From Sphagnum magellanicum (lineage: Eukaryota; Streptophyta; Sphagnopsida; Sphagnales; Sphagnaceae), in contig CM038908.1 in the NCBI GenBank assembly GCA_021904315.1, positions 29,440,001-29,504,000 on the forward strand: a stretch of DNA of 64,000 nucleotides, given 5' to 3'. Below are positions 1-64,000 of the stretch, piece after piece. Position 1 is the stretch's first letter; every line of letters begins with the position of its first letter. Position numbers and translations under genes: made by a program. Under the pieces are notes generated by a model that ran no database searches, had not been told where the DNA came from, and worked only from the letters and a program-made list of their open reading frames with translations.

Positions 1-36
1 CTGGGTGGAGAAGACGAAGGAGGAGCGGACGCGGCG

Positions 37-2562
37 ATGGAGGACGACAGCAGCGGGGGAGGCGGCGATGGCGGGGAACTGGTGGGGGACGCTCACAACC
101 AGCACCACCACCACCACCATCTGCAGCAGCATCATGATATTATAGGCACGTCGGGCAGCCACGAGCTGCTGCAGCAGCAGCAGCCCGATCACCAAGACTC
201 CGAGTTCGAGGAGGAGCACGTGTTGGGCAAGATCGAGAGCCCACACAAGGGGCCGGGGAGGGAGCCGGCTACGGAGTGGAGCGAGGCCGCAACTTCGGTC
301 TTGATTTCTGCTTTCAGGTAAAGGAAGGTAACCGTCACTCCAATCGAATGTGTTTTTTAGCAATTTTCATATGTTCTCCATGACTGTGCAGTTTCGGTGT
401 CCTGATCATCGACTCCTCAAAGCGAGCAAGAAATAGGGTGCTTGTAATAACCTGGCTGGATCCGAGTCTGTTGCGAAAAGAGGAATGTTTCTTTCTAGCT
501 GGCCATGATTTCACAACATTTGTCTGTATTCTTTTTGTGGTATTGGAGCTGAGAAATGTGGCTGTGGTGTGTGTGTTTTGGTTTCTCTTAAACTCAGGGT
601 GTGTCTGCTTCTTGATTGAACTGGTTAAAAGAATTGGACGAACGCAAACTATTGAGTTGGCTTCGCAGAGAGATCAATGGTCTTCTTTCATGCTGCTTAG
701 GTTTTTGAGGCTCTGAATTTTTCAGGAGGCATATGAGTGTTACAAGACATGAATATTGTTGTCACTGACTGTAACCCTAATTCCAAACAGGGAGAAGTTT
801 CATGCCTTGGACCGCAGCAACTTCCGTAGCAAAGACTGGGCAGAAGTTTCCAAGATAGTCAATGCACAATGTGTGAACGAGAAGAGCCCCAAAACACAGG
901 AGCAATGTCGCATGAAGGTGGACAGCCTGAAGAAGCGCTACCGTCAGGTAATGAGACAACAATAGAATAGGGAGAATTATTTTTTTGTTGGAAGAAGTGA
1001 TGGAATGGTAATGTCAGTTGCTGCCAATTCCCAGTAAAACTCAATAAAATCTTAGCAACATTGTCACCATATGCGGGGTTGTCTCCCTGCTGGCTGCAAT
1101 GAGTGGTGGGCTTGTCAATCTCAGTTGAATGTTGTAAGGTCCTAGAAGTGGCTATTACTTGAGGGACCTTGTATGAAATATAATCTTTGAAGCCTTAGTA
1201 TTTGTGACAAACAGTTACATCTTGAAGGCAGCTGTCATTGTATTCTCCGGTACTGTAAGTGATAGCAAATCATTGGCTTCAGTAGGCTGATGGGAAATCT
1301 AACACAATTCATGATCTGTGTGTGCTGGTAATATGCTGTGCTCCATATATGGAATATATTGATGGATTCTTCTCTATTGTGAACCATTGCAGGAGAAAGA
1401 CAAACTGGCTGGTAACATTCCCTGTAAATGGCCCTGGTTTGATGTGTTAGATGATCTGATAGGGGGCAGTCCTAAGCAGTCACGGATTGGATCTGCTAGA
1501 AAGCAGGCTCGCTTCCTCTGCTCCCCTCCCCCAGCTCGACCCCTAAGTGTTGTGCATACTCCCTACTTTGGAGGTGTGGAAAATGTCTCTATCTTTCTCC
1601 CTGCTGTGGCTGTCCTCACTTTGGTTTCTTGTCCAGTCCTGGCTCATAATTGCTGTTCTTTTGTACTTTGTTTGCTAATATCCAAGGACAACCTGATTCA
1701 TGTGCTGGATTTGTATCTCTTTTATTCTGGTTTCTGGGGATCTTTGTTCGGCCTGTTCCCACTGATGAATTTCTCATCAGAATCCCATGCGTCTTCATCC
1801 ATCATGTCAACTGGATGGCTGGTTGCGGACATGAATACTATCATATCAGCAAACCTGAATTTATTTGGAGGTGTTAGGATTTGATGAGTAGGGCTGGAGA
1901 AGAGAGTTTCTGAGAAGGTTGGATTCATTTTTGCCGGGGGATATGTGCAGCAGCTCTTTCACCAAGTGTGTATCTTAAGAAGAAGTTGACAAGAGTGGTT
2001 AGTCTTCAAGACGGTTTGGATCAGGACCTAATGGCAGGTTCCTTAGAGGACAACATTGAGGCTTTGCTTCACAACTTTCTGGAAGAAGAGACAGCTCGAG
2101 ATTTTGCCAAAAAATTGGCCTCCAGTAAGTATACAGTGGCCACACTGCTCGAAATGTCAGATAGGGAGCTTGATGAAATCATGACTGAAGAGTTTATAGA
2201 TGCTGCCAGGGGTGAAAGACGTGGATTTAAGGCTGCTATCTGGTCTAGGAAGCGGAAGCTAGCTCAAGGTAAAGCTTCTATACTCTGCAATCTCCCAGTG
2301 GTGCTATATAGGAGGTGATTGCCTAAAGATGCTCCATTCAACCATAGTAAATGCACTGTACTTCAGCATCAAAATTGCAGAGCCCTTGAATGTGGTTTCA
2401 AAGTCTACTAGTCTCTCATTTCTGTGGCAGTGTGTTCTGATAATCTCCTGCATTGCAGAGAGTGAAGAGGATATGGAGTTAGCAAATACAAGTGGATCAA
2501 TGCTGGAGATATCTGACAACTTTGCAAAGAAGGAGAAGAAATCAGGGTCTTTTGTTCGATAA
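37..2562 (+). CDS. Trihelix transcription factor with C-terminal LEAFY-SAM-like domain, five exons
   Basis: Exons 37-317, 791-947, 1393-1573, 1951-2268 and 2459-2562 join at GT-AG borders with matching phases (2,0,1,1) to give 346 aa ending in TAA. Residues 1-79 are acidic and low-complexity, with a His run (HHHHHH) and a Gln run (QQQQ). Residues 80-170 form a trihelix (Myb/SANT-like) DNA-binding domain: EWSEAAT, then SKDWAEVSKIVNA, SPKTQEQCRMKVDSLKKRY and the closing KWPWFDVLDDLIG, as in the ASIL/6b-interacting group. Exon 4 (residues about 238-312) holds TVATLLEMSDRELDEIM and GERRGFKAAI, close to the LEAFY N-terminal SAM domain (there TV-TLLDMKDEELDEMM and GERYGIKAAV). Inference: a nuclear DNA-binding protein that oligomerises through this domain. 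The codons before the ATG at 37 are open to base 1, so the true start may lie outside the window. The exon 3 donor at 1574 is the least certain junction. Confidence 0.88.
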
Positions 2563-3197
2563 CTGTCAAGATATACACTCATTGTTTTCACACTCAAGAT
2601 AGGGGGCTTGTGTAATTACCATCTCATACAACATCTCAGACTTGGACCATTTTAGTTGGAGTGGTTCCCTGAATCTCTGTAATATTACACATTGTAGTAA
2701 AATTTCATGAAGATTTGTTGCAATTCTTCAGAGTTACTCTGCTTTATATGTTGTTAACATGCTGTGTAAAAGACTAATTTGAAATTCTGTTTAACTCGTC
2801 CCCACCCCCCCCAACAACACAACTGTTTTAACTCAGATCCACAATTTTTTTGTCATGTGACAGCAATTCCAACAATAAGATGCAAACTACTTGAAAAACA
2901 CCATGAGATGTGAGTCTGCTAAAAGCCTGCTTGAACAAGTTTTCAAGAGAAATATCAGAATAAATCTTCCAATTACAAGAAGAATAATGTCATCCTTCAA
3001 GCAATGCCTCACCTTTGATGGGGTTCAGTTGCACCATTTGGGTCCCACTTACAAATGTCTTTGCAAGCCTAGACACAAAAACCCAAAGGACCAGCTGTGG
3101 ATCAGACCCTGCAGGATGCTGTCAGACAGAAACTCATCCATATTTTGGCAAAACCCCAACACAAAATAGAATGAAGCCTTCAACAGAGATAAGCTTC
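2563..3197. other. Convergent 3' intergenic region between the trihelix and SAHH genes
   Basis: This 635-bp stretch separates the stop codons of two convergent genes and should hold both 3' untranslated regions. It contains AATAAG/AATAAT-like hexamers in AT-rich context and a C-rich run near 2810. No coding similarity was recognised in it. Confidence 0.6.
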
Positions 3198-6300
<3,103 letters not shown>

Positions 6301-8900
6301 TTCATACGTAGTAACTTTTTGGTCCTCTTGCCTTTATGCCCGCAGGGTATCAGGAACGGCCCTTGCCGGAGAACAGCGGAGATTTGCACGTGATAAGGCC
6401 GTTGGGGGCTGGCTGGCCTAACCCCTTATTTTCCAATTTCACCTTATGCTAACTTGATCTTAAGGGCCACTTTCACTTAGGGTTCAAGGTCCACGGTCCC
6501 CTGAAATAGAGAAATCCTATTGGCTGAGAGCCATACATTGGACCCACAGACCTTTAGATGACCATTACGGAGGGAAAATCAATTGGTTCAGATCAAAAGA
6601 AAAAAAAGGAGCTCAAAAGGAAAGCTCGTGATTTGGAGAACCAAGATGCAAGCTAGGGTCGAAGCCATGGTCCAACTCAAGTAATCAATTTGTTTCAAAT
6701 GAGTGTAAATTGGTTTCTAGGAATTTGGACCCTGGACACTATCTAAAGTGGGCCTAAGAGAAGCAAAAAAAATTATTTTTATTTTTTGCATTCAGAGAAG
6801 AATGTTTGCTAACATGAAATCTTGAGTTGAATCCATAGTGACCCACATGGTTAAGTGGGTTCTTAAGTTGATGTTATGTGAATGTTAACTTAACATCAAA
6901 TTTTTCAAAAAAATCATAAATCTTGAAATAAAAACATAATGTTAAATAACAGCCCATAAAAGGAGATTTCAAGTCAATGTTAAGTTAACAAAATGTTTTT
7001 TCATGATTCTCCTAAATGTAAATGAGTATCAAAATTTGTTAACTAGCTTTGAGGTCAATGCTAATTGACATAGGACAATTTTTTTTACATGATATTATTT
7101 AAATGTTAGCTTACTTAAACACTATAAAACCTATCACCAACTCCGATTGTAGCTTGTTTCTAACAATGCCCTCCACTTGAGATTTTACCTATGACTTTCC
7201 ACCAACAGGATTTGTTTGGGAACTCATGAGATTCTTTGGAGGTATGGCTATCAAAAACAATTACAGACCTCCAACAAAGATATACGTGATTATATAGAAG
7301 TGCATACATATAACCTGGTTATATACCCAGTTATATATCCATTTACCTGCCAGATGGGGAAGAGCTGGGCTGACCATGCATTGTAGGGACTTATTGTGAT
7401 CAAGGCTTGCGGTGTGCAATACACGAGCAGTAATTCCTTGATTGTTAAAGGTTACTTGTTGGGACATTATCTTCTCGGCAGCAAGTAGAATGCATCAATT
7501 TTGAACTTTTGTGATTTGCAATCACCAATTGAATTGCTCATCACCGAACACTTCTTTATTTGTTCACTATGCGTCATTTTGGGTGATTTAAAATGTTATA
7601 AGAGCGTTACCTCAAGCTCTAGAAATCATATTTGAATTGCAAATGAAAAGGAATAATGAAAAAATAGCAAGAAGAAAAATAAGCTATCCTCACAAAACAC
7701 ATTTTGTTTTTTTCTCTCTTTGGACCCTGCCTACTTTCAAAGCTTATAACTTTCTCATTTATTGTTCAGTTAAACTGATTTAAAATGTTATAAGAGCACC
7801 ATTTGAAGTTCTACGAATCATCTTTGAACTCTAATAACAACAAAGCAACATACAAAGAATGTTTTGGGTGTTTTTGAGGATGGACTTTAGCATCTGCCTC
7901 TCCACGTCCAGCAAGCATAGCAGCAACAAATAAGGGGTCAAACAAAGCATAGCAAACAACAACAACTTGCACCATTTGATACTCAAAGTTGGAGATAGGT
8001 CAGCAACAGTTGGTACTAGATCTAGAGGAGGAGCAACAATAGGAGGCTAACCAACAGATCCTTTGTGATGCAAAGTAGTAGCATCCGCCATTATTGAGGA
8101 AAAATCGAACCTGCCATCACTAACGAACTCCTGCAACAGTAGGAAAGTCCTTTTTTCAAGAAAGTCTTCATCCTCTTTCATATATATATATTTATTTTTT
8201 TTTAATTTTTATTTTATTTTTTTTGGGTTCGGTTTTTTTTTGTTTTGTTTTTTCTTTTCTTCTTCTTATTATTTTATTTTATTTTATTGGGTTCCTTTTT
8301 CTTTTTTGGGGGGGGGGGCTACTTGGGCTTTTGCTTCCTTGGGGTTTTGGGTGTAACCTTTTTCTTTTCATTTTTTTTAATTTTTTAATGGCTACCTCTT
8401 TACATCCCCCGTTGATTCAAGATACCCTTGTCTTCATTATTTTGGCCTCTACATTTTAAGCGGCCTTCCGAAGCATGTTAAAAATGCTCACTTTCTTTCT
8501 AGCCTCGTTTCCCAAGCTAACCAGGTTATTTTATTTTTGCATGTGCCCTCTCCTCTTGTGCTTCTCCTTGGTTCTATTCCTCTTGTTTCTTAAGGTTAGT
8601 TTCGAGCTTAGTCTAGCTCCATTTTGGGGTTGTTTGAGTCTTGTTTCACGTTCCCTCATTTGTTTCATAAGATCCTTCAAACCATACAAGATGAGGTTAG
8701 GTAGGCTTTTCACTTACCCCTTGACCGAATTGCTTGAAACCCAACGAATGAATTAGCATGGTTCATTTTCCTCCTTTTGCCCCATTGGTGTTTGCGTCAT
8801 ACTTGAAGAGGTTGTTCAAGTGCTTGCTTCAAGAGGTTTATGGCGGGTGATTGGTCTTCTCTTTAGAAAAAATCTTCACATGCTTCATGTGTACCCCGTT
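6301..8900. other. Intergenic AT-rich DNA with low-complexity T-rich block
   Basis: No gene was recognised. A T-rich block at about 8180-8450 contains long T runs, a G run and TTTTATTTTA repeats, and may be a decayed tail or simple expansion. Two diverged copies of a segment reading GATTTAAAATGTTATAAGAGC lie about 200 bases apart at 7584 and 7778 (see the separate repeat entry). Confidence 0.5.
7575..7850 (+). repeat. Local direct duplication, ~90-bp arms ~200 bp apart
   Basis: The segment starting near 7575 and the segment starting near 7771 share TGATTTAAAATGTTATAAG followed by similar text (AGC, then a TCTAGAAATCAT / TCTACGAATCAT stretch and TTTGAA). The order and spacing fit an old tandem duplication of about 195 bases. 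No coding potential was seen. Confidence 0.55.
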
Positions 8901-8939
8901 TTCACCATTCATGGGGAGACTCTTCAACCACTCGTTTTT

Positions 8940-11450
8940 GTTGATGTCTAACTTTAGGGAAAGTTGATGAGTACAATCGCGCTACTAAAGCTCTCGAGCC
9001 CATGACGCCAGCTATTCCTTTGGAAAACACCATTGCTTCCTTGAACGAGCTACACCCACCTCCTTTAGACCTTGTCCTTCCACCTACTTTTCACTATCAA
9101 CCCAAATAGACTTTGTCCTGAATAGGATTTTGTTTACCCAAACCTTCGTCATTGTTCCCTATTTGTCTTCGAGTGGGCTTTTTGGGATGGTATATGAACA
9201 TCCATCAAAATGTTTCATACTATAAGACCCATCTTCAAGGTTTTCAAAATTATTCCAAGCTGTTGTTGCTATTATTCATGGAGATATCCCAAAATTGGTG
9301 GCCTTAGTGCTAAGGGCTAGCAGATTATTGGCAATGGCAAAGGACACTGGTGGTCTTCGTCATATTGTCATAGGCGAAATGTTTTTTCAACTTATTAGTC
9401 ACTCCATTGTCCTACAGCTTCAGGCACCTATCCCCCCATCAATTTAGAATATTGACCCTTGGAGGTTATGAGGCCATCCCTTTTGGCATTCGAACCTTCT
9501 TTGACCTACACCTTAATTGGGTCATGATGCAGGTCAACATCAAACACATTTTTAGTAGTGTTTCTCAAGTTGTTATTTTTAAAAAGTTGTGTGATGTCGA
9601 GGGAACTTTGGCGAACATTGTCCCCTTTACTAGGTTTTTTTATGATGTTCATCCTTCTCTTTACTACCAGCATGGGCAGAATGTGGAGGGGGTCACCATT
9701 ATTGAATCATCTTCAAGCACGAAACAAGGTGACCCCCTAGGAGGTCCTTTATTTGTTTTGGCCCATTATCGAACTTTCTTAGAGACCATTACACAAGCCC
9801 CCAACTACATCTTCCCATCCCTAACAGATGATACCCACATCATGGGGCCTAAGAATGAAATTACCTACGCCTTTGACCACCTTTCAACCCAATTAACCCT
9901 AATTGGGTTTAGGGTCAAAATGCAAGCTTTAAAGTCCATCAGGGATCTCTCAAGGCATAGAAATTCCTAAGGCTACATTTTGGTCACAGATGGCTTATAC
10001 ATATTAAGTGTGTTAATGGGTTCTCAAGACTTTACCACACATTTTTTGGATGAGGCTTCATATTAAAACATGGCACATATCGATGATCTTCCTTTCTTGA
10101 GAAATGCCTAGATTGTTTTGGGCATTTTATCCTCATGTGTAGCTCATTAACCTTCTTATCTCAAACAAACAGTACATTCTTCTTCCTTCTTGTCTTTTTT
10201 GGTGGGTTTCGACAAGAGAGTTATGCAAGTTTGTGGGGACATTATGGTTCCAAGATCATGGGAGTCTTTTCAAGGCCCATAAACGAGGCATCAAACTTGC
10301 CTACCAGTATCCTTTAATGGTATAGGCCTTCTTTCTATGGAGGATTGTGCCCCATTTGTTTTTCGAGGGAGTTGGGCTTTCGTGGCTCCATATTTGTGCT
10401 TTAGGTTTCATATTTTCAATAGAACCGTTTTGGAGGAGAATGTTTTTCAAATTAAGGGGGGCCCACACTTGTTTTAGTCATGCTTACGTGTAGTGCAAGA
10501 TGGCCTTTTTCCTACAATTAAGGAGATGCACCCTTCTTTTGATAATTTGGCAATTACTACTGCCCAAAGTCTACAGACATCTTTAATTGACATCCACCAT
10601 GACACATCCCTTAGGTCTATCTTGGAGGATGACTCCATTTCCTTAGCATCCAAAACCCACATTCGTTTTTGTTTAAACAAGGGGGCAAGGCTATGGGTGG
10701 TTATTAAACCATCTATCCATTTGTTTCGCATTACACACTCTACTTGCACTTCAGCATTACGTTTTTGTCTCGGTTTGATTCAGCCTTTAACATCTAATCT
10801 TCTCATGTGTGAATACGAACATGGGTTGGACACATTTGGCACACATTTAACTCGTTACATGTTTAGAGGTCAACGGATAGCCACACATGATGCCATCTGA
10901 AACATCATGTATGCCCTCATTTGAAAAAGTGGACACATTGTATGGAAAGAATAGTGGTATGCCCTTACGTCAAGAGTTTCATTATAAGCTGATCTTTACA
11001 TCACTTGAAAGAAGCAAGTTTTCGTTGTTAATGTGGTGGTTACTAACCCGACATAGAAGACGGTGGCTTCAAGTGTCATCAATCGACCACCAAGTGTAGC
11101 TCCGAAACTTAACGCATTGCTAAGATCTACAAACATAGAGGGCTTCATGAGGGGCATCATTTTCTTCTGATGGCCATGTAGGTGCACAACACACTTGGGC
11201 ATGATATGGATAATTTCATCAAGGAATGTTCATGTCTCTTCCACAATAGACAATAGGGAGGTTATTTATCCTTATCTTTTTACATTCAATTTTTCAAGTA
11301 GTGTGTTGGTATTGTTCTTCGGCGTGTTTTAGCATCTACTATAGAAAGGAAGATTATGTTGGCAGGCAATGTTTGTTCTAGACCTCCCATTACTATTAGA
11401 TGTCATGATTTGCATGTAGGTGACATGAGGGGCGTGGGGTGAAATAACTT
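8940..11450 (+). mobile_element. Decayed reverse-transcriptase element, probably non-LTR
   Basis: Plus-strand frames carry fragments of one reverse transcriptase. Its fingers region falls near 9000-9400 (RLLAMAKDTGGLRHIVIGE). The palm motifs QGDPLGGPLF (about 9724-9753) and LTDDTHIMG (about 9821-9847) lie in one 187-aa open frame at 9407-9970. Downstream come conserved-looking blocks near 10490-10900 (a 135-aa open frame) and IAKIYKHRGLHEGHHF near 11115-11165. This resembles a divergent plant reverse-transcriptase family annotated in several plant genomes. The C-terminal block has spaced acidic, lysine and histidine residues reminiscent of a PD-(D/E)XK-type nuclease, which is inference. No LTRs, target-site duplications or poly-A tail were found, so the termini are approximate. 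The reading frame is interrupted several times; this is a fossil. Confidence 0.75.
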
Positions 11451-13260
11451 CCTACCACGAGAAGGACTAACTCTCTCCCTTTTTTTGGTTCTTGCAAGTT
11501 GTGCGTTTTTCGACTTTTCTTTGGCCTTTCTTTTTTGTCTCCCTTATGATGGTTTTGGCCATCAATCTTTTATGGATTTTTTTTATAATTCCAGAACCAA
11601 CTTTGTAACGTTTAGTGGTTTGTTTTTTTAAACTCTTGACCCCCTCTACTTTGGGGGCTGGTAACTTTCTCAATTCTAATTTGTTTTCTATGATTTTTAG
11701 TGTGTCAAATGCACCAATAAGAGGGGTTCAAATTTTGTTTGGACATTAAAAAAAACAAAGTCCTCCCCTTGGATCCAACCTACCCTGAGCACTTCAATGT
11801 CTACTCAGCGATCGTTCTACCCTATCTCTATTAACATTTGTAGTTTGTAGCAAATTTGAAGGTATCATACCTCATGAAGTTTTGTTCTATGGATAGTGAA
11901 AACCTCTACCATTTCTGGTAGTGTAAGTCAACAAACCCTTATGTGACATATTCAAATGTTAGTAGGGAATGGCCATTTCAAAAAGAAAAATGTTCATATC
12001 TATGAAGGCAAAGATTTTGCTTTTCAAGAGATGGGCATTTCCATTTTCAAAATGTCAACACTACTTTTTCTTTTTTTTTCATGATGCCCATGAAAGAGGG
12101 TACCATAGTAAAAAATTAATTAAATAAACACATTGATTTTCATTTTTTTAGAGTTATGGGTTTTATGAAACTCAAATAATTACACAACAAAGGTCTTTTC
12201 ATTATAAGTTTATGGGTTTAATCTTTTTTTTTCTTTTAGTATGGTGCTGGGGAATTTTTCGGTCCTCCTACTATTTGAAAACAATTTTGAACCTCTAAAA
12301 TAAGTATAATAAAACATCAAGGCCTTTCTTAAACTTGTTTGAGAGGTCTTATGGAATGCATGTGGAGCCAAAGGTTCAAGTAACTTTTGTTCAAGGGGCG
12401 GCCTTGAAATCATTAAGGCTAATGTTGAAAGGCCTATGAATGCTTAAATCCCCCATAAATATAACCCCAAAGCCACTTATGTACCAAGAATGTCCCTAGG
12501 GACAAGTTCTTCATTTGGGCAAAAATGATCATATGTGGGTACAAAATAGTAGTAGAGGTAAAAAGGAAATGACAAAATTGACTAATGCCATAGGTAAAAA
12601 ATGATTGAATCAGCCACCAATGCCAATTCTACCATTTAAACCACTTGAAAAATTTGCAAAATACCATAGTACCTTGGCCATTTCAACACATGTCCATCGA
12701 ACAATTAATTAATTTTGAAATTTTCATTTCAACAAATGGAATATTCATTATTATCCTTCACAATATTTTTTGATTTGGAAGAAATAAGTTTTGAAAATTT
12801 TAACATTCTTGAAAATAATATTTAATGTCGAATTGGTCAAAATATTACGTTAGTTGCCTATGATCCTATACATACTAGAGGGTACCCCCCTACGGGTTGC
12901 GTTCTTCCTCCTCATGTGTCACTAAAGCAACATCATAAGCTAACAAATCAAAATAATTGCCAATAACATGCATGACAATTTTTTGCAGTTTGTCAATCGG
13001 TGTTGGGCAATTGTCAAAAATATGAACAAACCCCAATGGTTATCACTATTGTTATTAGCATTCATAATCATGATTCTCAAATAAACAAGCAATTCATCGT
13101 GTAATGGTTGTGCCCAATGTTATATAACCATGATCAATATTTTATTCCAAAAACCAACTCCTTAGGAAGGAAAATAAATAATCTTTAGGAGTATTTTATT
13201 TTCTGAAATTGAATATTCAAAATTAATTAATTGTTTGGGAGGCATGTGCCAAACCTACCA
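11451..13260. other. Intergenic DNA, nothing recognised
   Basis: AT-rich sequence with short homopolymers. No convincing coding, RNA or repeat structure was recognised. It may include the 3' part of the reverse-transcriptase element whose end I could not place. Confidence 0.4.
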
Positions 13261-13269
13261 AAGTACTAC

Positions 13270-13670
13270 AGTATATGGAATGTTCGGAATCTAAAATTTG
13301 AAAATTGAAATGTTTGAATTATGATGTGTGAATATTGAAAGTTGAAACTAAAATTTGAAATTTGTATGTGAAATGTTTGGAATTTGAAATTTTGAGAACT
13401 AAAATGTTTTAATTGAGATGTGTGAATATTTAAAGTTGAAAACTAAAATTTGAAATTTGAAATCTCTATGTGAAGCATAAAATTTGAAATTTTTGAAAAT
13501 CGAAATGTTTGAATTTGGATGTATGAATACTAGAAGTTGAAAACTAAAATTTGAAATTTGAAATCTCGTTGTGAAATGTTTAGAAGGAGTCTAAAATTTT
13601 GAAAATTGAAATGTTTGAATATTGAAATGTCTAAAAACTAAAAACTAAAATTTTTAAATATTGAAAATTG
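13270..13670 (+). repeat. Minisatellite, ~98-bp unit, about four copies
   Basis: The phrase GATGTGTGAATATT (or GATGTATGAATACT) followed by AGTTGAAAACTAAAATTTGAAA recurs at about 13323, 13417 and 13518, with partial copies either side, so the period is 94-101 bases. Within each unit the short word AAATTTGAAA itself repeats, suggesting the unit grew from a shorter motif. It is AT-rich and non-coding. Confidence 0.85.
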
Positions 13671-16600
13671 AAAACTGCCATGTGTGTGGTCTATGCAAGG
13701 CATCCAAAGACATAATCAAAGTTACACTGATCATATATGAGTTTTTTTTTGTCTAGTGTTTGTAGTTAAACCTGATGATTCGTCACCACAAAGTTCCAAA
13801 GCTCTTTCAATTGTTCAAGCTGATAATGTGCACTTGAACTCATTTACAAGCGTGTCCACAATATTAACTATTGGGGTTTGAACAAGTTCCTAGCACTAAG
13901 CAAAATATGAAAGGAAGTCAATATTTGGAAAGTCTTATTCTATCACAAAGTAACACACTAGGTTCCAAAGATATGGAAATGTCTTTCATACTAGTCATGT
14001 ATGCTATAACTCTCACACACACATGAATCCACACCTAGAAAGGAACAGAATATGATATTGAAGGCATGGAGTTCTGCATTGAAATTAATGCAGCATCGCA
14101 ATTTGCAAGAGCCAAAGCATAATCCAATAGTTGATTGATGTCATCCTTTTCTCCTATTTGACGTCAAAAATGCCATAAACAAAATTTTGTCAATATTTGG
14201 AAAATATAATTGTGAAATTAGAGTTTCTTATTTTTGCCTTCACAAATAGACAAAGCAAATCAAGGTAAACAATACATAGGACATTCAATGAATCTTCACA
14301 AAAGTAGAGAACAAACAATAGCACCAATGAAGTGAAGGCACTAACCAAATTTCTCAAAGACCTTTTCAACTAACACTATATCAAAGCCCTAATGAAAAGA
14401 AAGTTTGATTTCTTGTATATTTCTTTGTTGGGTTCACTAGGCTACTTGGCCTATCCCATGTCCTTGTTTTATTAGGCATTTGTCTAATACTCTACTCTAG
14501 TTGAGGCACATATGAATAGGATCCTTACATGTTTAAAAAGCACAGTGAAATTTTGTGAGACTGTTATTCAGTTTGCATCTTCTTGTGATAGCCCTACCCA
14601 TGTTTTTCTTGTACTTCACAACGAAGGAAATTTGGAACCAACACCAACAACACTTCAAATGCATGAAGCATATAAAAATGCCAAATTTCAAAAGAAAACA
14701 AATAACAAACACATCACTTGCTGAAAAGCAATATCCACTTCTAGATATTACCTTTGTTACAAGGGTTGAAACTATCTAAACATAATAGTGGGGACAATGT
14801 GATTGCTCAATTCCACCTGTTGATTTTGGATAAGCCTAAATTCTTGGCCATTAACTACAAGTTATTTGATTCTCATGAGTACCATTGGATCTCACTGATC
14901 AATGAACAAAGTGTGTTTGCTAGTGCGTGGAAATCTCTTTAATAAAAATAGTGGGGAAAAGAGATAATTGTTTGCAAAATTTGCAATGAACTATGCAAAA
15001 AAGACCTTCAAGAAGATTACAATTCAACTTTTATTCCAAGGTAACTCACTAAGGTGGTTTCAACTTCATCTCTTTCATCTTTGGAGCTACCATCCTATGC
15101 AAAAACACCCTCCTCCTTGTGATTGGGAAGTTCACCTTCATCTTCATCTTGCCAATTTTTAATGATAATCTCAGTATTGTTGGAATAGAATGCTATTATT
15201 AACAGTGTTGGTTTGCAAATCCAATATGAACTGCACCAAAATGGAATCATCAACATGGACCCCTACAAAAGCCCCACACTCACATCACCCCCAAAAACAT
15301 GTACATCCCCTTGTGTTCAACTAAAAGGTTCATGAAGATTCTTCCTTTTCACCATTTTTCTCTATTTATCAAATTCAGCAATTTCATTTCCACACGACTT
15401 ACATAGCTTGTTTCATCAACTTTGCTTATGCAAAACATATTCATAGCCTTGATTTGGCCAAAAGTCTGATTAAAAGAAAATAATCTAGCACATTCAATTT
15501 ATACCAGTCTACTAAAACTTTTGGTGGCAAGCATCCTTGCCGAGAATAGAAACTAACCATGAATGCAAAAAGCCTGAGTTATAAGTCCTTCTTCAAATCC
15601 CATTTCTTGCAGCTAAATCTATTGAATAACGAAATCCAGCTCCAAAGTACTGCCATTTCAAGCTCCAAAATGTTGCATCCAACCAAGGTACACCCCCTAA
15701 TTCAATAAAGAATTTCCCAATGCCTCCCAACATAAAGGATGGTCCTAGTTCTCAAGCACCAGAATCATTGAAAATCCTAACAAAAAGGAACACAAGATTC
15801 TTGAGACTTGTTATCCCTTGTTTGTGGGTACCCAGTCGATGAACTTCAAGCTTTTGCTCTTGCTGGTAGGCCAACCTTAGCAAATAGCCCCTAGGACGGA
15901 TATCTTGGAGCAACAAGTTAGGGGCGATGCCCAACGATTGCCACCCTGCATACGCACTCTTGCAATTTATCATTGATAATGTGCATTTGTCTTCAGTGTA
16001 ATCTACATAAGGTTTCCCTTGTTTTGGGTTTTAAGAAGAATGGGGCATTGGCGGGATGATCTCATATGTATGCAACATTTATCATACGATCCACTGCCCC
16101 TTATAACTTTCCAATATGTAATATGCTGCCTGTGGCCAACAACTTGAGCTTTTTGCTCTATTCGGGAATGTCACTTGAGTAATCTTGGATGCCATCAGAT
16201 GCTCACTAGAGCTTCAAAGTTTTTCATTTACAGATCTACTTGATAACATGCCATTGAAGATTAGCAAAATGTCAATTTGCTACCACAATAAGTAGATATC
16301 TAGATGCAGAAAGAGTTTGTCCTCTGATGAAATGCTTTCTCAATGTTTGTTGTTGAAGTTGAACTTCTTTTATAAAACTTGTAGTAGAATCATGTGATCA
16401 AAGATCAATATAAAAGTTGCATATTCATTGGGCATTCAAGATCTTGGCATTTTACATTTTGTTTAGATGTTGATCCTTTTTGGAGAAATGAATACAAAGT
16501 CATTTAAAGTCACAACAATTCTTGTTACACTTTCTTTTTAATTCAATATTGAAAATGTGTTATTTCATTGTTGTTTTGGCAAACTAGGGGCACAACACCA

Positions 16601-18470
16601 AGGTGAATATGTAGTTTTGATAAATGAACAATAAAGCAATATGCCTCTTCTTGACAAAGACATGGACAAGGGGCTTTTAACCTTACTAAAATTAGACAAG
16701 TCTAAACTTCAAATCTGAGACCTTCAAGGATGGTGGATTTTTGTGGATGCAAATCTTGGTCCCCAAGACATGGTGTTGTACTTAGGATTGTCTCTCTATC
16801 AAGCAACCGGTGGCTACCTTAGTCACATAGTTCATCGAACAAATAATAATAATAATAATAATAATGTTACTATTGTTGTTAATCAAAGGCAAGGTTTGAA
16901 TGTCATCCTTTATGAACGTTGCTCTCTAAAGTTCAAGCTCATGCCATGAGCCTCGGCCATTTTCCATTGCTCTACCATGACAATTATAGGGCATCCTATT
17001 GGGAGTCCCTTCCAACAACCAATTGTTGTCCACAATTTCATGTAGAGGTCCCACCCAATGGACCAACTTTTGAATTGACCTAATGTCCTTACCTTCACAT
17101 TTCCAACACCACCACCACCAAATGGTGGGTCACTTTCCAATTTCAAGTGCCTTGGGGAAATTAAATAAAGATAGGAGGGTTGGGAAAGGAGACTAATTGG
17201 TGCTGATGTCTTGTAAACTTTTCAACATATGGTCTGATGTCGCTTCCCTTGGCCCCTTTGCTTGAGCTTTTGCCCATGTTGGTAGGTAGCATCATGTCCC
17301 TAACTAAACATTGGTCATAGTTTTTCTTCCTCTTGTAGGATCAATCAAGTTAGGGATGAACTAGCGAAAAAAATTCTCACAAGGAAAGCCCCTTGCTTCA
17401 TCAAAGCAATTGCAGCTTGAAGCCCAACAAGTCCTCAAGGAGTGGATTTAAGATATTGCAAACAATAGAGGCTTAAAAGTTTGATGTTACAATCTAAAGG
17501 AATGTGAAGAGCACCACCTCAATGTAATCGAAAACCCACGTGGAGTATTGAAGGCAAAGATGGGTTGGCCCCACGGCACAATCACCCATTCAAGTCTTGC
17601 TCACAAATAAAATTGTACATTGTGTCCTAAATCTATGATCCCTACTACTTATCAAGTACATTCTTATATTAGATTTAGCTTCATGTGTCTCGTGAGCTAT
17701 TAAGTAGGTTCTGTTGTGTTTTCTTACATAAACGAAGGTTAGAAAGATATACCAAGCCCACCTCTTGGAAACCCAAAATGACAAATTGTGTGCTTCTAGA
17801 TCAAGATGTTGAAACCTAAAAAAAAGAACACAATAAGGGAAAAAAATTGCCCTTTTTTCATGTTTTGTGTGGTACCTGAGCTATGGCGGGGAAAAGAACA
17901 TCATCATCATCATCATCTATGTGGATTTCCTCTTTTTCTTCGACTTTGAGAGGCATGCTCCTTATTATCATTTGACAAAAAAAATTGGGTGGTGTTCCAC
18001 TACTATTGGGGTTGAGTCCTTGCCCCTTGTTCTCACTTCCAACTTGGAAAGAGGAAAAAGATGTTGCTACTACTGTTGCCGACTCCTCATGGCGATTTGT
18101 ATTCCTAATGTACTTAGGGTTACATCCACCCGAACAGGGAAAATTACATCCATGTGAAAATTTTCATTTTATGAACGTTTGCCGTCTCCACATCGGTCAA
18201 TGAATGAGCCAAAATTTTATCCCCAAATCCAAATCTTACATAGACGCATAGTTTGTTCCCTATGGGTAGAACCAATAAAATAACCAATTTTTTAGCCACG
18301 AATTAAAATTTTGCCCATAAAGTTGTAGGTTCCTTCAAGAAAACCATGGATATTTTGATTCTGAGTTTTTTAAAAATGCTTGTTTTCTAATTTTGAAAAA
18401 TATTTACAAAATGGAACCAACCATTATTTAAGGCTTCCTTTGCACAAAAAGTTAGGGCTAAAAGATCTTG
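13671..18470. other. Intergenic DNA with no recognised gene
   Basis: AT-rich, with short unsupported open frames only. A short (AAT)n microsatellite lies at about 16842-16864. The stretch 15740-15975 has a 73-aa minus-strand frame and 16740-17150 has frames on both strands, but none carries a motif I recognise. Decayed retroelement sequence is possible. Confidence 0.4.
16842..16864 (+). repeat. (AAT)n microsatellite
   Basis: About seven uninterrupted AAT/ATA units, followed by a less regular TTACTATTGTTGTTA stretch. Confidence 0.9.
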
Positions 18471-18489
18471 GGGCCAACTTTGAGCATTT

Positions 18490-18680
18490 TTGGCTTGTTG
18501 TTTGGCCCCAATTCACTAATAAATGCTAGAACATTAATTTCAAAAATATTAATAAATGCTAGAACATTGGCCCCAAGGGTTACAAATTGGTTTCCCAAAT
18601 TCGATGGTATCCTTTTTTAAACCTTGGGGACATACAAGGCCATAACATTCAGCATTTATTAGTAACTTGGGGCATATTGA
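18490..18680. repeat. Imperfect inverted repeat with an internal direct repeat; possible MITE remnant
   Basis: The left arm reads GGCCCCAATTCACTAATAAATGCT near 18503-18526. The right arm near 18650-18674 (CAGCATTTATTAGTAACTTGGGGC) is its near complement. Between them TAATAAATGCTAGAACATT occurs a second time at about 18550. The arms could make a hairpin of about 170 bases. No target-site duplication was confirmed and the superfamily is unknown. Confidence 0.5.
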
Positions 18681-18689
18681 AAATATTTT

Positions 18690-19400
18690 TTCTATTTCAA
18701 CCTTGATTCCTAATGTAAAGCCCGTGGGGCTAATTTCAACTTTTGCACCAATAGGAATGCTTGATTTGGGTTGAACATTGACCTTAACTCCTAGTGTAAA
18801 GCATGCATAACAAAATCAAATACATGTGCTTTTTCCAAATTGAGAAATTTCAAAACTCTATAGTTGAAAAGCTCAACAAGTGGTGCCTAATAGCTTTCCT
18901 TTTTTTCTTTACAACGTTGCTTCAATGTCACCATTAGACTGAGACATTATTAATGTTTTGAGTGCTAGGAAAATTAAATTTTTAGTCCTTAATATTACTA
19001 ACGGACTAACCTAATACCTAGGTACTAATTTATCACTAACATTCAATAGCTAAATTATAACCCATTCACATATAATGTATGATTATTTTTATGGTTTTTC
19101 TAACATATACTTATCATCATCAAAGTTGTGTTGTGTAGATTTATAGTAGGTGGTGAAGAAACACATGCACTTTAACATTGTAACAAAATCAACATAACAC
19201 TTGTATCCACAATCTCTTGTATTCATAATTTTTTTCTTTTTCTTCATAGCTTGCATCAAACTAATACATAGTAATAGTAGCATCACATCTAAAAACGCTT
19301 GAGGACTATCTATCTAACTATATGTCATAATGCATGTAGATTCAAAATATCTTAATAGTAGTAATTCATTATTCATTGGAACTATTCATTGGAACAATGT
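18690..19400. other. Intergenic AT-rich DNA, nothing recognised
   Basis: No gene or clear repeat. It lies on the 3' side of the minus-strand Copia fossil and could hold its decayed LTR, but no matching second copy was found on the other side. Confidence 0.35.
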
Positions 19401-21650
19401 TCCCAATAGAGTTTGCTAACACTCTCACTCAATGAATGTGAATTATTATTATATTTTCACTTTCACTATTATTAAGTGATTTTTAGTGTGTTGTGAAATC
19501 TTAGAAACTTTTTAGGTGGTAAAACTTTAGTGAAAATATCTACAACTTCAGATGATGTTGGGGTGTAGAATATAATAAATTCCCCTTTTTATTGATTCTC
19601 TTTGACAATATGGTATGCAAGTCAATATGCTTAACTCATTTCAAAAAATTCAAGATTGCAAGATAGGAGGATAATAGCTTGGTTGTTTGAATACAACAAC
19701 GTGGGTTCAATTTGAAGGAAACCAATGTTATCAAGAAGTTTTCTTGCCCAATGAATTCCTTGGTTGCAACAAACATAACTATGTACCCTGATTCAATAAT
19801 GCTAATAACTATGCAAACTTGCTTTCGAGTACCCTATTAAACTAGTCTTCCATTCAAAAAGAAAACATATCCATATTTTGATCTTTTGTCATCTATTTTA
19901 TTGCACAATCTACATCACAAAAAGAAATAAGTTTGTTTAGTTAAGATGTAGGACCAAGCAAATAACTAGGTATGAAATTATAAGCAAATATTTGATTATT
20001 TCAGTGTCATGCAATGGGTTTTTGTTGGTTTCTTTGAAAACTTGACATTGTTGTTGACAACATAAAACAAGTCAAATCAAATGGCAAAAACAACAATAGC
20101 AAGACTTTCAATCAATTGTTTGCATGGAAATGTTTCTTGTTGCAAATCATCATTTGTCAAAAAAAACAAACAAAATGACTATTAGGCTATGCATGAACTG
20201 CCATTGGGTTTGCAATCTAAAGTCAATAATCATGTAGAATCTTTTGGATGTAATGGTCCTAGTCCAAAAATATCATTTTGTTGATTTGATCTTTCGTAAT
20301 TTGTAAGTCCACATGTGTGTTAGGACCACTTGTTGTGATTGGAAAAACTTCACCCATGTATTGAATAATGTCTTCGATTATGCAACTATGAATATTACAA
20401 GCCGCAACAACAATGATGATGAGATTATGGTCCTTGGCATTGTAGTAGATACAAAGGTCAACTGCACTTGGATGAAGATTATACTCAATGAGAAAACTAT
20501 CAAATTTGTTATTCCATACCCTAGATGTTTGTCACACAATCCATAAATTGACAAGATTTAAATCAATTGAACATGTCCTTGAATCCCCCTAGTTGATCCA
20601 TGAAGATTTCTTCTAAAAGATCACCATTGGGAAAAATAGTATTGGAAATTGTGTAATGTCCATATTTTGAATAACTACAATGGCCAAAACAATCCATATT
20701 GAATCATAATGTGCAACTAAAAAAAAAGTCTTAGAAAAGTCAATCCTAGCTTTCTATGTGAAGCCCTTGGGTACCAATCTTGCCTTATAAAATTTGGCAT
20801 GTTACCATTAGAATCAAGTCTGATATTGTAGACCCACTTGAATTTCATAGTCTTTTGCCCCTTAAGAAGATCTATAGATCCCATGTATGATTCTCAACCA
20901 AAGAGTTATACTCCTCCATGGCTTGAATCTAATGTTGTTTTTTTGAAAAATTGTAGTTGTCCAAAAATCAATACGTTTTACAAGTGTGGTTGGAAATTCT
21001 AAAAATGTCATGCATGCATACGATTAACAATAGCCTTGAAGCATCTAACTTATTAGTCATAGAAAAATAAATATGTAACCAGAATGATCATCCTTGAAAT
21101 AAAGGATGTAATAACAAAAACCACCAAAAGAATCTACATGGAACTTTCCACATGCATCACTATGGAAAAATATGCCTAGTTGCAAAGCTCTTTATCTCTA
21201 GAATGAACAAGGAATGCAACACAATGATGTTTTCCAAAAACACAACCATAACAAACATTTGGTTCAAAATCAAGATCAGTGACTTTGATTTTCGTAACCA
21301 AGTTGGAAGTAGCCATTTATTTAATTGTTACATCGTTCAAATGTCCAAAATGATCATGCAACAATTCTAAAATCTTGACTATTTTGTGTTTGAAATTACA
21401 CCAACTTCATAAATGAGATGGATTGCTACACTTGGATAACTTGGAATGACTACTTGAAAATTCAACTTATAAAGTCCTCTTTGCGAACAACATGTTTATA
21501 ACACCATACCCAAATCTAAAGAATGGTTGATAACAACCTATGTTATAAATGCAAATGGAGGGTTTATTCCAATGTTGCCCATATATGAAGATTTGAGGCA
21601 TTACTCAAGTTATCTATAAGTAAAATTCTTCAAAATTTTATAACATAAGG
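19400..21650 (-). mobile_element. Ty1/Copia LTR-retrotransposon fossil (pol region), broken
   Basis: Minus-strand frames show Copia pol parts in family order. Reverse-transcriptase blocks lie at about 20960-20100 (including YKARLVPKGFT), and RNase H blocks at about 20000-19480 (SKYGYVF, KHIDLHT and VVDIFTKVLPPKKF). A possible integrase portion lies toward 21600. Family knowledge: this order is integrase, RT, RNase H. No LTR pair was recognised, so the ends are approximate. The copy is heavily decayed with many breaks, so it is old and not active. Confidence 0.8.
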
Positions 21651-23010
21651 ATATGCACAATAAAAACATTACGAATACAATTGACTATATATATATATAT
21701 ATATATATATTTCATTTGGCAGATACGCATTTTCCGGTTTTCAAACTCACATTAATCATAGGATATGTACAAAGGTTAGGAATACATCCCCGACTTTTGG
21801 AATTAATTTTCCAGTCACCATTAGAGCATTATAAAACATCTAAAAAACCACTAACTTGTGGGGGAGTTGAACCCCAATTCTTTAATGAACCCTACCCAAC
21901 GCAACACAAGTTTCCTACCCCAACCACACCCCACATACACCCCATTTAACCCACAAACACACACAACACAACAAAAGCCATCCCTATTGTGGATGAGCTC
22001 CACAAGTCACCTCTCCATGAATAAAAAGACAAAATTGTTAGTTCAAAATGAAGTGCAAAGTGCAAACTATCATTCAAGTTTTACAATCTTAGAAACAACA
22101 ATAATTTTTTAGCTCACCTTGCCAAATCCAACTCCAATTGCTCAAAATAATTTGATTTTTCAATCAAATCATAATTATCTTCAATTAATGAAGATTCAAC
22201 TTTAAATTTTTTTGTTAAATCCTTATGTCATGAACAACTCAAATGGGGATCATCAAGCCAATTCTTCACCATGGTGATGATTCAGTCTAAATTATCCACT
22301 TGCAACCTACAACATCTCAAAGCTATCAACACATTAGGGGTGCAAACATACAAAAGTAGGCCAAAAATATATGTTGAAAGTAGAAAACACAAAATTGTCA
22401 ACTTTGAAGAATAGAAAGTAGAACCTAATATTTAAAACATACAAAAAAATTACATGAGCGTATGTAGGATGGTATGGATATGTTTCATGAAGCTTAAGAT
22501 TTTGTCTTTCCTTTTTTTTCAACCTACTTTCACTCTACTTTCCAAATTTATGTTGTTATCCCATATTGCACAAAGTAATGTAAAAGTATAGTAATTAATT
22601 ATCATTTGACCAAAACATTCATGTCCTACTTTTAGTTTGTTAAAGGATTGTTATGACATATTATTTGCAAATATTAGTGTTTAGGTTCATATAAAAAATC
22701 ATGTTTTAGACGCATAATTATGTTAATTTGGAAAACTATTTTTTAAAAGCTTCACATATCATAATTGAAATATTCAAGTTTCAAAAAAAAAAGTATCAAT
22801 ATGCATGATAATTCAAACATCAACATCATAACATTTGAATAGTTTGATTTTGAAAAAGTATCAAACATTAACTTGTGATAAATAAATAAAATGATGAAAG
22901 TAATAAAATACATGAAATATGACAATATATGGTTTATTTAGTATAACAAGTACATTAAAAAAAATTTAGCATTGTTAAAAGCCTTAAAATTCAAAAATGT
23001 AAACTCTATT
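21651..23010. other. Intergenic AT-rich DNA with (TA)n
   Basis: A (TA)n microsatellite lies at about 21686-21710. Tandem-like ACACA and CCCA-rich text at 21895-21980 gives short spurious frames. No gene recognised. Confidence 0.45.
21686..21710 (+). repeat. (TA)n microsatellite
   Basis: About twelve TA units in a row following GACTA. Confidence 0.9.
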
Positions 23011-23029
23011 TTTCACCTATTTTTACTTT

Positions 23030-25288
23030 TAAAGCAAGGATCACCAATTGGCCTACTTTAACATGCTTATGCCCCTAGCAAGATTGAACACATGTTCAGT
23101 TTCAATTTGTGACCCTAGAATTCCCAATATTTATGGCAAGGAAACTAACAGTTGGGAATTGGGTTTCATGAATTTGCCACCGAGTTAAGGGATCAAGACA
23201 TGTAGTAAAAGGTACTAATAACCCCTTAAACAAAGACAAAGTTCCCCAACAACAAATGTGTGTGATGATTCTTCCATAGATGCACCCACACCAAATATAT
23301 TATTATCTTTTTCAATAAAGTCACCAAATCTAACAATAAATCTAACAAATTTTATTGCACATGCTTGGATAGTAAGGTTTAGTACCTCAAACATAATCAT
23401 TAAAAGAAGGATCATTGCATTAGCATCATATTTTGTAGCAAGAGGAACATACACCCCACAACCCACATAATTTTCCACAACCTTTCAAGATTTTTACCTA
23501 GGATCAAACATAAGGGCGAACATATTGTGCACTTGTTGTGAATCATAAGCTTGCATAAATTGCAAAAAAGGTTTGATGACCTTAACAAATTTTGTCCGCA
23601 TGTTGTTCTAAAAGATGATAAGTTTAGCATCAAATGCATCCAAAGCATCAAAAACATTAGTAGCCTATCCAACTTCAATTTCCAAAGTCAATGTCAAACC
23701 GATACATGTATTAAAAGCATCAAATAATAGCCAATACCTTCATGATTGATTCATCACATAGGCAGTGACAACTTTGTTCAAAACAAATGTGAGTGCTTCT
23801 GCAATTGCCCATACCTTAGCTTTACAAACCTTTTGCTACAAACCCATTGTCTTCTACCGCCCATAACACAAAAAAATGGCCTCTTTAAATTCCAATACCT
23901 TTTAAAACATGATTACCTTACCAGCAAATATTTTCTTCATTAAGGTTTTCAATTTCTGAGGTTGCAACCCCCTCTCAACACATGCCTTTTCCCATTCATG
24001 CCTTCCTTTTCTCGACTTCTTTGTCCATGTGATTGTCTTTTGTAAACTACCATGGGTAGCCTTCACATTGACCTATTTCAAACCTACAATGACCTTTTCA
24101 TCATTAGTAACATACTAACAGCTTTTAGACATAATGCGATTAAAACACATACCTTCATAAACCTATTGAAGTTTCAAAAGACATAATTGACAATGGATGT
24201 AATGTTGTCGCCATCTAGATATCAAGTTGATACTTTCATCTTTCACAAAGGTAATCATACGATGCATTAGATCATACTTTTCAAATAATGAATATAGTTG
24301 ACTAGCCATGGAAAGCCCTACACAATATCATGAACCTCAAATAAACCAATGGTAACATGTTGGGGCATCCAAGATTCATTCAAGTAATTGATTACCAAGG
24401 CAAAGGTGTCCATGTTGCCTTTGGACATCTAGAGATTAGAACTAGCTTATAGTGTTGTTGCCCTAGCAAGCCCTGGTAGCACATGTAATTTCATGGTTTT
24501 TGTGACCATTACAAGCAACATTTCTTCTACAAAAGTAGCACAAGAAGGAAAAACAACACATGGGAAAAGGCGGAAGACCAACCTCTTCAACCAAATATTG
24601 TCACAAGTGGAAAGGGGCATGTACCCCTTGTAAGTATATAGGACTAAATCTTCAAGAAATTATTGTCGTGCTTCATCAAAATTCTTGTAAGGATTTGTAG
24701 CATTAAAATATGATGTGATTGCACACCTAGATGCCCCAGACCACTTCCTTCTAGGCTATCGACTATAACTTGCAACAATAGTAGTAATATCTTCAATAAT
24801 GGCCAACTTTTTGCGTGCAACCAACTTTGGATGTGTAGATTCAACATGGGTCCCCATGTGAGTGATCCCATTAATCTTACCATATTTCATAAGGCCTTTT
24901 CATAAAGTAGAATGGTGGCACAAATCAAGAGCACTAACTTGCTCTGTTCTATAAATAATGCACTACAACATTTGTGGCTTTCAAGGTCCACAAGTAAGTT
25001 GTCATTTGCAGCAAAAGAAACTCAACAAATTGAGGTTTAATTGTGTGGTTTCCAAGCTATAGCTTACACTTGTATAGTTGCAAGTTGTTGCATTTCAACC
25101 TCAGCAAAATTTGAAGCAACGATAACATAATTTGAAGTAACAACAATATCAACAAGATTTAAAGCAACAATAGTAGAATTAATAGCAACAACACCATGCA
25201 TATGCATGTTCTAAACATTTGATGTTGGTGGCGTTCCATCAATACCACCAATGGACTCAACCAACTGCACATCATCATCTTTAGCCAT
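23030..25288 (-). pseudogene. hAT-superfamily DNA transposase fossil
   Basis: On the minus strand a plausible start reads MAKDDDVQLVESIGG at 25288. The middle blocks (about 24900-23700) show a transposase resembling a plant hAT family, for example LNESWMPQHVTIGLFEVHD near 24390-24330. Near the end come the hAT C-terminal dimerisation signatures RWQIHETQFPTVSFLA (about 23190-23135) and an IETERxFS-like remnant just after it. The family moves by cut and paste, makes 8-bp target duplications and uses a DDE nuclease. Here the frame is broken many times by stops and frame changes, and only short open pieces remain (for example 23678-23412 and 24883-24644), so it is a dead copy. Terminal inverted repeats were not located. 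Confidence 0.75.
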
Positions 25289-25690
25289 CGTTCAAGGCTA
25301 TAAAACAAAAACTACAACCTAACCCTAAAAAACCAGCAAACTGCAAAAAAAAAAAGAAAAAAAAAGAAGCAAGGCATGGAAGCTCACAATTCAATTGGAA
25401 GAGGTTCATGGACACTTGCAAAGTAAAGTAGAAAATGTAAAGTAGAAAAATCCAAGACACATGAAGTCTAGGATAGGAGTTTAAAGACTTACCCTGTTAA
25501 TGGTTGATGTAAAACTGTTGTTATAAACTGAATTTTTGGAATTTCTATCGAAGTTATAAACGTTCCAATTGGAAAAGTGCTACAACAAATGCAACAACCA
25601 TCAATAACAACCATTGATAATAATAACATCATGAACACAAAGAACTTTAAAAAGAGCAAGAAAACCTCAAAGGCCACACTCAAACAACTT
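25289..25690. other. 5' flank of the hAT fossil, nothing else recognised
   Basis: It contains an A-rich tract near 25340-25370. One terminal inverted repeat of the hAT element could lie here, but I could not match it. Confidence 0.35.
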
Positions 25691-26290
25691 AAACAATTCA
25701 CACCTCAAACCTCCAACTTCACACACTCACATTCACAGTGCCTCACAGACCTTCACAAACCTTAGACTTTAAACCTTAGACCTAAGACTTCAGACCTTAG
25801 ATAGAATGTTGAGCACTGAGACCTCATAAAGAACATTGAATGCTCATACCTTAGATTTCACAAAGAGCAATGAACACTCAAACCTTAGAATTCACAAATA
25901 GTAACGAGCATTTAAACTTCAAACCTCACAAATAACATTTAGATGTTAAACTTCAAAGAGAGCGCTCTAACCTTAAACCTCAGACTTCACAAAATGAACG
26001 TTTAGAGCTCAAACCTCTAACTTCATCAAACCTTTGACCTCTAACCTTGCATAGAAATACTTCCAACCTTAGACCTCTAACCTTAGACAAAGAGCTTCAC
26101 ACTTCAAATCACTAACCTCAAACTTCTAACTTGACACAGAGACTTCAGACCTTCAACCTTTGACCTCACACCTCCAACCTCATAGAAAGACCTCTAACCT
26201 CACACTTCAAAAAAAACGTTCATACCTCAAACTTGGTCACACTTTCACTTGATAGAGAACATTCACACTTTCACCTCACGAGATACATTG
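25690..26290 (+). repeat. Degenerate pyrimidine/purine minisatellite (ACCTTAGACTTCA-like)
   Basis: The words AACCTTAGA, ACCTCAAACCT, ACTTCACA and CAAAGAGCA recur throughout in varying order, with a loose period near 35-45 bases built on 12-13-base subunits. The array grades into unique sequence near 26290. It is non-coding and decayed. Confidence 0.7.
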
Positions 26291-26506
26291 CACATAGATG
26301 CATTGCCGAAGAGCTACACTTGAAACAAGGAAGAGAAAAGACAAGAAGAGGACACAAAAAAGACAAGAAGACACTTCGCACTCAAACTTTGTTGCAAAAA
26401 ATCACAAATCACAAGGAACACAAAGTTGGCAGAGGATGTGCACTTTGCACATTACACTTAGAGCTTTGCCAACAAAACTTTTGCATTTCACAAAGTGTAA
26501 AACATT

Positions 26507-26568
26507 AAACCCTAAACCCAGTGATCTCCATCTCCATCCAACCCTAACCCTAACCCCTAATCCCTAAT
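26507..26568 (+). repeat. Interstitial telomere-like repeats
   Basis: AAACCCTAAACCCA at 26507-26520 (plant-type CCCTAAA) is followed by ACCCTAACCCTAACCCCTAAT and more at 26540-26568 (CCCTAA-type, one short unit). These are few, imperfect copies, so they mark an interstitial site rather than a chromosome end. Confidence 0.7.
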
Positions 26569-28170
26569 CAATTATATGCTGGAATGCATTGTTATGGATT
26601 AGATATGCATATGCATGTTCATAATATGCATATCCAGTCATATCCATCCATGAGTCCCTGGATGTGCATGCTGGTACACGCAATTCCCGCCCAAGTACAC
26701 ATGAGACCAATTATTGCATGAATTTGAAAAAACCAAATTCCAAATATGACTACAAGCATTTCCGAGTACTATCTGGGTCCATATTCAAATTTTTTGATAT
26801 ATTTAGGCAACACTGGTTTATTCCAAGTTTCTACATTTCAAGGGTGAAAATATGATTATACAAAAAACTACAAACGAAGAACATGCATGGTGATGTAAAA
26901 AAAGGATCACAACTTTTTTTTTCAAAAATTTATATCATTTTTCAAATAGTTAATTCCAAATGACATCTTTTAATTCAACTACCATCTCTGAATCTTAGAT
27001 GAACATGGTTCACATGTAACCTTGGAAGCAATAGAGTAGGCACACGAGTTTGGGTTAAATATGATCACCTTGCTTTCACACATTTCCCATGCCCTATAGC
27101 CCCTAAATGTAAATTGCTTCAAACCATTTAAGACAACCTTCATAAAATTTTTTAAAAAACATATAGTTAAAAACAATTGTAATGAACCAAATAAGATTAC
27201 ACTTGCTAGCTAGGTAGACAAAGCTTTGAAACAACCTTTGACCAGACAACACAATAGATTTAGGTTTAGGGTTACAAGAATTTAGCCATTGAATCCTAGG
27301 GCTATCGATGACAAAATAGAACCTAGTGAAGTATACATAACAAAAGCTAACAACATTGTAGATGAAAACAATTACAATTTAGATGAAATAACTAGAGGTA
27401 ACTAACAATGGGGGGAATAATTAATGAACATGTTAGCCACAATGGAAGTTGCAAAAACACTAGATTATGTTAATGATCCTATTCAACCAAAATTAAAATA
27501 CTTCATGAAGATGCTAAAGAACCTTCCTACTGTTGAAGAAATAAAGTCAACACAAGATGCCAATGAATTATGGAAAATCTAGATGGGCCTACTTGTGAAT
27601 TGAAGGATGAAGTGCAATTTTTTGTAAATGAAACTCCAAAGCCTTCATGTCTTGCAAACTTGATGTCCATGCCACAACTTCTTGCAAGGAAAACAAAGGG
27701 AGTAGAACCATTAGTTGACAATAACCAATCACATATTGTAACTTCAAAATAGTACGTGCATACCTTGGAAAAACACCCATGGACAAAGAGGTAGTAAACA
27801 AAATTTGAGAACACAAATGAAAAGAAAGGGAGGAAAAGAGGTCTATGTAAGTGGTTGATTTTATGATTATGGTTGAAAGAACAATTCAAAGGCTTGCTAA
27901 CAAACATGCAAGAACAAATTTAATTTTTGCTTAGTTTATAATTACAATTAAGGATGTAAGGGATACATTCCACTGTAATTTTTAGGCAAGGTTAAAAGCT
28001 CACCATTTGGGTTATAAAGGTGTCAACCTCAAAATTACATCATTAATTCACAAGGAAACCAAGGTTAAGACAAGGGCCAAAATGAAAGCCAAAGAACATA
28101 TTAGCGCAAGGTCGCAAGAACCTTGAATAAAATAACCATCAACAAAAGGTTGAGGGGTGGGGATAAGGCT
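26569..28170. other. Intergenic DNA, partly repeat-derived
   Basis: Near 26580-26650 the text is rich in ATATGCATATGCAT-type palindromes. The 27390-27760 part has gene-like plus-strand text (a 60-aa frame at 27570) but no motif I recognise. No intact gene. Confidence 0.35.
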
Positions 28171-28360
28171 TGGAAAGAAAGGACATGTGAAAAAATCTAA
28201 GTGAGATAATCTATGAAATATTTTTTGAAAGGAATGTTTGTGAAAGAGAGAGAGTTTGAGAGGACTGAACATCAAGGAAAAGGGTACAAAAGGGGGCAAA
28301 GTATGAAAAAAATGTATGAGAGGATAAATTAGTAAGGAAGAAGGTAGGTATTACATACTT
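28170..28360 (+). repeat. GA-rich minisatellite, left part
   Basis: Purine-rich units containing TGTGAAAGAGAGAG, GAACATCAAGGAAAAGGG and TATGAGAGGA. The same unit type resumes to the right of the Gypsy fossil at 31672, which suggests one array split by the insertion. Confidence 0.6.
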
Positions 28361-28891
28361 CACATGTCTCCTCCAATCCTACAATACCACAGACAAGCAA
28401 TGCTCCACAAATGCTTCCTAAAAAACCATTTTAATAAACTAGTTTCCTTCATAGAAAGGATTTTTACAAAAAAACCCAACCCACTTTAGTGGTTATTTAT
28501 GTATTTTTCTAACAAACTAACCTAGTATTACCTTTTGTCGTTCTCTCTACCCACATCCTCTAAAACAAGATGCAAAGGCAACAAAACAAAGGTGCTTCCA
28601 CTGAGTTTACACCTCTATTATAATAACTTTACATCAACATGGTTCTCCACTCATCCACAAACATAAGAAGGGTCCTCTCCTCTATTCTACATCCTTTTCA
28701 TCTTTTCATTTTCTTGTTTTTAGACTAGTCTTTCTTTTTTCCCCTATTCCTCTTTTTATCTCCCCCTTGTGCTTTCCCCCATGCATGTATGAAACTTCCT
28801 AAACTATTTACATTTGTATTCATGTGCCAAATTCTACTTGTGACACCCAATTATTCATGGTCGCCCATTCACAAGTTGGTGGTTGTTAGCA
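28360..28891 (-). repeat. Gypsy 3' LTR
   Basis: About 530 bases repeated, diverged, at 31143-31671 in the same orientation. On the minus strand it begins TGCTAAC directly after the purine tract. The outer edge is estimated from the length of the other LTR. Confidence 0.8.
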
Positions 28892-31142
28892 TGCTCCCCC
28901 TCCTAAAATAGTTCATTGTCTTCAATGATAAAAATTAGGGAAGTTAGTCTTAAAATTAGATTTGTTTTCCCATGTAACATCATCCATGGGATAGTGTTTT
29001 CATTTTATCAAAAACATTTTCCAAGTTTTCTTTTGGAATCGTTGGAGTCTTGTGTTTAAAATATTTTTTTGGTTTAGCTATAATGTCTCATTCATTCAAT
29101 GTTTTACTAACTTAGGCAATAAATGGCTAGGGTTAGACACATATTTCTTAAGTAGGTTGACATGGAAGACATCATGAATCTTTCATTCTTTTGGGAGATC
29201 CAATTCATAGGCCACTTTGCTTATTCTTTTGAGTATGGCAAATCGGCCACAATATTAAAGGGACAATTTTGGGCATTTTCCCAATCTCAAGCAACTTTTC
29301 ATGGGCTTGACTCTCAAATTTTTTTTGTCATTAACTTCAAATTCCCTAGGGCATCAACTTTTGTTAGCATAGAACTTGGCTTGTTCTTGGGCACTTTGCA
29401 TATATTTTTTGACCAATTTCAAAATATTGTACATATTAGCGATCATTTCATTTACACCTTCTATCTTGGAAATAGGTGTTCAAATGAAAAAGGGAGTTCA
29501 ATTTTTATGCCCATATAAAACATGGAATGGGCTTATTTTAATGGAGGAATGCCAACTCCAATTTTATATGCAAATTTCACCAAATATAAATATTGTTCCC
29601 GTGGTTCCTTGCTAATGGCCAACATACATTCTTAACATTTTTTTTAAGGTATGATTAGTCCTTTTAGTTTGCGCATTCAATTTTTGATGATAGGCATAGC
29701 TCATTTTGAGTTTAATGCCAAACAAACATAATGGATTTGGCAACCAAGAAATGAACTTGTTTTGTGAGTTTATAAACAACCACAAAAACATTATCATGTC
29801 TAAGTTGGTTCCTAGGTAATCCCACAATGATGTCCATACTTATGGACATACTGTTGAAGATTCCTATAGGTTGTAATAACCTTGGGATCTTAGCTTGTTC
29901 AACTTTGGATATCTAACACATGTAACATTTTTCAACATATTCACAATGAAGTGATCACAAAATTTGATAAACTTTGGCATAATAAAAGTAAATAACAAGT
30001 ATGTTTGAAAATGACTGGTCAAATTGAGTTTAAACATACTTTTCCATTAGAAGTTTGATGTCTTATACTGAAATATTTAAATGTTGAAAACTTACAAGTA
30101 CATTTTAAAGGTATATCATGTTGAAAATGGAAAATATTCAATAATGCATTTACTTTCCCCTACTTGTACAAGTTTGGACAACTTAAAAAAGAAAAAAATA
30201 CATTTAATTTTTAAAAAAAAACTTGAATACATATTAAATATGTGATTAATCAACATCATTGTGATAAAATTAAAGATTATCCTCATGTTGATCATTAAAT
30301 AAAAATCATTTACACTTTCAATACATTAGAACTTATTTATGGCTGCGTGTTATTTTTGTGACAAGGAATAGTGATTGTCTATTTTGCGTTGCTAGCACTT
30401 GGTCATGCTCATTGGGGTGACACTCAAGGCAATTAACCCAACCTTGTCTGCCAAACCCTTATGTAATTCTTTTTGCAAGATTATAGCCTAAGCGATTTTG
30501 GGTCGCATCATCAATACCAAACATAAAAGCATCCAATCATTTAGTGGTAATTAGCTTTCATTACCCACATACAAAGGGACCTCACTAGGTCCAACCACAC
30601 TATAAGGAGCCACACTTGGCCTTTTAGACCATTGTTTTTTTGTTATTTTTTATGAATATTCTTATAATCTTTTTAATATGTCTTTCAAAACAAAATTAAT
30701 TTTCATTTTTATTTCATACTATTATGTTACGGTGTATATTTTAAAAATCCCAAAATATGTCATAAAATAATATTTTCAAATTGTGCTTTTAATGTCAAAA
30801 TTATTTTTAAATAGTGGTTAAGTCCTTAAAAATGTTAATTGCATATTTTTACTCATTAAATTCAAATTCTTATGATATGTACATAATGTATTCACAATAA
30901 CATTTTATACAAAATACTTTTATTTATTATTATTATTTTTTAACAATCCAAAATTCAAAAAATTAAGCAATGGTTACAACTGCTAATGGTACATGTTAGT
31001 ATGATTGCACCCCATTACCTTGGTCACTTGACATAATGAACCTTCTTATGAAAATTCAAAAAAATTATAGGACAAAAAAAATAGGGCATATATATATATA
31101 TATACTAGATTTTCCCTATTAAAGATGTTGTTTTGATACCAA

Positions 31143-31671
31143 AATCTTATGCATTTAACTTATTTCCTTGGTCTTGTAGTATTGTAGACAAGTAACGCTT
31201 CACAAAGGCTTCTTAAAAAGACAATCGAGAAAAGTTTTTTACAAGAAACTTAATCCACTTTGGTGCTTATTTATGGATTTTTCTAACAAACTAACCTAAT
31301 ATTACCACTTATTGTTATCTCTACCCACAACCTTTCAAACAAGATGCAAAGGCAACCAAAATAAAAGCTTTTACATTGTGCTTACACCTTTATTATAATA
31401 ACTTCACATCGACATGGTTCTTGGGCCAATGGTAAGTGCAAGAAAGGTCCTTTCCTTTGTTCTAAAACCTTATCATATTCTCTATTATCTCTTCTAAACT
31501 AGTCTTATTCTTATGCCATATTCCTCTTCTTATCTCCCCTTTGTGCTCACCCTCATGCATGTATAAGACTTCGTAAAATATTTACATTTGTATTCATGTG
31601 CTAATGCCAAATTGTAATTCGAGCACTTAGTTGTCTATGGTCACCTATCCACAAGTCAATCGTCGTTAATA
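31143..31671 (-). repeat. Gypsy 5' LTR
   Basis: Partner of 28360-28891. Its inner edge is set by the adjoining primer-binding-site match and its outer edge by alignment to the left copy. Confidence 0.8.
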
Positions 31672-31870
31672 ATGTGAAAGGGGGTTGGGCATGAGAAAAA
31701 GAAGGTTTGTGAGGTTTGAACATCAAAGAAGGGTTGAGTATGAGAGAAAGGGGGTATGTGAGGATCAAACATCAAATAGTGGCTAGGTGTGAAAGAGAGA
31801 AGTGGTATGAGAAATGAGCTCGAGGTTTGACAAGCAAGGGAAAATGGGCTTGTGAAAGAGAGAGCACCAC
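31672..31870 (+). repeat. GA-rich minisatellite, right part, ~50-bp unit
   Basis: Successive units read GAGGTTTGAACATCAAAG..., GAGGATCAAACATCAAATAG... and a third with GAGGTTTGACAAGCAAGG..., each ending in GTGAAAGAGAGA- or ATGAGAGAAAG-type text. The period is about 50 bases. Confidence 0.75.
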
Positions 31871-33127
31871 TTGCAAAGCAGAAAAAAACACAAGAGACCA
31901 ACAAGAAATCGACAACAAACTATAGCAACAAAATTGCTCGCCACTTGCAATGCACATTCACTGCATACACATGGAACAAACAACAAGCATAATGCCAACT
32001 TTCATCAGCCAACTTTCTTGGTGGGTTCTAGAACGCTGGTTTATGGAATAGGTAACGAGCAAGAGTGTGTAGGTTGATATAAATAGTCAAGGCATGTGAG
32101 CACTAGAACTATCCATGGTAATCAACACACTTCAGCCAATTATAAGACATAATCATGCTTTGTGCAAATAAAGATGCACTCTTTTCATCTGAGCACAGAG
32201 TGACTATTAAGCTTCATGCAAGGGTAATGGAATTATCATTAGGCCAATGAGTCCTAAGGTGCTAACCAGTGGGTTGCTAATGAGACAAGGTTTGAAGCTA
32301 GTTGGTATGGGTGCTCACAGCCTAACAATGAATGATTCTTGCAAGCCATTTGTTTCCAACAGTTTGGGATTGGCAAGTGACCCAGGAATGATCCCATTAT
32401 TTGCTGGTCATTTGCTGAAGTGATTCCTCATGAAAGTATTGCAATAACAGTGGCACCATCTTCAGCCAATACTGAACACTTGCCGAGCAAAGTGTGTCTG
32501 ATGATGAGCAAGCAATTGATGGACAAAGAAACATGAAAAGTGCCAAATTAGTTAAACAAAAGATGTGAATGTTTTCAATGTCCTATTAGTTTCTCCGGGA
32601 CATCTTAAATTTATCTTACCATAGTCCTGGCATGGTTCTCTCAAAAAACATCTATGAAGGGGCTAACAATCAATCAATCAAGAAAGACATTTGAGAATCT
32701 AATACTTGCAGAGACATGCACACAAGAAAGATGCAGCAATCAACACGTCTCTTTATAAGATAGAGAACTTCTCTTCACAATTGAATCGACCTGAATAGAA
32801 TTGAATGATGGCTCCAAAATAAAGGTTATTGACATTTTCAGCAAAACCAAAAGAACCCGCAACAAGAATGATGGTGATCCACATCCTTATCTGCATGTGA
32901 CATCAAATGTGTCACATTAAGTTGCAGAATGAAGAAACTGATAATGGAGGATTTGACAGAATGTACAATAAATTAGGCATAACAAGCAAATGTAACCCAA
33001 GAACTCCAAAACCTGGGATTCCTTTCACACTTTTTGCAGGGTTTCTGATGCATCAGGTATGGGGGTCAAGGGTTTATCATGAGCGAGTAGAATCGTCTAC
33101 AAAAACTTTGTAATGACAAGCTGGTTG
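31871..33127. other. Intergenic DNA and presumed 3' untranslated region of the kinase gene
   Basis: No second gene recognised. The part nearest 33127 should be the 3' untranslated region of the minus-strand kinase gene. The composition is less AT-extreme than the repeat field to the left. Confidence 0.4.
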
Positions 33128-35050
33128 CTAAGTTCTGTCCTCAAAATTGCTTGCAGAATGCATCCGTGTAAAATACTGCCTGGTGAAATTGGACTGGAAT
33201 TTGATGGGCTTGTGGTTGTTGTTGCTGCAGCTCAAAGAAGCAAGATAAGGAGGAGGAGGAAGGGGAGCTCCTGCTGCTGGATGATAAGCTCGTTGCCGCA
33301 CTTGACCAGTTCCTTGTTGAACTACAAGCCTGGCAGTAGCAATCTGGTGATCATGCAGATCATAAGCACCAGCTTGATCAGGTGGAATCATCATCCCTTC
33401 ATCATCGGAGACTCTAGCACCTCCTGCAGGGGCTTTCAATGAAGCCCTGCTGCATCCAAACCCCAAGGGTCTTGTGTTGTGACTGGAACTGGAGCTCACA
33501 GGCCTTGTTCTTGATCTAGAGCGCATCATCTGCTTCAGCTGGCGGCCTATGAATCTCCCCAGTCCCGCAATGAAGGCTTTCTTCTTCTTGAGCTTGAAGA
33601 TTCTCGTCCATATGTTGAAGGGTAGCTTCAGCAGATGCGTGATCCGGCGTAGCGTAAGTGTCGTCTCACTGCCCGTCTGTTGCTGTTTTCTGGAGCTGCC
33701 ACTCCAGAAAGGCAATGGAATGAGTTTGCTTACCTTCGTCAAGCTCTGCACAACCTCGTCCATTGAGGGTCGCCGCGAAGGCAGCGGACGTACGCAACGA
33801 GCGGCCACTTGAGCCATGTGCTTCAAAGCTGCCGTGCTCTCAGGAGCTGCGATTTGAGGATCGCAAATCGTCAGCGCGCTTCCTTGCTTGATCAGAGGTA
33901 GCGTCCAGTCCAGCAGACTGAGAGGTGCGAAGTCATCGCCTGTAAGAAGCGCCAGAGAACTGCTGTGAGTCGACAAACATCAAAGCAACAAACTGGTTCA
34001 CTTGTTCTTGATCTAGAGCACGACAACTATTTCACACTTCTGCAAGGATTCTACTTGTGCAACAAAGCATATCGAGAAAAGTCAGAAAAGACTCGAGAAA
34101 CCAGAGGAGATTTTCGGGAATTAGGTACCCATGGAAACTGGAGTTGAGCCAGTAATGAGCTCCAAAAGCAGCATGCCGAAGCTGAAGACATCGTTTTTCG
34201 GGCTGATATCCGCCATCGCCTGATCTGTACCCAGCTCCAAATTCTCGCCACCGATCCAGTCCTCCACTCCTGACCATGGTCGACTCGGGGTCTGGCAGAG
34301 ATGGGAACTACCATCGACCATCTCAGGAATAGACGACAACAAGCTAGCGGAGCTTTTCCTCGGGCATTCGTCAGAAGCTCCGCTACTGACGCTCAAGGAC
34401 TGCACACAGCGCGCGAGACCAAAGTCGCCGAGACGCGCACACCAGTGTCGATCAATGTAGATGTTAGAGGCTTTCACATTGCGGTGAATGATGGGTGGAC
34501 TCGAGGCGTGCAGAGCGCGGATGGCTTTTGCTGTCTGCAACGCAAGGTTGACGCGTAACGCCCAACTGAGCTTCGCAGCTTCACCTCCGCCTCCACCGTG
34601 CAGCTTCTCGTGAAGGGTCCCATTCTCCATGTACTCGACAACGAGGAGTCGTACCTTGCCATCACAGCTGTAGCCGAGAAGATTCACCAAGCGGCGGCTG
34701 AAGAGCTTAGTGAGAATCTGTATCTCGTTCTCGAATGCGTCGTCTCCTTTCCACAGACGACCCATTATCGGGCGCTTCACGGCCACTACACGACCGTCCT
34801 TGAGCACGCCGCGATAGATTTGGCCGTGGTTTGCGCGGCCGATGAGATTCTCCTTGTCGAAGCCCCCAGTTGCTGCCTCTAAGTCCTTGAACTTGAAGCG
34901 CTGCAAGACCTGGCTCTTCGTCACCAGTGGCACATCGCTCGAGTAGCGATTCGACGACGAAGGTCTGAATGAGACCACCATGGCGCGGAAGCTTTGATCC
35001 TTCCCAACACGGCCAAATTGTGCAATGGAAACCGAGAGACCCCGATACAC
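33128..35050 (-). CDS. Receptor-like cytoplasmic kinase (At3g51990/At5g23170/CR4-like type), probable pseudokinase, two exons
   Basis: Exons on the minus strand are 35050-34129 and 33939-33128, with a 189-bp GT-AG intron in phase 1; the product is 577 aa. There is no signal peptide or transmembrane segment, so it is cytoplasmic. The kinase domain starts near residue 52 (FKFKDLEAATGGFDKENLIG). The glycine loop reads GRANHG (71-76), lacking the second Gly. The ATP lysine is in AVK (K92) with Glu109 in the C helix. VEYMENGTLHEKLHG is at 138-152. The catalytic loop is HRNVKASN (189-196) with Asn for the catalytic Asp, DFGLAR is intact (209-214), and the activation segment is long and atypical. 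DVFSFGMLLLELITG and DWTLPLIKQG follow in C-lobe order, with ARCVRPLPSRRPSMDEVV in exon 2. A long Ser/basic C-terminal tail has a KKKK patch. Known for the family: Ser/Thr signalling kinases. Inference: weakly active or a scaffold. Met24 at 34981 is an alternative start. Confidence 0.93.
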
Positions 35051-35600
35051 GACTAAAGCTCAATTGCTTGCAACGCCACTGCTACAGCTAAAAACAGACA
35101 TGAAGAATGCAACTTAGATGGATCTCAAAATCAGTACCACCTGCAGCAAGCTACAATCCTTTCTAGAACCCAAAATGCAGCTCACTCCTAAATCATTCTA
35201 CGGAACAACGAGAACCTCAAGCAGAAAACAGGTCTGCAACGAACTCATTCGCCGCATGACAGCTTCTACCGTGCCTCAAGCTGGCAGCTCAACTCACTCA
35301 TTGATCAATTCTCTCTCTCTCTCTCTCTCTCTCTCGCTCTCTCCCAAATCATGATTCTCCAGAAGCTTTCGAAAATGCCAAACACGATTCCAAAACCCAA
35401 AGCTACAAAACGCCTAATGCGAAACCTAAGGACGAAAACAAAACAAAAACTGGCACAAAACTAATACGAGTGCAGCTTACATACAAAATTGAATACAGGA
35501 GGAGCTCAGCTTGTGAAGCTACGAAAGCTCAAAACTCAAGACTCCAAGTACTAAGTTCTTGTTTGCTCTCTCTCTCTCTCTATGACTGAATCCAACAACA
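35051..35600 (-). promoter_or_regulatory. 5' leader and promoter region of the kinase gene with (CT)n tracts
   Basis: Upstream of the kinase start. It contains plus-strand (TC)n at about 35311-35343 and a shorter one at 35566-35582, which read as (GA)n on the gene strand. GA/CT tracts are common in plant leaders and promoters and can bind BBR/BPC factors; a role here is inferred. No TATA box was fixed. Confidence 0.45.
35311..35343 (+). repeat. (TC)n microsatellite
   Basis: About fifteen CT dinucleotides with one GC interruption near the end. Confidence 0.95.
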
Positions 35601-35969
35601 TTACACTACTCTATCCCGAACAACAAAAGCCCAGAGCAGGGGCAGATGAGCAGGCAGTCTATCTACCCACAAAGAAGAAGACAAAAAAAAGAGACCAAGA
35701 AAAAACAAAAAAAAAACCGCCAACAGCCGAGGTTGCCGCTTTGCCGCTGGTGTTGTGGGTGCGTCGCGCAGTGATTGCACGCACGCAGAGTACTATTCCC
35801 GACCCAAAACCCTGGACCGGGAAAACAGAATCTTAAACCCCAGGTCTTATTAGACCCTAACACCTAGTCAGTTCGAATTCAGCTGTGTTCACACCTGATA
35901 CCAGATCCAACAATTCATGCTCCCTCTTTCTTCTATTGGAATCTATCTGTTTTTTTCTTTAAATTTTTT

Positions 35970-35970
<1 letters not shown>

Positions 35971-36029
<59 letters not shown>

Positions 36030-36047
36030 ATATATATATATATATAT
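35971..36047 (+). repeat. Compound (AAAT)n-(TA)n microsatellite
   Basis: About fifteen AAAT units in a row, then about eight TA units. Confidence 0.95.
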
Positions 36048-38128
36048 GTTAAGGACAACTTTGTTTTGTTTTGTTACATTAAGGACAATTTTAGTTGTTT
36101 TGTTTTATGATCATCCCTGCCATACTTAAACTACCTCTTCAAAGCCCTTTATGAGTGGGATTCTTTGGAGTTGATTTTTTTGTTTTTTTTTTTAAACCTC
36201 TTATGGGGGAGATATTAAATTTGGAGAGATTAAATTTGAATGGTTTTTTTTTGTCATTGGAAATTATTTTTTATTTTTATTTAAAAAAACTAACAATTCG
36301 GCTCTATGTTAGGGTCTTGTTTGTACATCAATGAGTTACATAAGCATGTTCACACTTCGGCCAGTGGCACAAACCACACTATTATAAATTAAGTTAAACT
36401 TTGCACAAGTTATATTATTATTATTATATAGAGGTTTTTTTTTTCCCCAATTTTGTGGTGTAGCCACATTCTGGATCATCCACAAGAGGAATGAGCCAAA
36501 TTTGGCTACAGGTCAGAGAGGAAAGTAGAAAAATTTAAGTATCCTACTATATTTTGGCAACCTACTTCAACATATTGTCTACATATGGCAATTTCATTAA
36601 AAAAATTTCTTGAAATCTGGCGAATTTGGCGACATTTTTCCACAAAAATCCATTGTATCAGTTGCACTAGATTTTATTTTGGTCACCAAGTGGCAAAAAT
36701 TTGCCAAATCAGAAAGCACTTGGTGAAAAAAAAAAAAATGTACATAGAAAAATTGATATTTCAATATAAAATTTAGTCTTTGGCATAACTACACCAAATG
36801 GTTTTCAGGAGACAAAACAAGTTGTGAATATATAATTATGTGTATTTTATATATCGCAAAAATTTTCATAGAGATTTTATTTTATAAGTTTTCACCATAT
36901 TGATTCAGGAGAAGAAAATGATTTTTAACAAATAATTGCAAAAGCTGGAAGTTTCCAAAGAGAATTCATTTTCATAACTTTTCAACAAATTAATTTCAGG
37001 AGAGTAAAGAATTGGCAAACATATTATTATTGCCTTTGAAATATTTGAATATTAAAAAAAAAAAGTTTTGAGCTTTAAAAAACCTTTCAATTGGGGAACG
37101 TCTCTCTGAGAGTCTAATGCTTAAAAGGAAAAATAAAAAATAAAAAATCAAGGAAAATATTTGTATACTTAAATTGAAAAGCAAGAAAATAGAATTCAGG
37201 GAAGAAAACATTGGGCAAAATATAGTGGATTTGAAATTTAAAACATGCTTTTTTAGATATTGAAATAAATATGCAACCTTATTTCAATATCTTTTTTAAA
37301 ATTTGCAACTCAAAAAAAAAATATTTTGAATTAAAAAAAACTTTGAATGGGAATATACCCATCCCCTCCCCCCTAATAATAATGCCTGATTTTCACCATT
37401 AAAATTATTGAATTTAGAAATAACAAAAATGGATAAGCATTTAAATTTTTTTTTGAACTTTGTGTGGACTGTGTTGTGTAGCAGCCTACTAGTGAGAATG
37501 CAAAACTGGAATCCAATATCATAAATCTATGAACTAATTAAACAATTAAGTAACGGAAACAATTAATTAATTAATTAGTTAATTAATGACACCTTGTGTG
37601 AGGGCCAGGCCTAGCTAGTTGCTGACAAAAGGCAAGCTGTGTAGGAGATTAAAGTGGGTGCTGGGTTTGGCGTGCGGCCCTAAAGGCCTGGCACCCGAAT
37701 CTTATTACCGTTTGTGGGAAGCAAAGACAAGGTGGGGGCTGTGGGGGGGGGGGAGGGGCTAGAGGACATTAAGGGGAACCCTAGTATTTTAGTGCAAATA
37801 AATGCATGGGACCTGGGTTGATCTTACAACCAAGAAGTACCAACTTTAAGTTGTTAAGTTATTTGTGTCTAGTTTTTTAGTAAATGTTTTTAAATTAAAA
37901 TTTTAAATAAATTAAAATTAAAAAAAAAGGTTGTAGGACAAACGCATTACCCCTCTGACACTCTTAGGGGGGGGGGGAGGGAGGGAAGGAGGTGGGGAAA
38001 GGAAAGGGGTATGGGGAGAACCATGATTGTGTAAAAAGCTTGAGGGTCATTAGGGTTTACGTTACGCTTAGTTACATTTTCACAAAGGTGCTACTTTTTT
38101 TTTAAAACAAATGTTTAATTAAATGTTT

Positions 38129-38149
38129 GTGTGTGTGTGTGTGTGTGTG
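38129..38149 (+). repeat. (GT)n microsatellite
   Basis: About ten GT units. Confidence 0.9.
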
Positions 38150-38299
38150 GATAGAAAATGAACCCTCCTATTTTGTACTCAATGACATTATGGTATATAT
38201 GAGTCTTTAGGAGCTTATGGTGTGTTATACTCATAACCTAGTACTACTTCAAGGGTTTTTTCATTTGTGTAGGGTAAAGGCCCCCGGAAGAGGGCATTT

Positions 38300-38570
38300 C
38301 CAAAATAAGGGAGCTGCTACTCCTTAAGACTGGAATGGAACTTACACCTACAACCATTTATAATATCCCTTCTACTTTTAAGGCATATGTGGAACATGGG
38401 ATAATCATTGATCATGGACATAAGGTCCCCTTCAAATATACCTAGGAAATTTCTCAAAGTGCTTTGCATATAAGAGAAGGTCTTGTTGTCATGGCTTACA
38501 CCTTTGGACTTCGGCATTACACCTATTACACAATGGTGTAATGCCCTCACAACAAGGCTTTCCCTAGTGT
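38300..38570 (+). repeat. Dispersed repeat, copy A
   Basis: CATGGACATAAGGT..CCTTCAAATATACCTAGG...AATTTCTC near 38412-38456 matches CATGGATATAAGGT..CCTTCCAAATATACTTGGG...AATTCTC near 42633-42680. Neighbouring text (a GTTGT...ATGG stretch, and TTACACCTA upstream) also follows in parallel. No coding signal; the family is unknown. Confidence 0.6.
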
Positions 38571-40045
38571 GAAAAGCAAAGGATGTTCATGGTAGGATTA
38601 TGTGAAACGAGGGAAGCTCATGGCTGATTTCTCTCTGTTTTAAGCCCTTCCATTGCAATTTTTGCAAGAGCAAGATCTTACCAAGAACAATTTGTGCCCC
38701 CACGCCAGGAATAACATATTTTGCCAAGCAAAAGCCCTAATTTAACAAACCAAAAAAAGTGTCCAAGGTCATTTTGTATTTGAATGCTCCTCCCCCACAC
38801 TAAAGATGCATCAACCAAAGAAACTTATGCCATTTGCCTGAAAAAACTTGTAATTTACAATGGGAAAGCCCTTTTCCAATGGGCCTTGGATAATGTTTGG
38901 GACCATGCTCATCAAATTAAAGTAGCCCTTGGGGAACATGCTTTACCTAATTGTTAACTTCCATGACTAATTTCTTGTGTTTTTGCATGGTTCATATTTT
39001 ATGAGGGTTTAACCAAGATAAAATAAACAAGTGGATTCCGTTGGTATCCCAAAAAAAATAAAGATGATGTAAAATATTCACAAATGTCATCACTAAATTG
39101 TTGTAAATTGATTTTTTTTGTTTAATAATCAAGGATACCATATTTGGTCACTTGTGTGCATTTATTTTAATTTAGAATTGTTTCAAAAATCTTTTTCTAA
39201 CTGCAAATATTTGTCAAAACTACTTTTCATAGTGTGGACTTTTGTTTGAAATATGTATCAGAATGTTATAATTACCCAAAAAAAGAAAATATTTATTTGA
39301 TGACTCCTTTCAATATACAATGATTTTTATATCATAACTTAATACATATATGTCACATTTTCTACCATAAAAGTAGGTTTAAATATCATATTGACCAATT
39401 AATTTCAAACATGTTTGTTTTAAGTTCCTCAAAGTCTATATTTAACTTACCATATGGCATAAACACAATGAAGGTAAAAGCATTTCATAAAAAAATTCAA
39501 AGAATTTTTTGAATCAACATTCTCGTGTTTATTTTTTAAATTGTTTTGTTTTGGGATATGCCACCATTTCTTTTTTATTTTCCCATGTTTTCACCCATTG
39601 GTGGATAAATATGTTTTGGCAATTGGTGTTGTGCATTGTCAACCACATTTGAAATCATAAATGACACCAAACACCACATTAAAAAAACATATACAATTAA
39701 TATGTATGCATGTGTCTACAATGTTCATATATATGTATATATAGATGCAAACACGATAATAGAAGGCAAAATAAATGTAACTAGTGCTAAATTTTTAATG
39801 TTTTAGTATCAAATTTTTATTAATGTTGTAATTCGTTCAAAAGCACTTATGACAATGTTTGTGATATATTATAAAAATATGTGATATCATTTGGAATGAA
39901 TATAACGAAAATAATTTTTTTATTTTGGAATACTCAATCTCTTGCATGGCTTATATGTGTATTGTGTAAATGTCAATCCACATCTCAATTACACAATTTA
40001 AGGGTAATCAAACAACAGTTGTAAATTTGAATCCTTATCATCTTC
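38571..40045. other. Intergenic DNA, nothing recognised
   Basis: AT-rich sequence without a supported gene. A few bases of direct repetition occur (TTAGTGGCACCTCTTGCCAATA and kin near 40145-40185), at the edge of the transposase fossil. Confidence 0.4.
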
Positions 40046-40049
40046 TATA

Positions 40050-40800
40050 ATCATATTGTTATGAAAAATCATGCAAGCATACATAATGTCCACCACTATT
40101 TACTAATCCAAAAGACAATGTCCTTCTTACATGGCTCTTGCCAATATTCAAAGTGGCACCTCTCATTAGTGGCACCTCTTGCCAATAGTGGACACAAAAA
40201 TTGACCATTTTGGATGCATGCCATTCACAAATAAATAATATTGCAAGTACTCCACACCATTCACCAATTATTTAAATTCATTTCTTGCACCCAAAAATAT
40301 GTTAACTACCGATGCACTTATATTTAAAACATTCAATGCATTGCCACCACTAGGCAATCTAAGTTATCATGCTAAATCCACAAACTCTTACAAAATAAAT
40401 GTTTTAAAGGTTATGGACTTATTTTTATTTTTTTCAATGCATTGGCCAACCTAATTTACATCACAATTCTCTCACCTATATTGCATGCAATCTAAAGAAA
40501 CAAACATTCCCATAAGCCCTTTCTTTGCATGAATGTGCAGTTGGCATTGCAAATCATCTGCTAGTGATTGTCTCAAGGACCTCACAAATTGCCCTTACAA
40601 ATCTCCTACACGCTAGCACTTTTTCCCTAGTGCAACACTATTTCATAACAAGGATTAATAATGATCCCATAAGCAAAGCATGCGGGTGGCAACAATCTAT
40701 TTCTACAGAGGCAATAAGTCCAATTGACCCATGGCATAGCGCTACATTTTGTTGCAACAACATGGGAGTGACCATAGACAACAAAGGGAGAGAGAGATGG
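40050..40800 (-). pseudogene. PIF/Harbinger-type transposase fossil
   Basis: Minus-strand blocks follow the family order. Near 40700-40520 comes AYGxxxDPCDEYC-like text decayed to FAYGIIINPC, then RRFVRAICEVLETITSRW and FAMPTA. Near 40400-40290 is the core around a decayed ALNVLN block. At about 40246-40184 is YLFVNGMHPKWSIFVSTI, matching the family's YYLADGIYPKW-FVK-I block, and near 40100 IMYACMIFHN, matching IMxACIILHN. The family is a DDE transposase that targets TWA sites with a Myb-like partner protein. Several stops and frame changes break it, and no inverted repeats or partner gene were found, so it is a dead copy. Confidence 0.7.
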
Positions 40801-40830
40801 AAAAGGAGAGGGAGGGAGGGAGGGAGGGAG
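40795..40830 (+). repeat. (GGGA)n-like purine microsatellite
   Basis: AGAGGGAGGGAGGGAGGGAG within a purine-rich run. A shorter GGAGGGAGG tract recurs at about 41150-41162. Confidence 0.9.
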
Positions 40831-42500
40831 CAGGCCACAAGATGAGAGAAAGATGAAGATGAAAGACTTGGTTGGCATTCGAGCATGGGGTAGTTTTTTG
40901 GCACTTGATGATGGTGCTTCACAACAACTTGGCAAAATTAACAAATAGATGTAAGGTGCTAGTGTGAATAATGGGTGGCATTGCTCTAACACCTCCCCAT
41001 AGGATTTAGGGTTTAGAGACCCTCCAGGCTGATTACAACCATATCACCTGCAATGAATGGGGAGCCTTCACCCTATATTTATTTTAAGCCCACCATCAAC
41101 ATTATTTGTGGAAATGGGACCTGAAAGAAACACCTCATGCAAGTGAATGGAGGGAGGGAGGAAGGGGTGGGGATTATATTAGAGCGTGTTGTCACAAGCA
41201 CCAAGTGTCCCTTTAGTATTAGAACAAGAGATTTGGAGAATGGGGGAAGAAAGGAGAGAATTGCAAAAGCTTGTACAAGTAATGGCCCCTGCTGCTCCTC
41301 ATGAGCAGAAGAGGTAACTGCCACACTTACTTACTTACTGCTAGCCGCCACAGCCAACCTTTGGCAACACATAATAATCAAATCATTCACTGGCTAACTT
41401 GTCACTTTGTTCATTAAAGCTCCGGCTAGCCACTGCCACTATCACTAGTATCTACTTAACTAACTACCTTCTATTTTGTTCTCTTCTTTGTTTTGAGTTG
41501 AGTTTGGTCACTAGTTTCATTTTTGTTCCAATTTATTATTCGCTCTCCTGCATATAAAAGAGTTAGTAACCCCACCACCTTTATCAAGTTTTGGAGCTTG
41601 TGTTTTTCTAACAAAAGTGGGAAATGGGAACGTTTTGTACTCTTTCTTTTAGGGTTCTATTTGTTTCTTGTTGGCCTTGCCTACCCAGGCAAAGGATATT
41701 GTGTTTAGATTCGTTATAGAGTGAGTATAGTAGCTTAATGGATTTTGACCCCTATGTTATAATAATAATAATAGGTCTATATTTATGTGAGGATCTTTTG
41801 AAAGATGATGTTTTGGGCTTGTGTTGAAACTTGAGATTAGTTGTTATAGAGTTATAATATCTTCTTGTAGGATTTTGGTTTCTTTAGAGGGTTTTTGGAA
41901 GATTATATTTTTGCATGGTGCAATATTTGAGTTTCCATAATTCTTCTTTTGCCTTAAGATACTTTTTAATGTAAATGGCAAGGCCATAATCTGACACACC
42001 CCTTGTTTACCAATATTTTAGAACCGATTTCAATTTTTAGGGTTCTAATTTTCACCCACTATTTTTTTTGTGGCGTTTTTTTTTTTTTTTTTTTTTTTGG
42101 GGTATTGTTCATTTTAGACTTTGAGTCCTCTTCCCCCCACCACCCCACCCTCAAGTCCCTAATTAACATTTTGTGGGGTATGGGACGGCCGCTACGTCAG
42201 TAGAGTTTACGTCAACTCATCATACTTACATGAGATGTAAGCATTAAGGTTAAGAAGGGAGGTAAGATGAGGTTCAAATCATGAGCACTAGGTATAAAAG
42301 TAAACTAGGTTACCTAGCACTATAAGTAATCATAAGGACTAAGGGTAATGTAAAGCCCTAGTGTGAGAGCATTCTCAGAATAAGTGGCCTAGGTTGAAAC
42401 TTGAGACGGTAGCCAAGTCTAACCTCACCTTTTGGGAATGGCATTCACTCATGGGCTTTATCCATCAGGCAAAGGTTATATGAACCAAAACATATGTAGA
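40831..42500. other. Intergenic DNA, nothing recognised
   Basis: It contains a T homopolymer of about 24 bases interrupted by few others near 42078-42100. No supported gene. Confidence 0.4.
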
Positions 42501-42800
42501 TCACCAACCATAGGAAGGAGAGTGTTCTTACACCTAACCCTAAAGAGGGGTAAGGACCTATGCCTATAAGTAGGTGTTAATCCCTCCCACTCTTTAGGAG
42601 TAGATGTGATATCCACCCTTTTCCCTAAGAGGATGTTCATGGATATAAGGTACCTTCCAAATATACTTGGGGAAAATTCTCCGGGTCCTTTGCAATACCC
42701 ATTTAGCAAATGTTATGGTTGTTATGGTAGTAGTAGTAGACCTATGACACTGAAGTATGGGGATTTTGGGGCGAACTTAGGGACTCCTACAGAGTGAGTA
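42500..42800 (+). repeat. Dispersed repeat, copy B
   Basis: Partner of the 38300-38570 copy in the same orientation, about 4.2 kb away. It is moderately diverged. Confidence 0.6.
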
Positions 42801-43439
42801 GAGTAAGCAGTTTGAGGGAACCAGATTATGCCATGTAAGTAAGTACTTTGTGTATTCCTGGAGTTGGTTAACTACCATTCTAGTGTCCCAATTGTTTGGT
42901 TAGACCCTGCTCTGATATTGCTAGTTCTACTAAATCTAAATTAACTTACTTGTTTGTTGCAAAGAGATAGATTTTGTCCTTCAAAGGGGTCTAATCTTTC
43001 TAATCTTATGGCAAAAGATTTTAGGTGGCTTTAATTCCAAAGGACATTAAGTGAATCGGTCCTTCAATTCAAAATTTAGTGTGAATAAGGTCTAAATGTA
43101 TTCAAATTTTATAGTGTGAATAAGGTCATCTAATATTCCCCTCTCTACTTGTCATGATGTATTACAACATATAAAAGTGTGGTGGCGGTTATTAAAAACT
43201 GCGCCAACCCACCCAGCCCCCTCCCGGCAGGGTATAAGGGCGGATCTTAGGGTTCATTATCACAAAAATCAAATACCCAGTCCCACTTACACAGTTATCA
43301 AAAAAAATATGTCTGGTTCCGATATGTAACTATGGTTCTCAAAATATTAAAACTCAACTAACCGCCCAAAGACCGGTGGTTATTTCCCGGGTTCTTTCGT
43401 AAACCCAGCAAGCAGTTTGTTTTGAGGTTTTGAAATAAG

Positions 43440-43590
43440 TGGAACCAGCGGTTCTTTGATTCTTTTTTTAAAAAACAACTATGCAACCGACGGTTCTTTG
43501 ATCCTATTTTTTAAAACTTTTGCAAGTGACGGTTCTTTGATTCTTATTTATAAAACTAGACAACCGACGGTTCTTTGATTCTGAATTTGT
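43440..43590 (+). repeat. Short tandem array, ~40-bp unit, four copies
   Basis: GGTTCTTTGATTCT or a close variant, preceded by CAACCGAC or CCAGC and followed by TTTTTTAAAA-like text, recurs at about 43450, 43492, 43531 and 43569 (spacing 42, 39, 38). Confidence 0.85.
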
Positions 43591-43869
43591 TTTCCAAATA
43601 CCAGTAATTGATGGCTATTAACAAAATCAAAGAAACTACAGAACAATGGTCTTAGGTCTCAAGTGCTTCTAGCTTGTTGCTATCCATCCTTGCTCTCCAA
43701 CTGCAGCCTAAACCCCATTTTACACATGCTACCAAAGGGATTTGTGCTCTTCTGTTAACAAGCTTAACCAGGACCTAGCCTTTTCTCAAATGGGAAGTGG
43801 TCCCAGAAATCAAGTTTGAGGTCTTGAGAATTTCAATGTTTATCATATTTCTGGAGTGTGAAATGTTCT

Positions 43870-44230
43870 ATCATCTATGTCCCGCATTTGCTGTTTGGTT
43901 GACACTTTTATGAGTTTCCATTGAAATATTTGACATTTTTATGCAAATTGTACTTGCACTAATGTGGCTTGTGCCATTGGCCCAAATGTGAACATGATTA
44001 TGTAATTGTTCAAAGTGTGAACAAGACCTTGATGAATCATGATAGAGTTCAATTAATTGGAAATTTTCAAAAAACAAATTAATTTCTCATGACAAAATTA
44101 CAAAAAATTCAATATCTTCCCCCACCTTAAGTCTAAAAAATTACAAAATCACCTCCAAGAAGTGCCACTTAGCAAGGGCTTTCAAGCAACACCAAGACCT
44201 TGCCTCAATTTCCCTAAAAGCTTTAGTTTT
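43870..44230 (+). repeat. Dispersed repeat, copy C
   Basis: Shares GTGCCATTGGCCCAAATGTGAAC, AAAATTCAATATCTTC..CACCTT and AAATCACCTC..A...TGCCACT with 47410-47640, in the same orientation and order. It is non-coding and the family is unknown. Confidence 0.65.
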
Positions 44231-47200
44231 GATTTTATGAAATTCTCAATGAAAAAATTGTTCAATATTGAATAACTCTTGCCTGTAAGTCTAGATGTTG
44301 TCACACCACCACCTTGGTGCACCCCTCCTCATTGAGGGCTTTCCAATAGTGAGGGCGGCCACCGTGGTTTGGGATATCTCAACATGACAAACAAAACATA
44401 GAAAACAAGCAAACTACCTTCATTAATATACATATGTTAGGCAAGGTTTTTTAATATCAAAAATATCACAACTTTTTTGTACCAATAGGTGATCTATGTA
44501 AATTTGCAAATAGAATCTGACAATGATATAGCATTGGCCAATAATGAACCCAAATCCTAATATTAGCTGTTCTGAATTTGCAATGTACTTGTGAATGTTT
44601 TCTTTCCTTCAATTGTAACAAAAGTTATTGATTACAATTACAAGCAACAAGCAATGGTCAAATCTACAGTAATTTAAAAAGGAAATCCGCCACGAATGCT
44701 AAATGAGATAGCTTAATTAACACCACCTAATCCCCATGCTAAACCCTGAATGGGTTTTCACAAAACCGACTAATAAATACCATTGTGAGTATGCAAAAGC
44801 CCTAAACCCTAGCCTTTACCTAACCTTCAGCTACTAGGGTTCCCAAGGGTTTTGTGGGAATGCAGTACTCGAGCATTTGTGGTTTCTTAAAAACATAACA
44901 CTTTGCAAATATATGACATGTACATATGAAATGTTCAATACACTATTTATGTCAAACTCTGAAATTTTGTATGCTAAATTTCGTTGTGGGTTTTTTTTTT
45001 TTTGGGTTAAAGGAAAATTCTCCCTCAAATCCAAAAGGCAGGCTAGACTGGCTCAAATCCTTCACTTTGAAAGGCAGGGTTTGACAGCAATCTTTCACTT
45101 GTGACCAGCAACACTTAGCCTACCTTGAAAATTGAATGCACCACTACCACCACTATATTAGGCCTGGGATGTGTGTGTTGACATCATGAGGCAGACTTGC
45201 TCAGAGTACTTCCATGTCTTGCAAAAACAAAACATTGCACACCATCACAATCTTCTCCTTGTTATGGCTTTGGAACAAAAAGGAGCAGCAGCATGACCCA
45301 ACAACCCCTGGAAAGAGAAAAAAGCTGCCTAAATCCAACAGGATGTATGTACATCATCCTGTGTCCAATGACCTATATGTGTAGAGGTATACGCCTTGGG
45401 ATCAGCTCAGCACAATGCTCAACATTTGGGTAGACCTGAAAACCTATGACAGATTGCATATTGGGATGATCCCATTTCAGAGCACCTGGTCAGATGGGAC
45501 TCAGAGGAAGGAAAGAAAAAGAAGGTATCCAGAGAACGAACAACACATGATTTGGGTAGAGTACGTCATTGAGTGATGAAACAAGATGCAGATACAGACC
45601 TATAAGAAGGTTAGTGTCCCACACCACAATAGCTAGACCATTCAGTTTAATTGGTGGAAAATACTACACTCTGATCAGCTTGTTACAAAGCGCTCGGACT
45701 TAGTAACATGTTCCTTATTTCCTCCCAATGGTCTTTGCTCTTCAGATTTCTTCAGGTGCATACATATGTGTGTAGTATCCCCTGGCATGAATCAATTCTC
45801 TCCTCATTAAGCAAACAAAAAGTACTGGATGTATGGACATTGGTTCACTTTTCTACCAGAAATTTTGGCATCTGGCGAGGGAGTGCTGTTTAACCAGGGT
45901 GCCTGGATTTGATCCAGATTAGCTTTAGGACGCTTGTGCTTCTCTAACTCTTGACAGAGATCTTCAGAGTAAGGCTAGTAACCAGTACTCAATGCCTGAT
46001 CAGTGGAGAGGGATCCTGCCTAACCTGATTACTGCTGAATCCTGCTTGTCATAAGACTGCACACCAGAACATGTTATAAGTACATCTGAACATGTGAATT
46101 TGTTAATGTGACCACATAAATTGGGTGAAGAGCATCATCGGGGAACTGACATTTTGTAGCCCCCTTTTTTGTCCAGTTTCACCAGTTGCCTATGACGTGG
46201 ATTCGATAAACCAGCACCCAGATACATGTCACTGTTAAAAACAAAAGAATCCGCCGCTTCCTCGGTTGCTTGTAATTCACTACAAATCCCCACCAATTTT
46301 TTGGGTTGTTTATAATATCACTTATTAATAACGTGTCCACCAGTTTTTTGGGGTTGCTTGTAATAACTATAGTATTCTGTACCAAGTCTAAATTTTAACT
46401 TTTCCCATACTAAAAATGTCCCCACAAAGAAGCCTCCCTACCAAAAACAAAAAGAAAATTAGATGGGTGAATGTATCACTGTGGGTGATGACAGGTTCAC
46501 AGTGGTCCCATGATATGAGAGTTGGGTTTGTGGGGGCTAAAACCTTGTGCGCTACAAAATGTGAGTGCAGATTGCTAATCCTCATATACTACATCCTCCC
46601 TGGATCTTATTCATTGGGACCATGAATTCACTCAAAGTCCAGTGAAATCACTTTATGAATAAAAAAAACACCTTTTGTTGTAATGTTTGGACAAGAAGAC
46701 TGAGTGCATAACAAGCTCACAGGAGACTGAAGTTTAGTTTGAGAGATAGACTTGTTGGTGGACAAGTGTTGAGAGGGTTTTGAGCAAATGGGTGCTCTGA
46801 ATAGCACTTTATGGGTTACCATAATCTGACCCATCACCACACAATATCAGTAAAGGAACTACTACTTACAGGAATTTATTATGAGGAGTGTTGGAGTTTA
46901 AGGAATCAGACCAGTAGTTGAGAACAAATTTTGAATTACCTAGTTAATGATACTGAGAGTAGTTAAAGAAGACCACAAGTTGAACAAGACCGAGCACCAT
47001 CTTGACCATTCTCCCACAAGTTGCTTTGTGATTAAGTTATAAGCTTTTCTGGCAAGACTGTTTACTGATCAATGTGTGTGTGTGTGTTTATTGCACGGCA
47101 TAAGAGATGAATCCATGGCTCAGTGATTGGTCAAGATCTTCTTACTATACGGTAAGGAAAAGACATCTAGCATGACATATCTATCGGTGAATTGAACCTG

Positions 47201-47400
47201 TGACAAAAACACTTCCATTGTGGCCATGCTGCTTTCCAACTTGTGGCCCATTGGCCGAATTCTTTAGCACATCATAATGACCAAGCAAATCGCTGCATGC
47301 AATTGATTGAACTATCAACATATCAGCCAAATATTGCTCGTACGAGGCAGAAAAAATAATGGGTGTGGATACTTCCATGGTTTATAGTTTATAAAACACT
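44231..47400. other. Intergenic DNA of higher complexity, no gene recognised
   Basis: The 45000-47100 part looks less AT-biased and less repetitive than its surroundings and could hold a decayed gene or a non-coding transcript, but no open frame, motif or splice-linked set could be supported. Confidence 0.35.
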
Positions 47401-47409
47401 AGTCTGGCC

Positions 47410-47640
47410 CGTGCCGTTTGGCCCAAGTGTGAACTTGTTACCCAATTAATTTTTCCCTTCCAAAATCATTTTAAAAATAATTTATATGAATTTTCATTGA
47501 AAAAAAATACTCAAAATTCAATATCTTCTTCACCTTTAATCTAAAAATTATGAAATCACCTCTGTAAAATGCCACTCATTAAAAGCTTTCCAACAATACC
47601 AAGAGGGTGCCCAAGTTTCCCTACAACCCCCTCCCCCAAC
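47410..47640 (+). repeat. Dispersed repeat, copy D
   Basis: Partner of 43870-44230; same orientation, shorter and diverged. Confidence 0.65.
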
Positions 47641-50600
47641 AATGCTAATGACAAAGGATCAAGGTTCTTTGACACATAGTTCAAATAGTTGTCCTATAGT
47701 TCAAGTCCAAAGCCATGAATCTTAGTTGGACATGACACTTGAATTTATCACATGATTTATCATAAGGTCAAGTAATTACGACGATCCAGAATTGTGTGTT
47801 GCTTGAAGATCGCAAGACCTGCCTACAATTGTCAAGAGCCTTGCATTGTCATTTTACCCCCTCAAAACATTTTCCTGTAACGGGAACATTTCATAGTGTT
47901 CCTGCCCCATGTCTAACCACAGTGGTCAGCTCCTTACTAACCATACACATGTATCTACATACCTAGTGGCAACCAAGTGCACTACCATTACCTAATTATG
48001 TATAGTAACTACTTACATTTCCTACCTACTTACCTATGATACCTACCTACTAGGTAGTGTGAGGTGGACTTAGGAGGGTTTATCCCATAGGTTACCAAGG
48101 CTCCCTATGGGTTACTTATACATGGTGCACTTGTCCATGCTGGGTATAAGTAACCCTTTCTGGGTCACATAATCCCAGAAATCTGTTTAGGCCATCACTG
48201 CCTCCTTCAAGAGTAACAAAAAACACTACCAGCTAATCCAAGTGCTGTTCACACAATGAAAGTCATCCATGTAAAAAAGTCCCTGAAACTGGAGCTTAGT
48301 AGCCTCAGTTTTAGTCCAAACTGGGGATGAGATTAAAAAAGGGGATGAAAAAAGTACAAAGGATAAAAAACTTCAGGCTAAATTCCTTTTCTCACCAAAC
48401 CTGGTCCTCTCAAAAGGAATTTTTTTACTCTCAGCCAAAAGAGTTTTCAAGTAGGTATTCAAAACTCATCAGCTAGCAAAAAAATTGGGTTAAATGGCCT
48501 TGAGCAAAACAAGAAGAAGATGTCATGCAAAAACATTATGAATGAATCAAGTCAGTAGTAGTAAATGAAGTTTTAAATGCTGACATTTTAGAGGGGTATT
48601 GTTGCCCTTAATTTTTGGCTCTTGAATTTTTTTCCTGCTAAGTTAGTTAAGAAGCCTTTAAAACACTTGTTTTGCAATCCAAGGTGCTTGCTTGTTTGAA
48701 CTTTGAACACCATTGGGTTCTACACCCACCCACCCAGCATGAAAACTGCTAAAATGGTGCTGAAATGATAAATGCTTAAAACCCAGCAAAGAGACCTAAT
48801 TTTTAAAAGTCCCTCTAAGACATTAAAGGGTTCATAGCTCATACCCATTTTCAGAAAGTTTTTAATGAATGAATGAATGAATACATTCAAGTTTTGGGTA
48901 CTTGGAACAATGAATTCTTTCAGTTTCAAAAACCATGTTTCAAACTACTAAAATTGTCAGAGTTTTTATCTTCAAACTTTTTCACCTATGGAAATATAAA
49001 TACCAACTTAATTACATGCCCTTGGAATGCCATAGATACCCTTAGGTTGCAAGTTTAGGGTTTGAGAAAATCCACATCCACTAATACCTAGTGGCCAAAG
49101 CAATGGAAATTAGGAATGGTTTTAGACAAAAGACTTGGAGGCTGGAGGTAGAGTGAACCAGCATTGACAAGAGAGAGCACCATGGGTCAGGATGGATGGT
49201 ATGTTTGATAGGGGAACAATATTTTTTCCATTGTATTACTGTCCCACAGCTAACCATGGAGGTTACCTATGTATTAACCAGGATGGGTTTGGTCCTTTGT
49301 CTTTAAGATAACCCCTGGTCCCGGTTTTGACATTAAATTATATTTTGGTAGATTCTCCAAAGATATATAACCACAATTGTCAATTTTTTTGGAAAAGCCA
49401 ATAACTAATCATAAAATTGTTAGGTTTTTATTAGTTATTTCATGGAAACCATATACTCTTTAAGGTTTTTGAAATATCTAGAATTGGAGGTTGTTTAATT
49501 TTGATTTTTTTCGAAGAATTAGAACTAGTGGTTTTTAAGAAACTTCAATTAACTACACAACATTGGTATAAACAAGTGTTGTGCATGTATATGTTTTTAT
49601 ACAGGAATATGATACGGGGTATTTAAACTCTACTTATTTTCCAAAAACTACAATTCATGTATGAAAACCAACCACAAACAAGATAAAAACAAACTTGGAC
49701 CCTAATACCAAGACCTAGTTACTATCAATATAAAAAATGAATCCCATAGTAAGAACATGTTTGCATGATTTTTATAAAAAAATTGATATTGGTATCACCT
49801 AGTATATTCAAAAGTTAATACTTGTGGGAACATTAGTATCTACCAGTGTCGTTCAATTTTTAATCTCAGAAAGAATTTGTGGTCTTAATTTTTTTTTTAA
49901 TTTTCTTTTATGAAACCTTTAGTCCGGACTTGAAACTAGTCTTTTAGATTTCTAAAACCTTAGGTTCTAATTTTTTCACAAATATAATAGACCTCTTTTT
50001 ATAATCACATTTTGTTTGTTTCACACATTTTTTGGTAACCATTCTTTTGAGTCATTATCACATTCATTAACAGCACAAAAATATTTGCAAAGCTTTTGTA
50101 ATAAATGTGACTATAATGAAGGAAATTTAAAGTAAATATTAAGATTTTATAAATTGTAATTCCTTTTGGCAATGTTAATATTGCTTTGTGTTAGAGTTGT
50201 GCAAACTAGCAACAACAAATCCAATTGAAGAAAAAAAAAAGAGAAAACAACTTTCTATTGTAAACAAACAAAAGATATGTGAACTTACCAAGAAAGCAAA
50301 AAAATCTTAATTAAAAAACTCTAGTTCACAAGATAAACAAGGAATTCAAACTCAACGTGAACCATCACATTAAAATAAACAAAAATTACAACCTTCTTAA
50401 AGTCTAATAATGCATATTAGAGCTTAGAATAAGTCACATAGAAAATTTAAACAATTATTGGCACCTTTATTTGAGAATAAAAAGGTTATTTTGCTATGTT
50501 TTTTTGCCTATAATCACAATCTTGTAATGGTTTGTGTGGAATCTAACTATACATGTTTAAATCAAAATTCATTAATGCCCCCAAAAAAGTGGTCACCAAG

Positions 50601-51299
50601 GGTGTGATTATAAAGGGTGTTTACTCTAATTTAAAGCTAGTGTAGTTTTTGTTGTATAATATTTGTTCAACTAGTGCACATAATTCAAAATAGAAATTAT
50701 GTAATATTAATTATGTACATCTAATCAAATGCAATAATCAATAGATTTTGTTCAATACAATTGAATGTATTTACTTAGTGAACTTGAATTTGGTTAAAAT
50801 GAATCAACACTCTTAGTTTAGATTCTAATTCAATTTTTGAAAAGAGTGATTTCTTAATTAAGTTCCTACTAGTTTTGAAACTTTTAATTCAAAAACTTTA
50901 AAATTTGACCTATAACTTAGACCTAAACTTGCTTAAATTTCAAAGCTTGCCAATATTAATATATACTTAAGTAGAAACCATTGAATGCCTTGCTTTAAAA
51001 AACACATACATTTCCTATTTACTTACCTTTGATATTTCACAATTACAAAAACATGATTGTGATGATTATACAATCAAGTCCATTTGGTTGAAATGACTAA
51101 CTATGTTTTAGTTTATTAAAATCAAATTTAAATATGTTTATTTTTATTTTTAAAAACTAATTACCTAGTCAAAATGGACAATATGTTCAACATGTGATGT
51201 ATGTGGCACTTTGTTGAATTGTCTGACTTGATTAATGTAATTAATGTTATTAAAATTGATCATCTAAATACGACTAATTACGACTATAATGTTACTTTT

Positions 51300-51302
<3 letters not shown>

Positions 51303-51335
<33 letters not shown>
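51303..51335 (+). repeat. (GT)n microsatellite
   Basis: About sixteen TG units after GATTG. Confidence 0.95.
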
Positions 51336-51338
<3 letters not shown>

Positions 51339-52964
51339 GATTGAGTTACCAAAAAAAATTGAAGTAAATTACAAATTTCATGTTTTCGTTTATTGGTTTT
51401 AAATATATTCACATAAAAACAGAAACAAAGGACAACATTTGAAATATAACAAAATAACATGTGAGAAAATGAAAAAAAATAATTTTCTTTATATATATAT
51501 GTGAATCTTGAATAATTTTTTTTTGAAATTTGAAATTAAGAGAAAAATAAAAATCTTTGAAGACATGTGAACTTTAATTATATAGTTTCAGAAGTGAAAT
51601 TAATTCCATGTGAGATTTTGAAAGTAAAAATGTACTAAAATTACTAAAATTGGAAATTTCCCAAATGAAAATATAAAAATTAAATGTAACTTTTTAATGT
51701 TTGGAATTCTTAAAATTTTAGAATTTTAATGAAATGAAAATTTAAGAAAATTATTGTAATGAAATGTGTATTTAAAATAATGTAATAAAATTTTCATTTT
51801 GAAATCAAAAGACATTATAAAATTTGATATAATTATCAAACTAAAAATGAATTAAATTGAATTATGGTTTTAATGATGATGTACATATGTAAAAAAATTC
51901 ATTATGAAATCATATAATAAGGTTACAATACATGATATTCAAAAGAATGTGTTTTTATAATATTTTATGATAACAATTTATATCAACAAATGCTATGGTG
52001 GTTGGATGATAAAGGCCTTGGGCTGCAAAGGTGAGAGTTAAAACTTCACTTTGGACCTTATTGTGTCCATAACATTATCATTATAACCTATTATAGGCTC
52101 ACCAAACCTGAAAGAGGACAAGAAATCAACAATGGAATCATGGGTCTAGTGTGACTTTGGATTGGTCTGTAGTTTAATTTGGAAAAATAATATTGTTATT
52201 GAATTATTTTATACAATAAATGTACTAGTATTTTTTAATAAATTAATAATTTTCATGTCAAATAATAGTTTTAATCATCTTAATCATTTTGAACAATCAG
52301 TTTCATTAAAAGAATAGTCAAAATTTTAACCTTAACAATTGGTATGATATGATTGGAAACAAATTTGTCCCTTATCTATTTTGACTAAAATTTTAGTTAT
52401 AAAAACTAAGGTGGTAAAAACAAACATCTATAATAATGTTTATTCATTTACATAGGTAGTTATAATTGCCTCTAGGTCATGTACTAAATGTGACCCTACA
52501 AGTAAAAAAGGTTTATAAAACATGTTACAAGGGTTCCAAATCTATCTTGTAAACATGTCTTCCACCTGAATGACTCAATTTTGGTTCATCCACAACTAAG
52601 TCGTAATGGGTTTCCAATGGCCGGTGCATTGGTGGATGTTTCCTATTAATTAGTTGATAGTTGTGAAAATTTTAGTGAGGCACATTCATTGGCCCAAAAC
52701 CAAAAAAATCAAAACTTTGAACCATCCCCAAAACAAAAACCCTTCCTTCCCACCATACATATTCAATAATCCAATTCAAAACTCAATAAATGACCATCAT
52801 AAAATGGAAAGTTTCACATGAGCAACATGAAGCTAAAAATATTAAAATAAAAATCAAATTTTGTAATTATCATTTGCAACTGGTTTTTGATTGCACACAA
52901 CACTTTGTAGGTAATAATCTACTTCTTGGTCTAGTTCTTTAAAAAAATAAATTCAGGTTCCAGT

Positions 52965-53260
52965 TGGGAAAATCAGACCCAGTTCTGATCTGGTTCTGGG
53001 TACCCAAACTGGAACTGGCAGTTAACTGTCAGTTTACCTCTGGTTAGTCCTTGGTTCTAGTTTTTTTTTTTCTAAATATCTCAATTCCAATTCCAGTTCC
53101 ACAAATAAATAGAACTAGGAACCCAGTTTTGGATCCGGTTCTTAAAAATAATCTGATTTTGATTTTCAGTTCATGAAATCAGTTCCAAAAATCAGACCCA
53201 ATTCCAGTTTGGTTTTTACTAACTGGAACCGGAACTGGCAGTTATATAAGTTCTAACTCA
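52965..53260 (+). repeat. Direct duplication with 219-bp spacing, CCAGTT/AACTGG-rich
   Basis: AATCAGACCCAGTTCTGATCTGGTT at 52971 and AATCAGACCCAATTCCAGTTTGGTT at 53190 are each followed by AACTGGAACTGGCAGTTA-type text. Intervening sequence is also full of CCAGTTCC and GGTTCT words. Confidence 0.7.
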
Positions 53261-54570
53261 CCAAATTAGTTAACTGCCTAACACTAGTTAAAACTTAGCA
53301 TCATTGTTGATTCTTCCCCTTAGCATGAACTTCATTCTACTCACCAGTTTATTTTTTGAGATGACTCTACCAAATAACCTTCACTTTGGCTTTTTCTAGG
53401 TTGCATTTGGCATGTGATGACCTTCAATTGAATCTAGAACAATTTGCAAAGTTGGACATGAGTTCTCATAACTAGGGCTATGAGCTTGATTGATGCTTTT
53501 GAATTTATCAACTAACTAGGCAATATTTCCAATTTAGGTCTTTCGGTCTTTAGTAATGTCAATTAGCTTTTTCATGAAAGTTATAAGCTTGAGGGGGGAC
53601 AAAAAAAAAAAGGAGATGTGAGTAATGCTTTAGTATTAGGTGAACAAGTCTTGCTTTATGTATCAACCAAGATATCCAAAAGCATTTTGGCCTAAATTGT
53701 TATGCAAAAATTTAATTTTGGTGGATCTTTATTGACATCATTTAGAAAATATTTTTAAATTAGTAATTGTTATCAATTTTTTTTTGGAAAGTGATGGTTT
53801 TGGAAAATCTTTATGGACCTTTTTTCCTTTGATTTGTTGCAAACAATTAAAATTTATACCCAATTTATGGGTTTCACAAGATTTCTACCCATTAAACTTT
53901 GATGCGTGTTTCATTTATCATGTTCCTTCCTAACCCTATAGCATGGGTTGATGCCTTCCAACATCAAATTGTAAATGGGTTTGATTAATTGTTTAACATC
54001 TTATTTGTTCCCATGGGAGTGAACTTATGAACATTATAACAAAAACACAATTTTAATCAATTTGGAAACACATGGTTTTTTACAATGACCAGTTGTGAAT
54101 CCTTTCACATCCATCTCCAATAAGGTGGCCTTTGACATGCAACGCCATAAATCTATTTAAAATATTATCAATCTTGGCACCAAAAAGGAAATATGTTCCT
54201 TCTAAGCATCTTCATGCTAAATTCATTTGAAAAAATGAGTGAAAAAATATTGTTCATGAACCTAACTTGTATTTTGTTGTGTGCATGCAAGATGTCAAGA
54301 ACATCTTTTCTTAAATTTTTTTATAAGGACCTGAAAATTTTCAAATCCAACTAGGCAAAATGTATGGATACCACTTTTGTATTTGATAGCTTCAACAAGG
54401 GATACCAATACAAATGACATTCAAAACTTCCCTTTAATCCATTTTAATTCTAGTGCAAAAAATGGTGTGATAGACTCTGAGAAATGGTAGATTTAAACTC
54501 TAATTCTTACTTATCCTTGAATCAACAACCAACATTTCCATGGTCAAAGTTCTCAACCTGAGTTGGAGAT

Positions 54571-56740
54571 TCTACCCCCCATAAGTTTTTGGGCCCTTCT
54601 TTATAAACATGCTCTTTGAGACACCCACAAATTTCATAAGGGAGTGTTTAGTGTCATGTGCTCTTTGATGTTTAGGACATGGGTCCCTAAACCCTAAAAA
54701 ACCCCGAGCTATAATTGGTTCAGTCAATTTAGACCAACAGGTCCGGTTCTTGCTGAAGTTGGGGTCAGCAAGATATAGCAATTGAATGGATTCTGAATAG
54801 ATAGCTGATTATGCTCTGGAAAACTTTGATGAGTTTGCTGGGATTAATGTCAGATCCTTACAAAAAAGAAAATTCTTTTTGGGACCTTGCATGGCATCAT
54901 CTTCAATTTTCCTCTCAAACTTGTTATTATTATTCTCTGTTTTGATGTGTTTATTATTATTGTCTGCAGAGGAAGAAATTGCTACTTGTTTTTGGCTAGA
55001 GGGTTGGTTTGTACTTTCTCTGCATGCTGAGAGTGAGAGAGGATTTGTTGCAGTTTGGAATATTGGGTTCTATACCACAGTCTGTTGTTGAATTTAGTTA
55101 TCATGGCATATACTATTGCTTCGGATTTCAGCAATGTTGGAGTGCATCTCTGACTGACTCTCTGGTCTAACCCAAGATACCGTAACCAACTGTTTGCTGC
55201 ACTTGAATTCAGACAAAGCTTTTGCAGGCTTCCAAACATGTATATTCAATAAATGTCACAGACGTTTCCCAGTTATTCATAACATCATATTTTAGTTGAG
55301 TTTGTTGTTGCACAACATTTTGTTCGTGTGGGAAAGCTACTACAATCTGCTCTTGTTTACTCAGATTCTGCTTCTCTGATCCTGATCTGCACATTGTTAC
55401 CACCCTCAGTCGGTGTGGAACAACACTAGATCGCTACTGAAAGATTTGGCCAATCAGAATGTGCATACAAGTGTGGGTTTGTTACTTGAGCACTTTGGTA
55501 TGATATCCTCCATATATCGTTCAATTTACAACTTTTCTGAATTCTGTTCTTCTAACTTTTCTGGATTCAGTTCTTCCCAAGCAATCCCAACTTTCATTTC
55601 ATCTCTTTTATCTTTCCAAACCCAACTTTGTTGGACTCATCATTTTCTTAGACCCCTATCATCTAGGGTAGAAACACCCATCACCAAACATCCATACAGT
55701 TCAAAAGATGGTCAGTTAGCCAAACATTGCCCAGCTGATAACCGTTTTGTGATACCTTATAATGAAAAGATCGCTTCTTAAAACTTGTGATTAGGGTTTT
55801 GAAAACCTTGCATTCAGATATTTGTTTTGTGTTTGCTAGTGGGTAATTAGTTTTTGCAATAAAATTTTATTGACAGTTGAGCATCTCCATCATCTATTTG
55901 GCCATAAATGTTAAAACTCAAAACTCTTTAAACCCAAAATTTTTTAAAACTATTTTCTGAAAGGAATCGTTTGAAATAAAGTTCACATCATTTGGTAACA
56001 GGAGAGATATTGTTTGTGTATGAAGTTGACATGTTCAACTATAGTATGCATTTCAATTGCAAGTGAAAGGATATGTGTTCACAAAAGGTTGGATTTTTTA
56101 AATTTTTTTTTGACCCCTCCTACTTTGGGATGTTTTATCTTGTTCATTTCAAACTGAAATGGAGGTTTATGAACAACTATAGAGGCACCAGGTGGAGGGC
56201 TACCTAGACTCTTGAAACCTCTAAGGCCAAAAGTGACCCCAAAAAATTAAAAAATGAACACACTCACATTCTCTGAGAGCTTAAGTGTTCACTCACTAGC
56301 CCATCTACCCTAATGTCTAACTTTCATGTCAAACATGTAGAAATAGAGCTTCACAAATTGCACACTACGTTCATTATAAGTTGGGCCATGGCACTTGGGT
56401 TTTACCCATTCTCAATTTCCCCTCCTTGTAGACACACACAACCCACAATTATGTTGGAACTTGTGGTTTCCAATGTGGTCCCAAAAACCACATTGAACTA
56501 GATTTGGAACCCAAATTGGGATCTCCAAATTTATCCCTGGTTGTCTATTAGCATGAATCTGCAACTGGAACCATGTCTATGAATCTTGTATTATTAGCTT
56601 GGACCTGTGGAGGCAATACATTTAAAACCCAACATGACTTTAGTTGGTTTTGAAGACTTATTAATGTGCATCATTCAGTTAGACTTCCTTACTGTTCCTT
56701 TCTTCTTGCTTATTCTCAAACATGTGGGCATTCTCTAAAC
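54571..56740. other. Upstream region of the COBRA-like pseudogene
   Basis: An open frame at 54879-55091 starts with a hydrophobic, signal-peptide-like MASSSIFLSNLLLLFSVL and another frame of 122 aa lies at 55413-55781. COBRA-like proteins need a signal peptide, so these could be remote first exons, but no COBRA similarity was seen in them. Confidence 0.35.
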
Positions 56741-56754
56741 TCGCAACCATGTTC

Positions 56755-58905
56755 TGAAAGAATCTGAAAGTTTTGGCTCTTGAAGTCCTCTCTGAAAGCT
56801 TTGTTCTGTGATGCTGACAGATTTTGGTGTCAGCGCCTGACCCATTGTTTTGGCAGATCAGGTTTTAGGGTACAGGAACATCATTGCCTGCTCCAGATGG
56901 CAATGGGATGGTGATCATGGGCTTTCTAACTGCAACTTTGAAGAATGCCATTGAAACTGTGCAGGCAACTTGAATCTCATTCATGCAGTCGTGCAACAAT
57001 TAACAGGCCACTGAGTTTGGGGTGAAGCTGTGCAAAATTTCCCAATGCTCATGAGCATCAATATTACCAATGATGGCTACTATAACTGCAGCATCCCAAA
57101 GCTGTTAGTTATATGGGAAGTAAGTAAGCTATATCAAACCTTGCAATGTCTCACAGTATCTCCTTCTCTGCATTTTCTTATATGGGTTGCTTTGAATCCT
57201 ACCACAAAGAACAATGTCATCAAGCATTGGATTCAAACAAACTGTAAATACCATCATTGCAATCTGGAAATTCAAGGAGTCAGAATTTCTGGTGTTGAGT
57301 TTTGACAAGTTCAACCTCAAAAGCATCCACAAGTTTGTGTGGCCTCTGAGAAAACTGATACTCACCACTTTGAGTGATGCAGTCTGCTGGAACAAGGAAA
57401 AGTTGTACAACAGTAATTGCTACATGGTGACATGCATCACTGATTCATCACCTTCTTGTTGTCTTGTTGTAGGTAGCTGAATAAGCTGGAAACACATAGG
57501 GATGCATGATAACACATACATTGATGGGCTTCTTGTGCTGAGCTAAATGGAGGCTTTGGTTTATCTTTTGCAGATAGTATAATGCACACCTGCTGCTTAG
57601 AAATGTCATGCAAGGGGCTCAAACAACTGAAGCAGATGTTGAGGTATGCTTAAGGGGACCAGCTGCAGTGATGATGTATTCCAGTAGTATAAACCTCAAC
57701 AGTGTTCAAAGCTGCAGTGCAAGCCCAGTGATTCTTGACTTACCATTGAACCAGTTGAATAGCAGTCTCAGGCATGTTGAGTACTGTTGTCACAATGGCA
57801 CCATCTTGCCTGCCATAACTGATCCCTCACAATCAAAGTCAGCTTTCACAATGAAATATGTCTAAACTTCTGCCAAATACTTCAGCCACTATCCATTTGG
57901 TCTCCCCTGCCAATTGGAGGATTGGAGATGGGCTATATAAGTGTGCATCCCTTCCATATTTCCCAAACCCTTCAGACATTGTGCATTCATCATCAGCTTT
58001 GAAGACCTGGCAGGTGGGGTTTCTTTATCCTGTTGTTTTCAAAGTTAAATGCAGAGTTCTGATCATGGATTCCTTTTGCAACCGAGAATCTGTCACATTT
58101 CACCAACCTAATAGTGAAATCCTAACGAGATTGTTATCTAATGTTAGGGTTGTTCTTGTTTTGGAATGTGTAATACTTGTCTGCATCTAAAGAGGTGACC
58201 ATACGATATGTTTTGACTGTGATTTTATAGTCTGTCTGACAAAACTTTGTGCATTGTTGGGTGTTTTTGGACATGCAAATTTCATTACTATCACACAGGC
58301 ACCAAAACATCATGTGTCTTTCTCTGGATTTTACAATGACTCTATTGTCCCATGCCCAACATGTGCATATGGGTGTCCGAAGAAACCCCAACCCATATGC
58401 AGTGCCACTAGCACTGCTCTCCTTCACCTGTACTCAGCTCTAACAATGGCTCCCGTGAACCAAATGAACCAAATCCTAGCCTGGGCAGGTGTTCAACATG
58501 AGGCGTTGCCAGATCCACTACCCTGCCAAGACTATTGTGGGGTGAGCTTAAACTGGCATATTATTTCAGATTGCACTGATGGATGGAGTGCCCATATGAC
58601 TATATTTGATTGGTCTAACCAAACATTCCCAGGCTGGTTTCCTGCAATTGAACTTGAAAAGGCATTTCCAGGCTTCCAACAGGCATACTCATTCAATGCA
58701 ACATCAATCCCAGACATGAATAACACCATTTTGGTGGAGAATTTGCCAGGTCTAAATTATTTGATTGCTGCTCAGAATTTTGGTGCAGGAATGCTACATT
58801 CAGTGTTGGATTGGTTCTGACTCCTGGGATTGAGATCCCGTTTGGAGATGGGTTTCCAACTAAGGTTTGGTTTAATTGAGAAGAATGTGGCCTCCCCAAC
58901 ATCTA
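56755..58905 (+). pseudogene. COBRA-like (COBL7/COBL10-type) pseudogene
   Basis: Collinear but broken similarity to the long COBL subgroup. In order: ILVSA (about 56820), GTGTSLPAPDGNGMVIMGF and LKNAIET (56871-56960), NITNDGYYNC (about 57060-57090), YNSNCYMVT (about 57406), QGAQTTE (57610), ILDLPLNQLNSS and EYCCHNGTILP (57733-57812), NWRIGDG (about 57910), SALKTWQV (57990-58013), an intron-like gap, then FYNDSIVPCPTCAYGC (58330-58378), CGVSLNWH (about 58535), FNATSI and NNTI (58693-58725), and GDGFPTKVWF (58835-58865). Intact family members are GPI-anchored cell-wall proteins that help orient cellulose. Disruptions include in-frame stops at about 56812-56820 and near 56869, a frame change near 56961, one near 57858, one near 58800, and TGA where the family has Gly (about 58868-58870). 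Retained introns argue for a duplicated gene, not a retrocopy. Confidence 0.82.
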
Positions 58906-59340
58906 TCCTCTAGGCAAGTAGTGCTTGGTATTCAGTGTGGCACTCACCAATGTTTTGTCTCTTGGACTGCTTTGGTCTTTGTAATTTATATTAGCAATGC
59001 TGTTCGTTGATTCATTGACAGAGTACTGGCTACTGAGAATGTGTTGTTGCAGATTACCCTTGGACTGATGATTCAATATTCTTTAGGGCAGAATCCTGAT
59101 GAGAACATCTGTGCCCTTGAGCTGTACAGTAGCTGACAAGAGAGTGACTACACAAAGTTTTGGTCAATTCTTTTGATCAAAGGAGCAGATACACCCCGAA
59201 AGTTTGGACTTGGAAGGAACCTAAAACTAGATGTTTTCACTTGAACCCATCTCAACCTTTGAGCTCAAAACCAGGTATCCAAACAAACATTGTATGATGT
59301 CAATCCTGAATTGAGCTCCTTGCCTTGTTGTCTCCACAAC
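58906..59340. other. Flank between COBRA-like pseudogene and MITE
   Basis: Probably decayed 3' end or downstream sequence of the COBRA-like copy. No recognisable coding block after the NGEEC-like site. Confidence 0.35.
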
Positions 59341-59343
59341 CAT

Positions 59344-59639
59344 CACTACAAGAGAATGTGGTTTGTCTCACACAAAAGGCCATGGCTCATGACACATGTG
59401 AGGTAAACTTTGTGGTTTCATCCATTACAATGTAGAATATTTGGTGTTTATTGTGGCATATGTTACATAAAATTTACTATTTGACATATGCTATAACTTA
59501 ATATCAAATTGTGGTTTTAATACATTGTATGTCATGATAAACACTGCATATCGTACACTTGATGAAACCACAAAGCTTACCTCACATGTGTTAGGAGCTG
59601 TGGCCTTTTGTGTTAGAAAAACTACATTCTCTTGCAGTG
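59344..59639. mobile_element. CACTA-type foldback MITE (296 bp)
   Basis: The left terminal inverted repeat is 59344-59422 and the right is 59561-59639; the 79-bp arms differ at about nine positions. The ends read CACTACAAGAG and, on the other strand, CACTGCAAGAG, the En/Spm (CACTA) terminus. A 3-bp CAT direct duplication flanks it (59341-59343 and 59640-59642), the size made by CACTA transposases. The interior continues partly complementary, so the whole element can fold. It has no coding capacity and needs a transposase elsewhere in the genome. Confidence 0.92.
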
Positions 59640-59649
59640 CATATAAACA

Positions 59650-61090
59650 TATAAATGGATGCTTGAATGCTGTGTTAGTTCACAGGAGCATATGTGACTG
59701 AGTTCATGGTTTGATTGTTGTTGATTTTGTTTTCCCCATGCTGAAGTTGTGAAAGCAAAATGCCTGTTTTTTGCAATGTAAAGAGGAGGTTTTGCAGGTT
59801 GGTTTGTATTTCTTCCTATTCCAGCCCATTTGCTTGTTTGAGAACCATGGTTATGAACCTTAAGAACAGCAGATTAACTGTGGTGGGTCTCTGTTGCTGC
59901 TTTTGATCACCACCCAACACTGGTTTCTACACTATGTATATGTAAAAACATCTCATGAAGTTCTTCACAGTTGCTAATGCCAAACTCCATAACAAAAAAC
60001 ACCATCATGGGATTAAGAAAATGTTAAAAGAGTTTCAGTGAGTGTCACCAAACCTACATGATCAAAAGTCCAAAGAGGTTAAAGTAATGAGTTTTCCTAC
60101 CCTTGACATGAATTCATAACATTGAGCATTTCACCCAAAAAACATGTTTCAACTCTAGGGTGATTCTAGAGTGTTTTTTTTGGAAGTTTTTTTTGTTATC
60201 AAAGCCACAAAACATTTGGTGCATCACTCTTAGGCTTGAAACGATGAAAGCTTTGTCATGCAGCTTGTAAATTGTGGACATGATTTGAAGATTTTTTTGA
60301 AGGACCCATTTGTTTTCACCACTTGACGACGGAAGGAAAAAAAGAAGTCCAGTGCAACTTATACAATGATTTTTTTTGTGAAAAAAATGCACCAAAGTCA
60401 CCAGATTTGAACCAAAAAAAACCTCAAATCACCATATTTAGACAATGGGTTCTGCTGGTTGCCAAAATATAGCAAAGATTCTTAAATTTTAAAAACTTTC
60501 CCAAGTGATCTTTTGCCAAACTTTTGACTGATGTGGAGGTGCAACTACCATATGAAATCTCAACACAAAAGTTCTAGTGATAGTAAGTGGTCCCCCAGAG
60601 GCTAACTTCGCAAGTCAAACAACCCTAGACAAACCTAGATTCCCTAGACTTCTTTTTTTGCACAGGAATTATTATGCCAACAATCAGACTGTCCTGTAAA
60701 GTCGCCCTGTCTTTGGGCCTTAGTTTGACCTTATAAAAAGTGACCTAAATTAGGTACCCTTTCATGATGATGAAACTGGGTATCAGTTCCAAATATTTGC
60801 AGGATCTTGTTTTGAACGAAGCCTGGGATCGAAATGAAGAATATAAGCAGCAGCTGTCAAGCTGCAGCTAATGCAAATCCAAAACTGGGGTTGAAACTCC
60901 CCTGAGAACTAATTCAGGTGAGACAATTGGGTTTGAAAATTGGGTCCACTTCCATGTACATTTACAAACTTCCTAATGGATGTTTTCTTGAGTGGCCTAC
61001 TAAAAATGATTGCATTCCTGGGTAGTTGCACTAAATCATCTTGCACCTTGTAACTCTCTCAACTTTCATGTTTATTGGCAAGGATTGGAA
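59650..61090. other. Intergenic DNA, nothing recognised
   Basis: A 95-aa minus-strand frame at 60401-60114 has no recognisable motif and Lys/Phe-rich, AT-driven composition. Confidence 0.4.
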
Positions 61091-61104
61091 ACTAATTAGT
61101 ACAC

Positions 61105-61400
61105 AATGTTGGATTTGATAACCCATTGCTAGAAATCCAAGCACGAGGGACACTAGGTTGGATTTGACAAACATTACTAGAAATCTAATCACAGGGTACA
61201 TACTGTTGGATTTGATAACCCATTGCTAGAAATCCAAGCACGAGGGACACTAGGTTGGATTTGACAAACACTGCTAGAAGTCTAATCACAGGGTACATAC
61301 TGTTGGATTTGATGAAAATTGCTAGAAATCCACGCACGAGATACACTACTATGTTGGATTTGGCAAACATTGCTAGAAGTCCACACATGCGGTATGGATG
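61105..61400 (+). repeat. Minisatellite, ~49-bp unit in ~98-bp pairs, six copies
   Basis: TTGGATTTGA followed by ..TGCTAGAAATCCA recurs at 61109, 61158, 61206, 61255, 61303 and 61354 (spacing 49, 48, 49, 48, 51). Alternate units share finer features (GATAACCCATTG versus GACAAACA), so the array grew as dimers. Confidence 0.92.
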
Positions 61401-62075
61401 CAAGCAACTATTTAACACTACAATGTAAAAACCTCCACAACTTTTTTTTATAGTGTATTTTAAGGTATGCTTCCAGAGTCTAATAGGTTGTGTGCAAGAG
61501 GCAAGCATTTTTTAAAAATGGAATGCTTGTAGAAGCTAGCATTTTGTTTTTGGAAACTACAATTTTAATTTTTTTCATTTTTTCCCATGACACCCATCAT
61601 TGTTTACGTTGTTAATGAGGGAGTTTGGAAAGTAAGCACCCCTTGGGTCTACCTTGGGTTTGTGCTGCTGACCCACTTACTAGTTGATGACTAGTTGTAA
61701 AAAAATTGGATATGCTAGCTAATCACTAGCATGGTGCCAACTACCAATTGCCACAATGGCAATGCGTATTCATGGCATGACTATATGTCTCAAGGCCATA
61801 TGATAATTACAAGGTAGTTGTTAAAATATGTCAATCACAATCATACTAGTGGTAACCCTGTGCATAATGCACAGGTGTGTTATTTCAAGTTAATTCCCAA
61901 AGCGTTCTGGAGAGGGAGGGAAGGTTGGTCAGGCAGCACTTTTGGCACTTGGATTTTGGAGTTCGTTGTGTAGTAGTAATCCATCGATTAAGATGTCAGT
62001 CGACGTTCCGGATCTCAACACGTGGTTAGTTAGTCACCCCGGGTACCCATATCTTTCCCTCTACCTAATAATGAC
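61401..62075. other. Intergenic DNA, nothing recognised
   Basis: Short spacer between two minisatellites; no supported gene. Confidence 0.4.
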
Positions 62076-62079
62076 TCTA

Positions 62080-62320
62080 CAGGAAAAGCCGCAGTTTTGG
62101 ACCTGGAAATTTGCCAAAAGGAAAAAAGGTCACAGTTTTAATTGGGACCTGAAAATTTACCAAAAGGTTGAGCCATAGTCAGTTTTAATTGGGACCTGGG
62201 AAATTTACCAAAAGGATAAGCCGCAGTTAGTTTTAATTGGCACCTGGAAATATACCAAAAGGAAAAGCCGCAGTCAATTTTAATTGGCACCTAGAAATTT
62301 TACCAAAAAGGTGCACTTTT
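62080..62320 (+). repeat. Minisatellite, ~47-bp unit, five copies
   Basis: AGGAAAAGCCGCAGTTTT-like text then ACCTGGAAATTTACCAAA recurs at about 62081, 62119, 62165, 62213, 62260, with a final partial near 62309. The first unit is shorter (38 bases); the others are 46-49. Confidence 0.92.
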
Positions 62321-62755
62321 GGGCGATTTCATAGCAGTTACTGGAGTCATTGTCACTGACTGACTGATAGATTTGCTGAATTAATATATAAGATATGTGG
62401 GGCATATTCAAATTATATAAGGGTTCATTTTACAACTAATATGTGAATTTTATGTGAATTTATTTTTAAAAATGACCCTTGCTTTCATGGAACAAATTTA
62501 GCATAGTTGCACAATAACTACACTAAACATTTAATTGCAGGTTAGTGAGGTTTCTTAAAACATAATTTCTCATGGTGCTTTTTACCTTTGATACCACTTT
62601 ATAAAGCTAGAGGTGCATCATCATCATCTTAACTAATCACTTCCATCAAGGTTAGTTGCATCCATTTTTAAAGAGTTAAAAAAAAATTACATGTCACATT
62701 AATTAGCATAATACGTTGCTTTATTTGATAGGATAATGTTTTTTCCTCCCTTATG
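62321..62755. other. Intergenic DNA, nothing recognised
   Basis: AT-rich, no supported gene. It may include decayed LINE sequence continuing from the right. Confidence 0.35.
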
Positions 62756-63010
62756 AGGCAATGTTATTAATCCTTCTATGACTTTAGGTCGGAAACTTCC
62801 TTTTTGAATTGACTTTTGCACTATTTGTGTAAACTCTTGCCCTATTACCACCCATATCTTTTGAAAGAATTTTGCAACAATAATGTTTAGGTGTGAGGCC
62901 TTTTGCTTTCACTACTTCCTTTGAAGCAACCAATAATTCATCTTTTGTCATGGGTTGTGTTGACGTGGTTTTCATATGCTTTAGTATATTGTCTTTCAAT
63001 TTTCCATTAA
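62756..63010 (-). mobile_element. LINE (L1-like) reverse-transcriptase fragment
   Basis: The minus-strand text MTKDELLVASKEVVKAKG (in a 71-aa frame, 62999-62784) fits the segment just before the L1 reverse-transcriptase core. In a second frame, GSFRPKVIEGLITLP (about 62803-62759) fits the block that follows it. The expected PGPDG-type motif between them is degraded and a frame change separates the two blocks. It is a short 5'-truncated or internally decayed copy. Confidence 0.65.
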
Positions 63011-64000
63011 AATAGGTTTTGTGCTTATTAAAGGTAGAAATCTTTTGGCCTAATTAGCCTAGTGGGCATCATAATAATTATTTAATTAATAATAGTAAAT
63101 GTTATTTACCATCTATTAGTTTACTAGAGGATAAAACTACTTTGGTTAGTTAATATCTTGTGAATGAATGATTGGTATTTGTTTTACTAATCAACTAACT
63201 AGGGGATTTCTGGGAAGGATTAAGATACATGCCTATTTTTTAAAAGAAGATGTGAACCATGTGTGGATTAGTGAAAATGGGAACTTGAAGGAGAAGAAGG
63301 ATCATTCTTGGTGTAACATGGTTGAACAAAGTAGGAAGAGAAATGGAAATGCTTGGAGAGTTTGGGAGAGGAGAACTAAGGGTCAAAACACACTCAAAGG
63401 AAACACAAAGGGCGTCAGATGTTAAAAACTACCATAAAAAATAAAGATATATTTATTTTTTTCTATTTGAAACCATGGTAATCATGGCAAGTTATTCCTT
63501 TATAACACAAATAAATGTCAAAAAACTCAAATTAAAATCCCATTTGATCTAGTTTTAGGCCTTGATTTAGTTAAAGACTTTTGAAAATGAAAATGTTTTT
63601 CATTAAAAAAGGACATTTTTACAAAGGAATTTCAAAGGACTCATTAAAAAAGTAAGTTGATGGTAAAAAGAAAAAGATGATAATGACCTAAACACAAAAA
63701 AAATTAATAATTTAAAAAACGTGGAATTCTTAAACTTTGAAAATTCAAAGTACGTTTTAAATTTTTAAAATTTCAAGATTGCTTTACAACATATATATGG
63801 GGTATTAAACAAATTGAAAGTTTATAATACATGAAATTGAACCTTAAAATAATGAACATTTTTTGGTATGATTTGAAATTATCATCATTTTTCAAGACGA
63901 AACATAAAATTTGCAATGAATCTACAAACTTTTACAAATTCCTATTTTCTCAACAATGATATTAAAAGAAAGGATTTGTTGGGGCAACTCTAATTATTTT
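63011..64000. other. Intergenic DNA to the window end, nothing recognised
   Basis: AT-rich. An 85-aa plus-strand frame at 63168-63425 is Lys/Asn/Trp-rich and lacks any motif I recognise. Confidence 0.4.

Follow-up and report, generated by a model that had tools for sequence, protein, structure and literature searches.

Can the SAM domain through which LEAFY, the master regulator of flowering, assembles be found in a plant regulator built around another DNA-binding domain, and what would it be expected to do there? The question is raised by a locus at the beginning of a 64,000-nucleotide stretch of the Sphagnum magellanicum genome (the window, whose positions are used below), which lies on contig 2 of the 439 Mb, 31-contig genome that we examined. 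A preliminary description made from the letters alone had proposed that a trihelix transcription factor gene carries, in its fourth exon, a domain resembling the N-terminal SAM of LEAFY. Here we report that the gene encodes both domains, and we consider it probable (roughly 70%) that its product is a trihelix factor with a C-terminal LEAFY-homologous SAM, whose head-to-tail contacts give cooperative binding to arrays of GT-type sites.

Gene structure and encoded domains

The computed gene (Table 1) joins five exons into 346 codons and a stop, with GT-AG borders and phases that fit. The preliminary description had located exon 4 and its open frame accurately: a GT donor follows position 2268, and the two LEAFY-like motifs read in the exon, together with the spacing between them, are correct. 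Exon 4 is bounded on both sides by phase 1 introns, and its acceptor is a tandem CAGCAG (NAGNAG; window 1945-1956), usable after 1950 or after 1953 with the frame preserved in either case. From a reading of the sequences, the equivalent of a start at 1954 is apparently used in Sphagnum compactum protein P0001, which is 97% identical to the window protein over its whole length, and in a paralogue on contig 5 of the same genome; 1954 may thus be the main start of exon 4, in which case the protein has 345 residues. The choice between acceptors would gain or lose one alanine, at a place where the paralogue has a single acceptor and the window gene the tandem one. The exon 5 tail is kept across moss proteins P0001-P0006 when their sequences are compared.

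Table 1. Positions of the gene, its domains and other features (window positions unless a contig is named)
Feature	Position	Strand	Remarks
Exon 1, coding part	37..317	+	ATG, Gly/His/Gln-rich low-complexity N-terminus, start of trihelix; donor TCAG|GTAAAG
Trihelix start within exon 1	about 274-315	+	EWSEAATSVLISAF
Exon 2	791..947	+	core of trihelix (Myb/SANT-like) DNA-binding domain
Exon 3	1393..1573	+	trihelix end KWPWFDVLDDLIGG to about 1467, then linker; CAG|GAGA and GGAG|GTGTGG phase-consistent
Exon 4	1951..2268 (start 1951 or 1954)	+	linker and LEAFY-type SAM; donor CAAG|GTAAAG
LEAFY-type SAM domain proper	about 2037-2267	+	five predicted helices
Exon 5	2459..2562	+	short C-terminal tail SDNFAKKEKKSGSF and stop; acceptor TTGCAG|AGAG
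S-adenosylhomocysteine hydrolase gene	about 3200-6020	-	convergent with trihelix gene; AdoHcyase (Pfam) match 1.1e-75 on 5456-6127, further exons seen by eye in open frames
Open frame with protein kinase domain	34121-35056	-	
Open frame with COBRA-family C-terminal domain	58191-58817	+	
Zinc-finger-like and SAM loci	C6:6919825, C9:16340151, C12:4573156, C12:4576615		L009, L011, L010

In a Pfam scan, Myb_DNA-bind_4 matches the open frame holding exon 2 with 38.1 bits (2.1e-9; cut-off 27), and the four full-length fusion proteins scanned reach 57.1-62.0 bits. The genome holds at least 31 trihelix matches. The two fusion genes account for four of them, as exons; for the other 27, a SAM_LFY match is absent from the contig or lies at least 817 kb away. 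The preliminary description had called for a match to LEAFY or SAM profiles and for a SAM fold, and both were obtained. SAM_LFY (PF01698) matches the window protein significantly (E 2.4e-7; 31.1 bits, where the curated Pfam cut-off is 25.2) and four other fusion proteins with 28.7-29.3 bits, while the model of a close relative, P0002, predicts a five-helix SAM whose best match among solved structures is the LEAFY SAM. The match in the window protein, at about 2106-2264, covers positions 20-76 of the 80 in the profile and leaves helix 1 outside; in P0003, P0004 and P0006 it begins at profile position 6 or 7. By eye, helix 1 of the window protein had seemed to align in sequence with helix 1 of LEAFY, a reading that we dropped when the joint alignment offset the two. 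tRNA, Rfam and NCBIfam scans of the window returned nothing, or in the last case nothing relevant.

Interface residues and the proposed assembly

The LEAFY SAM joins its neighbours through a mid-loop face (T72, T75, E83) and an end-helix face (R112, R116); according to the available text of Sayou et al. 2016 (PMC4844672), T75E or R112E makes it monomeric, and mutants in one face still pair with a partner bearing the other. All six trihelix SAMs keep T72, T75 and E83 as well as R116, and all six have W in place of R112 and K in place of G70. At the level of sequence, then, the mid-loop residues are intact and the end-helix face is altered; W at 112 is absent from the changes described in the available part of that paper.

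We propose that the SAMs would join head to tail, each monomer's mid-loop face docking on its neighbour's end-helix face, that these SAM-SAM contacts would hold several trihelix domains together, and that the joined domains would bind arrays of GT-type sites cooperatively, much as LEAFY is described to do on its own sites (PMC4844672, available text). That the moss protein self-associates, binds cooperatively or reaches closed chromatin is what we infer.

The main rival to a self-polymerising SAM is a one-sided SAM of the LEAFY type, in which the change of R112 to W in the end helix would leave a protein that forms dimers, or caps chains of LEAFY or of other SAM proteins, and makes no polymer of its own. 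Uniform retention of the three mid-loop residues beside uniform replacement at 112 speaks for this account, the pairing of one-face LEAFY mutants with complementary partners (PMC4844672, available text) gives it a precedent, and partners are at hand in the four genomic loci that combine a SAM with a LEAFY DNA-binding domain. Retention of R116 in an end helix that is otherwise strongly basic (WSRKRKL) speaks against it, as the end-helix face may still work, and we regard the one-sided form as rather unlikely. The self-polymerising SAM is the reading that we carry forward.

Homology to the LEAFY SAM

Generic SAM domains have parts of the LEAFY SAM sequence pattern, and a generic helical or SAM domain might have come to resemble it by convergence and not by common descent. 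Within Pfam at a limit of 10, the one SAM family listed besides SAM_LFY is SAM_KSR1 (E 0.11, below its cut-off), a weak match that could be read in favour of convergence, while the lack of any other SAM family in that list, from which the HMMER filters discard most weak matches, counts against it. Two further comparisons also count against convergence. A profile of six trihelix-SAM copies, searched against 177,635 distinct PDB sequences at E<=10, found the Ginkgo LEAFY SAM and nothing else (E 1.5e-4). Aligned by hhalign with a LEAFY-SAM profile (five Sphagnum sequences and one from Arabidopsis), the trihelix SAM profile scored 51.6 (E 8e-10, 42% identity over 53 columns); 150 column shuffles gave a mean of 11.0, a standard deviation of 2.5 and a maximum of 20.0, and the reversed profile gave 11.9. 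Chance likeness is excluded because the real score stands so far above the shuffle maximum, and convergence is in our judgement very improbable.

Distribution among mosses and selection

Both Pfam domains occur in 6 of 57 proteins found with the whole-protein query, and those six came back at E<=0.001, from 163 candidates, when the query was the Physcomitrium SAM region. The protein search requires common five-residue words and similar length, such that distant non-moss relatives could be missed. The carriers are two S. compactum clusters, Ceratodon, Physcomitrium and two further clusters, whose longest contigs (1,984 and 1,600 bases) are shorter than the 2.5 kb of the window gene. A search of other plant proteins for the same architecture had been suggested at the outset, and it was in other moss genera that the architecture turned up. 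A gene-model artefact that borrows exon 4 from another gene is the least probable account of all: the genomic DNA of the locus is its one source, which leaves room for such an error, but the splice sites and phases of exon 4 fit, the architecture recurs in other moss genera and in the two clusters with short contigs, and the contig 5 paralogue has the identical five-exon order. To the extent that sequence can show it, exon 4 is part of the trihelix gene, in line with the preliminary description.

Precomputed Pfam labels already mark the trihelix and SAM domains side by side in the fusion proteins. In the open-access PMC literature, searched by titles and the starts of abstracts, we found no paper on a trihelix-LEAFY SAM fusion, which may be in print elsewhere; a term search of the available text of two papers on LEAFY evolution (PMC8742948, PMC6588583) found the word trihelix in neither.

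The SAM is under strong purifying selection. By a Nei-Gojobori count on one pair, the window gene and its contig 5 paralogue, dN is 0.006 and dS 0.573 over its 75 codons (1 nonsynonymous and 20 synonymous differences). No other part of the gene has so low a dN or so low a ratio of dN to dS; dN and dS are 0.213 and 1.082 in exon 1, 0.057 and 0.516 in exon 2, 0.038 and 0.235 in exon 3, 0.093 and 0.410 in exon 5, and 0.081 and 0.542 over the whole.

Other LEAFY-type SAMs in the genome and the origin of the domain

A profile search of the genome gave 12 SAM_LFY matches, two of them the trihelix fusion genes. The LEAFY DNA-binding domain (PF17538) has eight matches in four loci (C1, C2 at 34.06 Mb, C3 and C13), each beside a SAM match and all away from the window. 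A C-terminal PF17538 marks the LEAFY/FLORICAULA family, and the trihelix-SAM protein lacks it. Strong LEAFY-like SAMs at C2:19465814 (L003) and C19:14735925 (L013) have no DNA-binding-domain match nearby and are perhaps truncated LEAFY copies; in the C19 SAM, as in the trihelix SAMs, W stands in place of R112.

Each of four further matches (C6, C9 and two on C12) is preceded on its own strand, at a distance of about 0.9-1.2 kb, by an exon with a C2H2/BED-like region, and the genome search found no LEAFY DNA-binding domain near any of them. One of these SAMs reaches 43 bits, and the model of a relative, P0060, matches 4ude_B with an rmsd of 1.4 (E 1.1e-3). PF01698 is marked in 24 of 47 relatives of this zinc-finger-like family and unmarked in 23; those that are named come from Sphagnum, Physcomitrium and Ceratodon. 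Some members bear the UniProt name 'Floricaula/leafy-like transcription factor', a name that they probably owe to the SAM alone. A BED zinc finger as the N-terminus of the family was not established (zf-BED 12.8 bits, cut-off 20.6); the pattern of its C2H2/BED-like region may point to a link to hAT transposases. Some relatives carry a precomputed PF26664 label, a family that did not come up in our Pfam scan.

The idea that the LEAFY SAM was shared among plant proteins, put forward in the preliminary description, is strengthened by this second family. Profile likeness between the trihelix and zinc-finger SAMs is at noise level (11.4 against a mean of 10.3 and a maximum of 17.6 in 100 shuffles). 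A structure alignment took in 17 of the 47 zinc-finger-family matches, and 15 of the 47 entered a tree of 29 rows and 76 columns, with six trihelix SAMs (window and P0002-P0006; P0001, nearly identical to the window, was dropped) and eight LEAFY SAMs (six from the genome, with Ginkgo and Arabidopsis). The best tree, which has long branches (2.39 and 1.93-1.97), places the trihelix SAMs with Sphagnum LEAFY sequences L001, L002 and L006, and groups L003-L005 with the SAMs of the zinc-finger family. L006 has W at position 112, as the trihelix SAMs do, and may draw them to itself; in a tree of 27 rows without it and without the Arabidopsis LEAFY, they remain with L001 and L002, and two origins are not required by its well-supported branches taken by themselves. 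The best tree sets the two groups apart among LEAFY sequences; a single shared origin outside LEAFY, tested by forcing them together, is only weakly disfavoured (p-AU 0.040 for the 29-row set and 0.070 for the 27-row set), and the groups were compared after the tree was seen. Two captures of the SAM are favoured by these sequence trees, not shown. A broader and tentative suggestion, which we think has a minor chance of being right, is that the LEAFY-type SAM is an assembly module of mosses through which LEAFY, trihelix and zinc-finger-like proteins, their SAM faces being compatible, would co-assemble in mixed or capped chains and jointly read LEAFY target regions; different LEAFY lineages may have supplied the SAM, in two or more captures.

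Significance and comparison with known systems

A LEAFY-homologous domain in a moss gene-control protein with another DNA-binding domain suggests that the domain has passed between unrelated plant proteins. Its presence in two further moss families with other N-terminal parts amounts to natural swaps around one SAM, and with these one can test whether the SAM by itself gives cooperative or pioneer-like binding, and whether LEAFY works with SAM partners in mosses. One carrier of the fusion is Physcomitrium patens, in which gene targeting is routine.

The SIP1/ASIL clade of trihelix factors has a characteristic C-terminal tail. The moss protein resembles the trihelix (GT factor) family in its Myb_DNA-bind_4 domain and its GT-1-like predicted fold, and the named matches to the window protein include ASIL2 and ASIL1-like proteins. 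It differs in the SAM, PF01698 being absent from the listing for all 50 proteins P0008-P0057 (the named ones are angiosperms), and in its tail: 40 of these 50 carry a QLE[IL] tail, and no homology between it and the moss tail is detectable. Homology of the exon 5 tail to angiosperm trihelix tails was found unsupported: the hhalign score is 10.5, the shuffles average 9.4, and 26 of the 100 shuffles reach the real score.

With the N-terminal SAM of LEAFY/FLORICAULA (PF01698, PDB 4UDE) the moss SAM shares its sequence family and predicted five-helix fold; unlike in LEAFY, it stands C-terminal to a trihelix domain, in a protein without the LEAFY DNA-binding domain, and its helix 4-5 region is shorter. 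The moss zinc-finger-like proteins are alike in carrying a LEAFY-type SAM outside LEAFY, and in that their named members are mosses, but have an N-terminal C2H2/BED-like region (below Pfam cut-offs) in place of the trihelix domain. Animal SAM regulators, such as the ETS factor YAN and the polycomb SAM protein mentioned in the available text of PMC4844672, likewise tie SAM oligomerisation to DNA or chromatin binding; their DNA-binding partners are others, and the moss SAM has no sequence match at E<=10 to SAM structures other than that of LEAFY.
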